Positions 1-64,000 of a stretch of DNA of 64,000 bases are shown here, piece after piece. A model generated the notes under the pieces. It made no database searches. It had not been told where the DNA came from and was given only the letters and a program-made list of their open reading frames with translations. Where the stretch lies: positions 558,001 to 622,000 of the forward strand of contig JAKLGA010000001.1 of assembly GCA_022710975.1 (NCBI GenBank), written 5' to 3'. This stretch comes from Myxococcota bacterium. Lineage in GTDB: Bacteria; Myxococcota; B64-G9. Every line of letters starts with the position of its first letter. The stretch's first letter is position 1. A program made the position numbers and the translations under genes.

Positions 1-67
1 CCGGGTGCGGCGCCCCACGGCCCGGGCCGTGGATCTGACGCGCCTGTGCTGCCGCGCCGCGCCCGAG

Positions 68-310
68 ATGGGTCGGCGCCAGGCCAAGACCATCGAGGCC
101 GCCATCCTCAGCACCCTGCCGCGGAGCCGGCCCGGGATGCTGTTCGACGAGCTGGTCGATCGGCTGGCCATGCACTTGAACCCCGTGGCGTTTCCCCTGC
201 GGCGCACCGTGAGCCGCTACGCCAAGGCCGTGCAGCTCGATCTCGAGGAGCGCGGCCTGATCGAGCGCGTGCCCGGCAGCTCGCCCATCCGCCTCCGCCG
301 CGTCCGCTGA
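68..310 (+). CDS. DUF6958-like small protein
   Basis: Small protein of about 80 residues, possibly nucleic-acid-associated, function unknown. The C-terminal part (KAVQLDLEERGLIERVPGS) resembles, from memory, the conserved core of the DUF6958 family, whose members have about this length. ATG at 68 gives a protein starting MGRRQAK. The same frame is open back to the window edge with a GTG at 5, so the true start may lie further upstream. Its 3' end overlaps the convergent NlpC/P60-like gene by 94 bp. One of the two ends may therefore be slightly different in reality, most likely the Arg-rich tail of the convergent gene. Confidence 0.6.
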   Translation: MGRRQAKTIEAAILSTLPRSRPGMLFDELVDRLAMHLNPVAFPLRRTVSRYAKAVQLDLEERGLIERVPGSSPIRLRRVR

Positions 311-1416
311 GCCCCGCGCCTCCAGCGCAGCACCCGCACCCGGCTCTGGGTGTAGGCCGTGTCCCGGATGGGCTGCTCGCAGGGCGGCGCCCAGTAGGTG
401 TGGATGAGCACGTCGTTCAGGTCGAGCACCCCCAGCGGCGCCCGGTCCTCGCGGAGCGCCCCCACGTGTCCGGGGAAGAGCAGCAGATCCCCGGGCTGGA
501 TCTCGCCGGCCCCCGCGCCGATGCGCACGGGCTGCCCGCGCTCGGTCACGAAGCGCCCGTCCGCGTCCACCCGCGCGGCGCGGGCCACGGTGGAGGCCAC
601 CTCCGGCAGGTGCCAGGTGGCCCGGTAGGGCAGCTCCTTGCCCAGGCGGCGCGCCCCGTACACGATGAAGTCCGCGCAGTCCGAGCCGATCAGCCGCTCG
701 GCCTGGTGCTCGGCGGGCGGCTCCCCGGCCGAGCCCCAGATGTAGGGGGTGTTGAACAGCTCGGTGAGCCGGCCCAGGTAGCTGTCGTCGCGCCGCAGCG
801 CCACGCGGGTGACCTGGCTCGACAGCCCGCCGCGGTGGAGGCTCCCGGCCCCGGGCGAGGCGAGCGGCGCCGCCCCCTCGCGGGCCAGCTCCACCTGGAA
901 GGCCATGGTGCCGAGCCCGCCCTGCGCGTCCGCGTAGGGCGGCAGCGGGCGGGCGTCGGCCGGCCGGGACCAGGGCGCGCCGGGCGCGTCCGGGGCGGCC
1001 CAGGGGAAGGTGCGGTACTCGATCGCGTCCCAGTGGAAGCCGCCTCGGGTGTTGTTGTAGCTGTCGCCGACCGGCTGCACCTTGGACCAGGCGAGCGTCC
1101 AGCCCGCGGCCGCGGGCAGGGTGGCGGGTCTGCGCAGCCGCGCCGCGGGCACCCGCCCGTCCGGGAGCTCGACCGCCTCGGCCTCGCTCACCACCACGGG
1201 CCTGCCGTCCAGGCGGGCCTCGACCGCGGCGAACAGGGTGACGCCCTGGTCGAGCCGGGCGCGCGCGATGCCCACCCGGGCCACGCTCTCCCCCGGCCCC
1301 TGGGCCAGCACCCACACCCGCTCCGGGACGAGCTCCTGCCCGCGCGCCCCCGGCGCGGCGAGCAGCGCGAGCGAGCACGACAGCAGCACCCAGGTGCAGG
1401 GCTTCGAGCGCGTCAT
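217..1416 (-). CDS. Secreted NlpC/P60-like (CHAP/transglutaminase-fold) protein
   Basis: Predicted exported protein of 399 residues with an N-terminal signal peptide (about residues 1-26, ending APGARG/QE). The C-terminal half carries an NlpC/P60-like signature: Cys247 in SDCADFIVYGARR, a likely catalytic His317 in LLLFPGHVGAL, and the PYIWGSAG segment before the Cys, as in cell-wall amidase/peptidase folds. The first about 200 residues are an uncharacterised extension. The Arg-rich tail after residue 365 runs antiparallel into the neighbouring gene. The ATG at 1416 has no Shine-Dalgarno sequence. A TAGGCT hexamer (1423-1428, minus strand) sits only 6 nt upstream, so the mRNA could be leaderless, though no convincing -35 is present. 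Peptidoglycan or amide hydrolysis is inferred from the motif only. Confidence 0.6.
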   Translation of the reverse strand: MTRSKPCTWVLLSCSLALLAAPGARGQELVPERVWVLAQGPGESVARVGIARARLDQGVTLFAAVEARLDGRPVVVSEAEAVELPDGRVPAARLRRPATLPAAAGWTLAWSKVQPVGDSYNNTRGGFHWDAIEYRTFPWAAPDAPGAPWSRPADARPLPPYADAQGGLGTMAFQVELAREGAAPLASPGAGSLHRGGLSSQVTRVALRRDDSYLGRLTELFNTPYIWGSAGEPPAEHQAERLIGSDCADFIVYGARRLGKELPYRATWHLPEVASTVARAARVDADGRFVTERGQPVRIGAGAGEIQPGDLLLFPGHVGALREDRAPLGVLDLNDVLIHTYWAPPCEQPIRDTAYTQSRVRVLRWRRGAQRTRRRRMGELPGTRSIRPRSSRSSCTALA

Positions 1417-1528
1417 GGCCCCAGCCTACCACGCCCCCGGCCCGGATCTAGGAGGACAGGAAACTCTGATTGGCTCGGAGGAGGAGGGGCAAGGACTAGG
1501 ATTTCTTTTAGGGTAGGAGGAGGCAGGA

Positions 1529-1550
1529 GGGGAAGGGAAGGGTAGGTGGG
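1529..1550 (+). other. Canonical G-quadruplex motif in a divergent intergenic region
   Basis: Four G-runs (GGGG, GGG, GGG, GGG) separated by loops AA, AA and TAGGT, inside a polypurine tract at about 1510-1556. It lies between the divergent NlpC/P60-like gene and the ferredoxin gene. A polypyrimidine stretch (1605-1643) follows it. The 1417-1683 gap contains no other recognisable feature and no clear consensus promoter. Confidence 0.45.
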
Positions 1551-1683
1551 CGAGGCTCGCCGCGTCCACCGAGCGCCTCGGCCCGCGCCTGCCTGGTCCT
1601 CCGGCCCTTACCCTTTAAGAATGCCTTTTCTTTCTTTTCCTGGAGCGTCAGGATCGTTGCGCGGGAGGCTCCGGGTGCAGGTC

Positions 1684-1888
1684 ATGTGCATACGTGAAGA
1701 GCTGTGCGAGCGCTGCGGGGCGTGCTGGGCGGAGTGTCCGCGCGGGGCCATCGAGCGCCGCGAGGAGGGGGGGCAGGAGCGCTACCGGGTGACGCCGGCC
1801 CTGTGCGACCTTTGCCGGACCGAGGCGCGCGGGCCGCGCTGCCGGGCGGCCTGTCCGGTGGTGGGCTGCCTGGTGGAGGTCCGGGGCC

Positions 1889-1896
<8 letters not shown>
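1684..1896 (+). CDS. Small 2[4Fe-4S] ferredoxin
   Basis: 70-residue electron carrier. The first cluster motif is CxxCxxCxxxC at residues 8-18 (CERCGACWAEC) followed by Pro. The second is CxxC-x8-CxxxC (CDLCRTEARGPRCRAAC) followed by Pro, with a longer loop between the Cys pairs than in classical clostridial ferredoxins. ATG 1684 was chosen because the Cys motif starts right after it and the upstream codons look like non-coding purine/pyrimidine tracts. The redox partner is unknown; no oxidoreductase is adjacent. The stop overlaps the end of convergent mutS2 by 8 bp. Confidence 0.75.
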
Positions 1897-4270
<2,374 letters not shown>

Positions 4271-4289
4271 GGGAGCCGGGCGGGACGGG

Positions 4290-5681
4290 TCAGGGGTCGC
4301 ACAGGTCGCCCAGGCCGTCGGCGTCCGTGTCCGCCTGGTCCGGGTTGGACACCAGCCTGCAGTTGTCGCAGGCGTAACCGACGCCGTCGTCGTCGCCGTC
4401 GAACTGGGTGGAGTTGGCGACCTGCGGGCAGCTGTCACAGTCGTCGCCCAGCCCGTCCCCGTCGCTATCGGCCGTGCTCAGGGTGAACAGGTTCCAGCAG
4501 GTGTCCACGGGGTTGCGGCGCCCGTCCACGTCCGTGTCCTCGTCGGCGCAGGCCGTGCCGGGCACGTAGTCCTCGGCGGTCTGGTCCGGGTTGATCTTGG
4601 TCGGGCAGTCGTCGCAGGCGTCGCCCACGCCGTCCCCGTCGGAGTCGAGCTGGCCGCCCAGGGCCATCTCGGCGTCGGTCGCGTACCCGTCCTTGTCGAC
4701 GTCGCAGCGCAGCCGGTTGAGCGGCGCGCCGTTGAACAGGCGGTCGCACTCGAAGCCGTTCGGGGTCGCCGGGCAGTTGTCGCAGGTGTCGCCTACGCCG
4801 TCGTCCTCTACGTCCATGTCGTCGTTCTCACCGGCGGCGCCGCAGCCGGACGCCTCGATGTAGATCCGGCCACCTGCGAACAGGGACAGGGGGGCGGTGT
4901 GCCACTGCTGCCACTCGGCCGCGCTGGGTGGGCCGCCCACGCAGGTCGCGGCCATGGCCAGCTTCGCGCGCCCCTGGGTCTGGGTGCCGTCGTACTGGTC
5001 CGGCACCCCGTCCAGGTCCGCGTCGAAGGAGCCGCAGGCGAAGCTGCTCTGCAGGGCGTCGCAGGTGTCGGTCTGCTGGAGGTTCGGCATGGTCATGAGC
5101 GGAGAGTCGTGCTCCGGATCGCACTGCCGGGTGCCAGTGCCGTCGTAGCAGTCGAACTTGCTGCAGACATAGACGTCTTTCGGCGGATTTCCGTCGACAG
5201 TGATCATGCACGCGCCGGTGTTCGAGTCGATCCACTGGTCCGGCTCGTCGCACAGACAGAAGTCAGCCCTGCACTCGCACAGGCTGCGCATGCGGTAGGT
5301 GTTGGCCAGGCAGTAGATCAGCCCGGGCACCTTGGGGATGCGCTGGTTGGCGTCCGCGGCGCCGGCCGAGATGCTGATCCAGGTCTGATCGGAGAAGCAG
5401 CTGCACAGGGAGATCTCCACGGCGTCGCAGGAGGTGCAGTCGTAGTAGGGCCAGCGGGTGCTGGTGGCCTTCAGGGCCAGGTCGCAGAACTCGTCGTAGT
5501 TCGGGTCGGCCGGGTTGGTCACGCAGGCCTGCAGCCCGGGGGTGAACGGGTCCGCGTCGACCGCGTAATCGACCACCGCGTCCCGCACCGAGGCGATCTC
5601 GCTCTCGCAGGGGCTGTCACAGGCGGTCGCGCCCAGGGAGGCCACCAGGGTCAACGCCAGGATGGGGGTCAGCGCGCGCAT
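4290..5681 (-). CDS. Secreted/lipoprotein-like protein with thrombospondin type 3 Ca-binding repeats
   Basis: 463-residue exported protein of unknown function. The N-terminal hydrophobic signal (MRALTPILALTLVASLGATAC) ends at a Cys, so it may be a lipoprotein, although ATAC is a poor lipobox. The middle is Cys-rich and unrecognised. The C-terminal third contains at least five thrombospondin type 3/calcium-binding units such as DSDGDGVGDACDDCP and DTDADGLGDLCDP, a hallmark of myxobacterial surface proteins. ATG 5681 is preferred over ATG 5690 because GGAG lies 9 nt before it but directly abuts the other. A strong promoter is visible upstream (5749-5777). Confidence 0.75.
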   Translation of the reverse strand: MRALTPILALTLVASLGATACDSPCESEIASVRDAVVDYAVDADPFTPGLQACVTNPADPNYDEFCDLALKATSTRWPYYDCTSCDAVEISLCSCFSDQTWISISAGAADANQRIPKVPGLIYCLANTYRMRSLCECRADFCLCDEPDQWIDSNTGACMITVDGNPPKDVYVCSKFDCYDGTGTRQCDPEHDSPLMTMPNLQQTDTCDALQSSFACGSFDADLDGVPDQYDGTQTQGRAKLAMAATCVGGPPSAAEWQQWHTAPLSLFAGGRIYIEASGCGAAGENDDMDVEDDGVGDTCDNCPATPNGFECDRLFNGAPLNRLRCDVDKDGYATDAEMALGGQLDSDGDGVGDACDDCPTKINPDQTAEDYVPGTACADEDTDVDGRRNPVDTCWNLFTLSTADSDGDGLGDDCDSCPQVANSTQFDGDDDGVGYACDNCRLVSNPDQADTDADGLGDLCDP

Positions 5682-5748
5682 CGGATCCATCTCCGTTGTT
5701 TGGGGCCCGCGTTTCCCCCTGGGAGGGGAGGGACGTGGGCCGCACAGG

Positions 5749-5777
5749 GAGGTAGCATCCAGTCCCGGGAATGTCAA
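5749..5777 (-). promoter_or_regulatory. Sigma-70 promoter of the thrombospondin-3 protein gene
   Basis: Minus strand TTGACA (5777-5772), 17-bp spacer, TACCTC (5754-5749). It lies about 70 bp upstream of the ATG at 5681 and points at it. Confidence 0.6.
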
Positions 5778-5810
5778 GCCGCATCCGCCGCTTCGCCCCG
5801 CACCTCGGAG

Positions 5811-5839
5811 TTGAGGCCGGGCCGTCTTTCTGGTAGGGA
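5811..5839 (+). promoter_or_regulatory. Sigma-70 promoter of the TPR-kinase gene pair, probably leaderless
   Basis: TTGAGG, 17-bp spacer, TAGGGA. The -10 box ends 8 bp before ATG 5848, so transcription should begin at or within 1-3 nt of the start codon. There is no purposeful Shine-Dalgarno sequence. Confidence 0.55.
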
Positions 5840-5847
5840 AACACCGA

Positions 5848-6669
5848 ATGGGCTGGCATGCACCCCAAGCGCTCTCCTCGTGGCTCTGCGGTGGCCTGGT
5901 GTTGCTGGCCTGGCTCGGCCCTGTCGCGGCCCAGGAGCCGCCGGCCGCCCCCCCGGGCACCGAGGGGGACGCGGCCATGCAGGCCGCCGCCAAGGCCAGG
6001 AAGCCCGAAGGGGCGCTGGCCTGGTTCAAGCAAGGGGCGGAGCTGGCCCAGCAGGGCGATTACCCCGCGGCCCTCGCGCGCTTCGAGAAGGCCCGCGCGC
6101 TCTCCCCCAACTGGGCCCTGCCGCACGTCGAGATCGCGGTCGCCCACCTGATGACCGACAACGACCGGGCCGCGATCGGCGCCGCGCTGAAACGGGCGGT
6201 CGAGCTCGGCCCGGACATCCCCCGCGCGCGCTACCTGTACGGGGTGTTCCTGCACGAGGCCGGCGACCGGCCGGCCGCCGTCCACGAGCTCGTCCAGGCG
6301 CTGAAGCTCCGCCCGTCGCTGCTCGACGCGCGCTACCGCCTGGCGACGCTCTACGTGGAGGAGGGCCGCCAGGCCGAGGGCATCCAGCAGTTCGAGCTGG
6401 TGCTGACCCAGCGGCCCTCCCACCTCGGCTCCATGCGCAACCTGGCCGTGCTGTACGAGCGCTCGGGCCAGCTCGAGGAGGCGGAGAAGCACCTGCTGGG
6501 CATCACCCGGCTGCACGGCAAGAACGCCAACCACCTGACCGCCCTGGCGCGCTTCTACCAGCGGGCCGGCTGGCAGGCCAAGGCGCAGGCGGCGCTGCGC
6601 GAGGCCGAGCGGCTCGACCCCAGCAAGGATGCAAGGAAACTCCGGCCCCTGCTCAAGTCCAGATCCTGA
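5848..6669 (+). CDS. Exported TPR-repeat protein
   Basis: 273-residue protein with an N-terminal signal (LCGGLVLLAWLGPVAAQEP) and then about six tetratricopeptide repeats covering residues 50-265 (for example GALAWFKQGAELAQQGDYPAALARF and RNLAVLYERSGQLEEAEKHL, quoted in part). TPRs are protein-protein interaction scaffolds and no catalytic domain is present. It is followed after 28 bp by the Ser/Thr kinase gene, which suggests an operon and perhaps a periplasmic partner for the kinase or its WD40 domain. That link is inference. The ATG is placed by the hydrophobic signal and by the promoter immediately upstream. Confidence 0.75.
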   Translation: MGWHAPQALSSWLCGGLVLLAWLGPVAAQEPPAAPPGTEGDAAMQAAAKARKPEGALAWFKQGAELAQQGDYPAALARFEKARALSPNWALPHVEIAVAHLMTDNDRAAIGAALKRAVELGPDIPRARYLYGVFLHEAGDRPAAVHELVQALKLRPSLLDARYRLATLYVEEGRQAEGIQQFELVLTQRPSHLGSMRNLAVLYERSGQLEEAEKHLLGITRLHGKNANHLTALARFYQRAGWQAKAQAALREAERLDPSKDARKLRPLLKSRS

Positions 6670-6697
6670 GGCCCCGCGGCGTGGGGAGGGGGACGAG

Positions 6698-9600
6698 GTG
6701 AGCCAGGACCGCGAGCCACCTGCGGGTGCGCTGGCCAGCTTCGGCGGGGAGGAGCCGCCCGGGGCGCCCCGGCCGGCGCAGGACGCCGGCGCGGACGCGG
6801 TCGTCGCCGAGCACGTCGGCCGGTACGTCTACGGCCCCGAGGGCCGGACGGACCGGGCCGCGGCGGAGGCGGCCGAGCTCGGGCGGGGCGGCATCGGGCG
6901 GGTGCTGGTGGCGCTCGACACCCACCTGGGACGGCAGGTGGCGCTCAAGGAGCTCCTGGGCGGCGCGGGCGGCCTGAGCGCGGACGCGGCGGGCTCGCCG
7001 CGCCAGGCCACCGCCGCGCCCCTGGTCCGCTTCCTGCGCGAGGCGCGGGTGACCGGCCAGCTCGAGCACCCTGGCATCGTGCCCGTCTACGAGCTGGGCC
7101 GCCGGCCGGACGGCCGGCTGTATTACACCATGCGGCTCGTGCGCGGGCAGAGCCTGGCCGAGCGCCTGCGCGCCTGCGGCGGCCTGGCGGATCGGCTGCG
7201 CCTGCTGACCCACTTCAAGGACCTGTGCCAGGCCGTGGCCTACGCCCACAGCCGCGGCGTGGTGCACCGGGATCTCAAGCCGCACAACGTCATGCTCGGC
7301 GAGTTCGGCGAGACGGTGGTGCTCGACTGGGGGCTAGCCAAGGCCCGCGGCCACGAGGACGTGCGCGCGCAGGAGCTCGCCCCCGGTCGCTCCGCGACAG
7401 GGGACAGGCAACTCCCCGGGTGTCTCGAGCGGCCGCTGTCGCTCGGGGAGGATCCCTGCCACACCCAGGATGGCGCCACTCTGGGCACGCCCGCCTACAT
7501 GAGCCCCGAGCAGGCCGACGGACGGGTGGACGCCATCGACGAGCGCTCCGACGTGTGGGGCCTGGGCGCGGTGCTGCACGAGCTCCTCACGGGCCGGCCG
7601 CCCCACGAGGGCAGCACGGCGGGCGAGGTGCTGGGCAAGGTGCTGCGCGAGCCCGTCAGATCGGTGCGCGAGCGCTGCCCGCAGGCGCCCGCGGAGCTGG
7701 CCGCGATCTGCCAGAAGGCGCTCAGCCGCGAGCCCGCCGGGCGCTACCCGGACGCGCGCGCGCTGGCCGGCGAGATCGAGGCGTTCCTGACGGGCGGGCG
7801 GGTGAGCGCCTACCGCTACGGCCTCTGGGACCTGCTGCGCCGCCTCGCCGTGCGCCACCGCTCGGCGGCGGCGACCGCGGGCGTGGCGCTGCTCTTGCTG
7901 CTCGTCCTCGGCGTCCTGTCGTACCTGGGGGTGGTGGCCGAGCGCGATCGGGCGCTCGCGGCCGAGCGGGCCGAGCGCGTCCGCGCGGTCGAGCTCCTGG
8001 TGGCCGGCGCCCGGGACGCGCTCGGCCGCGGGGAGGGCCTGCGCGCGGGGGGCATGCTGCGCTCGGCCCTGGAGGCGGAGGACTCGCTGGCCGCCCGGGC
8101 CCTGTGGCGCCGGCTCGGCCAGGAGCGGCGGCTGGCGGCGCTGCCCCTGACCGGGCAGGGCTTCACCCTGGCCTTCACCCCCGACGGCGAGGAGCTCCTC
8201 CTGGCCGCCCGCTCCGGGGCCGTCACGCGGGTCGATCCGCGCACCCTGACGACCCGGACGCTGCGCTCCTCGAGCCCCTGGGAGCCGGCCGTGGCGCTGT
8301 CCCCGGACGGCCGGCGCCTGGCCCTGGCCGCGGGCGGCACGGAGGTGCGCGTGCTGGCGCTGCCCGGCGGGGAGCAGCTCGCCAGCCTGCAGACCGGGCG
8401 GGTGTCCGCCTGGGGGCTGGCCTTCAGCCCGGACGGCCGGCGCCTGGCGGTCGGCTTCGCCCACGCGCTGCGGCTCTTCGATCCGCAGCGCGGGGAGGTG
8501 TCGCGGGAGCTCGAGGTGCCAGGCGGCCTGCTGGTCTCGGCGCGCTTCCAGCCCGGCGGCGGCGGGCTCCTGGCCGCCGGCCTGAGCGACGGCCGCATCC
8601 TGCTGTGGCGGGCGGAGGACGGGCGGCCGGCCGGCGCGCTCGAGGGGCACACGGACGAGGTGCGCGAGATCGCCTTCTCGCCGGATGGGCGGCGGCTGGC
8701 CTCGGCCAGCGTCGACCACAGCCTGCGCGTCTGGGATCTCGCCCCGGGCGGCGGTGCGCGCGTGCTCGGCCAGCACGCCGACCGCGCCTACTCGGTGGAC
8801 TGGAGCCCGGACGGGAGGCTGCTCGCCTCCGCCGGAGCGGACGCGGTGGTCCGGGTGTGGGACGTGGACGCTGGCCGGGAGCTGCTCGCCCTCGGCGGGC
8901 ACACCCGCAGGGTCATGGCGGTGCGCTGGAGCCCCGACGGCCAGCGGCTAGCCTCCTGCGGTCTGGACCACGAGCTGCGCCTGTGGGACGCGTCCGCGCC
9001 GCGGCCCGAGCCGGCCGCGGAGAACCCGCCCGAGCGGGTCGAGGCCGTCGACTTCGGGCCCGGGGGGCTCCTGGCGCTGGCCCGCGCGGACGGGCTGCTC
9101 GAGCTCCGGGCCGTCGCGGACGGCGCGCTGGTGCGCACGCTGCGGGCCGATCGCGGGGACGTGTTCGCCGTGGCCTTCTCGCCCGACGGCCGCCGGCTGG
9201 CCACGGGGGGCTGGGACGGCGTCGTGCGCCTGTGGGGGGCGGACGACGGGCGGCTCGCGGCCGAGCTGCGCGGGCACCGGCTGTGGGTGCAGTCGCTGGC
9301 CTTCTCGCCGGACGGCCGCTGGCTGGCGTCCGGGGGCGGGGACGGCGACATCCGCCTGTGGCCGGCGGATGGCGACGGGCCCTCGCGCCTGCTGCGGGGC
9401 CACACGCGCGTGGTCGGCGACCTGCGCTTCGATGGCGGTGGCCGCCGGCTGGCGAGCGGCGGAACCGACGGCAGCCTGCGGGTGTGGGACGTGGCCGCGG
9501 GCCGCGAGCTGCTGGCGCTGCCCGCCGACGCGGACAGCTTCGTGGCCGGCGCCTTCCCGCCGGGCGGCGAGGAGGTGATCTACCCCGGGCCGGGCCGGGA

Positions 9601-10354
9601 GCTCCGCAGGGTGCGCCTGTCGGATGGCCGCGCCTGGTCGCTCGGCCGCCCCGGCGAGAGGCTGGCCGGGCTGGCGCTCAGCCCGGAGGGAGACCGCCTG
9701 ACGGTGCGGGCCGATGGCGCCCTGTGGATCCTGGAGGCCGCGAGCGGCCGGGTGCTCGAGCGCCGGGAGGACCTGGCGCTGTCCAGGGACTGGCGCTGGG
9801 GCTGGGGCACCTGCCAGCACGGGGCGCCCTGCGCCTGGGACTTCGCCCGGGGGGCGCCGGCCTGGCACGGCCCGGCCGGCCTGCCGGTGGTGGCCGAGCC
9901 GCGAACGCCGGAGCTCGCCCTGGCCGACCGCCTGGCGCAGGGCCACCCCGACGGCAGCCTGGAGGTCCATCCGCGGGTGGCGGGGCCTGGGGCGCGCCCG
10001 CTGGCGCTGCAGGGCGCCTCGGCCAGCCCAGTCCTCCGTCTGCTCGCGGGCCCGCCGGGCAGCCTGGTGGCCGGCTTCGCCGACGGCACCCTGGCGATGT
10101 GGTCGCTCGAGAACGGCGGGCTGCTGGACGCGGCCCGGCTGCACGGTCCGATCGTCGAGGTTCGGCTCGAGGGCGGGCGACTCTCGGCCGCCACGGGGCT
10201 CGGGGACCAGCGCAGCTGGGACGTCTCCGCGCTCCTGGCCGGTCGCTGCGAGCTCCTGCGGCAGGTGTGGCGCCGTGTCCCGGTCGTGTGGCAGGCCGGT
10301 CGGCTGGTGAGGCTCGGGCCGCCGGCGGGCCATCCCTGCTCGCCCGCGCGCTGA
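6698..10354 (+). CDS. Membrane Ser/Thr protein kinase with C-terminal WD40 propellers
   Basis: 1218-residue eukaryotic-like kinase. The kinase domain (about 60-370) shows the Gly-rich loop LGRGGIGRV, the ATP-binding Lys in VALKEL, the catalytic loop HRDLKPHN (about 189-196), the APE-like segment YMSPEQ, and DWG in place of DFG, a common variant in bacterial kinases of this type. One transmembrane helix follows at about 395-417. The remaining about 750 residues hold roughly 12-14 WD40 units of the form FSPDGRRLASxxxDxxxRxWD, enough for two propellers. With one TM helix, the WD40 part is predicted to be outside the cytoplasm as a sensor or interaction platform. GTG 6698 is preceded by GGGGAGGGGG and follows the TPR gene by 28 bp. 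The substrate is unknown. Confidence 0.9.
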   Translation: MSQDREPPAGALASFGGEEPPGAPRPAQDAGADAVVAEHVGRYVYGPEGRTDRAAAEAAELGRGGIGRVLVALDTHLGRQVALKELLGGAGGLSADAAGSPRQATAAPLVRFLREARVTGQLEHPGIVPVYELGRRPDGRLYYTMRLVRGQSLAERLRACGGLADRLRLLTHFKDLCQAVAYAHSRGVVHRDLKPHNVMLGEFGETVVLDWGLAKARGHEDVRAQELAPGRSATGDRQLPGCLERPLSLGEDPCHTQDGATLGTPAYMSPEQADGRVDAIDERSDVWGLGAVLHELLTGRPPHEGSTAGEVLGKVLREPVRSVRERCPQAPAELAAICQKALSREPAGRYPDARALAGEIEAFLTGGRVSAYRYGLWDLLRRLAVRHRSAAATAGVALLLLLVLGVLSYLGVVAERDRALAAERAERVRAVELLVAGARDALGRGEGLRAGGMLRSALEAEDSLAARALWRRLGQERRLAALPLTGQGFTLAFTPDGEELLLAARSGAVTRVDPRTLTTRTLRSSSPWEPAVALSPDGRRLALAAGGTEVRVLALPGGEQLASLQTGRVSAWGLAFSPDGRRLAVGFAHALRLFDPQRGEVSRELEVPGGLLVSARFQPGGGGLLAAGLSDGRILLWRAEDGRPAGALEGHTDEVREIAFSPDGRRLASASVDHSLRVWDLAPGGGARVLGQHADRAYSVDWSPDGRLLASAGADAVVRVWDVDAGRELLALGGHTRRVMAVRWSPDGQRLASCGLDHELRLWDASAPRPEPAAENPPERVEAVDFGPGGLLALARADGLLELRAVADGALVRTLRADRGDVFAVAFSPDGRRLATGGWDGVVRLWGADDGRLAAELRGHRLWVQSLAFSPDGRWLASGGGDGDIRLWPADGDGPSRLLRGHTRVVGDLRFDGGGRRLASGGTDGSLRVWDVAAGRELLALPADADSFVAGAFPPGGEEVIYPGPGRELRRVRLSDGRAWSLGRPGERLAGLALSPEGDRLTVRADGALWILEAASGRVLERREDLALSRDWRWGWGTCQHGAPCAWDFARGAPAWHGPAGLPVVAEPRTPELALADRLAQGHPDGSLEVHPRVAGPGARPLALQGASASPVLRLLAGPPGSLVAGFADGTLAMWSLENGGLLDAARLHGPIVEVRLEGGRLSAATGLGDQRSWDVSALLAGRCELLRQVWRRVPVVWQAGRLVRLGPPAGHPCSPAR

Positions 10355-10367
10355 GCCGGCTCGGCCC

Positions 10368-12833
10368 TCAGGCGGGCGGGGCGATGGTGGTGCCCACCCG
10401 GCTGAAGCGCAGCTCGCCGCCGGCCAGCGCCACGCGGATCTCGTCCCCGCGTCCGAACTTGCCCTGCAGGATCGCGTCGGCCAGCGGCTCCTCGACCAGG
10501 CGGCGCACGGCGGAGCGGAGCGGGCGGGCGCCGAGGGTGGTGTCCGGGCAGCCCCGCTCCACCAGGAAGCGGGACACGGCCGGGTCGGCCGCCAGGCGGA
10601 TGGAGCGCTCCTTGTCCAGCCGGGTGGAGGACTCGCGCAGGAGCAGCCCGGCGATGGCGGCCAGGTCGTCGCCGCCCAGCGGGCGGAAGAACAGGTGCTC
10701 GTCCATGCGGCCCCACAGCTCGGGCGGGAAGCCCCTGCGGGCGGCGGCCGTCACCTCGCGCGACACCTCGAGCGGGGGCGGCGCGCTGTCGCCGAAGCCG
10801 ATGCGGGCGGACGGGCGGCCCAGCTTGTCCGCGCCCTGGTTGGTGGTGAGCACCACCACCGTGTTGGTGAAGTCCACGGTCCGCCCGCGGCCGTCGGTCA
10901 GCCGGCCCTCGTCCAGGATCTGCAGCAGGAGCTGCTGCACCTCGGAGTGGGCCTTCTCCACCTCGTCGAACAGCACGATGGTGTAGGGCCGCCGGCGCAC
11001 CGCCTCGGTGAGCTGGCCGCCCTCGTGGTGGCCGACGTAGCCGGGGGGCGAGCCGACCAGCCGAGAGACGGTGTGCCCCTCGCTGTACTCGCTCATGTCC
11101 AGCTTGACCAGCGCGTCCCGGTGGCCGAACAGGAACTGCGCCAGGGCGCGGGCGGTCTCGGTCTTGCCCACGCCGGTGGGCCCCAGGAACAGGAACGAGC
11201 CGATCGGCCGGCGGTGCACGAAGCCGGCGTAGTTGCGGCGGATGACCTTGGCCACCGCGCGGATGACCTGGGTGTGGCCGATGATCTGCAGCCCCAGGAT
11301 CTGCTCCATGTTCAGCAGCCGCTCGGCGTCGGTCATCAGCAGCCGCTCGACGGGGATGCCGGCGATGGCGGACACCACGCGCGCGACCGCCTCGCGATCC
11401 ACCTGGTCCCGGCCGGAGCGGCGCGCGCGGCTGCCGGCCAGATCGAGCAGCGCCACGGCCTTGTCGGGCAGGCAGCGGTCGGTGATGTAGCGCGACGACA
11501 GGTGCACGGCGGCCTCGATGGCCTCGGGCGTGTAGGCCACCCCGTGGTGGCCGGCGTACTCCTGGGCGATGCCGGCCAGGATCTGCACGCTGGCCTCGGG
11601 GCTCGGCTCGGGCACCTGGATCACCTGGAAGCGCCGGGCCAGGGCCGGATCACCCTCGATGAAGCGGCGGTACTCGTCGTGGGTGGTGGCGCCGATGCAG
11701 GGGAACTCGCCGCGGGCCAGCGAGCTCTTGAGCTCGTTGGCCGCGTCCTGCGGCCCGTCGCCGCTGGCCCCGGCGCCGACCAGGGTGTGCAGCTCGTCGA
11801 AGAACACCACCACCGAGCCCTCGGCCTTGCGCACCTCGTTGCGGATCTGCTGCAGCTTCTCGGAGAACGAGCCCCGCAGCTGCGTGCCCGCCAGCAGCCC
11901 CGACACGTCCAGCTCGACGATGCGCCGGCCGCGCAGCGCCTGGGCGTCGGGCGCGCCGCTCGCCACCCGCACCGCCAGCCCCTCGACGATGGCGGTCTTG
12001 CCCACGCCGGGCTCGCCCACCAGCAGCGGGTTGTTGGAGCGGCGCTTCAGCAGGGTGTCGATCACCTCGTCGAGCTCCTTCGCCCGTCCGATCAGCGGGT
12101 CGAGCTTGCCGCGGGCGGCCAGCGCCGTGAGGTTGCGGCCGAGCTTGTGGAGCAGGGGGAACTGGGTGGGCAGCAGATCCCACTCGGTGGGCGGCTCCGC
12201 CTCGGCCTCGCACTCCGCGTCCTCCTCCTCCTCCTCCGCGGCCGGCTCGGGCGGCTCGGGCGCCGCGGCCCGGCGCGCGGGCAGGTCGAGCACGGCTGGC
12301 GGGGCCGAGATCTGGCTCTCGCCGGTGTGCGCCGGGAGATCGGCCAGCAGCCCCTGCGGCGCCGCGCTGCGCTGGGCGTCCTGGGGGGCGGCGCCCCGCT
12401 GCTGCTTCTTCTTGACCGTCAGCCGGCGGGGCAGGGTCGAGGTGGCGTAGCTCATGGCCTGGATGCGGAACTGGGCCACCTGGAGCCCCGAGCGCTGCAG
12501 CAGGTCGAAGGCCACGATGCCCCTGAGCCCGCACATGGCGATCAGCAGGTGCAGGCAGTCCACCGCCTCGGCGCTGCAGCCGGCCCCGATCTCGCGGGCC
12601 TTGTGCTGCACCTGCTTGACCGTGTCGGCCGGCTCGTCGTCCACCGTGTGCACCTGCGCCAGGATGGTGTCCTCGGTGATGCCCTTCTCGTTGAGCAGGA
12701 TCTTGGCCCGGTTCTCCAGGGTGAACAGCGCGAGCAGCAGGTGGGCCGAGGTGAGCTTCTGCCCGACCTGGGCGGCGATGTCCTCGGCCTCGGCGAGCAC
12801 CTGCCTGAGCTCCATGCTGGCGTGCAGCGTCAT
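10368..12833 (-). CDS. ClpA/ClpC-type AAA+ unfoldase
   Basis: 821-residue Hsp100 protein with two AAA+ modules. The N-terminal Clp-N repeat domain spans about 1-140. An unusually acidic, low-complexity linker (EEEEEED-like) leads into D1, with Walker A GEPGVGKT at about 272-279 and Walker B VVVFFDELH. D2 has Walker A GPTGVGKT at about 549-556, followed by the Clp-B signature SEYSEGHTVSRLVGSPPGYVG. An IGF tripeptide in ARIGFGDS sits where ClpA/ClpC carry the ClpP-docking loop, so partnership with ClpP is likely, but no clpP lies in the window. The short middle region argues against ClpB. ATG 12833 has AGGGAG upstream and a clear promoter at 12864-12892. Confidence 0.88.
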   Translation of the reverse strand: MTLHASMELRQVLAEAEDIAAQVGQKLTSAHLLLALFTLENRAKILLNEKGITEDTILAQVHTVDDEPADTVKQVQHKAREIGAGCSAEAVDCLHLLIAMCGLRGIVAFDLLQRSGLQVAQFRIQAMSYATSTLPRRLTVKKKQQRGAAPQDAQRSAAPQGLLADLPAHTGESQISAPPAVLDLPARRAAAPEPPEPAAEEEEEDAECEAEAEPPTEWDLLPTQFPLLHKLGRNLTALAARGKLDPLIGRAKELDEVIDTLLKRRSNNPLLVGEPGVGKTAIVEGLAVRVASGAPDAQALRGRRIVELDVSGLLAGTQLRGSFSEKLQQIRNEVRKAEGSVVVFFDELHTLVGAGASGDGPQDAANELKSSLARGEFPCIGATTHDEYRRFIEGDPALARRFQVIQVPEPSPEASVQILAGIAQEYAGHHGVAYTPEAIEAAVHLSSRYITDRCLPDKAVALLDLAGSRARRSGRDQVDREAVARVVSAIAGIPVERLLMTDAERLLNMEQILGLQIIGHTQVIRAVAKVIRRNYAGFVHRRPIGSFLFLGPTGVGKTETARALAQFLFGHRDALVKLDMSEYSEGHTVSRLVGSPPGYVGHHEGGQLTEAVRRRPYTIVLFDEVEKAHSEVQQLLLQILDEGRLTDGRGRTVDFTNTVVVLTTNQGADKLGRPSARIGFGDSAPPPLEVSREVTAAARRGFPPELWGRMDEHLFFRPLGGDDLAAIAGLLLRESSTRLDKERSIRLAADPAVSRFLVERGCPDTTLGARPLRSAVRRLVEEPLADAILQGKFGRGDEIRVALAGGELRFSRVGTTIAPPA

Positions 12834-12863
12834 CGTGGCTCCCTGTCCAGAGTCGTTGGAACC

Positions 12864-12892
12864 GGGATAGCAGAAAGGGGACCCGGCGGCAA
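12864..12892 (-). promoter_or_regulatory. Sigma-70 promoter of the Clp ATPase gene
   Basis: Minus strand TTGCCG (12892-12887), 17-bp spacer, TATCCC (12869-12864), giving a 5' UTR of about 24 nt with AGGGAG before ATG 12833. I see no obvious CIRCE inverted repeat. Confidence 0.5.
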
Positions 12893-12958
12893 GCGCTGGA
12901 AAGAGGACGGGAAGTGTGCTACCAGGTCGGCATCACGCCGCCATCAGGGGAGGTCGTC

Positions 12959-14557
12959 ATGAGGATGCTTTCCACGGGTTGGGTCCTGGCCGCGGTCCTC
13001 GCGCTCGCCCAGCCGGCACTGGCGGCGGCCCCGGCCTTCGTGACGGTGCAGGGCTACCTGACGGATGCCGACGGGCGGCCGGTGGACACGGCGGTCACCG
13101 TGCGCTTTATCCTCTGGGACAGCATGCTGGCCGGGCAGGCTTTGTTCCAGGAGGAGCTCAGCGTGCTCGTCGAGCAGGGCTTCTTCACCGCCTACCTGGG
13201 CGGGGCAGGGGATCCGCTCCTGGACCTGGCGCTGTTCCGGGACCAGGCCGAGCTGTACCTGGGGATCGCGGTGGACGGCGAGGCCGAGATGGCCCCGCGC
13301 CTGCCGGTCGGCACGGTGCCCTACGCGGGCTTCGCCCAGTTCGCGGGTGACGCGCTCACCCTCGACGGCCACGCGGTCGCGGACTTCCTGCTCGCCGCGG
13401 GCGGGGTGAGCTGGGACGAGCTCGCGGGCGTGCCGGACTCCCTGCTCGACGGGGACGCGGACACCCTGGCCGGGCTGTCCTGCGCCTCGGGCCAGGTGGC
13501 CAAGTGGGACGGCGCGGTCTGGGCCTGCGCGGACGACCTCTCGGGCGGCGCGGGCGCCGGCGACATCACCGCGGTGAACGCCGGCGACGGCCTGCTGGGC
13601 GGGGCGACCGAGGGCAGCGTGGATCTGGCCGTGGACTACGCGGCCCTCGACGCGCGCTACGGCGGCGGGGGCCAGGGTGACATCACCGGCGTGTACACCT
13701 CCCCCGGTAGCGGCCTGACGGGCGGCGGCGGGGCGGGTGAGCTGAGCCTGTCGCTGGACGACCCGTACGTCGTGGCGATGGTGGCCACGACATGCAACTC
13801 CGGTTACCTCTCGGGCCTCGACCCCTTCGGCATGCCGTTGTGCGTCATCCCGGTCACCAGACTAGCCGTCGGCAGCGGGCTGGTCGCGGATGCCAGCGTG
13901 GGCGACGTAATCCTCAATGTCGATCGGGACCAGTTCGACGGCTGGTACCTGAACGCGAATGAGTCCAACAGCGTCACCAGCGCCATGATCGTGAACGGTC
14001 AGGTCGGTGTCGCGGATATCGACGTCAACGCGGTGCAGGCCCGGGTGTCCGGCGCCTGCCCGGCGGGCCAGGCCATCCGCGTGGTCGACGCTGCCGGGAC
14101 GGTGTCCTGCGAGATGGACGATGACACCGCCGCCCCGGGCACCACCTTCGAGATCGCCGGCGGGACGGCCTGGGGCCCCGAAGGCGCGCTCGGCGCCGTG
14201 CGCTACAGCGGCCTGGCGGGCGTCCTGAGGAACGGCGCCGCGGCCGAGGCGGGCTACTTCCACGAGCTGCCCGTCCCGGACACCTTCGCCGGCCGCGACG
14301 TGGTGCTGGATCGGGTGCAGGTGGACTACCTGTGTGACGCCGGCGACTTCATCGGCTACGCGGGGATCTACGCGCAGAACGGACCGGACGGCGCAGACCC
14401 CCTGGTCGTGGACGGGACCGATCACGGCGGCCGCGGTAGCTTCACCCTCACCCTGGGCGCACCGGCCTCGAGCGGACTGTCCCTGTACGTCAACGTCTCC
14501 ACGGACGACGCGGCGGGCTACTGCCGGGTGACCTGGCGGGCGGCCTACCACCACTGA
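12959..14557 (+). CDS. Exported protein of unknown function
   Basis: 532 residues with a clean signal peptide (MRMLSTGWVLAAVLALAQPALAAAP, cleavage after ALA or AAA). The N-terminal about 120 residues (VQGYLTDADGRPVDTAVTVRF... then LPVGTVPYAGFAQFAG) resemble the opening domain seen in many large secreted deltaproteobacterial proteins, where a decorated repeat or tail-fibre-like region follows. The rest is rich in Gly, Ala and Asp and ends in a beta-rich domain with few Cys. No enzymatic motif is visible. ATG 12959 has AGGGGAGG upstream at good spacing. The gene is divergent from clp and convergent with iorB. Confidence 0.65.
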   Translation: MRMLSTGWVLAAVLALAQPALAAAPAFVTVQGYLTDADGRPVDTAVTVRFILWDSMLAGQALFQEELSVLVEQGFFTAYLGGAGDPLLDLALFRDQAELYLGIAVDGEAEMAPRLPVGTVPYAGFAQFAGDALTLDGHAVADFLLAAGGVSWDELAGVPDSLLDGDADTLAGLSCASGQVAKWDGAVWACADDLSGGAGAGDITAVNAGDGLLGGATEGSVDLAVDYAALDARYGGGGQGDITGVYTSPGSGLTGGGGAGELSLSLDDPYVVAMVATTCNSGYLSGLDPFGMPLCVIPVTRLAVGSGLVADASVGDVILNVDRDQFDGWYLNANESNSVTSAMIVNGQVGVADIDVNAVQARVSGACPAGQAIRVVDAAGTVSCEMDDDTAAPGTTFEIAGGTAWGPEGALGAVRYSGLAGVLRNGAAAEAGYFHELPVPDTFAGRDVVLDRVQVDYLCDAGDFIGYAGIYAQNGPDGADPLVVDGTDHGGRGSFTLTLGAPASSGLSLYVNVSTDDAAGYCRVTWRAAYHH

Positions 14558-14573
14558 CCGGATCCGCCCCGGC

Positions 14574-15161
14574 TCAGCCCGCGTACGCCAGCTCGAAGGC
14601 TTTCAGATTGGCCTCCAGCATGGCCGCGGGGACCAGCTCGCGGATGGCGGCCCGCACGTGCTCCGGGCCCACCTCGGGCAGCTCCCGCGCCAGCGCCCCC
14701 AGCAGCGCCACGTTGACGAGCTTGGCGCTCCCGGCCCGCAGCGCGATGGCCTGCGCGTCCACGGCCGTGACCTCCAGCCCGGCCCCGGCCAGGGTGGCGA
14801 CCACGTCGCGCGGGTAGGGCGCCTTCTCCAGCAGCACCGCCGAGGGGTAGACCGGGCTCGCGTTCACCACCGCCCGCGCGCCCCGGCGCATCAGGTGCGC
14901 CCAGCGCAGCGCCTCGAGCGGCTCGAAGGACACCAGCACGTCGCCGGCCCCGGCCGGGAAGGTCGAGCTGAGCACGCCGCCCTCGGCGAGGACGCCGAAG
15001 CGCTGGTAGCCGTACACGCTGCCCCCGCGCATGGCCAGCCCGTAGATGTCGGAGGTCTTCACGTCGAAGCCCGCCCGCAGGGCCGCCCGGGCCTGGATCT
15101 GGTTCGACAGCACCAGCCCCTGGCCGCCCACGCCGGCGAAGAACAGGTTCTTCACGCCCAT
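14574..15161 (-). CDS. iorB: Indolepyruvate ferredoxin oxidoreductase, beta (gamma-like) subunit
   Basis: 195-residue small subunit of the two-subunit indolepyruvate:ferredoxin oxidoreductase. With IorA it oxidatively decarboxylates aryl pyruvates from aromatic amino acids to aryl-acetyl-CoA. It has the POR-gamma fold, starting NLFFAGVGGQGLVLSNQIQA and continuing with TSDIYGLAMRGGSVYGYQRFG. Two starts are possible. GTG 15170 overlaps the iorA stop as GTGA. ATG 15161 has the stronger Shine-Dalgarno GGAAGGGG 8 nt before it and gives the standard family N-terminus, so it was chosen. It is translationally coupled to iorA. Confidence 0.9.
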   Translation of the reverse strand: MGVKNLFFAGVGGQGLVLSNQIQARAALRAGFDVKTSDIYGLAMRGGSVYGYQRFGVLAEGGVLSSTFPAGAGDVLVSFEPLEALRWAHLMRRGARAVVNASPVYPSAVLLEKAPYPRDVVATLAGAGLEVTAVDAQAIALRAGSAKLVNVALLGALARELPEVGPEHVRAAIRELVPAAMLEANLKAFELAYAG

Positions 15162-15166
15162 GGCGC

Positions 15167-16996
15167 TCACCCCTTCCTCTCGTGTCCCGCGGGCCGGGGC
15201 ACGGGCGGCTCCGCGCCGGGCGTGGAGCGCTTGATGGCCCCCACCGGGCAGACCTGGCTGCAGACCGAGCAGCCCACGCACTGGGTCTCGTCGATGAAGG
15301 AGTTCAGCTTGCCCTCGGGCTTGTGGGCGTAGCGCTGCATCGAGATGGGCGGGCAGGAGACCTTGATGCACGTGCGGCAGCCGATGCACACGTCCGGGTC
15401 CACGTAGAAGAAGGGCTCCCGCACCTTGTACTTCAGCGCGCAGGGCCGCTTGGCGATCACCACCGCGCTCTTGCCCGGCGCCTCCAGCTTCTCCTTGAGG
15501 ACCGCCTTGGTCGCCTTGAAGTCGAACTGGTCCACCTCGGTCACGTCCTCCATGCCCACCACCCGGCAGAAGCCCAGGAAGTCGAAGGCCCGGTGCTTCA
15601 CCCCGCGGATGTCCTTGCCGGTGGACGGGTTCTCCTGGCAGCCGGTCATGGAGGTGGACTGGTTGTCGAGCAGCACCACCTTGAGCGTGTGCCCGTTGTA
15701 GGCCGCGTTGGCCATCGACGGCAGGCCCGAGTGCACGAAGGTCGAGTCGCCGAGCACCGACACCGGGGGCCGGGCGGCGGGGTCGTCCTGCTGGGCCCGG
15801 CCCATGCCCATGGCCACCCCCAGCGAGGCCGCCATGGAGATGGAGGTCTTGAAGGCGCTGAACGGCTCGTAGGAGCCCATCAGGTAGCAGCCGATGTCCC
15901 CGTGGCAGGTGATCTTGAGGTCCTGCAGGATGCGGATGACCGGCCGGTGGGGGCAGCCCGGGCACAGCATGGGGCTGCGCGGGATGGGCGCCGGGACGGC
16001 CGCGGCCTCGGGCAGCGGGGGGAGCGCCACGCCGGCCTGGACGAGCCCCCGGTGGATGAGCTCGGGCGTGAGCTCACCGCGATCGGGGAACCAGCGCTTG
16101 CCCTCGCAGGCGATGCCCGCGAGCCTCAGGCGGTCCTCAAGGAAGGGCCCCAGCTCCTCCAGCACCAGCAGCCGCTCGTGGCGGGCGGCGAAGGCCCGCA
16201 GGCGTTCGAGCGGCAGGGGGAAGACCGAGGCGAGCTGGAACAGCGGCAGCCCGGGCGCGAGCTCGCGGGCGTAGAGCGCCAGGTGGCCCGAGGCCACCAG
16301 GCCCAGCCGGCCCTGGCCGGGCAACTCGCGGTTCTCCTCCCAGCCCTCGGCCCAGGCCTGCAGGGCGCGCATGCGCTCCTCGAGCTTCTCCCGGCGCGCG
16401 ATGGAGTAGGGCGGCGCCATGAAGTGGTCGGCCTGGCTGGGCGTGTAGCCCCGCGACGCTGGCGGCCGGCGCTCGCCCACCTCGACCCGGCCGGCCATGT
16501 GGCAGGTCTTGTCGAACAGCCTGAGCATCACCGGCGTCTCCAGGCGCTCCGACAGCGCGAAGGCCTCGAGCGTCAGCCGGCGGGCCGAGTCGGCGTCGCC
16601 CGGCTCGAGCACGGGCAGGAAGCCGAACGGCCCCCACGTCCGGCTGTCCTGCTCGTTCTGCGAGGAGTGCATGCCCGGATCGTCGCCCACCGCCAGCACG
16701 AAGCCGCCGTTCACCCGGCTGTAGGCGAAGGTCATGAGCGGGTCGGAGGCGATGTTCACCCCCACGTGCTTCATGGCGCAGAAGGCCCGCGCGCCGGCCA
16801 GCGAGGCGCCGATGGCCACCTCGAGCGCCACCTTCTCGCTGGCGGACCACTCGGTGTAGAGCCCCGGGTGCCCGGCCAGCGCCTCCATGAGCTGGGTGGC
16901 GGGCGAGCCCGGGTAGGAGGTGGCCACCGTGACCCCGGCCTCCCAGGCCGCCCGGGCCACCGCCTGGTTGCCGGTCAGGAACTGGCGCTCGCTCAT
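15167..16996 (-). CDS. iorA: Indolepyruvate ferredoxin oxidoreductase, alpha subunit
   Basis: 609-residue catalytic subunit, normal for the family. The N-terminal pyrimidine-binding domain starts LTGNQAVARAAWEAGVTVAT. The thiamine-diphosphate domain follows CPGCPHRPV and contains the motif GDSTFVHSGLPSMANAAYN ending in Asn. The C-terminus has two [4Fe-4S] motifs, CIGCRTCIKVSCP and CVGCSVCSQVCPVGAI. It transfers electrons to ferredoxin. ATG 16996 follows GAGGGACC. The downstream iorB overlaps or abuts the stop codon. Together they suggest fermentation or co-oxidation of aromatic amino acids or, in reverse, reductive synthesis of aryl pyruvates. Confidence 0.94.
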   Translation of the reverse strand: MSERQFLTGNQAVARAAWEAGVTVATSYPGSPATQLMEALAGHPGLYTEWSASEKVALEVAIGASLAGARAFCAMKHVGVNIASDPLMTFAYSRVNGGFVLAVGDDPGMHSSQNEQDSRTWGPFGFLPVLEPGDADSARRLTLEAFALSERLETPVMLRLFDKTCHMAGRVEVGERRPPASRGYTPSQADHFMAPPYSIARREKLEERMRALQAWAEGWEENRELPGQGRLGLVASGHLALYARELAPGLPLFQLASVFPLPLERLRAFAARHERLLVLEELGPFLEDRLRLAGIACEGKRWFPDRGELTPELIHRGLVQAGVALPPLPEAAAVPAPIPRSPMLCPGCPHRPVIRILQDLKITCHGDIGCYLMGSYEPFSAFKTSISMAASLGVAMGMGRAQQDDPAARPPVSVLGDSTFVHSGLPSMANAAYNGHTLKVVLLDNQSTSMTGCQENPSTGKDIRGVKHRAFDFLGFCRVVGMEDVTEVDQFDFKATKAVLKEKLEAPGKSAVVIAKRPCALKYKVREPFFYVDPDVCIGCRTCIKVSCPPISMQRYAHKPEGKLNSFIDETQCVGCSVCSQVCPVGAIKRSTPGAEPPVPRPAGHERKG

Positions 16997-17072
16997 CGCA
17001 GGTCCCTCCTCTCCCTCGAGGCCGGAGCTTAGATGCTTCCGGGTGGCGAGGGAAGGGGCGTGAAGTTTGGCC

Positions 17073-17101
17073 TTGTCCGCGGCGCGACACGGGGCTAGCT
17101 T
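17073..17101 (+). promoter_or_regulatory. Sigma-70 promoter of udk
   Basis: TTGTCC, 17-bp spacer, TAGCTT, in the iorA-udk divergent gap. The 5' UTR would be about 27 nt and include GGAGGGAAGGG before ATG 17135. Confidence 0.5.
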
Positions 17102-17134
17102 CCTCCCTGGCGGGGCGGAGGGAAGGGCTGGGCC

Positions 17135-17758
17135 ATGGGCGTGGTGGTGATAGGCATCGCCGGGGGGTCCGCGTCGGGCAAGACCACGGTGGCCAAGAAG
17201 ATCCTGGCCGCGCTGATCGGCGAGCCCATCGCGCTGCTCGACCAGGACTCCTACTACCAGGACCTCGGCCACCTGTCGCTCGAGGAGCGCAAGGCCTTCA
17301 ACTTCGACCACCCGGACGCCTTCGACACCGAGCTGATGCTGCGGCACGTGCGCGATCTCCGCGCCGGGCGGGCGGTGGACAAGCCCATCTACTCCTTCAA
17401 GGAGTACACCCGGCTGGCCGGCAACCGCCGGGTGGAGCCCGGCCGCGTGGTGATCGTCGAGGGCATCATGGTGCTGGCCCTCGAGGAGCTGCGCCGGGCG
17501 CTCGACATCAAGATCTACGCCTCGGCCGACGACGACATCCGCTTCATCCGGCGGCTCACCCGGGACGTGAAGGATCGCGGCCGCTCCATCGACGCGGTGG
17601 TGGAGCAGTACCTGTCGACGGTGCGGCCGATGCACCTGCAGTTCGTGGAGCCATCCAAGCGCTACGCGGACGTGATCATCCCCTCGGCCGGGCCGAACGA
17701 CGTGGCCATCGGCGTGGTCGTGGCCGCCATCCGGCAGCAGCTGCGCGAGTCCGCCTGA
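17135..17758 (+). CDS. udk: Uridine kinase
   Basis: 207-residue pyrimidine salvage enzyme that phosphorylates uridine and cytidine to UMP and CMP. It opens with the P-loop GIAGGSASGKTTVAKKI (residues 7-23). Typical uridine-kinase signatures follow: LLDQDSYYQDL, NFDHPDAFD, PIYSFKEYTR, VVIVEGIMVL and FIRRLTRDVKDRGRS. Length and domain order match the family. ATG 17135 has a strong GGAGGGAAGGG ribosome site. It appears to be monocistronic. Confidence 0.95.
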   Translation: MGVVVIGIAGGSASGKTTVAKKILAALIGEPIALLDQDSYYQDLGHLSLEERKAFNFDHPDAFDTELMLRHVRDLRAGRAVDKPIYSFKEYTRLAGNRRVEPGRVVIVEGIMVLALEELRRALDIKIYASADDDIRFIRRLTRDVKDRGRSIDAVVEQYLSTVRPMHLQFVEPSKRYADVIIPSAGPNDVAIGVVVAAIRQQLRESA

Positions 17759-17780
17759 GCCGCCCTCCACCCGTCCGGCG

Positions 17781-17809
17781 TTGACTCCGGCCGCCCCGGC
17801 GACTACCTT
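17781..17809 (+). promoter_or_regulatory. Sigma-70 promoter of the tandem Cys-rich lipoprotein genes
   Basis: TTGACT, 17-bp spacer, TACCTT. A leader of about 24 nt with GGGAGAGGAG precedes ATG 17840. Confidence 0.6.
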
Positions 17810-17839
17810 GGGATCACCTTCCAGGGAGAGGAGCTTCGC

Positions 17840-20248
17840 ATGCCTTCATGGCGCAGGGGTGCGGTCCGGTTCGCCTGCCTGGGCTGCTCGGCCGTGGTGT
17901 TCGCCGGCTGGGCCCTGGGTTGTGGCGCGGAGGCGGGCACGGAGTGCGGGCCCGGCACGCGGGCCGAGGGGGACACGTGCGTACCCGAGCTCGGGGAGTG
18001 CGCCCCGGGCACCGTGCTACAGGGCGGGGTGTGCGTGCCGGCCTGCGGGGAGGACGGCTACTGGGACGGCCAGGGCTGCCAGACCGTGACCCGCTGCGAG
18101 GCGGGCACACGCTTCGATCCGGCCACGGGCGACTGCCTGCCGGCCTGCGCGGCCGGGGAGTACTGGGACGGCGCGGCCTGCGCCCAGGTCCCGACCTGCG
18201 GCCCGGGCACGGCCTTCGATCCGGCCACGGGCGACTGCCAGCCCGGCGCGGACGCCTGCGCCCCGGGCACGGTCTGGCGGGACGGCGCCTGCCAGCCCGA
18301 GGTCGCCTGCGGGCCTGGCACCCACGCCGCGGGCGGGGAGTGCGTGCCCGACGCGCCGCCCGCGCCGGACGTGGTCGAGGCCCCGGTGGACGGGGAGTTC
18401 GCCCGGTTCGAGCTGCCGGGCGCCGGGGCCGAGGTGCTGCTCGGCGGCGCGGTCGATCTGCCCGTGGACAAGGACGGGGACGGCTACGCCGACGGCGACT
18501 GGGACGCCTTCGCCTTCGACGCCCCGGCCGGCGCCTGGCTGCGCCTCTCGGCCAGCTCGAGCGGGGCGGCGCTGCCGGCCTTCCTGGTGGACTCCCGCGG
18601 GGAGGGCGACGAGGGGGAGCTCGTCTACCGGCGGGTGGCCCTCAGCCCCACCGCCGGCACCTGCAGCCGCGAGGTGTACCTGCCGCGCGCCGGCCGGTAC
18701 GTGGTGTGGGTCTCGGACTTCAACCAGGCCGCGGCCTTCCTGTTCGGCTACGGCACGCTGCCCGTGGGCGGGCCGGCCTTCGACTACCTCGTCCGGCTCG
18801 AGAACCTGGGCGTGCCCCAGCCGGAGCCGCTGGCGTTGCCCACCCAGGCGCAGCACGATCTGGCCGACGGCGCCCTGGCCTTCTACAGCCTGGCCTCGCA
18901 GCCGTCCGGCGCGGGCATCGAGCTGCTCGCCCGGCCGGAGCGGCCCGAGGGGCTGGCCGAGGCGGACGTGTACCCGGCGCTCCTGCTCATGGATCCGGCC
19001 GGTGCCCTGGTGGCCGAGTCCGTCTCCTACCGGACCTGGGAGTCGGCCGCGCTGCTCACCCCGAGCGCCGCGGGCGGCGCCCGCCTGGTGGTGCGCGACT
19101 TCTTCGCCGCGACCGGCGCCGGGCCCGCGCTGACCTTCCTGGCCCGCCGGCTCGAGCCCACGCCCTGCAGCGCGGGCCAGTGCACCCAGGCCACGGTCAG
19201 CATGGACCAGAGCGTGCTGCTGCGCTGGAGCCTCGTGGCTGGCGACTTCTTCGTGGCAGGCACCTACTTCGACCCCATGGGCGAGGCCATGGCCCACCAG
19301 CAGCTCCTGGACGACGGGCTCGCGCCGCTGGGCGAGGCCCAGATGACCTACCCGGGCCAGGACGCCACGGCCTGGGCCTACGCCGACGCCCCGACCACGT
19401 TCCACCTGTGGCTGCGCTGGGGCGACGGCGGGCCGCAGGGCACCTGGGACCTGGACGCCCGCGTGCACGCCACCGGCGCCCTGGCGGACGGCCAGACCGC
19501 CAGCGCCCAGCCGGTCTTCGACATGCCGCCCTGGACCCTGCGCCCGGCGGGCATCCTGCACTTCTCCGGGCTGGGCGGGAAGATGGTGTTCCTGGGCGGG
19601 CTCACCACCCACGGCGCGGGCTGGGTGCAGCCGTTCGAGGCGGTGTGGAACGCGCGCCTCGAGCAGGAGGGCCCGGTGGTGGACACGAACGCCTGGAACT
19701 TCCCGGAAGGCTTCTGCACCCCGCTGTTCACCTACGTCCGCGACGACGGCCACCACCTGTACTACCTCTACGACCAGGGCGGCGATCCCAGCGGCGGCAC
19801 CTACGACGTGAGGCTGGACGCGGTGGACGTCACCCCCGTCGGCCGGCCCGAGGTGGGCGCGCCCGTCACGCGCAACAACCAGATGCCCAACGGCCGCAAC
19901 TACTACTCGTTCGAGGCCGGCCAGGGCCAGGCGGTGGACATCACCGTGCACCCGGTGCTGCTGTCGGACATCCAGGCGGAGATCTGGGTGCTCAACTTCG
20001 GGGCCGCGGTGTGGGACTGGATCTACTACGTGTGGCTGGCCTCCCCGGACGCGGCCCAGCTCGGGCTGGTGCTGGCCGAGGTCGCCGCGGCGCCGGGCGA
20101 CGACATCACCGTCCACTACCTGTCGCCCTACGAGGGCTCGAGCATCCTGCTGGTCATGGACGCGGGCGGCCAGGCCGGCCCGCTGGACCTGTTCAACCTG
20201 ACGCTGGAGACACCCGCCGCGCCGGCCCCGGCCGGGGGGGGGAGGTGA
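17840..20248 (+). CDS. Large Cys-rich repeat lipoprotein, copy 1
   Basis: 802-residue surface or secreted protein of unknown function. The signal sequence ends at a lipobox-like GWALGC. Residues 30-175 are five to six short Cys repeats of the type CGPGTAFDPATGDCQPG and CAPGTVLQGGVCVPAC. A divider with a DKDGDGYADGDWDAFAFDAP calcium-binding-like segment follows, then a beta-rich region with pre-peptidase-C-terminal-like modules (DAPAGAWLRLSASS, YLPRAGRYVVWVSD). It is not an obvious enzyme. It is followed 5 bp later by a paralogue with the same architecture, the result of an ancient tandem duplication. ATG 17840 is supported by GAGAGGAG. Confidence 0.7.
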   Translation: MPSWRRGAVRFACLGCSAVVFAGWALGCGAEAGTECGPGTRAEGDTCVPELGECAPGTVLQGGVCVPACGEDGYWDGQGCQTVTRCEAGTRFDPATGDCLPACAAGEYWDGAACAQVPTCGPGTAFDPATGDCQPGADACAPGTVWRDGACQPEVACGPGTHAAGGECVPDAPPAPDVVEAPVDGEFARFELPGAGAEVLLGGAVDLPVDKDGDGYADGDWDAFAFDAPAGAWLRLSASSSGAALPAFLVDSRGEGDEGELVYRRVALSPTAGTCSREVYLPRAGRYVVWVSDFNQAAAFLFGYGTLPVGGPAFDYLVRLENLGVPQPEPLALPTQAQHDLADGALAFYSLASQPSGAGIELLARPERPEGLAEADVYPALLLMDPAGALVAESVSYRTWESAALLTPSAAGGARLVVRDFFAATGAGPALTFLARRLEPTPCSAGQCTQATVSMDQSVLLRWSLVAGDFFVAGTYFDPMGEAMAHQQLLDDGLAPLGEAQMTYPGQDATAWAYADAPTTFHLWLRWGDGGPQGTWDLDARVHATGALADGQTASAQPVFDMPPWTLRPAGILHFSGLGGKMVFLGGLTTHGAGWVQPFEAVWNARLEQEGPVVDTNAWNFPEGFCTPLFTYVRDDGHHLYYLYDQGGDPSGGTYDVRLDAVDVTPVGRPEVGAPVTRNNQMPNGRNYYSFEAGQGQAVDITVHPVLLSDIQAEIWVLNFGAAVWDWIYYVWLASPDAAQLGLVLAEVAAAPGDDITVHYLSPYEGSSILLVMDAGGQAGPLDLFNLTLETPAAPAPAGGGR

Positions 20249-20253
20249 CAGCC

Positions 20254-22602
20254 ATGCGCGCTCCCCAGGGGATGCTGCTGCTGAGCGCCTGCCTGGCGCT
20301 GGGCCTGGCCGCCTGCGATGGCTCCGGCGAGGACATGCTGTGTGGCGCGGGCACCGTGGAGCAGGACGGCCAGTGCCTGCCCGAGATCACCGCCTGCGGG
20401 GACGGCACCACGCTGCAGGGCGGGGTGTGCGTGCCGGCCTGCCCGGCCGGCCAGTACTGGGCCCCGGCGGGGTGCCTGGCGGTGCCCGCCTGCGAGGCCG
20501 GGACCGTGTTCGACGCGGGCGCCGCGGCCTGCGTGCCGGCCTGCGGCCCCGCGGAGCAGTGGGACGGGCAGGCCTGCGCGCCGCTGTGCGCGCCGGGCAC
20601 CCAGCTCGATCCCCAGAGCGGGCAGTGCTTGCCCGGGCCCGAGGTGTGCGCGGCGGGCACCCACCAGGAGGCCGGCCAGTGCGTGGCCGATCTCGTCTGC
20701 GGCCCCGGCACCCACGCCGAGGGCGGGGTGTGCGTCCCGGATCGGCTACCCTCGCCCGACGTATGGGAGGCGGCCGAGCCGGACCAGGCGGCGGCGGTCG
20801 CGCTGCCCGCGGCCGGCCAGGCCGTGCGCCTGGGCGGCACGGTGGACACCCCCGTGGACGGCAACGGCGACGGGTACGTGGAGGCGGACTGGGACGCCTT
20901 CGCCTTCGACGCGCCGGCCGGCGCCTGGCTCCGGCTGTCCTCCACCTCGGAGGGCGTGGCGGTACCGGCCTTCTTCGTGCAGTCCGAGGCGCTCGACGAC
21001 GAGGGTTACGCCCTCTTCGCGCGGTTGGCCCTCAACCTGGTCGGCCTGGAGGCCGGCCGGGAGGTGTACCTGCCCCGGGCCGGGCGCTACCTCCTGTGGG
21101 TCAGCGACAGCCACAACATGCTGGCGGAGGTGTACGGCTTCGGCTTCCTGCCGGTGGGCGGCGAGGAGTGGAGCTACCAGGTGCTCCTGGAGAACCTGGG
21201 CGCGCCCCAGCCGACCCCGGCGAACCTGCCGCTCGCGGACGCGGGCCAGCTCGAGGGCGGGGCGCTCCGGTTCTACGCCCTGGGCGGCCTGGAGCCGCGG
21301 GACGTGCTCTCCCTGCGCTCGCCGGCCGAGGGCGTGGGCGGGCAAGAGGAAATTCTGCGCGTGGCCTGGTTGCTGTTCGATCCCCAGGGCGCGCTGGTGC
21401 GCGAGGAGGTAGGCGGCCGGAGCGAAGACGCGGCCGCGACCCTGGTGCTGACGGAGGCCGGGCCGCACCTGCTGGTGCAGGACTTCCTGGTGTCCACCGG
21501 CCCGAACCTGGCCTTCGCCCTCTCGGCCGTGGAGGAGGCGGTGGAGGACTGCACGCTCACCGCCTGCGCGGCCGCGCCGCTCGGGGCGGGCGAGCACCGG
21601 CTGTGGAGCTTCGATCTCGCCGCGGGCGACTTCTTCCTGTTCTCCGCCAGCCTGCCGAGCGGCACGGAGAATCTGAAAGTGAGCCTGCTGGACGCGCAGT
21701 TCCAGGTGCTGAGCGAGGCCTCGGCCGGTCCGAGCTGGGAGCGCTGGGACCACCTGCTGGCGGGGGCCGACACCTGGGTCTACCTGTGGATCGAGGGCTG
21801 GACCGGCGCGGCCGTGCCCGACTGGACGCTGGGCACGGTCCTGTTCCCGGTGCCGGCCCTGCCCGCGGGCGGCGCGCTCTCGGGGGTGGCGGTCGAGCCC
21901 ATGCCCGGGGCGGGCTTCAGCGACAGCGGCCTGGTGCGCTTCGAGGCCCTGGCGGGCCAGGTGGCCGTGGTGAGCGGCTTCGCGCCCCTGGACCCCGGCG
22001 GGACCTGGACCCAGCCGGCGCTCGAGCTGGTCGATCCGGAGCTCGCCTTCCTGGGGCCGGCCCTGGACACGGCCGACCCGGCCCTGGCCCGGCTCGCGCC
22101 GGCCCTGGCCTGGATCCCGGCCGACGGCACCTTCCTGGCGCGGGCCTTCGACCTCGACCCGGCCGCGGAGCTCGCGGGCGCGAGCTACGACCTGGGGCTC
22201 AGCCTGGCCAGCCCGGCCGCGCTCGGGGAGCCCACGGCCGGTGCGCCCGTCGGCCAGGCCGGGCTCGCCCTGGCGGCGGACAGCCGGGCCGCGCTCTTCA
22301 GCGTGGACGTGGCCCAGGGCGGGAGCTACCAGCTCGCGCTCGACCCGCAGGCCGGCTCGGACCTGCAGCCCGAGGTGTGGGTGCTGGCCTTCGGCTACCA
22401 CTACCAGGCGAGCTGGTACTCCTCGCCCGCCCAGCGCGAGCTCGGGCGCGTCGGCCTGGCCGCGGCGGCCGCTCCGGGCGAGGCGCTGACGCTGCCCTTC
22501 GGCGCTCCGTACGCCGGCCGCCTGGTGGTCGTGGTGCTGGACGCCCGCGGCCTGGAGCCCGCCCCCGCGGGCCTGTTCGACCTGCAGATCAGCCGCCTCT
22601 GA
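20254..22602 (+). CDS. Large Cys-rich repeat lipoprotein, copy 2
   Basis: 782-residue paralogue of the preceding gene, sharing its domain order. A lipoprotein signal (LSACLALGLAAC, good lipobox LAAC) is followed by Cys repeats (CGDGTTLQGGVCVPACPAG and others), a DGNGDGYVEADWDAFAFDAP segment nearly identical to copy 1, then the same beta-rich modules (YLPRAGRYLLWVSD). The second halves have diverged more than the repeat region. ATG 20254 has GGGGGGAGG upstream. The genes are 5 bp apart and clearly one transcriptional unit. Adhesion or surface-layer roles are only guesses. Confidence 0.7.
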   Translation: MRAPQGMLLLSACLALGLAACDGSGEDMLCGAGTVEQDGQCLPEITACGDGTTLQGGVCVPACPAGQYWAPAGCLAVPACEAGTVFDAGAAACVPACGPAEQWDGQACAPLCAPGTQLDPQSGQCLPGPEVCAAGTHQEAGQCVADLVCGPGTHAEGGVCVPDRLPSPDVWEAAEPDQAAAVALPAAGQAVRLGGTVDTPVDGNGDGYVEADWDAFAFDAPAGAWLRLSSTSEGVAVPAFFVQSEALDDEGYALFARLALNLVGLEAGREVYLPRAGRYLLWVSDSHNMLAEVYGFGFLPVGGEEWSYQVLLENLGAPQPTPANLPLADAGQLEGGALRFYALGGLEPRDVLSLRSPAEGVGGQEEILRVAWLLFDPQGALVREEVGGRSEDAAATLVLTEAGPHLLVQDFLVSTGPNLAFALSAVEEAVEDCTLTACAAAPLGAGEHRLWSFDLAAGDFFLFSASLPSGTENLKVSLLDAQFQVLSEASAGPSWERWDHLLAGADTWVYLWIEGWTGAAVPDWTLGTVLFPVPALPAGGALSGVAVEPMPGAGFSDSGLVRFEALAGQVAVVSGFAPLDPGGTWTQPALELVDPELAFLGPALDTADPALARLAPALAWIPADGTFLARAFDLDPAAELAGASYDLGLSLASPAALGEPTAGAPVGQAGLALAADSRAALFSVDVAQGGSYQLALDPQAGSDLQPEVWVLAFGYHYQASWYSSPAQRELGRVGLAAAAAPGEALTLPFGAPYAGRLVVVVLDARGLEPAPAGLFDLQISRL

Positions 22603-22618
22603 GCGCCGCCGGGCGCGC

Positions 22619-24055
22619 TCAAGCTCGCCGCATGCGCGCCCGGCGCAGCCGCAGCAGCGTGCGGAACATGGGCTCCTGGAGGCCGTCGCGCGCGCGGAGC
22701 GCCGCGGCCTCGCGCAGCATGTCGGCTGGCGGGGTGGCCTCCCAGGCCGGCACGCAGTTCGGGCGGGTCTCGGCCGCGCGGGCCACCAGCTCCCGCAGGC
22801 GCGCCGCGCCCAGGCGGGGCGAGACGTAGAAACGCGCCGCGAGCAGCGGGTCGTCCGGGGCGACCAGGCCCTCCGCCAGGGCCGCGCGGTGGAGCCCGGT
22901 GCGCGGGTAGATGCGCAGGCCCGCGGTCAGGTGGACCATGTCGGCCGGATCGACGCAGCGGTCGACGAAGTCGAAGGTCTCGGCCAGGCTGGCCTCGTCC
23001 TCGCCCGGGCCGCCCAGCAGGAAGAACCACATGGTGGGCATGTCCGCCCGGCGCAGCTCCGCCGCGGCCCGCTCCAGGGCCGGGCGGTCGAAGTTCTTGT
23101 GGAGCGCGGCCAGCATGCGCGGGGAGGCGCTGTCGGGCGTGCAGTCCACCTGGGCGAAACCGGCCCGGCGCATGAGCGCGAGCAGCGAGGCGCTCACCTG
23201 GCCAGGGTTCACCCCCATGGTGCGCAGCCGCACGCCGAGCCCGCGCGCGGCGATCGCCCGGCAGACCTCCTCGGCGTGGCCGGGCGGATCGTTGAAGGTG
23301 GAGTCCACGATCTCGAAGGCGGGCGGCGGGTCCCCCAGGGCCTGGCAGGCCCGGGCGATCTCGTCCGCCACCAGGCCGGGCGCGCGCAGCCGGTAGCGCC
23401 CGCCCTCGATGCGCACGTAGGAGCAGTACAGGCAGTCGTGGGCGCAGCCGCGCTTGGTCTGCACCGGGTAGGAGCCCCGCTCGCGGTAGGGGGCGTAGTC
23501 GAGCCAGCGCTCGATGCGCGCGGGGGGCAGGCGGAGCTCGGCGCCCGGCAGGCGGGCCGGCTCGACCCGCCGCCCGGGCGGTGGGCCGCGGGTCACCACG
23601 CCCGGGAGATCCGCCGGCGAGCGGCCGGCCACCAGGGCGGCGACCAGCGCGGGCAGGCCCGCCTCGGCCTCGCCCACCAGGCCGCAGTCCGCGTCCAGCG
23701 CGTCCAGCAGCGCCTCCGGGTACAGGCTGAAGCCGGCTCCGCCCAGCACCCGCGGCGCCCGGCTGCAGGCCGCCAGCGGCTCCACGAAGCGGGCGCGGAT
23801 CTCGGCCACGTAGTGCCGGCCGCCCTCCATGACCACGTCATCGACGTTGCGGACCCCCAGGCCGATCACCTCGGGCGCGAAGGCGCGCACCGCCTCCTCC
23901 AGGGCCCCGGGGGGGGCGAAGGTGCCGTCCAGCACCCGCACCTCGTGGGCCTCGGGCGCGCCGGCCAGGGCCTCGGCGGCCAGGCACAGCCCGAGCGGGG
24001 GCACCGGGTAGGGGGCGGTCTCGGGGTTGGCGTTGACCAGCAGCACGCGCGCCAT
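22619..24055 (-). CDS. B12-binding-domain radical SAM protein
   Basis: 478 residues. The N-terminal cobalamin-binding-like Rossmann domain (VLLVNANPETAPYPVPPLGL, then RAPRVLGGAGFSLYPEALL) is followed by a radical SAM core with CxxxCxxC as CAHDCLYC. A typical SSYVR/GGRYRLR stretch and a later TMWFFLLGGPGEDEASLAET segment follow. Substrate unknown: family members methylate, rearrange or cyclise diverse molecules. Its ATG lies 12 bp after the DUF3343 stop, so it is the last gene of the cysteine desulfurase-YedF-DUF3343 operon and may use or serve that sulfur or selenium chemistry (inference). Confidence 0.8.
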   Translation of the reverse strand: MARVLLVNANPETAPYPVPPLGLCLAAEALAGAPEAHEVRVLDGTFAPPGALEEAVRAFAPEVIGLGVRNVDDVVMEGGRHYVAEIRARFVEPLAACSRAPRVLGGAGFSLYPEALLDALDADCGLVGEAEAGLPALVAALVAGRSPADLPGVVTRGPPPGRRVEPARLPGAELRLPPARIERWLDYAPYRERGSYPVQTKRGCAHDCLYCSYVRIEGGRYRLRAPGLVADEIARACQALGDPPPAFEIVDSTFNDPPGHAEEVCRAIAARGLGVRLRTMGVNPGQVSASLLALMRRAGFAQVDCTPDSASPRMLAALHKNFDRPALERAAAELRRADMPTMWFFLLGGPGEDEASLAETFDFVDRCVDPADMVHLTAGLRIYPRTGLHRAALAEGLVAPDDPLLAARFYVSPRLGAARLRELVARAAETRPNCVPAWEATPPADMLREAAALRARDGLQEPMFRTLLRLRRARMRRA

Positions 24056-24067
24056 GGGCGGAACCTA

Positions 24068-24307
24068 TCACAGGCCCACGATCCCCTCCACGCCGAGCCT
24101 GTCCCCGGGCAGCAGCCGCTCGATGCGCTCCCGATCGCCCCAGGCGAACCGGACGCAGAACCCGCAGCTCGAGCTCAGGTGACGCGGCACGGCGATGAGC
24201 TTGTGCGCCACGCCGGCCGCGACCAGGAGGCGCTCCGCGCCGAGCGCGCCCTGGACGGAGCGGAACAGCACCACGCCGAAGCCGCTGGGTGACTCAGAGC
24301 TCGACAA
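24068..24307 (-). CDS. DUF3343 putative selenium/sulfur carrier protein
   Basis: 79-residue protein. The start GFGVVLFRSVQGALGAERLL and the segment PRHLSSSCGFCVRF match, as I remember it, the DUF3343 (putative Se/S carrier) family, which is often encoded beside YedF and a cysteine desulfurase. The SSSC Cys, here part of a CGFC pair, would be the sulfur- or selenium-carrying residue. TTG 24307 is the most upstream plausible start and overlaps the yedF stop by 14 bp. Its small size and position make it a likely persulfide or selenide shuttle. Confidence 0.75.
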   Translation of the reverse strand: MSSSESPSGFGVVLFRSVQGALGAERLLVAAGVAHKLIAVPRHLSSSCGFCVRFAWGDRERIERLLPGDRLGVEGIVGL

Positions 24308-24902
24308 CCTTGCCTGCCTCCAGGAGCGCCGTGGCGATGTCGTACATGTTCGAGACCCGGCCCACCGCGAGCTTCTCCGTCAGCTCGAAGTAGCCCAGGC
24401 AGGTGCCGCAGGCCAGCACGTCGATCCCCTGGGCGGCCAGGGCCTCGAGGTCGTCGAGCGCGCGGGAGCCCTGGGCCACCAGCTTCACGCCCGAGTTCAT
24501 GAAGATGATCGTCTGCGGCTTCGGCCTGACCTCCAGGAGAGAGTGGAAGAAGGCACCCATGAGCCGCTCTCCCAGCTCGGAAGGCCCGCGGCCGAAGCAG
24601 TCGGACGGCACGAAGACCACCAGCGGCCCCGCCGGCGCCTCCGCCGTGGAGCCCGCCACGCCGTGCCCGATGGCCGCGGGCTCGGCCGGCGCGCCTCCGC
24701 GCTTGAGGGTGAGGTAGATCCCGTCCTCCTTCTCCGAGACCTCGACGGAGCATCCCTTCGAATGGGCGAGCCGGGTCACGTTCTCGACCGCGGCCTGGTT
24801 GTCCACGAGGGTCGTCACCTCGTCGGCCAGGTCGAGGGCCTTGAGGGTCAGCACGACTGGCTGCGGGCAGGAGAGCCCGCGCGCGTCCACGGTCTTCTTC
24901 AC
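24294..24902 (-). CDS. yedF: YedF-type sulfurtransferase (TusA domain + DsrE-like domain)
   Basis: 202 residues. The N-terminal TusA/SirA-like domain has the acceptor Cys12 in DARGLSCPQPVV. The C-terminal DsrE-like domain contains IIFMNSGVKLVAQGS and the Cys pair in VLACGTCLGYFEL. This two-domain arrangement is that of selenium-metabolism protein YedF, which is found with selenium-dependent molybdenum hydroxylase or selD loci. GTG 24902 follows AAGGAGATCTGTC and overlaps the desulfurase stop as GTGA, so translation is coupled. It probably accepts persulfide from the desulfurase and passes it on. No selD lies in this window. Confidence 0.85.
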   Translation of the reverse strand: MKKTVDARGLSCPQPVVLTLKALDLADEVTTLVDNQAAVENVTRLAHSKGCSVEVSEKEDGIYLTLKRGGAPAEPAAIGHGVAGSTAEAPAGPLVVFVPSDCFGRGPSELGERLMGAFFHSLLEVRPKPQTIIFMNSGVKLVAQGSRALDDLEALAAQGIDVLACGTCLGYFELTEKLAVGRVSNMYDIATALLEAGKVVEL

Positions 24903-26062
24903 GACAGATCTCCTTTCGGCCGCACCGCGAGCTCCCGCAGGGCGCCGAGCGCGGTGGCGATCTCCGTTTCGGTGTTGAAGAGCCCCAGGCTGAAGCGCAC
25001 CGCCCCCTCCGGGAAGGTGCCGAGCTGCCGGTGCGCCAGCGGGGCGCAGTGGAGCCCCGCGCGGCAGCACACCCCGGCGCGCTCCTCGAGCGCCTGGGCG
25101 ACCTCGGAGCAGCTCCACCCGTCGAGGTTGAACGAGACCACCGCGGTCTGCCGCGCGGCCTCGCCGGTCCCGAGGACCCGCACGCGCGGGATCCCCCGCA
25201 GCCCGTCGAGGAGCCGGGCGGTGAGCGTGGCCGCGTGCGCGCGGATGGCCCCGAGGCCGCGCCCCTCGACGAACTCGAGCCCCGCCGCGAGCCCGGCCAG
25301 GCCCACCGCGTTGAGCGTCCCGGCCTCGAAGCAGTCGGGCAGGAACTCGGGTTGGACGTCCGCGTCCGACGCGCTGCCGGTCCCGCCGTGGAGGAGCGGG
25401 CGCAGCCGACCCTTCGCTCGCTCGCCGATGCACAGGCCCCCGGTGCCCTGCGGCCCGTAGAGCGACTTGTGGCCGGTGAACGCCAGGAGGTCGACGCCCA
25501 GCGAGGCCATGTCGATGGGGACGGCGCCCGCGCTCTGCGCGGCGTCCACGCAGAAGAGGATCTCGCGGTCCGCGGTCAGCCGGCCGATCTCCGCGATCGG
25601 GCACAGGGTGCCGACGACGTTGGAGGCGTGGCTCAGCACGACCAGCCTCGTCCTGGTCGAGATCGACCGGGCGACGTCGGCGGGGTCGAGCGAGCCATCG
25701 GCGCCGCAGGGCAGGCGCGACACCTCGACGCCGCGTCCCTCGAGGAACCGGAGCGGCCGCAGCACCGAGTTGTGCTCCATGGTGCTGGTGATCACCTGGT
25801 CGCCCGGCTGGAGGAGCCCCTGGAGGGCGAGGTTCAAGGCCTCGGTGGCGTTCTTGGTGAACACCACCGACAGGGGATCGCCGTGGCCGAGGAGCCGCGC
25901 CACCCGCTCGCGCGCGTCGTACACCACCCGCCCGGCCTGGATGGAGAGCGCGTGGCCCGAGCGGCCCGGGTTCGCCCCGTGCTCGCGGAGGAACCGCTCC
26001 ATCGCCGCGGGCACGCTGTCCGGCTTGGGCCAGGAGGTCGCGGCGTTGTCGAGGTAGATCAT
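24899..26062 (-). CDS. Cysteine desulfurase family protein (class V aminotransferase)
   Basis: 387 residues. This PLP enzyme converts L-cysteine to alanine and enzyme-bound persulfide (or selenocysteine to selenide). Visible: N-terminus MIYLDNAATSWPKP, PLP Lys199 in FTGHKSLYGPQG, and active-site Cys339 in RAGLHCAPLAH. The short RAGLHCAP loop places it in the group II (SufS/CsdA-like) subgroup known as cysteine desulfurase family protein, often paired with YedF. ATG 26062 follows GAGGAGGTGCGCG. First structural gene of a four-gene operon; upstream are two hairpins, a candidate 11-residue leader peptide and a promoter. Confidence 0.9.
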   Translation of the reverse strand: MIYLDNAATSWPKPDSVPAAMERFLREHGANPGRSGHALSIQAGRVVYDARERVARLLGHGDPLSVVFTKNATEALNLALQGLLQPGDQVITSTMEHNSVLRPLRFLEGRGVEVSRLPCGADGSLDPADVARSISTRTRLVVLSHASNVVGTLCPIAEIGRLTADREILFCVDAAQSAGAVPIDMASLGVDLLAFTGHKSLYGPQGTGGLCIGERAKGRLRPLLHGGTGSASDADVQPEFLPDCFEAGTLNAVGLAGLAAGLEFVEGRGLGAIRAHAATLTARLLDGLRGIPRVRVLGTGEAARQTAVVSFNLDGWSCSEVAQALEERAGVCCRAGLHCAPLAHRQLGTFPEGAVRFSLGLFNTETEIATALGALRELAVRPKGDLS

Positions 26063-26130
26063 CGCGCACCTCCTCGGGTCGTGGGCGGATCGGCTCCGCC
26101 CGCGGGCCCCGGGGGTGCTCAGGCGGGCGG

Positions 26131-26176
26131 GCGCTCCGCGCGGGAGCGCGCCGTGCTCGGAGGCTGACCAGCCTCC
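26131..26176 (-). promoter_or_regulatory. Two stem-loops in the leader of the desulfurase operon
   Basis: On the minus strand a 7-bp hairpin (GGAGGCT/AGCCTCC, 4-nt loop, 26159-26176) comes first, then a second 7-bp hairpin (GCGCTCC/GGAGCGC, 5-nt loop, 26131-26149). Both lie in the 125 nt between the candidate leader peptide and the desulfurase ATG. Neither has a T-run, so they are not intrinsic terminators. Attenuation or a structured 5' UTR is possible. Confidence 0.35.
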
Positions 26177-26187
26177 CGGGCGGCGCG

Positions 26188-26223
26188 TCAGTTGCACTTC
26201 TTCAGCAGCTCCAGCCTGCGCAT
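26188..26223 (-). CDS. Candidate 11-residue leader peptide
   Basis: Tiny open frame MRRLELLKKCN with an excellent ribosome site (GAGGAG, 6-nt spacing to ATG 26223), located between a visible promoter and the desulfurase gene. The peptide ends Lys-Lys-Cys-Asn. A Cys codon just before the stop, upstream of a cysteine-consuming operon, suggests translation-coupled sensing. A single Cys codon is weak evidence compared with classical poly-Cys leaders. I do not recognise a known family. Confidence 0.35.
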   Translation of the reverse strand: MRRLELLKKCN

Positions 26224-26278
26224 CTCGCGCTCCTCACCCGCCGGCCTCGGCCAGACGGGGATGACGGACTCTGAGCGC

Positions 26279-26307
26279 TGCGTAGCACGCGCCGGCCGGC
26301 GGGTCAA
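26279..26307 (-). promoter_or_regulatory. Sigma-70 promoter of the desulfurase-YedF-DUF3343 operon
   Basis: Minus strand TTGACC (26307-26302), 17-bp spacer, TACGCA (26284-26279). It sits on the stop codon of the upstream zinc-ribbon gene. Transcription would start near 26271, about 50 nt before the candidate leader peptide. Confidence 0.45.
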
Positions 26308-26678
26308 CCCTGGCCGGTGAGGCGGAAGAAGATCTCCCGGGTGTGGGCGCAGCGCCGGCAGGAGACCCGGGCCACCCGCAGGCGCTGGCCATCGACCAGC
26401 CGGGCCAGGTGCTCGTCCACCCGGACCTCGCCGCCGCACACCGGGCAGGGCAGGCCCTCGGCCCGGGGCTCGACCACCGCGGGGGAGCTCACCTCGAGGG
26501 GCCGGGACGGATCGCCGCCGGGCGCGGCCCGGGCCTCGGCCTCCCGGCGCCAGGCCTCCTCGGCGGCCGCCTGGGCTTCCCGGCGCCCCTGGGCGCGGCG
26601 CCGGGCCGCCGCCGCCAGGTGCCAGACCAGGCTCACCAGCGCGCCGCCGACCAGGGCGAAGAGCAGCAAGCGGCCCAT
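26304..26678 (-). CDS. Membrane-anchored zinc-ribbon protein
   Basis: 124 residues: one N-terminal transmembrane helix (LLLFALVGGALVSLVWHLAA), a charged Ala/Arg/Glu-rich stretch likely helical (28-60), and a C-terminal zinc ribbon with CPVCGG and CRRC. No known function. ATG 26678 is preferred because GGAGAGG lies about 6 nt upstream; an in-frame ATG at 26684 would add two residues. Encoded upstream of, and on the same strand as, the cysteine desulfurase operon. Confidence 0.6.
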   Translation of the reverse strand: MGRLLLFALVGGALVSLVWHLAAAARRRAQGRREAQAAAEEAWRREAEARAAPGGDPSRPLEVSSPAVVEPRAEGLPCPVCGGEVRVDEHLARLVDGQRLRVARVSCRRCAHTREIFFRLTGQG

Positions 26679-26699
26679 GGCCATCCTCTCCGGCGCGGG

Positions 26700-26729
26700 T
26701 TGACAGGACCCGCCCCGTCCCCCTACCGT
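26700..26729 (+). promoter_or_regulatory. Sigma-70 promoter of the thioesterase gene, probably leaderless
   Basis: TTGACA (perfect), 18-bp spacer, TACCGT. The -10 box ends 8 bp before ATG 26738 and no Shine-Dalgarno sequence is present, so transcription and translation starts should nearly coincide. Confidence 0.6.
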
Positions 26730-26737
26730 ACCCAGCC

Positions 26738-27133
26738 ATGCGCAAGGAAGCCAGCCTGGAGGTGGTGGTCGAGTTCGAGGACGTGGACTCCTACCAGATC
26801 GCCCACCACACCAAGCTGGTGGCCTACCTCGAACGGGCGAGGGTGCGGCTGTTCGCCGCGGTGGGGCTCGACCTGCGCGCCGGGCCCTTCCACATGGTGC
26901 TGTACGAGCTCCAGGTGGACTTCAAGAAACCGGCCCAGCTCCTCGACCGCCTCCAGGTGGCGGCCTGGGTGGAGGAGCTCAGCGAGGTCAAGCTGGTGCT
27001 CGGTTATCGCATCCAGGGTCCCCAGGGACTGGTGTGCAAGGCCCGGACCGCCCTCGTGTTCGTGGATCCGGCCAGCAAGGGCATCCTGCCCGTGCCCGAG
27101 GAGGCGGCCCGCAGGCTCGCCCCAACCTCCTGA
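26738..27133 (+). CDS. Hotdog-fold acyl-CoA/ACP thioesterase (4HBT/YbgC-like)
   Basis: 131-residue single hotdog domain. The segment VEFEDVDSYQIAHHTKLVAYLERARVRLF aligns with the YbgC/4-hydroxybenzoyl-CoA thioesterase motif (YxDTDxxGxVxHxxYxxxFExAR; only part quoted), with the candidate catalytic Asp retained. It hydrolyses an acyl-CoA or acyl-ACP thioester of unknown chain. It has its own promoter and lies 171 bp before the ACP-ketosynthase operon on the same strand, where an acyl-releasing enzyme would make sense. ATG chosen from the leaderless promoter position. Confidence 0.75.
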   Translation: MRKEASLEVVVEFEDVDSYQIAHHTKLVAYLERARVRLFAAVGLDLRAGPFHMVLYELQVDFKKPAQLLDRLQVAAWVEELSEVKLVLGYRIQGPQGLVCKARTALVFVDPASKGILPVPEEAARRLAPTS

Positions 27134-27219
27134 GAAGGCGTATTATTTTTGTTGTTCCGACCGTTGCGCAGCGTGCGGGAACGCACGCCCCGACCGCCCG
27201 GCCTCGAGCCCGGGATTGC

Positions 27220-27248
27220 TTGACACATTCTCGGGAATCCCGTAAATC
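27220..27248 (+). promoter_or_regulatory. Sigma-70 promoter of the acyl-chain operon, with an internal palindrome
   Basis: TTGACA (perfect), 17-bp spacer, TAAATC. The spacer ends in the perfect inverted repeat CGGGAATCCCG (27232-27242), well placed for a repressor. Transcription would start about 50 bp before the ACP ATG at 27305. An AT-rich block (27135-27160) lies upstream. Confidence 0.65.
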
Positions 27249-27304
27249 CTTGGCACCTTCCGACGTCCAATGACGGAGGGTGGCCCGGTGGAGGTGCAAC
27301 CGGC

Positions 27305-27613
27305 ATGAATCCAGTCGAACCGAAGACCCTGGGCGAGATCCGCGACCTGGTGCTGGACTACTTCGCCGACGAGTGCGACATCGACCGCGGGACCATCTCG
27401 GACGAGACCGACATCATCCGCGACCTGGAGGGCGACTCGCTCATGCTGCTCGCCCTCCTGGAGATGTTCCGCAAGAAGTACGGCCTCACCGTCGAGCTGA
27501 AGTCGCTCGGCAAGCACCTGATGAAGCGCCCGGCTCGCACCGTGGGCCAGGTGGTGTCGCTCACCGCCGAGCTGGTCAGGCACGGCAACGACATCCTCAG
27601 CGTCGAGCTGTGA
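27305..27613 (+). CDS. Acyl carrier protein
   Basis: 102-residue carrier protein. The phosphopantetheine attachment Ser45 is in the LEGDSLMLLALLEMF motif (consensus DSL), preceded by the usual acidic helix (ISDETDIIRDL). It differs from housekeeping AcpP in its longer C-terminal helix (about residues 75-102, Val/Leu-rich), and it begins the operon with ketosynthase and KASIII-like enzymes, so it is a dedicated carrier. ATG 27305 has GGAGG with 10-nt spacing. It probably tethers the growing acyl chain for the downstream enzymes. Confidence 0.88.
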   Translation: MNPVEPKTLGEIRDLVLDYFADECDIDRGTISDETDIIRDLEGDSLMLLALLEMFRKKYGLTVELKSLGKHLMKRPARTVGQVVSLTAELVRHGNDILSVEL

Positions 27614-27656
27614 CGCCGGGCCGCCCGCCGGGCGGCGCACGCGAGGAGAGCCTCGG

Positions 27657-28904
27657 ATGCCTGGCGAGTCTGGCGCTGCGCGCGTGCCCCGGGTGGCCGT
27701 GACCGGCCTGGGGCTCGTGACCGGGCTCGGGCTGGAGCTCGAGAGCTCCTGGCGCGGGCTGCTGGAGGGCCGCAACGCCACCGCGCGCTTCCGCGCCTTC
27801 GATCCCACGGGCTTGGCCTGCACCTTCGGGGTGGAGCTGCCCCCGGAGGTGGAGGCCCTGTTCGCCGCCCACATCAAGCCGCGCCAGCGGGCCCAGATGA
27901 CCCGTGGCACCATGCTCGCCTGCGCGACCGCGCAGCAGGCCGCGCAGCACGCCCGGCTCGAGGAGCGCCTGGGCGACCGCGCCCGGGTGGGCGTGGTGCT
28001 GGGCGCCACCGGCACCGGCTACGCCCCGCGGGACGGCGCGCTCGACGAGCACCGCATCCTGCGCAACATGGCCAGCGCCTCGGCCGCCTGGGTGAGCCTC
28101 AAGGGCAAGTTCCAGGGCCCGTCCTGCGTGGTGTCCACCGCCTGCTCCTCCGGGGCCTACGCGCTGCACGCGGCCCAGCTCCTGCTCACCACGGGCCAGT
28201 GCGACGTGGTGCTGGCCGGCGCGGCCGACTCGGCCATCTCCTACCTGGACGTGCAGGGCTTCTGCTCCCTGATGGCGCTGTGCGAGGACGTGCCGGACCC
28301 GGCCCTCGCCTCCCGCCCCTTCGATCTCCACCGCTCGGGCTTCGTGATCGGCGAGGGCGGCGGGGTGTTGGTGCTCGAGACCCGGGAGCACGCCCGGCGC
28401 ACGGGCGCCCGGGTGCTGGCCGAGCTGTCGCTGCCGGGGCTGTGCTGCGAGGGGTACAACATCATCTCCCCGGAGCCCGGCGGGCTGAGCATGGCGCGGG
28501 CCATGCGCCTGGCGCTGGAGAACGCGGGCCTCCAGCCCGCGGACATCGGCTACCTCAACGCCCACGGCACCTCGACCCAGCTCAACGACCTGTACGAGAC
28601 CCAGGCCATCCGGGCGGTGTTCGGAGAGCACGCCGCGCGGCTGCCCGTGTCCTCCACCAAGTCCATGACCGGGCACTGCCTGTCGGCCGCGGCCGGGGTG
28701 GAGGCGGTCATCAGCGTGATGGCGCTGGTCGAGGGCTGGCTCCCGCCCACGCGCAACCTGGCGGAGCCGGATCCCGCCCTGGGGCTCGACTTCATCCCCG
28801 GGCGCGCGCGGCGGGTGGCGCCCGAGGAGCTCCGGCACGTGATGTCCAACTCCTTCGCCTTCGGCGGCCAGAACGGGGTGTGCATCTTCTCGCGCTGCCC
28901 CTGA
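27657..28904 (+). CDS. Beta-ketoacyl-ACP synthase, KAS II/FabF-type
   Basis: 415-residue condensing enzyme. The Cys-His-His triad is complete: Cys163 in [11 protein letters not shown], His303 in [11 protein letters not shown] and His340 in [16 protein letters not shown]. It makes a C-C bond by decarboxylative Claisen condensation on ACP-bound substrate. Length is close to FabF. ATG 27657 is preceded by GAGGAGAGCC. It follows the ACP gene after 43 bp and is immediately followed by a KASIII-like gene. Because it has dedicated partners it is probably not the housekeeping FabF. Confidence 0.92.
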
Positions 28905-28927
28905 GGCGGCGCGGCCGGGAGGTCCCA

Positions 28928-30046
28928 GTGCCCCAGCCCGTGTACATCGCCGGCAGCGGCACCTACCTGCCGGGCCCGCCCGTCGCCTTCGACGACATCG
29001 AGAGGGTGCTGGGCCGGCTGACCGAGGCCCCGGAGAAGATCCAGCGCTGGATCGAGCGCACCGCCCCGGTGATGAAGGAGCTGCTGGCGGTGCGCTGGTT
29101 CCACTACGCGCTCGACCCGGTCACCCGGCGTTTCACCGACGACAACGTGAGCATGTCGGTCAAGGCCGCCCGGCTGGCCCTGGAGCACGCCGGGCTCGCG
29201 CCGACGGACGTGGATCTCATCTGCTACGGCTCGGCCCACCAGGACCAGATGCCCACCACCTCGGTGCGCATCCAGGCCGAGCTGGGCATCGAGAGCTGCG
29301 AGGAGCTGGGGCTGCACGCCAACTGCACCTCGGCCTACAAGGCCTTCTACCTGGCCCACCAGCTCGTGCGCGCGGGCCAGAACCGCTGCGCGCTGGTGCT
29401 GTCCTCCAGCGTGGCCTCCTCGGAGCTGTGCGCCGAGTACTACAACCAGGCCAGGGTGGATCGGGAGTCGCTGTTCCTGCGCTGGTTCCTGTGCGACGGG
29501 GCCGGGGCGGTGGTGCTCTGCGCCGATCGAGCCCGCTCCAAGGGCTTCGAGGTGGAGACGAGCTACATCGAGTCGGTGGGCGGCAAGCGCGACCCGCTCA
29601 TGTTCAACCACCGGCCGGCCCACTGGATCTCCCCGCGGCAGGAGTGGGACGAGGCGCGGCACCACCTGCGCCAGAACTTCGCCAACTCGCTGGGCGAGGG
29701 TATGTTCCAGGAGGGCGGGGCGTCCATCTTCCTGCGAGGCTTCCAGCGCATGCTGGCCCGCTGCCCCGTGCCGCTGGAGAGCATCCGCCTGTTCCAGGTC
29801 AACCTGCCGACCCGCCACATCGTCGAGTCGGTCATGGACGAGTTCGAGCGCCTGGGGCTGCCGCGCGAGCGCTTCTACACCAAGCTGCACGAGCTGGGTT
29901 ACAGCGGGCCGCCCATGGCGCTCATCTGCCTGGACCGCATCGTGCGCGAGGAGCGCCTGCGGCCGGGCGAGCGCGTGGCCAGCTTCGTGACCGAGGTGTC
30001 CAAGTTCATGCAGGCCGGCTACCTGCTGCGGGCCCACGGAGCCTGA
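28928..30046 (+). CDS. KASIII-like (thiolase-fold) enzyme with altered catalytic residues
   Basis: 372 residues in the FabH family fold. It opens VYIAGSGTYLPGPPVAFDDI and includes MSVKAARLALEHAGL, the nucleophile Cys133 in LGLHANCTSAYKAF, and VASFVTEVSKFMQAGYLL near the end. In FabH the other two catalytic residues are His (HQAN) and Asn (GNTSAA). The equivalent positions here read FQVN and GYSGPP, so both appear lost while Cys is kept. That suggests an acyl-transfer rather than decarboxylative condensing role, as in CerJ-type enzymes, but this is inference. GTG 28928 has GGAGG 5 nt upstream. The next gene starts 4 bp after its stop. Confidence 0.82.
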   Translation: MPQPVYIAGSGTYLPGPPVAFDDIERVLGRLTEAPEKIQRWIERTAPVMKELLAVRWFHYALDPVTRRFTDDNVSMSVKAARLALEHAGLAPTDVDLICYGSAHQDQMPTTSVRIQAELGIESCEELGLHANCTSAYKAFYLAHQLVRAGQNRCALVLSSSVASSELCAEYYNQARVDRESLFLRWFLCDGAGAVVLCADRARSKGFEVETSYIESVGGKRDPLMFNHRPAHWISPRQEWDEARHHLRQNFANSLGEGMFQEGGASIFLRGFQRMLARCPVPLESIRLFQVNLPTRHIVESVMDEFERLGLPRERFYTKLHELGYSGPPMALICLDRIVREERLRPGERVASFVTEVSKFMQAGYLLRAHGA

Positions 30047-30049
30047 CGC

Positions 30050-30991
30050 TTGTCGCCCGAGCCCACCACCGCGTTCGCCTTCCCCGGGGTGGGCGTGCGC
30101 CTGTGCGGGCACGAGCCGGGCTGGGTGGCGCGCCACCCCAAGGCGTTCCGCCCGCTGCTGCGCCTGGCCTCGGAGCGGGCGGGCGTCGAGCTGGCCTCGC
30201 GGCTCGAGGGCGGCGGGTTCGAGGCCCTCGACGATCGCGCCCGGCAGCTCCTCACCTTCGCCTTCAGCGCGGGCCTGTGGCGCGTGCTGGGCGCGCGGGC
30301 GCGGCCCGTGGCGCTGGCCGCCACCTCCTTCGGGGTGTACGCCGCGCTGGAGGCCGCCGGCAGCCTGCCCTTCGCCGACGCCATGGCGGCCCTGGAGCGG
30401 GCGGAGGCGGTGGTGGCCGAGACCGCCCGCGGCGTGGGCGGCGGCCTGGGGGTGGTGCTGGGCATGGACGGGGCCGATCTGGCCGCCCTGCTGGACGACC
30501 CGCGCCGCCGCAGCCTGTGCCTGGTGAACCAGAACAGCGACCTGTGCTGCGTGGTGGCCGGCCTGCGGCGCGAGCTCGAGGACTTCCTGCGCGAGTGCGC
30601 CTCGCTGGGCGCGCTCAAGGCCGAGCTGCTCGAGGTGGCCCTGCCCTACCACCACCCGCGCCTGCTGGCCGGCGCCAGCGAGCGTTTCCGCGGGTTCCTG
30701 GCCGGGCTGCGCTGGCGGCCCGCGGCCGTGCCCGTGATCTCCTCCCTCGATCGGCGCTGGCTCCGCGAGCCGGAGGAGCTCGCCGACTTCACCGCCCGCA
30801 ACATCGCCGAGCCCATCTCATGGCGCGCGGTGGTGGCCGAGCTGCACGCCCGGGGCGTGCGGCGCCTGGTCGAGTGCGGCCCGGGCCTGTCGCTCACGCA
30901 GAACGGGCGCTTCATGCCCTACGAGCTCGCCTACCTGAACGTGCGCAGCGCCGGCCGCGCGCTCGGCCTCGAGCCTGGGGCCGCGCCGTGA
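30050..30991 (+). CDS. Acyltransferase-like (malonyl-CoA:ACP transacylase fold) protein
   Basis: 313 residues resembling FabD/PKS acyltransferase domains: AFAFPGVGVRLCGHEPGW at the start, a nucleophile motif region VALAATSFGVYAAL with Ser93, a His in ALPYHHPRLL (201/202) and a C-terminal LVECGPGLSLT. The canonical GHSxG motif has become TSFG, so the usual His before the Ser is gone. It may load an unusual extender unit or be a remodelled hydrolase-like acyltransferase. TTG 30050 is 4 bp after the preceding stop. Its 3' end overlaps the dehydrogenase start as GTGA. Confidence 0.75.
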   Translation: MSPEPTTAFAFPGVGVRLCGHEPGWVARHPKAFRPLLRLASERAGVELASRLEGGGFEALDDRARQLLTFAFSAGLWRVLGARARPVALAATSFGVYAALEAAGSLPFADAMAALERAEAVVAETARGVGGGLGVVLGMDGADLAALLDDPRRRSLCLVNQNSDLCCVVAGLRRELEDFLRECASLGALKAELLEVALPYHHPRLLAGASERFRGFLAGLRWRPAAVPVISSLDRRWLREPEELADFTARNIAEPISWRAVVAELHARGVRRLVECGPGLSLTQNGRFMPYELAYLNVRSAGRALGLEPGAAP

Positions 30992-31986
30992 TCCGGGTGT
31001 GGATCGCGGGCACCGGCCGCATGGCCCGCAGCCTCGGCGCCCACCTGCTGCTGGCGGGCCTGCCGGTGACCTGGCTGAGCCGGGACGCGGGCCGGCGTGA
31101 TGAGCTCGCGCGCTTCGGCGCCCGGGCGGCCCGCCGGGCGGCGCGCGCGCGCGGCGCCGCGCCCGAGGCCGGCGCCGCGTTGCTCGCGCAGGGCGGGCCG
31201 GCGGTGCCTGGGGCGGTGCTCGAGGTGGTCGAGGAGGATCTGGCGGCCAAGCGCGCCGTGTGGGCGGAGCTCACGCCCCGGCTGCCGACCGGTTGCCTGC
31301 GGCTGACCGGCTCCTCGTCGCTGCTGCCCGAGGAGATCGGCCCCGGGCTGCTGGGCCTGCACTGCTTCCACCCGGTGGAGCTGTGCCCGTGGGCCGAGCT
31401 GGTCCTGCCGCCGGGCGCGGCGGCGGCGGACGTGGCCGGCGCCAGGGCCCTGGCCGAGGGCGCGGGCCTCCAGGTGGTGGAGGAGTCGGGCCCGGCCGCC
31501 CTGCTGGCCAACCGGCTGCTGCTGCCGGCCCAGGCGCTGGCGGCCCGGGCGGTCGCGGCGGGCCTGCCCCCGGCGGAGGTGGACGCGGCCGCGCGGGGCG
31601 GCCTGCTGCCGCTGGGCCCGCTGGCGCTCATGGACGAGGTGGGCCTGGACTTGATCGCCGCGGCCGTGGAGAATTACCGGCGCCGCCTGTCCCCCGAGCA
31701 GGCGGGGGAGCTGGACGGGCTGCGGGGCGTGCTGGGCGCGCTCCTGGCCCAGGGCCGGCGCGGTCGCGTGGCCGGCGACGGTTTCCTGGCGGCGCGGCCG
31801 CTGCCCTGGGCGCCGCGCGCCGCCCGCCCGGGAGAGCTCGAGGAGCTCGCGGCCGCGTGCCGGCGCGGGTCGCTGGCCGGTGCGGCCCGGGCGCTCGCGG
31901 CGGGCTGGCTCGGGCGCGAGGCCCTGGAGCGGCTCCTGCGGGGCGCGCTGGGCTGGTCCGAGGGGCTCGAGGAGAACGAGGCGTGA
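30988..31986 (+). CDS. 3-hydroxyacyl-CoA dehydrogenase
   Basis: 332 residues. N-terminal NAD-binding Rossmann fold (VWIAGTGRMARSLGAHL, last Gly of GxGxxG replaced by Ala). The catalytic dyad is His125 in GLHCFHPV and Glu137 in WAELV, as in HCDH enzymes, and the C-terminal domain has GPLALMDEVGLD. It oxidises 3-hydroxyacyl thioesters to 3-ketoacyl, or in this synthetic setting reduces 3-ketoacyl. It would do the job that FabG does in normal fatty acid synthesis. GTG 30988 overlaps the previous stop by 4 bp. Confidence 0.85.
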   Translation: MIRVWIAGTGRMARSLGAHLLLAGLPVTWLSRDAGRRDELARFGARAARRAARARGAAPEAGAALLAQGGPAVPGAVLEVVEEDLAAKRAVWAELTPRLPTGCLRLTGSSSLLPEEIGPGLLGLHCFHPVELCPWAELVLPPGAAAADVAGARALAEGAGLQVVEESGPAALLANRLLLPAQALAARAVAAGLPPAEVDAAARGGLLPLGPLALMDEVGLDLIAAAVENYRRRLSPEQAGELDGLRGVLGALLAQGRRGRVAGDGFLAARPLPWAPRAARPGELEELAAACRRGSLAGAARALAAGWLGREALERLLRGALGWSEGLEENEA

Positions 31987-32726
31987 GGCTCCACTACGAG
32001 ATGCGTGGCGACCTGGGCGTGCTGCGCTTGCACAACCCGCCCCACAACGCGCTGGTCTCCCCGGTGTTCGCCGCGCGGGCGGAGCTGGCCGCCTTCCTGG
32101 CCCAGCCCGAGCTGCGCGGGGTGATGGTGGTGGGCGAGGGGCGCCACTTCTGCGCCGGGGCCAACGTGGAGGCGCTGCGCGCCGCGGTCCACGGCGATCC
32201 GCGCGAGCTCGGCGCCAGCATGCGTGAGGGCCAGGCGCTGCTGGAGCTCATCGCCAACGCGCCGGTGCCGGTGGTGGCGCTGGTGCGCGGCTCCTGCCTG
32301 GGGGCCGGGCTGGAGATCGCCCTGGCCTGCCACTTCCGCCTGGCCACGCCGAACGCGCTGCTGGGCTTCCCCGAGACGGACCACGGCCTGCTGCCCGGCC
32401 TGGGCGGCGTGCTGGCCTCGCTGGGCGTGATGCCCCGGGCGCGGGCCCTGGAGCTGGTCCTCTCGGGCCGGCTGGTGCGGGGTGAGGAGGCGGCGGCCTT
32501 CGGCCTGCTGGTGGATCGGTGCGTGCCCGCCGGGCGCCTGGAGGCCGAGGGCGAGGAGCTGCTCCACGGCCTGGTCGCGTCTCGATCCGCCAGCCTGGTG
32601 CACGAGGTGGTGCAGGCCGTGCAGCGGGCCACTCGCCTGGGCCACGAGGAGGCCCTGCGGGCGGAGGGCGAGGCCTTCTGCCGGCTGGCCAGCCTGGCCG
32701 CCGAGCGGGGGGGCGAGGAGCCTTGA
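31983..32726 (+). CDS. Enoyl-CoA hydratase/isomerase (crotonase), copy A
   Basis: 247 residues, the normal crotonase length. Oxyanion-hole segments are HFCAGANVEAL and GSCLGAGLEIAL. Both hydratase glutamates are present: Glu in GAGLE (equivalent of rat Glu144) and in GFPETDHGLLPG (equivalent of Glu164). It should therefore hydrate or dehydrate an enoyl/3-hydroxyacyl thioester rather than decarboxylate. GTG 31983 overlaps the preceding stop (GTGA). A second crotonase follows with 4-bp overlap. Confidence 0.87.
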   Translation: MRLHYEMRGDLGVLRLHNPPHNALVSPVFAARAELAAFLAQPELRGVMVVGEGRHFCAGANVEALRAAVHGDPRELGASMREGQALLELIANAPVPVVALVRGSCLGAGLEIALACHFRLATPNALLGFPETDHGLLPGLGGVLASLGVMPRARALELVLSGRLVRGEEAAAFGLLVDRCVPAGRLEAEGEELLHGLVASRSASLVHEVVQAVQRATRLGHEEALRAEGEAFCRLASLAAERGGEEP

Positions 32727-33391
32727 GCCGGGTGGCGCCCACCCTCGACTTCAGCGTCGAGGATCGCGTCGGCCACCTGGTGCTGGACAGCCCTCCGCGC
32801 AACGAGACCACCCACGCCCTGTTCCAGGATCTGGCCCGCCTGCGCCGGGACCTGCTGGCCGGCCTCGACCTGGCGGGCATGATCGTCTACGGGCGGGGGC
32901 GCCACTTCTCCTCGGGCGCCGACGTGGCCGAGCTGCGGGAGCTGCTGCGGAACTGCCAGCCGGGGCGCACCCCGGCCTTCCTGACGGACAACCTGGACAA
33001 CCTGCTGGCGCTCGAGCAGCTGCCCTTCCCGGTGGTGGCCGCGGTCAACGGCTGCTGCTACGGGGCCGGGCTGGAGCTGGCGCTGGCCTGCCACTTCCGG
33101 GTGGCGGCCCCGCGGGCCGTGTTCGCCCTGCCCGAGGTGAGCTTCGGGCTGATGCCCGGCTGCGGCGGCTCGGTGCGGCTCACCCGGCTGGTGGGCCGGG
33201 CCCGGGCGCTCGAGCTGGTGCTCACCGGCCGCTCCCTGCTGGCGGACGAGGCCCAGACCATCGGCCTGGTGGATCTGCTGGCCGGGCGGCACGAGCTGCT
33301 GACCACGGCCCGCAGGCTGATCCACGCGCTGCACCGCACCAGCGGCGAGGCCGGCTGGCGGAGCGGCCCGCGCGCCCGGGGGCGGGCGTGA
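32723..33391 (+). CDS. Enoyl-CoA hydratase/isomerase (crotonase), copy B
   Basis: 222 residues, slightly short for a crotonase because the C-terminal helical region is reduced. Oxyanion segments are HFSSGADVAEL and GCCYGAGLELAL. Both candidate catalytic Glu are kept (GAGLE and LPEVSFGLMPG). TTG 32723 overlaps the stop of copy A as TTGA; GTG 32732 is an alternative without coupling. Two crotonases in a row, both intact, suggest two successive steps or two chain positions. One could also act as an isomerase. It ends overlapping the radical SAM gene (GTGA). Confidence 0.83.
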   Translation: MSRVAPTLDFSVEDRVGHLVLDSPPRNETTHALFQDLARLRRDLLAGLDLAGMIVYGRGRHFSSGADVAELRELLRNCQPGRTPAFLTDNLDNLLALEQLPFPVVAAVNGCCYGAGLELALACHFRVAAPRAVFALPEVSFGLMPGCGGSVRLTRLVGRARALELVLTGRSLLADEAQTIGLVDLLAGRHELLTTARRLIHALHRTSGEAGWRSGPRARGRA

Positions 33392-34731
33392 AGGTCGGGC
33401 TCATCAACCCGCCGCGCTCGCCGCACAACGCCATCCTGGAGCACGCCTCCGAGGCCGCCCGGCCCTTCATCCACCGCAAGCTGGTGGGCCCCCCCCTGGG
33501 GCTGCTGACCGTGGCCGCGGCGGTCGCCCCGCGCCACGCGCTGACGCTGCTCGAGTTGAAGGGGGAGCTCGATCTCGATCCCGGCGCACCGCCCCCCGAC
33601 GAGCTGGTGCGGGCCTGGGTCGCGCGCGAGCAGCCGCGCGTGGTGGGGGTCACCGCCATCACCTCCGAGGCCCGCGGGGCGCTGGCGGCCCTGGCGGCGG
33701 TCAAGGCCGTGGACCCCCGCGCGCTGACCGTGGTGGGCGGGCTGCACGCCAGCCTGTGCCCCCTGGACTTCGAGCAACCGTGGGTGGACGTGGTCGTGCC
33801 GGGCCACGGGGCCCAGGCCTTCCGCGCCGTGGTGGAGGCCTTCGAGCGGGGCCGGGCGCCGGGCGAGGTGCCGGGTATCTGGGCGCGGTCGGGCGAGCGG
33901 CTGCGCTTCACCGGCCCGGCGGCGCGCGAACCCGAGCCGGCCGGTCGGGACTTCCTGCCACTCGACCGCCGCCTGCTCGAGCGCTGGCGCTCGACCTACC
34001 TGGTGCGGCCCCAGGACGGCCCGATCACCTACCTGTTCACCTCCCTGGGCTGCCCGGGCCGCTGCACCTTCTGCTCCATCTGGCCCCAGCACGAGGGGCG
34101 CTACCTCCAGCGCTCGGTCGACAGCGTGCTGGCGGAGCTGCGCGAGCTCCAGGACTACCCGGTGGTGCGCTTCGCGGACGCCAGCAGCCTGGTGGACCCG
34201 GCCTTCCTGGAGGCGCTGTTCGAGCGCCTGGCGGCGGAGGGGCTGCAGAAGCTCTTCGTGATGGACATGCGCGTCGACTCGGCGGTGGAGAACCCGCGGC
34301 TCATCGAGCGCCTGGCGCGGGGCGGGCTCAGGGTGGTCATCTGCGGCTTCGAGTCCTTCCGCGACGCGGAGCTCCAGGCCTACGGCAAGGCCGCCCGCAG
34401 CGCCCAGATCGCCGAGGCCATCCGCATCTTCCACGAGAACGGGATCATGCTGCGGGGCAACTACGTGGTGCCGCCCGACTACGGGCCCGAGGACTTCGCC
34501 GCGCTCGCGGACTGGGCCGCCTCCCACCGGGTGGCCTACGCCGGCTACACCGTGCTGACACCGATGCCCGGCACGCCGCTCCACGCGGCCGAGCGGGACC
34601 GCATCGTGGACCACGACCTGGAGAGGTACAACTTCTTCAACTGCGTGCTGCCCACGCGCCTGGAGCTGCCGGAGTTCTACCGGCGCGTCGCCGACCTGTG
34701 GCTGATCAAGCAGGGCCGGGACGTGATCTGA
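33388..34731 (+). CDS. B12-binding-domain radical SAM enzyme of the acyl-chain operon
   Basis: 447 residues. The N-terminal cobalamin-binding-type Rossmann domain starts VGLINPPRSPHNAILEHASE and contains LTVVGGLHASLCP. The radical SAM core has the [4Fe-4S] motif CPGRCTFC (Cys222, 226, 229), then HEGRYLQRS and ENGIMLRGNYVV. Such enzymes methylate unactivated carbons or catalyse rearrangements and cyclisations. As the last gene of a coupled ACP-KS-KASIII-AT-HAD-crotonase operon (GTG 33388 overlaps the previous stop) it probably acts on the acyl chain. The product is unknown. Confidence 0.85.
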   Translation: MKVGLINPPRSPHNAILEHASEAARPFIHRKLVGPPLGLLTVAAAVAPRHALTLLELKGELDLDPGAPPPDELVRAWVAREQPRVVGVTAITSEARGALAALAAVKAVDPRALTVVGGLHASLCPLDFEQPWVDVVVPGHGAQAFRAVVEAFERGRAPGEVPGIWARSGERLRFTGPAAREPEPAGRDFLPLDRRLLERWRSTYLVRPQDGPITYLFTSLGCPGRCTFCSIWPQHEGRYLQRSVDSVLAELRELQDYPVVRFADASSLVDPAFLEALFERLAAEGLQKLFVMDMRVDSAVENPRLIERLARGGLRVVICGFESFRDAELQAYGKAARSAQIAEAIRIFHENGIMLRGNYVVPPDYGPEDFAALADWAASHRVAYAGYTVLTPMPGTPLHAAERDRIVDHDLERYNFFNCVLPTRLELPEFYRRVADLWLIKQGRDVI

Positions 34732-34755
34732 GCGCGGGGAGGAGGAGCCCGAGCC

Positions 34756-35868
34756 GTGCGCCTGCTGCCCTCCACGCTCCTGTGCCTCACCTGCGCCTGG
34801 GCCCTGGCCGCGGGCTGCGGCCCGGGCTCCATCGAGGGCGATCCGCCGGACGGTGGCCCCGCGGACGGCCTGGACGACGGGGGCGTCGACCCGGACCTCG
34901 ACGACTCCGGCCCGCAGCCGGGCCAGGATCGCGACGGGGACGGGCTCGACGACGCCTGGGAGGCCGCGGCCGGCGAGCCGGGCCTGCTCGACTGGCGCGC
35001 GGCGGACAGCGACGGGGACGGGCTCGGCGACGGCGACGAGGATCCCGACCAGGACGGGCTGACCAACCTGGAGGAGCAGGCCGCGGCGGAGCTGCCCTGG
35101 CTGCTGGCGGGTCCCGCCCCGCACCCGCTGCGCCGCGATCTGCTCGTCGAGCTGGACGCCATGCAGGGCCGCGAGCCGTCGTCGGCGGCCCTGGCCGGCG
35201 TGGAGGCGGCCTACGCCGCCGCGCCCGTGGACAACCCGGACGGCAGCCAGGGCGTGGCGGTGCACTTCCTGGGGGACGAGCTCGCGCTGCCGGCGGTGGA
35301 GTTCGACGGCTCGTTCGCCGAGCGCCAGGCCTACCTGCGCGCCCACCCGCCCGGCCTGGCGAACCCGGGCGGCGCGCTGCCGCTCGACGAGCTGGTGCAC
35401 GTGGTGTTCGCCGCGCGCCGGCTGGACATCCCCGATCGCGGGGGTGAGGTCCTGACCAGCGACGACGGCGACGCGGAGAAGACGGGCGTGTTCGTCTACG
35501 TCGACGTGATCGAGGCCACCTTCCCCGCCTGCGAGCGGCCGGTGCCGCCGGAGCTGCCCGCCATCACCGCCGAGGAGATGGTGGTGGGCACGCTGGTGCA
35601 CGAGCTGGGGCACTGCCTGCAGCTGGGGCACGACACCGACATCGGCGGCGGGGTGAACGCCTTCAACGTCATGGCCGTGCCTTCGAGCTGCCTCGAGGCG
35701 CAGATGCGTGCCCACGGCGCGGGCAACGCCGATCCGCTGCTGGGCGCCACCGAGGCCGCGTTCGCGCCGCGCTTCTCGCTGGACGCGGCGGCCCTGATGG
35801 TGCTCGAGCGCAAGCTGTCGGTCGAGGCCTCCGCGCTCGAGGACGACGACGACGGCTACGAGATGTAG
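34756..35868 (+). CDS. Metzincin-like zinc metalloprotease lipoprotein
   Basis: 370 residues. A lipoprotein signal (LLCLTCAWALAAGC) is followed by an Asp/Gly/Pro-rich linker and a calcium-binding-like repeat (DRDGDGLDDAWEAAAGEPG, DSDGDGLGDGDEDPDQDG). The C-terminal catalytic domain has HELGHCLQLGH, the HExxHxxxxxH zinc site, and a Met-turn-like NVMAV about 17 residues later. This fits a secreted peptidase of the metzincin clan; the exact family is uncertain. GTG 34756 has GGGGAGGAGGAG upstream. It starts 24 bp after the radical SAM gene but looks functionally unrelated, and it converges with a second metallopeptidase gene. Confidence 0.78.
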   Translation: MRLLPSTLLCLTCAWALAAGCGPGSIEGDPPDGGPADGLDDGGVDPDLDDSGPQPGQDRDGDGLDDAWEAAAGEPGLLDWRAADSDGDGLGDGDEDPDQDGLTNLEEQAAAELPWLLAGPAPHPLRRDLLVELDAMQGREPSSAALAGVEAAYAAAPVDNPDGSQGVAVHFLGDELALPAVEFDGSFAERQAYLRAHPPGLANPGGALPLDELVHVVFAARRLDIPDRGGEVLTSDDGDAEKTGVFVYVDVIEATFPACERPVPPELPAITAEEMVVGTLVHELGHCLQLGHDTDIGGGVNAFNVMAVPSSCLEAQMRAHGAGNADPLLGATEAAFAPRFSLDAAALMVLERKLSVEASALEDDDDGYEM

Positions 35869-35871
35869 GGC

Positions 35872-36711
35872 TCAGGCCAGCCCGAGCCGGTCCAGGTCGT
35901 CCTCGTCCAGCCCCAGCTCGTGGCCCACCTCGTGGAACACGGTGACGCGGATCTGCTCCTCGAGCTCGGCGCGATCCCGGCAGGCGCGCTCCAGGTTGCG
36001 CTGGTACAGCTCGATGAACGCGGGCAGCTGGGGCGGGCTGCCGAGCTCGGACTGCTGCGGCAGCGCGCTCCCGCGGAACAGCCCCAGGAGCTGGGGGCTG
36101 TGGGGCGGGTCCACGGCCCGCAGATCCTCCAGCGCGGGGAAGGGCAGCACCCGGGGCACCAGGTTGTTCAGCGCCGCCGCCTGGCGCGCGTCCAGCTCGG
36201 CCACCCCGAGCAGCTCGGCCAGCTCGTCGATGGCCTCGCCGGCCAGCCGCTCGAACTCCGGCGTGGGGATCCTGACGGGGGGCGGGTAGGCCTCCGGGGC
36301 CAGGCGCCGGGCGCGCACGAAGTGGCGCTCGGCCTCCCCGTCCTGGCCCTGGCGCTCGAGCAGCAGCCCCAGGTGGTGGTGCACCTCGGGCAGCGGCTCG
36401 CGGCCCTCCAGGGCCGCCGCCCGCCGGAGCAGGCGCTCGGCCTCGTCGAGCTCCGCGCGCTCGAACCGCGCGATGCCCCAGCCGGCCAGGATGGTGGCGG
36501 TGTCCGGCAGGAGCTGGTCGGCCCGCCGGTAGCGCTCGGCCGCGCGGGCGTAGTCCCCCAGCTCGAGCAGCGCCTCGGCCTCCAGGAAGACCGCGTCCGC
36601 ATCGTCCGGCGCGCGCTTCTGCGCCTTGCGGGCCGCCTCCAGGGCGGCCTCGGGCTGGCCGTCGTCCAGGGCCGCCTCGGCCGCCTGCAGCAGCTCCTCG
36701 ATGTCCGCCAT
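35872..36711 (-). CDS. TPR-repeat protein fused to a zincin-like metallopeptidase domain
   Basis: 279 residues. Residues 1-135 form about four TPR repeats (LLQAAEAALDDGQPEAALEA and onward). The C-terminal part (about 165-279) is the small zincin-like metallopeptidase family, once called DUF1025, recognised by VTVFHEVGHELGLDEDDL with the HExxH site near the C-terminus. Known family members are about 120-residue stand-alone proteins, so the TPR fusion is unusual. It is cytoplasmic (no signal). ATG 36711 is used because the TPR starts right after it. The gene ends 3 bp from the convergent metalloprotease gene. Confidence 0.78.
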   Translation of the reverse strand: MADIEELLQAAEAALDDGQPEAALEAARKAQKRAPDDADAVFLEAEALLELGDYARAAERYRRADQLLPDTATILAGWGIARFERAELDEAERLLRRAAALEGREPLPEVHHHLGLLLERQGQDGEAERHFVRARRLAPEAYPPPVRIPTPEFERLAGEAIDELAELLGVAELDARQAAALNNLVPRVLPFPALEDLRAVDPPHSPQLLGLFRGSALPQQSELGSPPQLPAFIELYQRNLERACRDRAELEEQIRVTVFHEVGHELGLDEDDLDRLGLA

Positions 36712-36764
36712 GCCGCCCCTCCGGGGTTCCACGCGGCCCGAGCCTGCCACGTCTCTGCACTTCC

Positions 36765-36955
36765 TGTCGAGCCCGCGACCAGCAGCTTCGCATCCTGGTC
36801 AAACGTGGTCTCCAACCTGTGCGGCCCCTGCACGCGGTGGGATTTCACCAATTCTCGTAATGCTCCAGGTCCACCACGGCGAATCCGGTGCCTCGGGGCT
36901 TGTTCTGCTGGGTGTAGGCTCCTGTGATGTCGAGGACAGTCGGCGAGCGCGGCAA
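36765..36955 (-). pseudogene. Remnants of a second copy of the downstream propeller-like lipoprotein
   Basis: Directly downstream of the intact lipoprotein gene (36957-38339) a frame ends PRGTGFAVVDLEHYENW-stop (stop at 36845-36847), resembling the end of the intact protein (CSGKGVVVLDLDRYR-stop). Further on (about 36772-36831) LETTFDQDAKLLVAGSTGS resembles its N-terminal FNPDGSKLLVAST. No complete frame joins them. Probably decayed pieces of tandem copies; short matches, so uncertain. Confidence 0.35.
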
Positions 36956-36956
36956 G

Positions 36957-38339
36957 CTACCTGTATCTGTCGAGGTCAAGAACGACGACACCTTTCCCTG
37001 AACAGGTCATGGGTTCGGCCTGAACGTCGCACTCCTGGTCGTAGCATCGCGCCGCGAGCCAGCGCTCGGTAGGATCGATGCCGATGTCCACGATTCCATC
37101 GTCGCACAGCTTGAAATGATCGAGCAGCGCGATGCGATTAGGATCGTAGACCACGAAATCTCCAACCGCCTCGCCTGTCTCGAAGATCCGCTGGATGCCA
37201 GGCGCGTAGATCTGCCTCGGCAGAAAGACCCTCGGGACGGGTGCTCTACCCAGGATGCGGAACGAGGGGAAGTCGTAGACCACATACTTCCAGGCGCTCC
37301 GGTCGGTCTGGTCGAGCATCCAGACCTGGCGCTTGTCTCGCAGGAGATTGCCAAAGGACAATCCATCCTCGCAGTCATCGGGTCCAGAGCGGATCTCGCC
37401 GCTCGCCGCATCGAGCGCTGCAAGGATGTAGCACCTCCACTGGTCCAAGGGCGCAAGGAAGAGGTAGTAGGTGTCCAGCACTGAATCCATCGATCCGAAG
37501 CCGATGGGGCCGTAGTTCCCGATGTCGTAAGTGCGCTCTATCTCCAGTGCCTCGAGGTCTACGACCACGAGGAAGACATGCATGTCCATAGCCTCGCCTG
37601 TGACGACCTCCACCATGATGTGGTCGTCATCCAGCATGGCGTGGCCGGAGAGGATCTCTCCCGGGAAGCCGCAGATGCCGCAAACCGAGCCTATCAGCTC
37701 TCCGCTCGACAAGCGGTACGTGGTGTAGACGCCAATGGCCCAGTCCACGATCACCAGGCGGTCCCTGGCCCGCTGGATCCAGAGGATTCCATCCTCTCCT
37801 CCGCCAGGGTACTCCCTTGCCACCTGGCCCGTGGTCATGTCGACCGCCGACACGACATCCGGCCTCAGCGTGATGAGGCCCATCCCAGTTTCTTCATCGC
37901 AATGCCAGGCTCCTCGTCCGAAGCCGTAGACGTCGCTGGTGACCGCGATTGCGTTCAACTCCTCTCCCGTGTCGAACTTGCGAACAACGAGGTAGCGGCC
38001 CATCGCGGACAGGTCGTATTCCAGCGATGCGAAGGTTCCAGGATTCCTGCAGACCCATAGGTAGCTTGGTTCTCGGTTTGTCGTTCGATGGGAGGCGCTT
38101 GTCTTCCAGGAATCGACCTCGAAGACCGTCCAGATGATCTCGGTGAATCCTGTCCCTTGAACGTAGCCAACCGTCGATGCGACCAGAAGTTTGGAGCCGT
38201 CTGGATTGAAGACGAAATTGGCCGTCGAGCCTTCGAATTGCAGAGACTCTGCGGGGTAGTCCGAGCAGGCAGACAAGGCTGCGAAGATCGAAGTCGACAG
38301 GACTGTGATCAAGATCGATGCGTTGCGATAGGAGGTCAT
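36957..38339 (-). CDS. Lipoprotein with WD40/propeller-like repeats, unknown function
   Basis: 460 residues. The signal (ILITVLSTSIFAALSAC) ends at a good lipobox Cys. The body has repeated strands of the type FNPDGSKLLVAST, ARDRLVIVDWAIGVYTTYRL and MVEVVTGEAMDMHVFLVVV, consistent with a beta-propeller, but I do not recognise the family. ATG 38339 overlaps the stop of the giant phosphoesterase gene (ATGA), so the two are co-translated and likely act together at the cell surface. Codon use is clearly richer in A/T than neighbouring genes, as is the upstream gene, which suggests lateral transfer of the pair. Confidence 0.65.
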   Translation of the reverse strand: MTSYRNASILITVLSTSIFAALSACSDYPAESLQFEGSTANFVFNPDGSKLLVASTVGYVQGTGFTEIIWTVFEVDSWKTSASHRTTNREPSYLWVCRNPGTFASLEYDLSAMGRYLVVRKFDTGEELNAIAVTSDVYGFGRGAWHCDEETGMGLITLRPDVVSAVDMTTGQVAREYPGGGEDGILWIQRARDRLVIVDWAIGVYTTYRLSSGELIGSVCGICGFPGEILSGHAMLDDDHIMVEVVTGEAMDMHVFLVVVDLEALEIERTYDIGNYGPIGFGSMDSVLDTYYLFLAPLDQWRCYILAALDAASGEIRSGPDDCEDGLSFGNLLRDKRQVWMLDQTDRSAWKYVVYDFPSFRILGRAPVPRVFLPRQIYAPGIQRIFETGEAVGDFVVYDPNRIALLDHFKLCDDGIVDIGIDPTERWLAARCYDQECDVQAEPMTCSGKGVVVLDLDRYR

Positions 38340-41300
38340 GGGGCCTCCCCACTTGGCCAGGGTATGCAGCGCAGCCCCGGACCCCAGGTACCAGGCCAGG
38401 TGACCGGCCCCGGGCGCCCGGACCCGGATTCATACCCGCCCATCACATCCGTGGCCTGTGTGTGAAGTCGCACGCATCTTCCGGCGGCGGCCATGGTCAG
38501 GTCGCCGAAGAGGTCGTGGGAGCAGGGTGATCCCTCTTGGGAGGACTGCTCGGAGCACTCCGAGGTCGGGAACCTTTCGAGCGGCTGGCAGACGCTCTTG
38601 TAGATACCCGCCGACTCCAGTCCCTTGAGCATCAGGCAGTCCCAGAGCGGCCCTCCGATCTGACCATTGTGGAGCTCGTCGTTCAGGTCATTGAAGACCA
38701 TGTACATCATGTTTCCGTCCACGAAGAAGCGGGGCACGCCCACGTGGTAGGGCCAGTCGTCCTCGGTCCAGTGGGCATAGCCGCCCGTTCCGGTGATGAT
38801 GTTCTTGGCCGCTTTCTCTTGGTGGTCAGTATCAAAATCGTAGCCGGGGTAACTGTAGCCTTCGACGATCGAGGCCGTGGACATCACGTGAAAGCGGTGC
38901 TCGTGACCCGTGAGCACGAGATCCACGCCAGCATTCTCGAAGAATCGCGCAAGGCGGTCGCGTGCTCCGTCGTTTCCGTGGTCGCTTGTCCCGCAGGTGT
39001 CCTCCTGTGGACAGTCTGCGCTCCGTCCATCTGGATCACCAGAGAGCGGGACATGGAAGAAGACCACCTTCCAGATCCCGTCATCATCCTTGTACCGCCA
39101 GAGATCTCGCTTCAGCCAGGCGATCTGATCGGTGTCTCGCCTCCTGCCGGGACCTGGCGGCAGATCTGTATCGCTCCAGAGCCTTGCCTCATCCGAGAAT
39201 CCCGGATTTCCGCTCATCCACTCCCACATGAAACAGCTTCGATCGACTGAAGGATCCCTGATGGAATCATCGCTGTAGTAGTAGAAGTCGCAGTTGTTGT
39301 CCGAGGCGTAGCTCAGCGAGACCAGGTGGAGGTTTCCGAAATCGGTTGAGTAGGAAGAGGATGGATACTTGAAATGGAGGTCTCGCCGGGTACCCACAGG
39401 AGGATCATCCGGGAACACCCTCGGATGCTGGATTAGGTTGTTCATGTACTCGCTGGCCGTGTCCTTGGCATAGGTCCAGTTGTGGTTCCCGAGGGTCGCC
39501 TTGAGGTCCATTCCCCCCATGATCCCGTTGAATGGACCCTGCAACCGGTCCACCTTGTTGAATGCTCCGAACAGGTAGGCCTCGAAGTGGTGTCCGTTGT
39601 AGCCGGTCTGGTCAATGTCCCCGGTCGCCAGCCAGAACGATGGCCTCTCCCACCCCCACTCTCCGGTGATGGCGCGCAGGTGCAGCGCCACCGACTTCTC
39701 GTATCGGAAGTGGTACATGTCGTAGCCGGTGATGAGGTCGCCTCGCCAGTAGTAGTCGGAACAGAACGAGGTACAAGTCGACACCGTGGGTCCGAAGTCT
39801 CCGAAGGCGATGAACTCGAACTGATCGGACAGCGCCAGGGGCGCCGTCCGGAAGTAGGTATCGCTGGAGACCTCGTAACGCACCGGTCCGAAGTAGTCCT
39901 GGAGGTCGGCGAGCGGACGGAGGGTCCTGCGGACCACCTTGTAGTGGTACCAGGTCGAGGGACGGAGGTGCTCGATGTCGACCACGTAACCGCGATCCGG
40001 GAAGTTCGAGCGGCCATTCGTGTCGACCGGGTGGGAGAACACGGGGACGCAGCGGGACATCTCCTGACCCGCCTCGCCGAAGCAGAAGTCCATCTGGTCC
40101 TTGAAGATGCTCGTGCCATTCGTGTCGCTTGCGTGGCGACGCCAGGCGAACGTGGCCGAGTGGTCGGTCAGCTTCTGCACGAACGGGTTACGGTACTCGA
40201 AAGTCACATGATCGTGCATCCAGTATGAATCCCAGGGAGGTCTCTCCGACTCGAGCAGCGGATTCTGATAGGCCATCGAACCCGGAACTGCCTGCTCGCC
40301 CAGCAGGCATCGCGGCGGACAGCCGCCGCCTTCCCGCACGCGGAACCTGGCGATGTCCGATAACCTGACGTTGTCCACCAGGGCATCGATCCCTTGGCCA
40401 CCGATGACGAGCGGCGAGACCTCGCTGGCCACATGGCGCGGCCATCCAGGGCTCGAGGCAGGATTGAACGGCATGTGGTTGAGAACCAGGTGGTTCGCGA
40501 TGTCCGCCGAGTTGACCGCGCCGTTGACGTAAATCCTGGCCTGGAAGTGGCCATCGTAGATGACCACCACGTGGTTCCAGAGACCCTGTCCCAGGCGCTG
40601 AGGCAGGTCGTGGGCCGTGGTGGCGACCTCGTGGTACTCGTCCGATTCGGCGTCGTGAACCCAGAGGGTGAGGTCCATCCTGCACTGCGGCAGCCCAGCG
40701 CACTGGCTCGACAGTCGCAGATCGAAGTTCCCTGCCTGGTGAATCAGGCTTGCGTCAGATGCGTTGATGGGCCGGATGTGGAAGTCGAGCGCGAACGCAC
40801 TCGGGTTCTTTCCCACCTCTGCATGGATGGAGCCACCACGGAGCCAGGCGCCGCGGTCCGTGAAGCCCCGGGCGCCCAAGGATACTGACCCGGAAGCCGC
40901 CCCGGGGTGACCTGAGCCGCTCGCGTCGGCCACCGTGTTCGACCCCAGGCGGTCTTCCAAGGGGAAGTAGCAGAGGTTGTGTTCAGCATAATCCGACGTG
41001 AAGCCGGTGAGCGGAACGCCGACCTGGAAAGGCGGATCCAATGGCAGAAGGTCGTCGTAGCGCTGGTTCACCTCGAAGGTGAGCCCCGCGGGCCCGAGCG
41101 GGATGCGGCCAGGCGCCGGTACGAGGCCAGGGCGAAGCGTGAATTCCTCCGAGAGACCGCTCGATGGTAGCGCGAACTGACCGCTGGCGCCGGTCTGGAC
41201 CACGAGCTCGAGGTTCCAGGGGCTGAGACCAGCCTCCTGCAAGGCGCGGCGGTCCATGGGTAGCCGCAGGTGCACGGGCCCGCCGAGCTCCGCGGAGGGA

Positions 41301-43738
41301 TCGCCGGCCGTGGTCAGGCTGACCGGCGGCGACACCGGCGATCCCGCGGGGACGAGAGACGACACCGGCGGCGCGAGAGCGAGCATTACCAACGTCCCGG
41401 GCGGCACGCTTCCGGCGGCGAGGTCCACGATGAGCCCGTCAAGGACGTGGTTTGGGTCGTCCACCCCGATCCTGCGCCCGTTGCCGCCGACGAGGAACCC
41501 GAGCGGGGCGGTCATGAACTGACCCGCGTGATCCTTGAGGACGAGGCGTTCGAGTGTCAGAGCTGCGGCGCCAGCGGTGTACACGACGAACGAGTAGCGG
41601 CCTGCGGATTCAGCCTGGAACCCCAGCTCGATCGGGATCGATCCCGACAGGTTCGCGGCGGACAGGTCCTGCTGGGAGACGATAATCGCGCGGCCATCCA
41701 CCTCGCGCACGACCACCGCCTGGCCGACAAGGGTCTCGCTCTCCACCTCGGCATCGGTGTGCACCCAGTACTCCACCCACCACGGGCCCGGCGCCAGACG
41801 GATCGCCGGCCCGGTGGACAGCCAGCCTGCGCCGTCGGAGGCCTGGCCGACCCAGGCTGTTCCGGCCGCTTCACCAAGGTCGTGACCGAGCGCCGGATCG
41901 CTCCCGGGCCATTCCTGGCGGGGTCTCTCCGTGCTCGGCCCATAGATCTCGAGCTCCGCGAGGACCGAATCCGCGCCTCCCTCCGTGCTCTGGTGGATCC
42001 AGCGCACGAATCGGGTGGTGGTGTCGCAGGTGTCCAGGACCACATCCTTCGCGGCGGAGGCCTGCTCCGCGAGCACTACCCAGCCCATGCCCAGATCGTC
42101 CCAGGCCTCGATCGCGAAGGTCTGCGGCTGTTGCGAGACTATGCGGAAGCCCGTCACCTTCTGCTTGGCGCCGAGATCCACAATGAGCTCGTGTCCCCAG
42201 CCGGGCGCCACCCACACCGAGCCCAGCTCGCCGTCGATGGCCGCTGGGGCGAAGGCCCCGGGCTCCGGCAGGGGCCAGCCACCGGTCGAAGCTGGCCCCG
42301 AGGTCGCGTCCGCGACGCTCCCTCCCAACGACAGGTTGACTCCCTCGATACCACCATCCTCGCGGCAGCTCCTCGTGCATGGCCCGAGGGCATTGCTCAT
42401 CGCCTGGAGGCCCGCCAGCAGATCCTGGTTGCCCTGGGGATTGGTGTTCCCGGGGCCCTGCAGCATGGCCATGGCCCGGGAGATCAGCTCTAACTTCTCG
42501 GCGCAGGTGTCGGCGGAAATCGCATCCTGGAGCAGCCGGATGATCCTGCGCCGCAGGCTGCCGCTCAAGTCCGCGCTCTGCGTCTCGGCGAGGAGACCTG
42601 CCAGCGTTTCGTCCAGAGAAGACGCATGCACGAGGATCGTGACGGTGTCGGCCGCGCTCTCCAGCGTCCCATCGCTCACCACGAGCGCGAAGGTGAGGGT
42701 CGCGAGGTCCACAGCGGCGGACACCACGAAGGATGGCGTCGCCGCGCCGCGGTCGTCGAGGACGGCCTGGGGACCCGCGATCTGGCTCCAGCGGTAGCTC
42801 AGGGAATCCCCATCCGGGTCATGGCTCGCGGTTCCGTCGAGCGTCACCCACTGTCCGACCGATGCGCTCTGGTTGTCCCCGGCCTCGGCCACCGGCGGCT
42901 TGTTCGAGGGTTCTTCGGGGCTCGTGCAGAACTCGTACCTCACCCAGTCCCAGTGGACGATGCTCTCGGCCATGCCGAACTGCGACAGGCCGAAGCTCTC
43001 CTCGCCCGGGGTGCAGTCGGTGAGATCCGCGTAGGGGTGCTCGATGATCAGGCCGCCGTCCACGTACACCCTGACCAAACCGCCCCGCTCGACCTCCAGC
43101 CGGTAGGCGTGCGGCTCGCTCCAGTCGAGCTCCACCTCGGGCGCTGGCCAGGACAGGGTCTCCAGCCGCACGAAGCGCCGGCCGTAGTCCGGCCAGTCGA
43201 AGAGGATGATCCGCGGGGACTTGATGCCGTCCTTCCCCCCGATGAGGATCCCCGCCCGGCTTGCGTCGGGTTGCGTCTGTTCGAGCCACACGCGGGCCGA
43301 GAAGGCGTAGGCATCGGAGCTCGCCATGCGCTCCTCGCCGCGGTCGTAGACGACCGAGCCGTTGGCCTGGGCCACGATGGTCAGGATGCCGCCCTCGACG
43401 AAGGCCAGCACGTCGCCTGTGACGTTGGCGATCCAGGGGGCGACAGGATCGTCCTCGGGCAGGGTGTCGGCCTCGTACGCGACCTGGACGAGGGGATCGT
43501 CGCACGGCACCGCCGCGCGTGCGGTCTGCGGAGAGAGGAAGAAGGCGAGCGACAAGAGCAGCGGCAGGACGAGCCGGAGCCCGTGCGGGCTACAGCAAGC
43601 CCCCCCTGCAAGGAACAGGCCTTCGATGAGCCGAACCCGCGCCGCTTCGCCGCCGTCCCGGTCATACGTCCCTCCCGGGTGGCGCCGCCGGCGAGGGATC
43701 CATCCCCGAGACAATCCACCCGCCGTTGGCTGGTCCAC
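38336..43738 (-). CDS. Giant secreted multidomain metallophosphoesterase
   Basis: About 1800 residues. The signal-like hydrophobic stretch (LVLPLLLSLAFFLSPQTARAAVP) is at about residues 55-75, so the GTG start at 43738 may be too far upstream; no ATG, GTG or TTG with a good ribosome site lies closer. Domains in order: lectin-like N-terminal module; PKD-type domain (about 290-370, NKPPVAEAGDNQSASVGQWV); discoidin-like (F5/8-C) module; beta modules; LamG-like domain (about 985-1180); fibronectin-like strand region; and a purple-acid-phosphatase/calcineurin-type catalytic domain (about 1300-1700) with AFGDFG, ATGDIDQTG, TLGNHNW, FFHVPLSGD and TGHEHRFHV. It is probably a secreted nucleotidase or phosphatase binding carbohydrate. 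Lower G+C than flanks. Confidence 0.75.
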   Translation of the reverse strand: MDQPTAGGLSRGWIPRRRRHPGGTYDRDGGEAARVRLIEGLFLAGGACCSPHGLRLVLPLLLSLAFFLSPQTARAAVPCDDPLVQVAYEADTLPEDDPVAPWIANVTGDVLAFVEGGILTIVAQANGSVVYDRGEERMASSDAYAFSARVWLEQTQPDASRAGILIGGKDGIKSPRIILFDWPDYGRRFVRLETLSWPAPEVELDWSEPHAYRLEVERGGLVRVYVDGGLIIEHPYADLTDCTPGEESFGLSQFGMAESIVHWDWVRYEFCTSPEEPSNKPPVAEAGDNQSASVGQWVTLDGTASHDPDGDSLSYRWSQIAGPQAVLDDRGAATPSFVVSAAVDLATLTFALVVSDGTLESAADTVTILVHASSLDETLAGLLAETQSADLSGSLRRRIIRLLQDAISADTCAEKLELISRAMAMLQGPGNTNPQGNQDLLAGLQAMSNALGPCTRSCREDGGIEGVNLSLGGSVADATSGPASTGGWPLPEPGAFAPAAIDGELGSVWVAPGWGHELIVDLGAKQKVTGFRIVSQQPQTFAIEAWDDLGMGWVVLAEQASAAKDVVLDTCDTTTRFVRWIHQSTEGGADSVLAELEIYGPSTERPRQEWPGSDPALGHDLGEAAGTAWVGQASDGAGWLSTGPAIRLAPGPWWVEYWVHTDAEVESETLVGQAVVVREVDGRAIIVSQQDLSAANLSGSIPIELGFQAESAGRYSFVVYTAGAAALTLERLVLKDHAGQFMTAPLGFLVGGNGRRIGVDDPNHVLDGLIVDLAAGSVPPGTLVMLALAPPVSSLVPAGSPVSPPVSLTTAGDPSAELGGPVHLRLPMDRRALQEAGLSPWNLELVVQTGASGQFALPSSGLSEEFTLRPGLVPAPGRIPLGPAGLTFEVNQRYDDLLPLDPPFQVGVPLTGFTSDYAEHNLCYFPLEDRLGSNTVADASGSGHPGAASGSVSLGARGFTDRGAWLRGGSIHAEVGKNPSAFALDFHIRPINASDASLIHQAGNFDLRLSSQCAGLPQCRMDLTLWVHDAESDEYHEVATTAHDLPQRLGQGLWNHVVVIYDGHFQARIYVNGAVNSADIANHLVLNHMPFNPASSPGWPRHVASEVSPLVIGGQGIDALVDNVRLSDIARFRVREGGGCPPRCLLGEQAVPGSMAYQNPLLESERPPWDSYWMHDHVTFEYRNPFVQKLTDHSATFAWRRHASDTNGTSIFKDQMDFCFGEAGQEMSRCVPVFSHPVDTNGRSNFPDRGYVVDIEHLRPSTWYHYKVVRRTLRPLADLQDYFGPVRYEVSSDTYFRTAPLALSDQFEFIAFGDFGPTVSTCTSFCSDYYWRGDLITGYDMYHFRYEKSVALHLRAITGEWGWERPSFWLATGDIDQTGYNGHHFEAYLFGAFNKVDRLQGPFNGIMGGMDLKATLGNHNWTYAKDTASEYMNNLIQHPRVFPDDPPVGTRRDLHFKYPSSSYSTDFGNLHLVSLSYASDNNCDFYYYSDDSIRDPSVDRSCFMWEWMSGNPGFSDEARLWSDTDLPPGPGRRRDTDQIAWLKRDLWRYKDDDGIWKVVFFHVPLSGDPDGRSADCPQEDTCGTSDHGNDGARDRLARFFENAGVDLVLTGHEHRFHVMSTASIVEGYSYPGYDFDTDHQEKAAKNIITGTGGYAHWTEDDWPYHVGVPRFFVDGNMMYMVFNDLNDELHNGQIGGPLWDCLMLKGLESAGIYKSVCQPLERFPTSECSEQSSQEGSPCSHDLFGDLTMAAAGRCVRLHTQATDVMGGYESGSGRPGPVTWPGTWGPGLRCIPWPSGEAP

Positions 43739-43842
43739 TGACGGATCGATTGTGCGCGCCCCAGTCTGTGGTGGTCAAGGTGCTTGAGGCGTGCTGCCCT
43801 GCAGCCCGGCCTCGTGGTAGGCTCCGGCCCTGGAGGTGGAGC

Positions 43843-44313
43843 ATGGTTCGCGCACTTCCGCGCCTGGCGTCGCTCGGACTCGTCCTTGCGGGCCGGCTCG
43901 CCCTGGCAGCCGAGCCCGCGCCGGCCTGGCCCGCCTCGGCCCAGCAGGCGGCGCTCGGCCTCGTGGACGCGCTGCGCGCGGGGGACGAGGCCGGGGCGCT
44001 GGCCCGGGCCATCACCTTCGAGGAGTGGTCCGCGCTCTCGCTGCGGCGCCTGGACCGGGCGCAGCACGAGGCGGCGCTGCGCGGCTGGCTGGGCGGGCTC
44101 GCGCGGGAGCTCCGCGCCGGGCTGGCCGTGGACGACCCGGTGCTGGCCGACGTGCTCCTGCTGCCCAGGGACGAGAAGCTGCGCCGCCCGGTCGTCATGG
44201 CGGTCTTCCACCTGCGCCTGCACCCGCCCCAGGACAAGGGCGCCCGGCCGCCCACCCTGGCGCTCGCCTTCGTCGAGGTGGACGGGCGCTGGCGGTTCAT
44301 GCTGCGGGACTGA
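43843..44313 (+). CDS. Small exported protein of unknown function
   Basis: 156 residues with a signal peptide (MVRALPRLASLGLVLAGRLALAAEP, quoted in part) and then a helical, Ala/Leu/Arg-rich domain ending in a beta hairpin LALAFVEVDGRWRFMLRD. This suggests a small ligand-binding or SnoaL/NTF2-like fold, though I cannot assign it. ATG 43843 is chosen because GGAGG lies upstream at good spacing and the signal begins there. It is 14 bp upstream of coaBC and probably co-transcribed. Confidence 0.6.
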   Translation: MVRALPRLASLGLVLAGRLALAAEPAPAWPASAQQAALGLVDALRAGDEAGALARAITFEEWSALSLRRLDRAQHEAALRGWLGGLARELRAGLAVDDPVLADVLLLPRDEKLRRPVVMAVFHLRLHPPQDKGARPPTLALAFVEVDGRWRFMLRD

Positions 44314-44327
44314 GGAGGAGGGGCGAC

Positions 44328-45578
44328 ATGGGCGTGCTCGAAGGCAAGCTGGTGGTGCTGGGGGTCAGCGGCGGCATCGCCGCCTACCGAAGCTGCGAGC
44401 TGGCGCGCCTGCTCGTGAAGGCCGGCGCGCGGGTCCAGGCGGTGTTGACCGACTACGCTGCCCGGCTGGTGGGGCCGCTCACCTTCCAGGCCCTGACGGG
44501 CCGGCCGGCGGAGGTGGGCGCGGGCGGCGCGCTGGCCCAGGCCGGCATGGACCACATCGACCTCGGCCGGGACGCCGCGCTGCTGGTGGTGGCCCCGGCC
44601 ACGGCCAACACGCTGGCCAAGCTGGCCTGCGGGCTGGCCGACAACCTGCTCACCACCACCGTGCTGGCCAGCCGGGCGCCGGTGGTGCTGGCCCCGGCCA
44701 TGAACACCCGCATGTGGGAGAACCCGCTCACCCAGCAGAACCTGGCGCGGCTGCTGGCGTTGCCCCGCTTCCGCGCGGTGGGCCCCGGGGTGGGCGCGCT
44801 GGCCTGCGGCGAGGAGGGCGTCGGGCGCATGGCCGAGCCGGAGGAGCTGCTCGAGGCCGCGCTGGCCGCGCTGAGCCCGCAGGACCTGGCCGGCCGGCGG
44901 GTGCTGGTCAGCGCCGGACCCACCCGCGAGCCGCTCGATCCGGTGCGCTACCTGTCCAACCGCTCGAGCGGGCGCATGGGCTACGCGCTGGCCCGGGTGG
45001 CCGCCCGCCGGGGCGCGGAGGTCGTCCTGGTGAGTGGGCCCACCGCGCTCCAGGCCCCGCCCGGCGTGCGCCGGGTGGAGGTCCAGACCGCGGCCGAGAT
45101 GGCCCGGGCGATCCGCGCCGAGGCCGGCCGGGCGGACGCGGTGCTCATGGCCGCGGCCGTGGCCGACTTCGCCCCGCGCCGCGCGGCGGGCGAGAAGCTC
45201 AAGAAGGCCTCGGGGCCGCCGGCCCTGGAGCTGGTGCCGACCCAGGACATCCTGGCCGGGCTGGGCGAGCGCCGCACCCGCGCGGGCCGGCCGCGTGTCC
45301 TGGTGGGCTTCGCGGCCGAGACGGGCGATCCGCGCCCGGCGGCCCGGGACAAGCTCCGCCGCAAGCGCCTGGATCTGGTGGTGGGCAACGACGTGAACCT
45401 GCCTGGGGCGGGCTTCGACGTGCAGACCAACCGGGTGCACCTGGTGGACGAAGCGGGCGACGAGGAGCTGCCGCTGCTCTCCAAGGCCGACACGGCCGCG
45501 CGCATCCTCGATCGGGTGGTGGCGCTGCTCGCGCGCAGAGCCTCGCGCGCACGCGGGCCCCGCCGCGCGCGCGCCTGA
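44328..45578 (+). CDS. coaBC: Phosphopantothenoylcysteine decarboxylase / phosphopantothenate-cysteine ligase
   Basis: 416-residue bifunctional enzyme making 4'-phosphopantetheine for coenzyme A. The N-terminal FMN-dependent CoaC domain has GGIAAYRSCELARLL, the APATANTLAKLACGLADNLL motif and PAMNTRMWENP. The C-terminal CoaB domain has VLVSAGPTREPLDPVR, FLSNRSSGRMG-type YLSNRSSGRMGYAL, the Lys pair in EKLKKASG, and VGFAAETGD. Length is standard. GAGGAGGGGCGAC precedes ATG 44328. A normal housekeeping gene. Confidence 0.95.
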   Translation: MGVLEGKLVVLGVSGGIAAYRSCELARLLVKAGARVQAVLTDYAARLVGPLTFQALTGRPAEVGAGGALAQAGMDHIDLGRDAALLVVAPATANTLAKLACGLADNLLTTTVLASRAPVVLAPAMNTRMWENPLTQQNLARLLALPRFRAVGPGVGALACGEEGVGRMAEPEELLEAALAALSPQDLAGRRVLVSAGPTREPLDPVRYLSNRSSGRMGYALARVAARRGAEVVLVSGPTALQAPPGVRRVEVQTAAEMARAIRAEAGRADAVLMAAAVADFAPRRAAGEKLKKASGPPALELVPTQDILAGLGERRTRAGRPRVLVGFAAETGDPRPAARDKLRRKRLDLVVGNDVNLPGAGFDVQTNRVHLVDEAGDEELPLLSKADTAARILDRVVALLARRASRARGPRRARA

Positions 45579-45587
45579 GGCGCCGGG

Positions 45588-46967
45588 TCAGTCGGCCGGG
45601 CGGCGGCGCTTCAGGCGCATGGCGGTGAGCAGCGCCCGGGCCAGGGCCCGGGCCCGCGGGAACCGGCGCCGCCTGGCCGCCTGGCTGGCCGCCGCGGCCC
45701 GGCTGGCCTCGCGCAGCGCCTGGTAGGCTGCCTCGGCCACGGCGCGGGCCTCCTGCTCCGGGCTCCGCGCGGCCCGCGCCGCCTGGCCCTGGCGCCGCCG
45801 CTCCGCGCGGCTGGCCCGGGCCTCGGCCCGCCGGGACGCGCGGGTCTCCCGGCGCGTCCGCTCCTCGGCCTGCTCGACCGAGGCGTAGGCCGCGCGGGCC
45901 ACCGCCCGGGCCTCGTGCGTGCCCTGGCGCTCGCGCTGCCGGCGCCTCTGCCGGGCGCGGCGCTCCTCACGGGTGCGGGCCGCGCGCCCGTCCATCAGCC
46001 CGCGCCTGGGCGGCGGCCAGGGCGAGGCCGGGCCCGGGGCCGCCAGCTCCAGCAGGGAGGGCAGGCTCAGCTTCTGGTCGATGGCCTCGCGGAACAGCGG
46101 CCGGAAGCGGGCGGCGATGCCCTGCGGGTCCGCCAGGCGCCCGCGGCCCGCCAGGTCGTGCAGGCGCTCGCGCAGCTCGGCCGCGATGCGCAGGTTGCGC
46201 AGGCCGGTCGGATCCGCCTGGACACAGGCCGCCACCCGGCCGTGGGTGAGCAGGTCCAGCACCCGCGCCACGCACAGGTCCCTGGCCTCTCGCACCTGCT
46301 CGTCCGTGAGCTGGCGCGGGCTCCGGCGGTCGATGGCCGCGGCCATGCGCCGCCAGCGCAGGAGGCGGGTGAAGGCCACGAAGCCGATGAACATCTGCTT
46401 CTGCACGGCGAAGGGGAAGAGCGGGCCCTGCAGCAGCGCGCGCAGGTGGCGGTCGTGATCGGGGTGGGCGCGGGTGGACAGGCGCTTGGCCAGCGCCCAG
46501 GCCTCTCGGCTCACGCGGGTGTCGAAGCGCACCTCCCAGTAGCTGTGGCCGGCCCCGGGGCGGGGGAAGCTCTCCACCAGCTTGTAGGGCACGAAGTAGT
46601 TGTGGGCCACCGAGTCCGCGGCCAGGTGGGCCAGGTAGCCCCAGGCGAAGGCCTGGGTGTCCTCCCGCTCGGCCCGGTCCAGCACGGCGAAGCCCACCTG
46701 CCAGTTGTGGCAGTGCTGCCGCCAGGGGGACAGGTTCTTGCCGATGGTGATGTCGGCGGCCAGGTTGCCGTACAGGAAGTCGTCGGAGTAGCGCCTGAGC
46801 AGCGCGGCCACCGCCGGCGCCAGCAGGGCCAGGCTCTCCAGGGCGCTCAGGCCGAAGTCCAGGTGCGCGGCCGGGCCCCAGGCCCAGGCCGGCGCGGGCA
46901 GCAGCCAGACGCCGAGCGCCAGCGCGATGAGCCAGCCGAGGGGGTGAGGGGTTCGCCTGTTCGACAT
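45588..46967 (-). CDS. Exported zinc-dependent phospholipase C-like protein
   Basis: 459 residues. The signal peptide is predicted to cleave at AWA/WGPAAH, leaving an N-terminal Trp, as required in Bacillus PLC and clostridial alpha-toxin where Trp1 is a zinc ligand. Further His/Asp motifs, including HCHNWQVGF and GYLAHLAADSVAHNYFVPY, match the zinc-dependent phospholipase C/S1-P1-type fold. The C-terminal about 130 residues are a long Arg/Glu/Ala-rich charged tail (likely coiled coil) not typical of the family. ATG 46967 follows AAGAGG. Its promoter shares a -10 box with the divergent uracil-DNA glycosylase gene. Confidence 0.72.
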   Translation of the reverse strand: MSNRRTPHPLGWLIALALGVWLLPAPAWAWGPAAHLDFGLSALESLALLAPAVAALLRRYSDDFLYGNLAADITIGKNLSPWRQHCHNWQVGFAVLDRAEREDTQAFAWGYLAHLAADSVAHNYFVPYKLVESFPRPGAGHSYWEVRFDTRVSREAWALAKRLSTRAHPDHDRHLRALLQGPLFPFAVQKQMFIGFVAFTRLLRWRRMAAAIDRRSPRQLTDEQVREARDLCVARVLDLLTHGRVAACVQADPTGLRNLRIAAELRERLHDLAGRGRLADPQGIAARFRPLFREAIDQKLSLPSLLELAAPGPASPWPPPRRGLMDGRAARTREERRARQRRRQRERQGTHEARAVARAAYASVEQAEERTRRETRASRRAEARASRAERRRQGQAARAARSPEQEARAVAEAAYQALREASRAAAASQAARRRRFPRARALARALLTAMRLKRRRPAD

Positions 46968-46989
46968 CCTCTTGGAGCGCGGACGGGCC

Positions 46990-47019
46990 TTGTTCCGCGC
47001 CTGCCGCCGATGGTATACC
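46990..47019 (+). promoter_or_regulatory. Sigma-70 promoter of the UDG-NfeD-slipin operon
   Basis: TTGTTC (46990-46995), 18-bp spacer, TATACC (47014-47019). The start codon GTG 47067 is about 40 nt further. The -10 is shared with a divergent promoter. Confidence 0.5.
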
Positions 47020-47039
47020 AGGCGGGCGCCGGCGGGCAA
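47012..47039 (-). promoter_or_regulatory. Divergent sigma-70 promoter of the phospholipase C-like gene
   Basis: Minus strand TTGCCC (47039-47034), 16-bp spacer, TATACC (47017-47012). The palindrome GGTATACC (47012-47019) provides the -10 box in both directions. Confidence 0.45.
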
Positions 47040-47066
47040 CGCGTCCCCGGGCGAGAGGACCGAAGC

Positions 47067-47825
47067 GTGACGGATGACGTTCGTGAAGAGCTGGGCGGGG
47101 TGGTGCGCGGGGCGCAGGCCCTGCTGGGCACCCTGCAGGCCTTCGGCCTGCGCGAGGCGTCCCCCGGGGTCCTGGCGGCGCCCGCCTCCGGGGCGGCGCC
47201 GGTCCAGCCAGCCCTGTTCGCGCCGGCCGCGCCCGGCCCGGAGGGCGGGCCGGAGGCCGGCCTGCAGGCGCTGCGCCAGGAGCTGGGCGAGTGCACCCGC
47301 TGCAAGCTCCACCGCAAGCGGCGGCACATCGTCTTCGGCGAGGGCGACGCGCGGGCCCGGCTGCTCGTGGCCGGCGAGGGGCCCGGCGCGGACGAGGATC
47401 GCAGCGGCCGGCCGTTCGTGGGCGAGGCCGGGCAGCTCCTGGAGCGCATCCTGGCCGCCATGGGCCTGGGCCGGGAGCGGGTCTACATCTGCAACGTGGT
47501 CAAGTGCCGCCCGCCCTCGAACCGCCAGCCCGAGGAGGACGAGGTGGCCACCTGCGCGCCCTTCCTCGAGCGCCAGATCGAGATCATCCGGCCGAGCCAC
47601 ATCCTGTGCCTGGGCGCCACGGCCGCCCGCCGGCTGATCGGCCTGGAGGGCCCGCTGGGCAAGGTCCGCGGGCGGTTCCACGACCACCCCAGCGGCGCGC
47701 GGGTGATGCCGACCTACCACCCGGCCTACCTGCTGCGGAACCCCCTGGACAAGAAACTCGTCTGGGATGACGTCAAGCAGGTGATGGCCGAGCTCGGCCT
47801 GTCCGCGGAGGGAGCCAAGAGATGA
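47067..47825 (+). CDS. Uracil-DNA glycosylase, family 4 (iron-sulfur)
   Basis: 252 residues. Iron-sulfur UDG that removes uracil from DNA. The N-terminal about 75 residues are a Pro/Ala-rich extension. The domain shows the Cys-ligand motif ECTRCKLHRKR, the active-site loop GEGPGADEDRSGRPFVGEAG, CNVVKCRPPSNRQP, and the C-terminal TYHPAYLLR; ILCLGATAA supplies the remaining Cys. GTG 47067 is used from context, with GAGAGGACC-like purines upstream. Overlaps the NfeD gene (ATGA), so a DNA-repair enzyme is co-expressed with a membrane-stress pair. Confidence 0.92.
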   Translation: MTDDVREELGGVVRGAQALLGTLQAFGLREASPGVLAAPASGAAPVQPALFAPAAPGPEGGPEAGLQALRQELGECTRCKLHRKRRHIVFGEGDARARLLVAGEGPGADEDRSGRPFVGEAGQLLERILAAMGLGRERVYICNVVKCRPPSNRQPEEDEVATCAPFLERQIEIIRPSHILCLGATAARRLIGLEGPLGKVRGRFHDHPSGARVMPTYHPAYLLRNPLDKKLVWDDVKQVMAELGLSAEGAKR

Positions 47826-49303
47826 CCATGCGGCGTGTGAGGCGGCTGGGCGAGAAACTCCTCGCGGCCATGTTCGTGCTCCTCGGGGGCCTGGGCCTGG
47901 CCGGCCTGGCCACGGCGGATGGGGGCGTGGACGGGGGCGTAGATGGCGGGAGCGAGGCCGACGCCGGCGCGCGGCCTGGCTGGGAGCCCCGGAGCGGAAC
48001 CGGGACCGGCAAGGTGGCCGTCATCCGCGTGGACGGCGCCATCCTGGGCGGCGCCGAGGAGTACGTCGTCCGCTCCATCGAGCGGGCCGAGCGCGAGGGG
48101 CACGCCGCCCTGGTGGTGGAGCTGGACACCCCCGGCGGCGGCCTCGAGGACACCGAGGACATCGTCAAGCGCATGCTGTCCGCGCGGGTGCCGGTGGTGG
48201 TGTTCGTCGCCCCCAAGGGCGCCCAGGCCGCCTCGGCCGGCACCTTCATCACCATGGCCGGCCACGTGGCGGTCATGTCCCCGGGCACCCGCATCGGCGC
48301 GGCCCACCCGGTGATGATGAACTTCATGCCCAGCCTGCCGGGTGACGGGGACAAGAAGGAAGACGAGGAGCAGAAGAAGCGCCGCGAGACCCAGGAAGAC
48401 ATCATGAACATGAAGGTCACCAACGACACGGTGGCCTTCGCGACCAGCATCGCCAAGGAGCGCGGCCGCAACGCCGAGTGGGCCGAGAAGGCCGTGCGGG
48501 ACGCCGTGTCCATCACCGCCGACGAGGCCGTGACGCTGGACGTGGTGGACTTCTTGGCCGAGGACCTGCAGGATCTGCTGGACAAGCTGGAGGGCCGCGA
48601 GGTGCGCCTGGACACCCGCACCACGACCACGCTGCACACCAAGGGCGCGGCCGTGGAGCGCTGGGCGCCGACCCTCAAACAGCGCTTGCTGTCCGGCCTG
48701 GCCAACCCCGATCTGCTGTGGCTGCTGTTCCTGATCGGCCTGGGCGGCCTGGCCATGGAGTTCTACCACCCGGGCATGATCTTCCCCGGCGTGGTGGGCG
48801 GGCTGTGCCTGCTTCTCGCCCTGGTGTCGATGCAGATCCTGCCCATCAACGTGGGCGGCCTGCTGCTGGTGCTGGTCGGCATTGGCCTGTTCGTGGCCGA
48901 GGTGCTGGTGGGCGCCTTCGGCCTCCTGGCGGTGGGCGGGGCGGTGCTGCTGGTCCTGGGCGGCATCCTGCTGGTGGACCCCGCCGACGCGCCCCATTAC
49001 ATGGACCCCACCATGCAGGTGGATCTCAGCGTGCTTATACCAACCGCGTTGTTGCTGGGGCTGCTCTTCGTGGGCATCGGCTACTTCATCGTGCGCTCGC
49101 AGCGCAGGAAGATCCGCACCGGGAGCGAGGGCATGGTGGGCGACGTGGGCGAGGCGCGCACGGACATCGGCCCCCAGGGCGGCAGGGCGTTCGTGCACGG
49201 CGAGTGGTGGGCCGCGATCAGCGCGGAGCCCATCCCCAAGGGCAGCAAGATCGAGATCGTCCGCGTGGACGGCCTCGTGGCGCACGTGAAGCTGAAGAAC
49301 TGA
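47822..49303 (+). CDS. NfeD-family membrane serine protease (ClpP class)
   Basis: 493 residues. An N-terminal signal/anchor ([17 protein letters not shown]) is followed by a ClpP-type serine protease domain with [18 protein letters not shown] and catalytic Ser138 in [16 protein letters not shown] polytopic region of four to five TM helices follows (about 300-420, for example [14 protein letters not shown] and [21 protein letters not shown]), and a C-terminal OB-fold NfeD domain. It pairs with the slipin encoded 16 bp downstream, a conserved arrangement: in Pyrococcus the NfeD protease cleaves the stomatin homologue. ATG 47822 overlaps the glycosylase stop. Confidence 0.92.
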
Positions 49304-49319
49304 GGCAGAGGAGGATCGA

Positions 49320-50108
49320 ATGGGCTACGCGATCGGCATTCCCGGTGGGCTCCTGGTGCTGTTCATCCTGATCGGCCTGCGCACCATCTTCGAGTACCAG
49401 CGCGGGGTGGTCTTCCGGCTGGGCAAGTACGCCGGCATGAAGGATCCGGGCCTGCGCTTCATCATCCCCTTCATCGATCAGATGGTGAAGGTGGATCTGC
49501 GCACCATCGCCCGCGACGTGCCCCCCCAGGACATCATCACCAAGGACAACGTGACCGTGCAGGTCAACGCGGTCGTGTTCATGCGGGTGGTCAACCCGGA
49601 CAAGGCCATCCTCGAGGTGGACAACTACCTGTACAACACCAGCCAGCTGTCCCAGACCACGCTGCGCTCCCTGCTCGGCCAGGCCGACCTCGATCAGCTC
49701 CTCACCCAGCGCGATCAGCTCAACGAGCAGCTGCAGACCATGCTGGACGCGGACACCGAGCCCTGGGGCGTCAAGGTCTCCAAGGTGGAGATCAAGCACG
49801 TCGATCTGCCCCAGGAGATGCAGCGCGCCATGGCCAAGCAGGCCGAGGCGGAGCGCGAGCGGCGCGCCAAGGTCATCCACGCGGACGGCGAGTTCCAGGC
49901 CTCCATGAAGCTGGCCCAGGCGGCCGAGGTGATCGGCACCCAGCCGGCCGCGCTGCAGCTGCGCTACCTGCAGACGCTGGCCGAGATCTCCACCGAGAAC
50001 TCCAGCACCATCGTGTTCCCCATCCCGCTGGAGATGTTCCGCGGGTTGCTCGGCGCGCAGTCCTACCAGGCCGCGCCCGCGCTCCCGCCCGCCCCCCCGT
50101 CGAAGTAG
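49320..50108 (+). CDS. Slipin/stomatin-like SPFH protein
   Basis: 262 residues. One N-terminal TM helix ([16 protein letters not shown]) followed by the SPFH domain: [41 protein letters not shown], then [31 protein letters not shown], quoted in part, the typical coiled coil. It forms membrane microdomain scaffolds and is the partner of the NfeD protease just upstream. ATG 49320 has GGCAGAGGAGG upstream. The Pro/Ala-rich tail overlaps the convergent KamA-family gene by 46 bp, so the last residues of one gene may be poorly conserved. Confidence 0.93.
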
Positions 50109-51133
50109 AAGCGCTCCCTCCCGTCGGCGCCGCGGAGCCAGGCCCCGCGCCGCGTCCAGCGGCGGATGGTGTCGGGCCCCACGGCCACCTTGCCCCCGCG
50201 GCCCGGGAGATCCACCAGCAGGTGGGGCACCAGCAGCCCCGAGGCCCGCCGCCGGAGCGCGCCCACGAGCTCGACCGCCCGCCTGAGCGGCACCTGGAAG
50301 TGCAGCACCCCCTCGGCGTGATCGAGCTGGAACAGGGTGTGGGGCTTGACCCCGACGCGCACCAGCGCCCGGCCGAGCGCCTCCAGGGCGGCGAACGAGT
50401 CGTTCACCCCGCGCAGCAGCACCGCCTGGTTCAGCACCGGCACGCCCGCCTGGAGCAGGCGGGCGACCGCGCGGGCCGCCCGGGGGGTCACCTCCCGGGC
50501 CGCGTTGAAGTGGGTCACGAACCACAGCGGCCGCTCCCGGCCCAGGCGCCGGGCCAGCGCCGGGGTGATGCGCTCGGGGACGCTGACCGGGGCGCGCGAG
50601 TGGATGCGCACCAGCTCCACCCCCGGGGCGGCGCGGGCCGCCTCGAGCCGCTCGCCGAGCGCCCGGTCGGACAGCAGCAGCGGCTCCCCGCCGCTCAGGA
50701 TCACCTCGCGCGCGCCGGGCGCCCGGCGGAGCGCGAGCGCGATCTGCTCGGGCCCGGCCACCTCCAGGCCGTGCTCTCCGCCCCGGCGCCACAGGCGCTT
50801 GCGGTTGCAGTGGCGGCAGTGCACCGGGCAGGCGTGGGTGACGATGGCCAGCAGGCGGTCCTCGAAGCGGCGCACCACGCCCGGCGCCAGGCAGAAGCGC
50901 TCCTCGTCCAGCGGGTCGGCCGCCCCGCCGGGCTCGAGCTCCCGGCGGTCCGGCACCAGCTGGCGCCGGACCGGGCAGCGCGGATCGGACCAGTCGATGC
51001 AGGCGGCCAGGTGGGGCGGGATGCGCATGGGGTAGCGCTCGGCCACCCGGGCCACCTCGGCCCGGGCGCGCGCGGACAGCGGCAGCCGCCCGGGCTCGCA
51101 CAGCGCCGCGGCTGCGCGGCGGGGGTGGGTCAC
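50063..51133 (-). CDS. KamA-family radical SAM aminomutase
   Basis: 356 residues. Lysine 2,3-aminomutase-like enzyme. It has the radical SAM motif [28 protein letters not shown], the PLP-binding Lys in [13 protein letters not shown], and [15 protein letters not shown]. Length is between EpmB and KamA and there is no zinc-binding C-terminal region, so it may be an EF-P beta-lysylation enzyme or a lysine/glutamate 2,3-aminomutase. GTG 51133 overlaps the CehA-like gene stop (GTGA). Pairing with a CehA-like lipoprotein is odd and not seen in known aminomutase operons. Confidence 0.85.
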
Positions 51134-53751
51134 GGCAGGACCGGCTGGCACTGGCCGTCTCCGTCGAAGTCCAGGCGGATGGCGTTGGACAGGCCCGCGG
51201 GCCGGTCCCCGCGGAAGACCGGGTCGAGGCTGGCGCCCTCGGCCCCCCGGGCCACGGCCGCCACCCAGGCGTCGCCGGTGAGCTCCAGGACGAGGTCCTC
51301 GTCCAGCCGCACGGCCGGGTGGGCGGCGTCCACCAGGCCGGGCGTGGCCAGCGGCCGGGTGGCCACCACCGCCCCGTTGAGCAGGAGATCCACGCGCTCC
51401 ACCGGCACCCAGTCGGCCGCCTCCACGCGCAGGTGGGCGGTCACCTGGGCGCCGGCCGGGATCAGCTCGCCCTCGGTGTGCTCGCCCACCCGCAGCACCA
51501 CCAGGATGCCCGCGCCCACCAGGGCCTTGCCGGCGCGCAGGTTGGCCCAGATCTCGGCCAGGTCCATGGCCAGGGGTTCGTCGCTCGCGCTCTGCACCAG
51601 GGTGCGGCCGAAGCCGGCCTCGCTGGTGCGCCCGTGGGAGTCGGACGTGCCCACCGCGGTGCGGAAGAAGGCGCGGTTGTTGAGCTCGCTCCAGAGCGTG
51701 AGCACGCTGCCGAGCATGTCGGTCACGTTGCTCGAGTTCAAGAGCTCCAGGGTGTCGAAGCCCGTGCCCCACAGCCCGGCGGGGATGTCGGCGAAGGCCG
51801 GCATGCTCGCGGGCGGCTCGAAGCCCAGGTGGGTGAACCAGCCCGAGTCGCGCAGCGGGTGGGCCACGTTGACGATCTCCGCCCCCTGGGCGCGCACCAG
51901 CTCCCACAGCTCGGGGAACTCGCGCGCCCGGGCGTAGCGCCCGTCGGCGCCGTACTCGACGAAGGGGAACTGCCAGTAGACCCAGCCCGTGGGGTGGGTG
52001 GGCAGCGGGAAGGCCGTGAAGTGGCCGAACAGCGGCGACACCTCGGCCCCCACCACCGTGCGCAGCCACACCCCCAGGTCCGCGCCGGTGGCGCGCTCGA
52101 GCCGGGCCACCCACGGGCCGAGGTCGGTCTGGCAATCGTGGTCGGTGGCCACCAGGAGCTCCACCCCCTCGGCGGCGTTCGAGCCGATCTTGTCCGTGAG
52201 CTCGTAGTCAGTGTCGGCCGAGCGGGCCGAGTGGTTGTGGAGGTCGGCCGCGATGTAGCCCCGGGTGTCCACCTGGCGGGTCAGCTCGCCCCGCACCTCG
52301 GCCCGCTCACCGGCGGCCACGCTCACCCCCTGGCGGTGGATGGAGTACTCCCAGCCGCGCGACAGGGTCACGGTCCAGTCGCCCGGCGGGACGAACACCT
52401 CGCCCTCGCCGGTGACGCTGAAGGTGATGAGCCGCGTGTCCACCGCGGCGGTCATGGCCGCGTCCAGGCCCGGCTGGAGGCTGGCCTTGCAGGGCAGGGG
52501 ACCCGTGGGGGCGCCCTCGCGGTCCCGGCCGCTGCAGGTGAAGGCCACCCGGGCCGGCGCGGGCAGGTCCGCCTGGAGCGCGTGCGACTGGCCAGCCTGC
52601 ACCGCGAAGGGCGCGGTCCAGTGGGGCTCGCGGCCCGCGGCCAGGATCTCCAGCCGGTAGCTGCCCGCGGGCAGCTCGAGCTCGAAGGCGCCGTCCGCGC
52701 CGGCGAAGGTCTGCCCGGCGGCAGCCAGCCCCTCCTGCAGGCCCTGGTCGTGCGCCAGCACCACGGCGCCCCCCTCGGGCGCCCCGCCTGCGGTCACCTG
52801 GCCGGCCACCAGGCCGGCCTCGGCCTCGGCGCCCAGCGCCCGGCGCAGCCGCCGCTGGCAGTCGTCCACCCCGCCCCGGCCGACGAACAGCCAGCGTTCG
52901 GCGCGTAGCGCCGGCTCCTCGCCGCGCGCCGGGGGCACCAGCCCGGCCACCACCTCGAGCGGGGTCACGTTCTCGATCGAGAAGCGCGGGCGGATGGGCG
53001 CGCCGTCGCGGCCGGTGTACAGGCTGCAGCTCGACGGGTTCGTGCCGGCGAAGAAGGCCTGCTCTCCGCTCGGCACCTGCCCCGACTCGAGCAGCCCCGC
53101 GCCGGGCATGTAGTCCAGGGTGCGATCGCCGTTCAGCACGATGTCGCCCACCGAGCACTGCAGCGGGCTCGAGCCGCGCACCCGCAGCTCGGTGGTGAGC
53201 ACCAGGTGATCGCTGTCGGGCGCCAGCGAGTAGTCCAGGGTCACCTCCAGCCCCATGGGCTCGATGGTCCCGGCCAGCGCCGCGTCGATGAGCGGGATGC
53301 CCTGGTCCACGCCGGTCACGCGCACGACGGCGGGCGCGCCGTCCGCGCCGTCGGCCACGAGCTCGAGGGAGGTCGGCCGCAGGGTCTGCAGCTCGAAGCC
53401 GGCGAACAGCTCCTGGAAGGCCTCGCGCGCCTGGTCCGGGTCTCCGCCCGGGAGCGGCTCGGTCACGTCCGCGTCGAGCAGGGTGCCGCCGTAGGGCGCC
53501 CAGCCCCGCGGGGCGTCGATGGCCTGGACCACGAAGGCCACCCGCGCGTTGTACAGCTTGTAGTCGCCCAGCCAGCCGTGGGCCTCGGGGCCCTGGAGGA
53601 GCTCGCTCTCGAGCGCGATGCGCCCGGCGCGCACCTGGCCCGGCCCGAGCGGCTCGTCGAGCGGCAGCCGCACCGGCGCCCCCCCTCCGGAGTCGCAACC
53701 TCCCAGGCACAGCAGCATCAACCCGGGGACGAGTGAAGACCTGGCGATCAT
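51130..53751 (-). CDS. CehA/McbA-like PHP-domain lipoprotein
   Basis: 873 residues. The lipoprotein signal (LVPGLMLLCLGGC) has a good lipobox. A long beta-rich N-terminal part (about 1-480), including carboxypeptidase-regulatory-like stretches (AGGAPEGGAVVLAH, GAFELELPAGSYRLEILAAG), precedes a PHP-type metallohydrolase domain with DLHNHSARSADT, ELLVATDHD, GAEVSPLFGHFTA, and AVGTSDSHGRT: metal-binding His/Asp sites as in CehA/McbA. The substrate is unknown; family members cleave ester or phosphoester bonds. ATG 53751 follows GGAGGATCCCGC. Promoter at 53776-53804. Confidence 0.82.
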   Translation of the reverse strand: MIARSSLVPGLMLLCLGGCDSGGGAPVRLPLDEPLGPGQVRAGRIALESELLQGPEAHGWLGDYKLYNARVAFVVQAIDAPRGWAPYGGTLLDADVTEPLPGGDPDQAREAFQELFAGFELQTLRPTSLELVADGADGAPAVVRVTGVDQGIPLIDAALAGTIEPMGLEVTLDYSLAPDSDHLVLTTELRVRGSSPLQCSVGDIVLNGDRTLDYMPGAGLLESGQVPSGEQAFFAGTNPSSCSLYTGRDGAPIRPRFSIENVTPLEVVAGLVPPARGEEPALRAERWLFVGRGGVDDCQRRLRRALGAEAEAGLVAGQVTAGGAPEGGAVVLAHDQGLQEGLAAAGQTFAGADGAFELELPAGSYRLEILAAGREPHWTAPFAVQAGQSHALQADLPAPARVAFTCSGRDREGAPTGPLPCKASLQPGLDAAMTAAVDTRLITFSVTGEGEVFVPPGDWTVTLSRGWEYSIHRQGVSVAAGERAEVRGELTRQVDTRGYIAADLHNHSARSADTDYELTDKIGSNAAEGVELLVATDHDCQTDLGPWVARLERATGADLGVWLRTVVGAEVSPLFGHFTAFPLPTHPTGWVYWQFPFVEYGADGRYARAREFPELWELVRAQGAEIVNVAHPLRDSGWFTHLGFEPPASMPAFADIPAGLWGTGFDTLELLNSSNVTDMLGSVLTLWSELNNRAFFRTAVGTSDSHGRTSEAGFGRTLVQSASDEPLAMDLAEIWANLRAGKALVGAGILVVLRVGEHTEGELIPAGAQVTAHLRVEAADWVPVERVDLLLNGAVVATRPLATPGLVDAAHPAVRLDEDLVLELTGDAWVAAVARGAEGASLDPVFRGDRPAGLSNAIRLDFDGDGQCQPVLP

Positions 53752-53775
53752 GCGGGATCCTCCTGCAGCCGGCCG

Positions 53776-53804
53776 AATCTACACCCTTTCCGGGCGTTCG
53801 GGAA
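53776..53804 (-). promoter_or_regulatory. Promoter of the CehA-like lipoprotein/KamA gene pair
   Basis: Minus strand TTCCCG (53804-53799), 17-bp spacer, TAGATT (53781-53776), about 25 bp upstream of ATG 53751. Confidence 0.45.
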
Positions 53805-53818
53805 CAGCCGGCGCGGAC

Positions 53819-53847
53819 TTGTCGCCACCGTGAAATGGAGCTAGTAT
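53819..53847 (+). promoter_or_regulatory. Promoter of the Cys-repeat lipoprotein gene
   Basis: TTGTCG (53819-53824), 17-bp spacer, TAGTAT (53842-53847). Divergent from the preceding promoter with only 14 bp between the -35 boxes, so the two may compete for polymerase. Confidence 0.55.
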
Positions 53848-53898
53848 GCAGCCGGACTCAAGAGAACGACCCTGGAACTCTCGGGAAAGGAGCAGGAA

Positions 53899-56406
53899 AT
53901 GAACCCGAGCCGGAACCTGTGGCTGGTGCTGTCCGCGTGCGTCACCCTGGCCTGGATGGGCGTGGCCTGCGACTCCTCCAAGACCGCGGGTACGCCCTGC
54001 GACAGCGACGCGCAGTGCGACGCCTCCGAGCAGTGCATGCAGGGTTACTGCGTCCCCAGGGTGTGCGAGACGGACGTGAACTGCGCCCCGGGCAAGACCT
54101 GCGAGCAGGGCGTGTGCACCGACGTGACCGCCTGCGCGACCGACGAGGACTGCAACGGGGCCTTCTGCGACACGGCCTCGGGCGAGTGCTGGGTGTGCCG
54201 CGACGACGACGACTGCCAGCGCGACGAGGTGTGCACGGAGCACGTATGCGTCGACGCGCCCGGCTGCGAGTCGGACGCGGACTGCGCGGCGCCGCTCGGC
54301 AAGTGCGACACCGCCAGCGGCGAGTGCGTGGCCTGCCTCGGAGACGCCGATTGCCCATCGCGGGCCTACGTGTGCGTCGACCAGGAGTGCGTGCCCCAGA
54401 GCTGCCAGTCGGACGCGGACTGCGCGGCCCCGCTCGGCCGCTGCGAGTCCACGAGCGGCCTGTGCGTGGAGTGCCTGACCCTCGATGACTGCGACACCGG
54501 CCACGAGTGCACCGGCAATGCCTGCGTGCCCGTGGGCTGCCAGTCGGACGCCGACTGCGGGGCGAACGAGCGCTGCGACCAGAGCGTGGTCCCGCCCACC
54601 TGCGTGCCGGCGGGCTGCCAGTCGGACGCCGACTGCGAGGCCAACGAGCACTGCGACCAGAGCGTGGTCCCGCCCACCTGCGTGCCCGACGCGGGCTGCC
54701 TGACCGACGCGGACTGCCTGATCCCCGAGCTGCCGCGCTGCGACGCCGCCAGCGGTCTGTGCGTGGCCTGCCTGGACGACAACGACTGCGGGCTGGGCAC
54801 GGTGTGCGCGGCGGGCGCCTGCGTGGAGGGCTGCAGCACGGACCAGGACTGCCAGCCGGGCTGGTCCTGCGATCTCACCACCACCCCCGGCCGCTGCATC
54901 GAGTGCGACGAGGACGCCGACTGCGGCCCGGGCCGCGTCTGCAGCGCGGACAACGTGTGCGTGGTGGAGTGCGCGAACGACCGTGACTGCCCGCCGCCCC
55001 AGGTGTGCGATCGGACCAGCGGGTACTGCGTGGACTGCCTGACCGACCTGGACTGCCAGGACGGGGAGCGCTGCGTGGACGCCGTGTGCGAGGCCTACTG
55101 CACGACCGACGACGACTGCGCGGCCGGCGAGATCTGCGAGGGCGACAGCTGCGTCCCGGGCTGCCGCGAGGACCTGGACTGCCTGACCCCGGGGACGATC
55201 TGCGAGGGCAGCCAGTGCGTGCGGGGCTGCCGCGAGGACGCGGACTGCCAGGAGCCCGGCACCATCTGCGAGGGCAGCGCCTGCGTCCAGGGCTGCCGCA
55301 CCAGCGACGACTGCCCGGACGGCAGCTACTGCGACGGCACGGCGCTGGTGTGCGTGCCCGGCTGCGAGCAGGACGCGGACTGCGCGCCCGGCGAGACCTG
55401 CGTCGACAACGCCTGCGTGCAGGGCTGCTCCATCGACAGCGACTGCGCCATGGGCGAGATCTGCGAGGGCAGCGTGTGCGTGCCCGGCTGCCGGGACGAC
55501 CGCGACTGCGCCGACGGCTCCTGGTGCGAGGCCGGTCAGTGCGTGCCCGGCTGCAGCACGAACCAGGACTGCCAGCAGGGCCAGGTCTGCCTGGTGGCCG
55601 AGCACCGCTGCGTGGATTGCCTGGGCGACGGCGACTGCGGCAACAACGAGTTCTGCGATCTCGACACCTACACCTGCGTGCGCACCTGCACCCAGGATTG
55701 GCAGTGCCAGGGCGGGCTGGTGTGCGACACCAGCCAGGATCCGGGCCTGTGCGTGGAGTGCTACGCCGGCAACACCGAACCCTGCACGCGCGAAGGGCTG
55801 ATGTGCGACGAGGCCAACCGGGTGTGCGTGGAGTGCCTGGTGGACGCCGACTGCCCCAGCGTGGGCAACACCCCGCGCTTCTGCCTGCCGGGGGAGCTGC
55901 GCTGCGTGGACTGCCTGAGCGACGACCACTGCGAGGACGGTGAGATCTGTGATCCGAACGTCCACGCCTGCCTGCCCGCCTCGGGCCGCGGCCTGTGCGA
56001 GCCGTGCACCGAGGACGCCCAGTGCGGCGTGGCCGGCGACGTGTGCCTGAGCTTCGCCGACGGGAACGGCGCCGTGGTCGACCGGGGTTGCGGGCGGGCC
56101 TGCGGCGAGCAGAACCCCTGCCCCGCGGGCTACGCCTGCGCGGCGGCGGGCGACGCCACCCAGTGCCGGCCGTCCAACGCCGAGGCGCTGCCCACCTGCG
56201 CCGGGACGCGCGCCATCGAGAGCGCCTGCGACGGCTTCGGCGCGAACTGCGGCGTGGACGGGGTGCAGGACGGCACCTGCGTGATCGATCCGGGCGGGCA
56301 GGACTACTGCTCCGTGGCCTGTGATCCCCAGGCCGCCAACCCGCAGTGTCCGGAGGGCTGGAACTGCCAGTGGATCGGCATCGGCTCGATCTGCCTGGCG
56401 CCCTGA
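53899..56406 (+). CDS. Cys-rich lipoprotein with about 29 C-x3-D-x-x-C repeats
   Basis: 835 residues. The signal (LWLVLSACVTLAWMGVAC) ends at a Cys. Nearly the whole mature chain is a tandem array of about 29 short units with a C-x-x-D-x-D-C core (for example CQSDADC, CREDLDC, CSTDQDC) followed by a second pair (GEICEGSVCVPGC type), probably a disulfide-knotted rod. Neighbouring units such as GCQSDADCGANERCDQSVVP and GCQSDADCEANEHCDQSVVP are nearly identical, showing recent unit duplication. The last about 130 residues have a different, non-repeat pattern. Typical of deltaproteobacterial surface proteins; function unknown. GGAAAGGAG precedes ATG 53899. Confidence 0.75.
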   Translation: MNPSRNLWLVLSACVTLAWMGVACDSSKTAGTPCDSDAQCDASEQCMQGYCVPRVCETDVNCAPGKTCEQGVCTDVTACATDEDCNGAFCDTASGECWVCRDDDDCQRDEVCTEHVCVDAPGCESDADCAAPLGKCDTASGECVACLGDADCPSRAYVCVDQECVPQSCQSDADCAAPLGRCESTSGLCVECLTLDDCDTGHECTGNACVPVGCQSDADCGANERCDQSVVPPTCVPAGCQSDADCEANEHCDQSVVPPTCVPDAGCLTDADCLIPELPRCDAASGLCVACLDDNDCGLGTVCAAGACVEGCSTDQDCQPGWSCDLTTTPGRCIECDEDADCGPGRVCSADNVCVVECANDRDCPPPQVCDRTSGYCVDCLTDLDCQDGERCVDAVCEAYCTTDDDCAAGEICEGDSCVPGCREDLDCLTPGTICEGSQCVRGCREDADCQEPGTICEGSACVQGCRTSDDCPDGSYCDGTALVCVPGCEQDADCAPGETCVDNACVQGCSIDSDCAMGEICEGSVCVPGCRDDRDCADGSWCEAGQCVPGCSTNQDCQQGQVCLVAEHRCVDCLGDGDCGNNEFCDLDTYTCVRTCTQDWQCQGGLVCDTSQDPGLCVECYAGNTEPCTREGLMCDEANRVCVECLVDADCPSVGNTPRFCLPGELRCVDCLSDDHCEDGEICDPNVHACLPASGRGLCEPCTEDAQCGVAGDVCLSFADGNGAVVDRGCGRACGEQNPCPAGYACAAAGDATQCRPSNAEALPTCAGTRAIESACDGFGANCGVDGVQDGTCVIDPGGQDYCSVACDPQAANPQCPEGWNCQWIGIGSICLAP

Positions 56407-56431
56407 GCGGCGCCGGAACCGCCCGCCCCGG

Positions 56432-58192
56432 ATGAGCCCAGCCGCACCCCCGCCCCTGCCGGCACCGATCGTCGATCCGGACACCCTCCGGCGGGCGGCC
56501 GCCCTGCTCGCGGACCGGCCGCTGCTGGCCCTCGATCTCGAGACCGAGGGGCTCGATCCCCACCTGCACCGGCCGGTGCTGCTGGCGTTGGGCGACGACC
56601 GCGACCAGCTCCTGCTCGATCTCCGCCAGACGCCGCTCGAGCCGCTCCGGCCGCTGCTCGAGGGCGCCGTGCCCAAGGTGACCCACCACGGTGCCTTCGA
56701 CGCGGCCATGCTGCGCGGGCTGGGGGTGCGGGTCGAGAACCTGCTGGACACCATGCTGATCGAGCAGGTGCTGACCAACGGCCGGCAGGAGGGGCGCCGC
56801 TCCCTGTCCGAGCTGTCCGAGAAGTACCTCGGCCTGCCGCTCGACAAGCGCGAGCGGACCTCCTTCGCCCAGGCCGGGGCCGAGTTCACCCCCGGCCAGC
56901 TCGAGTACGCCCGGCGGGACCTGCTGGCGACCTTCCACGTGCTGCTGGAGCAGATGCCGGCCGTGGTGCGCGAGGGGCTGGAGGACACCGTCCGGCTCGA
57001 GTGCCGGGCCGCGCCGGCCTTCGCCGACCTGCGCTACGACGGGGTGTGGCTGGACGGCGACGGCTGGCGGGCGCTCATCGAGGAGGCCCGGGCGCGGCGC
57101 GACCAGGCGCGCGCCGAGGTCGAGCAGCAGCTCCGCGGCGTGGCCCCCACCGATCTGTTCGGGCACCTGGATCTGAATCTCGAGTCGGAGGCCGAGCTGC
57201 GCCGGGCGCTCACGCGGCTGACGGGCGTGGAGCTGCGCGATCTCGGCAAGGCCGCCCTGAAGGCGCTGCAGCACCCGGTGGCCGAGCCGCTGGTGCGCTA
57301 CCGGGAGATGCACAAGCTCGTGTCCACCTACGGGGCCAGCTTCCTGGAGGCCATCCACCCGCGCACCGGCCGCATCCACGCCGACTTCATGCAGATCGGC
57401 GCCCCCACCGGGCGGGTGGCCTGCCGGGATCCGAACCTGCAGAACGTCCCGCGCGGCAGCCGTTTCCGGGGCTGCTTCCGGGCGCCGGGCACGCGCCGCA
57501 TGGTGACCGCCGACTACGCCGGCTGCGAGCTGCGCATCCTGGCCGAGGCCAGCGGCGACCGCGCCTTCGTCAACACCTTCCAGCGTGGGGGCGATCTGCA
57601 CTCCATCGTGGCGGCCGAGATCTTCGGCCAGCCCGTGTCCAAGGACCGCAACCCCCAGCTCCGCGAGCGGGCCAAGGCCATCAACTTCGGCCTGGCCTAC
57701 GGCATGGGCGCGGCCGGCCTGGCCGGGGTGACCGGCATGCCGCAGGACGAGGCCGAGCGCCTGCTGGCCCAGTACTTCCGCGCCTACCCCAAGGTGCGCG
57801 ATTATCTGGAGTCTTCCGCCCGCCTGGCGCTCGAGCGCGGCTACGCCGAGACGCTGGGCGGGCGCCGCCTGTACCTGGCGCCGGGCGAGGACATGCAGGG
57901 CCCCGAGCTGGCCGGCCTGGCCCGGGTGGCCAAGAACATGCCCATCCAGGGCACCAACGCCGACATGCTGAAGATCGCCATGGCCGGCATCCGCGCCCGG
58001 CTGGCCGAGGAGGGCCGGGACGCCTGCACGGTCAACTGCGTGCACGACGAGCTGCTGCTGGAGGCGAGCGCGGACGACGCCTGGGACGTGGCCGAGCTCA
58101 CGCGCGAGGAGATGGTCCGGGCGGGGGAGCGCTACATCTCGCAGGTGCCGGTGGTGGTGGACGTGACCGTGGGCGAGGCCTGGCAGAAGTAG
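56432..58192 (+). CDS. Family A DNA polymerase (3'-5' exonuclease + polymerase, no 5' nuclease)
   Basis: 586 residues, so it lacks the 5'-nuclease domain of E. coli Pol I. Exonuclease motif I is [12 protein letters not shown] and the later exo motifs include [11 protein letters not shown]. Polymerase motif A reads [14 protein letters not shown] (canonical DYSQIELR keeps D and E but has GC in the centre), motif B is [16 protein letters not shown], motif C is [10 protein letters not shown]. Similar to phage-type or bacterial stand-alone polymerases used in repair. ATG 56432 lies 25 bp after the lipoprotein stop and lacks a strong ribosome site, so its start is likely but not certain. Confidence 0.88.
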
Positions 58193-58196
58193 CTCG

Positions 58197-59414
58197 TCAG
58201 CACGCGTTCTCGGGCACGCCCTCGGCCTCGATGAAGGCGCGGTGCAGGCGCTGCACGGCCTCGTCCACGCGCGGGCCAGGCACCAGGGCGGTGATGCGGA
58301 AGGACGAGGTGTGCAGGCCCGAGGGCTCGACGCCCGCCTCGGCCAGCACACCCAGCGCCCGGCGCAGGGTGCGGAAGCTCTGGTTGATCCCGGCCCCGAT
58401 CAGGCTGACCGCGCCCAGGTCCGCGTCCAGCAGGGCGCGCTCGCCGAGGCGCTCCCGGAGCGCCGCCCGGAACGCGTCCGCGTCCTCGAGGAACTCGCGC
58501 GAGACCACCACCGCCGCGTACAGCCCATCGGGGCGCTCGCGGAAGCGGTGCACGCTGAGCTGCTTGCCGGGGATGCCGCGCTCATCCAGGAAGGCCAGCA
58601 GCTCGTCGCGCGACTCCCCCTGGGCGGCGATCACCCGCACCGAGCGCTCGTGGGCCAGGCCGACCACCTGGCCCGGGGCCACCGGGGCGTAGCGGCGCAC
58701 GACCGTCTGGCCGCCCTGGCCGTCGGTGCGCTTCACGAAGATGGCGATGTCCCGCTCCTTGGCGAACTCCACCGCCGCGGCGTTGAGCACCTTGGCGCCG
58801 TGCTCGGCCAGCTCCTGCATCTCGGGGTACTCCAGGCTGGGGATGTGGCGCGCGTCCGCCACCACCTTGGGATCGGCCGTGTACACCCCGTCCACGTCCC
58901 CGTAGATCTCGCACTCGGCGCCGAGGGCCGCGGCCAGGGCGACCGCGGTGGTGTCCGAGCCGCCCCGGCCCAGCGTGGTGATCTCGCGCCGGTAGCTCAT
59001 GCCCTGGAAGCCGGCCACGATCACGATGCGGCCGCGCGAGAGCTCGTCCTGCAGGCGGAAGGGGCGCACCTCGATGATGCGCGCGTCCGAGTGGCGGTCG
59101 TTGGTGATGATGCCGCTCTGGCTGCCGGTGAAGGAGATGGCGTCGAAGCCCAGGCGCTGGATGGCCATGCTGAGCAGCGCCATCGAGATGCGCTCGCCCA
59201 CCGAGGTCAGCATGTCGAGCTCGCGCCGGGGCGGATCGGGGTGGATGCGCCGGGCCTGCGCCAGCAGCTGATCGGTGGTCTTGCCCATGGCCGAGACCAC
59301 CACCACCAGCTCGCGGCCCGCGCGCTTGGCCGCCACCACGCGCTCGGCCACCTGCTGGATCTTCTGCTCGTCCGCCACCGAACTGCCGCCGTACTTCTGC
59401 ACCAGGATGGACAA
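58197..59414 (-). CDS. lysC: Aspartokinase
   Basis: 405 residues. Catalyses the first step of the aspartate pathway toward lysine, threonine and methionine. Motifs: [11 protein letters not shown] at the N-terminus, [27 protein letters not shown], and [14 protein letters not shown]; the C-terminal third has two ACT regulatory domains (around [15 protein letters not shown] and [14 protein letters not shown]), so lysine/threonine feedback is likely. TTG 59414 has GGAG with 7-nt spacing and gives the family N-terminus. Encoded downstream of MarC, with 20 bp between them. Confidence 0.94.
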
Positions 59415-59434
59415 TGGGTAGCTCCTTTCCGCGC

Positions 59435-60088
59435 CTAGCCCGCCGCCCTCTCGAGCACCAGGGGCAGGAGATCGCGGACGCCGTAGGCCACGAACTGCAC
59501 GGCCACCGCGGCGATCAGCAGGCCCATGATCTTGGACAGGATGCGGGCCCCGCTCTCGCCGATGACGCCGAGCACGCGGTCCGCGTAGCGCAGCAGCACC
59601 CAGGCGATGAGCAGGGTCAGCGCCACCGCGCCGATCACCGGGAAGAAGCGCCACAGCTCGCGCGGCTCGCCCGGCAGCAGGATCACCGTGGCGATGGAGC
59701 CGGGGCCCGCGAGCTGCGGCATGCCCATGGGGGTCACGGCGATGTCGTCCTTGGCGGCCGCGGCCGCGTGGTCCTCGGCCGTGGACTTGGTGCGGCTGGT
59801 CTGGCCGTGCAGCATGTCCATGGCCACCTTGAGCAGCAGCAGGCCGCCGGCCAGCCGGAAGGCGCCCAGGCTGATGTTGAACAGGCGGAAGATCAGGCTG
59901 CCGGTCAGCAGGAAGGTGATGAGCACCGCGCCGGCGACCAGCACCGCGCGCCGCGCGGCCCGCCGGCGCTCGGGCGTCTCCCAGCCCTCGGTGAGCGCCA
60001 GGAAGACCGGCACCGCGCCGAACGGGTTCATGATGAAGAACACCGAGGTGAAGCTCAGCAGGCAGAAGGAGACGACATCGGCCCACAT
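59435..60088 (-). CDS. MarC-family integral membrane protein
   Basis: 217 residues, six TM helices. Family motifs [12 protein letters not shown] near the N-terminus and [16 protein letters not shown] in the second half. Once thought to be linked to multiple antibiotic resistance; true function unknown. A hydrophilic loop ([20 protein letters not shown], 95-115) is Ala-rich. Upstream promoter -10 TACACT ends only 9 bp before the ATG, so it should be leaderless. Co-transcribed with lysC. Confidence 0.9.
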
Positions 60089-60097
60089 GGGACGGGC

Positions 60098-60126
60098 AGT
60101 GTAGCCGCAGGGGGCCGGGGTTGCAA
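60098..60126 (-). promoter_or_regulatory. Promoter of the marC-lysC operon, probably leaderless
   Basis: Minus strand TTGCAA (60126-60121), 17-bp spacer, TACACT (60103-60098); ATG 60088 is 9 nt beyond the -10, with no Shine-Dalgarno sequence. Confidence 0.55.
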
Positions 60127-60255
60127 GGACCCCTCCCGGCGGGTGCCGCCCACCTGAGGATTCCTTAAAGGGGCGACCGGCGGGCTCGGCCTCCCGGGTG
60201 GCCGAGGCGCATCACGACATCGAAGGCCCTGTGCACGCCTGCCTAGGATCCGCGC

Positions 60256-60313
60256 CCGTGGCGCCGCAGCTGGGCCGCGAGTCGCCACGGGCTCACTGGG
60301 GGCTCCGCCCCCA
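60256..60313. other. Pair of hairpins in a 476-bp gene-free gap
   Basis: An 8-bp stem (CCGTGGCG/CGCCACGG, 19-nt loop, 60256-60290) is followed 6 bp later by a 7-bp stem-loop TGGGGGCTCCGCCCCCA (60297-60313). Neither has a T-run. Apart from the marC promoter I see no other feature in 60089-60564; a plus-strand frame runs through part of it but has no ribosome site or signal. Confidence 0.4.
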
Positions 60314-60564
60314 GCCCCCCTCGAAGGATTCCCTGACAGGTGCTCCCCGGCAGGTGCCGATTGCAGGCCGTCGAGGTGTATGCAGGTCCAGCGTGCCTGG
60401 CTCGCTCAGCGAATTCTGCGAGGACTGATGACCCCTTCCCCCATCCCATAAGAATGCCCGGAGCGATTCACACACGGAGGGTCTGCCAACATCCCAAGCA
60501 GCGCCCTGAAGCAAGGGGAAGCCCGGCTCTCTTCCGTCTACCGAGGGTGGGCCGGGAGGTGATC

Positions 60565-61254
60565 ATGCGCGGGTGGTTTGCCCTGGGTGCCCTGGCGCTG
60601 GGTGTGTGCCTGGCCGGTTGCCAGGCCGCGCCGCCCGCGAGCCCGCGGCCCGCGGACGAGGTCGAGGCCCTGGTCGCGGAGCTGGCCTCGCCGGTGCCGC
60701 CCCCCCACCCGGACCAGGACCACTCGGCTGGCCTGGTGCAGGAGGAGGTGCCGGGCCATCCGGGCACGCACCGGATCGTCGGCTTCGCCACGGGGTACGA
60801 GCACCCCCGGGTGACCGCGGCGACGGCCAGGCTGGTCGCCCTGGGGACGCGCGCCTACCCCCGCCTGATCGCCCACCTGGACGACGAGCGGTACTCCTTC
60901 TCGCGCGTGAGCGCCGCCTGGATGAACTACTCCGTGGGGACGCGGGTGCGGGAGATCCTCGCGGAGGGCATCGAGTTCCACGCCGCGGGGTACAAGAGCC
61001 GGGAGCATCCGGGCGGGGAGCACGTGAAGCCCGGCTTCTCGCAGTACCTGGCCGAGCGCGACGCGGCCGCCTGGGCCCGCGCGGCCGCGGGCTCGACCAA
61101 GGACCGCCTGAGGCGGGACTACGTCGCCTGGGTCCTCGAGCAGGAGCGGGCCTACGGTTTCCAGGACGAGGCGGAGGCCGCGGCCATCCTGGGGCCGTAC
61201 CTCGAGGAGCTGGCCCGGCTGGATCGTGAGCTGGGCCTCAGCCCCGGAGGGTGA
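60565..61254 (+). CDS. Small lipoprotein, unknown function
   Basis: 229 residues. Lipobox LAGC after MRGWFALGALALGVC. The mature part has a HEAT-like ring of residues (GFATGYEHPRVTAATARLVALGTRAYPRLIAHLDDERYSF quoted in part), suggesting a helical-repeat fold, but no enzyme motif. ATG 60565 follows GGGAGGTGATC, an excellent ribosome site. The gene converges with, and overlaps by 17 bp, a small minus-strand gene. Confidence 0.65.
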   Translation: MRGWFALGALALGVCLAGCQAAPPASPRPADEVEALVAELASPVPPPHPDQDHSAGLVQEEVPGHPGTHRIVGFATGYEHPRVTAATARLVALGTRAYPRLIAHLDDERYSFSRVSAAWMNYSVGTRVREILAEGIEFHAAGYKSREHPGGEHVKPGFSQYLAERDAAAWARAAAGSTKDRLRRDYVAWVLEQERAYGFQDEAEAAAILGPYLEELARLDRELGLSPGG

Positions 61255-61576
61255 AGTCGCGCACCAGGCGCTGCAGATCCTTCCAAGGGTAGTCGGGGTT
61301 GCGGGAGTAGAGCACCTCGCCGTTGATCCGGGAGGTGCGCAGGAACCCGCGCTGGGTGAGGAACTGCAGCGCGGAATCGACCGCCTGGAGGGAGGCCTTG
61401 GCCCAGAACTGGGCGATCCACTTGGCCGTGTCGCGCGCGAGCGGGTGGCTGCGCAGGTAGGCGATGATGCGCACCAGCGCCATGCGGGACAGCTCGGGGG
61501 TGGTTTCCTCCACGCCCACGGATGAGGGTGCCTTGGCTGAGAGCGGCGTCATCGGCCAGGGTTTAGCAAGGCCCAT
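61238..61576 (-). CDS. Hypothetical winged-helix-like protein
   Basis: 112 residues. The C-terminal about 80 (LSRMALVRIIAYLRSHPLARDTAKWIAQ then ALQFLTQRGFLRTSRINGEVLYSRN, quoted in part) look like a winged helix-turn-helix of about 80 residues ending in a wing. This suggests DNA binding but the family is not recognised. Two starts, ATG 61576 and ATG 61552; neither has a strong ribosome site. The N-terminal 25 residues of the longer form look disordered. Confidence 0.5.
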   Translation of the reverse strand: MGLAKPWPMTPLSAKAPSSVGVEETTPELSRMALVRIIAYLRSHPLARDTAKWIAQFWAKASLQAVDSALQFLTQRGFLRTSRINGEVLYSRNPDYPWKDLQRLVRDFTLRG

Positions 61577-61763
61577 GCCACCAGGAGAATCTCCGGGCCC
61601 CTCGCGCCGGGGCCTCGGGCCGCAAGCCAGCCCTTTGAAGTTGCGGGCGAACCCGGATTTCCCCGGGCCGATCCAGGGCAGGCGTGGCCCGGCAGGGAGG
61701 GCGGGAGACAGGGCGAAAACGCGAAACGGGTTGGGGCGTTGTGGTACTTCTGCCGCGAGGCGG

Positions 61764-63128
61764 TCAGGACTCCTTCTCGCGATCCTCTCCGAAATCCACC
61801 GCGTTGACCTTGTACTTCTTCATGAGCTGCCAGAAGTTCTTCCGATCCATGCCCGCGGCCCTGGAGGCGCGCGTGATGTTGCCGTCGTGGAGGGACAGCA
61901 GCTTGGCCACGTAGTTGTGCTCGAAGTCGGCCACGATCTTGGACTTCTCCTCCTTGAAGGAGCGCATCTCCCCGGGGAGATCGATGTCCTCGGGCCGGAT
62001 CGTGTCCTCGGTGGCCACCACCACGGTCTGCTGGATCTTGTTCTCCAGCTCCCGGATGTTGCCCGGCCAGTTGTAGCCGACCAGCTTCTGCAGGGCGAGC
62101 GGCGAGATCTCGGACACGTCCTTGTCGTGCTCCTTGGCGAACTTGCGCAGGAAGTGGTTGGCCAGCAGCGGGATGTCCTCCTTGCGGTCCCGCAGCGGCG
62201 GGATGCGGATGGGCACGATGTTCAGCCGGTAGTAGAGGTCGTCGCGGAACTGGCCCTCCGCGATGGCCGCCTTGAGATCGCGGTTGGTGGCCGAGATGAT
62301 GCGCACGTCCACGTGGATGGTCTTGTTGCTGCCGAGCGGCTTGACCTCCTTCTCCTGGAGGAAGCGCAGCAGCTTGACCTGGACCTTGGTGCTGATCTCC
62401 CCGACCTCGTCGAGGAACAGCGTGCCGGTGTTGGCCTCCTCCACCAGCCCGGGCGTGTCGGAGTGCGCGTCGGTGAAGGCGCCGCGCTTGTAGCCGAACA
62501 GTTCGCTCTCCAGCAGGTTCTCGGGCAGGGCCCCGCAGTTGACCGGCACGAACGGGCGGCTGGCCCTCCGGGAGAAGTAGTGGATGGTGCGGGCGATGAG
62601 CTCCTTGCCGGTGCCGCTCTCACCGTAGACCACCACCGAGGCGTCGGTCTGGGCGATGGCCGGCAGCGTCTCGATCACCTTGCGCATGGAGGCCGAGTTG
62701 CCCACGACGTGCTCGCGGTCCGTGTACTGGCGGAGCGAGGTCTTCAGCCGGTGGATCTCCCGGGAGAGGTGCAGCTTCTCCATGGCTCGCCGCACGCGGT
62801 GGCAGAACACCTCGCGGGTGAGCGGCTTGGTGATGTAGTCGTGGGCCCCGGACTGGAGGAAGTGCACGGCGTCCTCGATGGTGCCGTAGCTCGTCATGAT
62901 GATCACCGGGATCTCGGGGTTGAGCTTCAGCACCGCGTCCAGCACGGCGTCCCCGCTGACCTCGGGCATGCGGATGTCGGTCACCACCACGTTGATGTCG
63001 CCGCGCTGGATGAGCTCGAGCGCCTCCTTGCCGTTCGAGGCGAGCACGAGCTCGTACTCCTCGTTCCGGCAAAACACCTCGATGAGGTAGCGGGTGTTGG
63101 GATCATCGTCGACGACGAGGACTTTCAA
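61764..63128 (-). CDS. NtrC-family sigma-54-dependent response regulator
   Basis: 454 residues. Receiver domain (phospho-Asp51 in VVVTDIRMP, Lys101 in YITKPLT), then AAA+ sigma-54 activation domain with Walker A GESGTGKE (about 169-176), the sigma-54 contact loop GAFTDA (216-221), Walker B GTLFLDEVGEI and R-finger region, then a Fis-type helix-turn-helix at about 415-445 (NITRASRAAGMDRKNFWQLM). No sensor kinase is in view. ATG 63128 opens MKVLVVDDDPNTRYL, the normal family start, with CGGAGG just before. Divergent from a sigma-54 promoter 190 bp away (63320), the likely target. Confidence 0.94.
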   Translation of the reverse strand: MKVLVVDDDPNTRYLIEVFCRNEEYELVLASNGKEALELIQRGDINVVVTDIRMPEVSGDAVLDAVLKLNPEIPVIIMTSYGTIEDAVHFLQSGAHDYITKPLTREVFCHRVRRAMEKLHLSREIHRLKTSLRQYTDREHVVGNSASMRKVIETLPAIAQTDASVVVYGESGTGKELIARTIHYFSRRASRPFVPVNCGALPENLLESELFGYKRGAFTDAHSDTPGLVEEANTGTLFLDEVGEISTKVQVKLLRFLQEKEVKPLGSNKTIHVDVRIISATNRDLKAAIAEGQFRDDLYYRLNIVPIRIPPLRDRKEDIPLLANHFLRKFAKEHDKDVSEISPLALQKLVGYNWPGNIRELENKIQQTVVVATEDTIRPEDIDLPGEMRSFKEEKSKIVADFEHNYVAKLLSLHDGNITRASRAAGMDRKNFWQLMKKYKVNAVDFGEDREKES

Positions 63129-63319
63129 GGCTACCTCCGGGGCAGACTTGCCGCACCGTCAACATCTCGAAATGAAATAGAAATACAGAATTCTCCAAAA
63201 TCCGCGTGGTAAACATACCCCAATTACTCCGAACATGGCAAGAGAAATCATCTCGGTCGCGCTCCATCAACAGGCTGTTTCCCAAGCGATTATTTTTTTA
63301 CCCGGAGGACCGGTGGTAA

Positions 63320-63335
63320 TGGCACGCCTCCTGCT
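63320..63335 (+). promoter_or_regulatory. Near-consensus sigma-54 promoter
   Basis: TGGCACG-CCTC-CTGCT. All seven -24 bases match the consensus and the -12 box differs at one of five (CTGCT versus TTGCT). GG and GC have the correct 12-bp spacing. Transcription is expected near 63346. The only nearby sigma-54 activator is the divergent NtrC-type gene. It overlaps an extended -10 (TGCTATACC, 63332-63340), a possible weaker sigma-70 use. Confidence 0.65.
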
Positions 63336-63345
63336 ATACCTGCCG

Positions 63346-63604
63346 CACGAGGAGTCGGTCCACAGAGTCGGCGAATACAGCGGGTAGGAAGGCGGCTCCT
63401 CACTGAAAACCGGATGCGTTTAGAGGAGGAATCGCTGCGGGCCGGCATGGTTTCCCCCCCGCCTGCGGGTCTGCACGAGAACTCCTCATTTTTTGGGAGG
63501 TGCGCTCTACGGGCATGCGGGTTCCCCCCCCACCCGCGCTCATGAACGCATCTCCCACTTTTTTTGTCCTGAGCGTGCCCGGGCCCCCACCCGGGCATTT
63601 TTTT
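63346..63604 (+). ncRNA. Candidate sigma-54-dependent structured small RNA with C-rich loops
   Basis: Proposed from promoter, fold and terminator. A long-range helix GATGCGTT (63413-63420) / AACGCATC (63545-63552), extended by T-A, T-G pairs to about 10 bp, encloses two hairpins. The first (63436-63442/63461-63467, with GAGGAG/CTCCTC at 63423-63428/63482-63487 around it) has a 7-C run in its loop. The second (63517-63522/63532-63537, GCGGGT/ACCCGC) has the loop TCCCCCCCC. C-rich UCCC loops are known in staphylococcal sRNAs that pair with Shine-Dalgarno sites. No Rfam family recognised. A 43-codon frame (63414-63545) lies inside but has no ribosome site. Ends at an intrinsic terminator. Confidence 0.4.
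63577..63604 (+). terminator. Strong intrinsic terminator, plus strand
   Basis: GCCCGGG, 6-nt loop CCCCCA, CCCGGGC, then A and seven T. The T-run follows the stem only on the plus strand, so it ends a plus-strand transcript. It overlaps the last codon of minus-strand sppA. A second T-run (63559-63565) lies just upstream of the stem, after the closing helix of the candidate RNA. Confidence 0.75.
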
Positions 63605-64000
63605 ACCGGATCTGCAGAGACAGCCAGGGCAGCAGGGCCAGCGCGGGCTCCTGGCTGAGGGCTGCCAGGGCCGCGAGCTGCTGGAGCGCGCCGCGCAGGC
63701 TCTCGGGCAGGAGCTCCGCCTCGGTCGAGCCCAGGCCGAGCTCTCCCAGGAGTCGCATCAGCGTCCAGCGGGCCTTGGGCAGGTGGACCAGCCGCACCGG
63801 GTCCTCCGGGCCGAGCCCGATGCGCTCGCGGGCCAGGGCGAGGGCCTTGTGCAGGCCCCCGAGCTCGTCCACCAGGCCGCGCGCCCGCGCCTGCTGGCCG
63901 GTCCAGACCCGACCCTGGGCGACCTCCTCGACCCGGGTGCGCTCGAGCTGCCGTCCCTCCGCCACGCGATCGACGAACACCTTGTAGAAGCCGTCGACCA
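63603..64000 (-). CDS. sppA: Signal peptide peptidase SppA, C-terminal part (cut by window edge)
   Basis: C-terminal 132 residues visible; the rest lies beyond the window end, so the start is not visible. Recognised from VDGFYKVFVDRVAEGRQLERTRVEEVAQGRVWTGQQARARGLVDELGGL (quoted in part), which is the characteristic SppA segment YxxFVxxVAExR...GRVWTGxxAxxxGLVDxLGG. Serine protease of the ClpP superfamily in the inner membrane that degrades cleaved signal peptides. It continues with a family-atypical tail. Converges with the candidate sRNA terminator. Confidence 0.85.
   Translation of the reverse strand, partial: VDGFYKVFVDRVAEGRQLERTRVEEVAQGRVWTGQQARARGLVDELGGLHKALALARERIGLGPEDPVRLVHLPKARWTLMRLLGELGLGSTEAELLPESLRGALQQLAALAALSQEPALALLPWLSLQIR

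Follow-up and report, generated by a model that had tools for sequence, protein, structure and literature searches.

In RsaE-type sRNAs, which carry UCCC loops, a C-rich single-stranded seed acts against the G-rich start regions of mRNAs. A C-rich loop is also found in Pxr of Myxococcus, which gates fruiting-body formation, i.e., the multicellular decision, and whose direct targets are uncharacterised (PMC11928866, PMC5568312, PMC8538405). In M. xanthus, a single C-to-A change in the SL1 loop of Pxr abolishes its function, and the RNA still accumulates (PMC5684412). Two published accounts place the origin of Pxr within the suborder Cystobacterineae (PMC5568312, PMC8538405). Among Actinobacteria, the 6C RNA of C. 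glutamicum has two C-loops (PMC4046766), and in M. abscessus each of the two C-rich loops of B11 is by itself enough to repress eccB4, a gene whose 5′ UTR contains a run of six G; repression was lost once both loops were mutated (PMC10470900).

The locus described here lies near the end of the window (the whole 64,000-nucleotide stretch of DNA that was analysed), and its sequence very probably encodes a trans-acting small regulatory RNA of ~215–260 nt that has not been described before (Table 1). The plus strand folded into two tandem long hairpins with a minimum free energy of −72.9 kcal/mol (z = −4.4), a value matched by 0 of 200 shuffles, and folding of the opposite strand was unremarkable (z = −1.1). 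The two poly-C apical loops pointed out in a sequence-only reading of the same DNA were thus real, residing in two stable hairpins, but the overall fold drawn there, a single closed domain, gave way to two independent hairpins. Its closing helix (63413–63422 with 63543–63552) has a complementarity of −14.7 kcal/mol, yet the fold becomes 4.3 kcal/mol less stable when the helix is enforced; hairpin 2 takes up the 3′ strand, the pairing probability is essentially zero in the window, and the helix is lost in homologues. The duplicated look of the half-modules was upheld by an alignment score of 17 versus −2.7 ± 3.4 for shuffles, a score to which the common C-run and the folding contribute, and by the occurrence of three hairpins in other genomes of the family. 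That reading mentioned neither the U-tracts that follow the hairpins nor the third terminator hairpin, and it overlooked both the sigma-54 promoter and the palindrome upstream of it. The hairpin unit holds the only two occurrences of the loop motif GGTTYCCCCCCCRCC in the 64-kb window (0.02 expected), and a search of 384 kb of the same genome, window included, found no poly-C-apex hairpins with a T tail besides hairpins 1 and 2. Transcription is predicted to start at ~63347, and the transcript would end near 63565 or 63604.

Table 1. Features of the RNA locus and of its flanks (positions are those of the window)
Feature	Position	Strand	Basis or remark
NtrC-family response regulator gene, divergent from the RNA	61764..63128	−	Pfam Response_reg, Sigma54_activat, AAA_lid_14
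Putative palindromic upstream activating site GTGGTAAACATACCCC	63206..63221	+	consensus TGTGGTA-N4-TACCACG
Sigma-54 promoter TGGCACGCCTCCTGCT (TGGCACG-N5-TGCT)	63320..63335	+	fits TGGCAY-N6-TGCW
Predicted 5′ leader	63347..63422	+	sequence comparison; start deduced from the promoter
ACTGAAAA box in the leader	63402–63409	+	sequence comparison; resembles UUUGAAAA of homologues
Hairpin 1	63423..63487	+	folding; covariation, C-loop invariant
Apical loop of hairpin 1, UUCCCCCCC	63452–63460	+	nine bases; closing GGU/GCC
U-tract 3′ of hairpin 1, possible first terminator	63489..63494	+	sequence
Hairpin 2	63495..63556	+	folding; covariation
Apical loop of hairpin 2, UCCCCCCCC	63523–63531	+	nine bases; closing GGU/ACC
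U-tract 3′ of hairpin 2, likely sRNA terminator	63559..63565	+	sequence
Third hairpin and U-tract, ordinary intrinsic terminator, a backup beside the convergent gene	63575..63604	+	
sppA-type signal peptide peptidase gene, 3′ end, convergent with the RNA, running past the window	63603..64000	−	Peptidase_S49; SppA_67K above cut-off

A covariance model (R1) recovered the hairpin unit in all nine genomes of the window's family, each representing another genus, and blastn found the element in eight of the nine. With the same model, G003 yielded an additional copy and two other families gave weaker matches; a match in G075 (L123), which has no C-loop, was a false positive. In the alignment of 12 sequences, 93.1% of the cells were paired and double changes were seen in 29 of 41 pairs, a level of covariation reached by 0 of 500 shuffles, and controls with slid structures dropped to 39–52%. 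The C-loops were invariant in kind across the alignment while the stems covaried. The structured regulatory RNA proposed from the sequence alone was therefore borne out by covarying helices and conserved C-loops, the very support named beforehand with that proposal. The third hairpin is missing from the covariance alignment and does not belong to the conserved two-hairpin unit of the family.

The copy number of C-loop hairpins varies among the family genomes. An additional C8-loop hairpin lies between the promoter and the hairpin unit in G006 (L129 7212–7293), three C-loop hairpins stand in tandem in G007 (L131, minus strand), and G003 carries a second complete locus in which the regulator is not beside the RNA (L134 6730–6868). 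A further single C-loop hairpin in the window's family (L173 ~6065, minus strand, G008:C107) has a Pxr-like short leader and its own sigma-54 promoter. In G011 of family f4, a sigma-54 promoter is followed by two tandem C8/C9-loop hairpins with U-tracts (L127 7996–8190), and the regulator orthologue, preceded by a palindrome-like site, is found on a different contig (L137).

Each of the nine family genomes has a sigma-54 promoter ahead of the RNA. In most homologous loci, the palindrome stands 113–115 bp before the promoter; in some, it was diverged, weaker, shifted or unrecognisable. In the window, the exact palindrome had one match, and the combination of palindrome, spacing and promoter occurred once in the window's genome and once each in three relatives, always at the RNA. 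The product of the divergent gene consists of a receiver, a sigma-54 AAA+ domain and a Fis-type HTH, with HTH_8 just under its cut-off (21.2 versus 22 bits). Its orthologue adjoins the RNA in eight of the nine family genomes (own included) at 62–79% identity, and paralogues are only ~45% identical; in G005, the RNA is not adjacent to the regulator. Because the combination of palindrome and promoter is unique to the RNA locus and the orthologues are adjacent in eight of nine genomes, we strongly infer from these sequences that the regulator is the activator of the RNA.

Several observations concern neighbouring genes and related sites. The convergent sppA arrangement is common to most family loci, and a second sigma-54 activator gene adjoins sppA in L125 (12126–13025, minus strand) and likewise in loci L129, L130 and L135. 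Another site combining the regulator's palindrome with a sigma-54 promoter is found in L288 (minus strand, index 1349 and 1500, G002:C124), immediately downstream of a C9-loop hairpin; this site drives a protein gene and is possibly a second member of the regulon. L003 (2400–2760, minus strand) contains a regulator that is 55% identical and three hairpins whose C-runs are shorter, with C5 loops GGUUUCCCCC, UACCCCCUCC and GGUUCCCCCUC; a pattern search found no clear sigma-54 promoter there.

The RNA matched no Rfam family, Pxr and 6C (RF01066) included. Like the 6C RNA and B11, it exposes at least six C in the loop of each of two hairpins; unlike them, it is ~215 nt rather than ~100 nt long and comes from an unrelated phylum, in a comparison that covered loops, length and the Rfam model. 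It shares a C-rich seed with RsaE-type sRNAs, with which it likewise has no family match, but its loop is a pure C-run without the U needed for GGAGG and discriminates start regions poorly. The 6C/B11 RNA and Pxr are therefore closer analogues than RsaE, the model originally suggested. On this comparison, the RNA represents a new family within an already known kind of sRNA, the C-loop sRNAs, with a well-supported anatomy and a presumptive regulation.

The window belongs to the phylum that contains Myxococcus, as judged from the Pxr match in a Myxococcus locus (L126, G121), and the window RNA and Pxr both have a sigma-54 promoter, which was also present in the Pxr loci read, an adjacent NtrC-family response regulator gene, and a GGUU-C-run-RCC loop, present in both window hairpins as in the C7 loop of Pxr SL1 (GGUU-C7-ACC). 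Hfq was not found in any of the nine family genomes searched and is absent from M. xanthus. When the C-run was allowed to vary, the Pxr loop pattern was found in 54 genomes; an earlier probe pattern fixed at six C found one divergent copy only. These likenesses would favour the window RNA being Pxr itself (RF01812), an identity that we nevertheless regard as very improbable. Even with the threshold relaxed to E = 10, nothing in the window matched the Pxr covariance model (gathering score, 80 bits), which scored 129.2 bits on the Myxococcus locus used as a positive control. The regulator is not an orthologue of PxrR (SpdR): its best match in Myxococcus is another gene, and the best match of PxrR in the window's genome is likewise a different gene. 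Furthermore, the window RNA has a long leader and two long C-loop hairpins, each terminator-like, whereas Pxr has one plus a separate terminator; the regulator gene is divergent, and no histidine kinase gene was recognised adjoining it. Because the Pxr model fails and the neighbouring regulator is not a PxrR orthologue, the window RNA would work like Pxr without being Pxr.

The remaining explanations dispense with pairing to mRNA or with the RNA itself. A short ORF, either on the plus strand through the hairpins or as a 102-codon ORF present on the minus strand, is scarcely credible: a plus-strand frame is open across both hairpins in three close relatives, but in other genomes it is broken by in-frame stops and by indels that shift it, the codon differences are mostly nonsynonymous (56 versus 17 synonymous) and spread over all codon positions, minus-strand matches are interrupted by stops, and the variation is explained by compensatory changes. 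The coding reading was thus rejected. The C-loops might instead serve as a protein-binding platform or sponge or sequester another RNA, an unlikely alternative for which we know of no candidate protein. Its appeal lies in the invariant loop, present in up to three copies in some genomes as in protein-titrating RNAs, and in the fact that the direct targets of Pxr are uncharacterised (PMC11928866); on the other side, among RNAs with two C-loops the best-studied one acts on an mRNA whose 5′ UTR contains six consecutive G and no longer represses it once both loops are mutated (PMC10470900). Another alternative is that the hairpins are no more than tandem intrinsic terminators, which stop sigma-54 transcription or shield the convergent sppA gene, as the U-tract after each hairpin and the third terminator could suggest. 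This explanation is rather unlikely, since termination does not need an invariant nine-base C-loop on stems that change freely, other loci have the sigma-54 promoter ~28 nt before a single hairpin that makes up nearly the whole transcript, and the loop is shared by Pxr, which does function as an sRNA (PMC5684412).

The reading that we prefer, with a probability of roughly 0.7, is that sigma-54 controls a trans-acting sRNA whose C-loops pair with the G-tract ribosome sites of selected mRNAs in this uncultured relative of Myxococcus. The response regulator, phosphorylated by some kinase, would bind the palindrome 114 bp upstream and activate the sigma-54 RNA polymerase at the promoter. The transcript would fold into two independent terminator-like hairpins, each holding a C-run open at its apex as a seed, and Hfq-free pairing of these seeds with tracts of about six or more G over ribosome-binding sites would block translation of a limited set of mRNAs, with two loops providing either redundancy or two contacts. 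The structure, its conservation, the promoter and the regulator neighbour are strongly supported by sequence comparison. We infer that the RNA is expressed and is activated by the regulator, and likeness to the 6C/B11 RNA and to the essential C-loop of Pxr points to the G-tract mechanism.

Broad anti-Shine-Dalgarno control, as initially proposed for the loops, did not hold. In 168 called genes, pairing of the C-loop showed only a slight preference for start regions over coding sequence (−8.7 versus −7.7 kcal/mol, p = 0.009), but shuffled start regions (−10.2 kcal/mol) outperformed the real ones, and a real anti-SD sequence separated start regions far better in the same test (p ~2e-8). A general anti-SD role was accordingly rejected. 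A G6 run at −25 to −3 was found in 28 of 908 genes, which is suggestive only, with C6 runs in 7 and G6 further upstream in 8 as controls; these target statistics rest on 1.46 Mb of heuristic gene calls. The pattern GGGGGGA-N-ATG occurred 61 times in the genome versus 12 for the reversed pattern. Such enrichment of G-runs near starts may, at least in part, reflect mere purine-rich ribosome sites. Since only 28 of the 908 genes have the run, selective G-tract pairing fits better than a broad anti-SD role. No shared function was detected among the G-tract genes, which showed no lipoprotein or secretion enrichment, and envelope or lipoprotein targets, an idea prompted by single examples, were dropped. 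One such site, GGGGGGGGGAGG (20237–20256 of the window), is the ribosome site of a predicted lipoprotein gene and a candidate C-loop target. The ribosome site of the regulator itself is complementary to the sRNA loop in two relatives, reading GGGGGGAACC in G008 (L135 7740–7772) and GGGGGG in G006 (L129 ~7000). From these sites, feedback of the sRNA on its regulator is possible; the complementarity is not conserved in the window.

Within the phylum, a wider search for a sigma-54 promoter followed after 22–52 nt by GGTNYCCCCC gave matches in 106 of 195 genomes belonging to about eleven families, compared with 8 for the reversed control; as a negative control, a promoter with an incorrect N7 spacer showed no excess (9 versus 8 reversed). 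Representatives of families f8–f12, f14 and f15 contained a hairpin with a C-run in the apical loop that begins near the predicted transcription start, and many of these hairpins end in a U-tract. The hairpins of f8–f16 resemble the window RNA in their sigma-54 promoter, terminator-like stem and C7–10 apical loop, and differ from it in usually being one ~65-nt hairpin from the predicted start. In f9 and f12, they adjoin PxrR orthologues (58–63% identical), with the Rfam Pxr model below threshold (17.6 bits in one tested); no C-loop hairpin was found within the few kb read around the PxrR orthologues of f8, f11, f14 and f15. The match in G015 (L169) was not a C-loop hairpin, and a pooled single-hairpin model (R2) was set aside owing to its poor alignment with 3 pairs. 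G028 contains a terminator-like hairpin with the loop CCTCCCCCC and without a sigma-54 promoter (L136 5636–5695, minus strand), and a sigma-54 C-loop hairpin is carried on the same contig (L136 10714).

Because this pattern is present in 106 of 195 genomes versus 8 for its reverse, Pxr looks like a branch of an older class. We lean slightly towards sigma-54 poly-C-loop sRNAs being an ancient class found throughout the phylum, of which the tandem form in the window and Pxr would be two branches, each usually with its own NtrC-type regulator, sharing a C-loop/G-tract mechanism independent of the actinobacterial 6C RNA. Convergence on the nine-base loop and the promoter type could account for the likeness instead of a single ancestor. 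The recurrence of the same promoter and C-loop design over many families, with the loop as the sole constant, suggests G-tract pairing as the shared mechanism, which gives a direct test for Pxr targets. The hairpins described here add families missing from Rfam and would constitute a second lineage, beside the actinobacterial 6C RNA, in which Hfq-less bacteria use paired poly-C loops. If the class is indeed ancient, the targets of Pxr would be G-tract mRNAs, and Pxr itself would be an older gatekeeper recruited for development rather than a recent invention of the suborder of Myxococcus.
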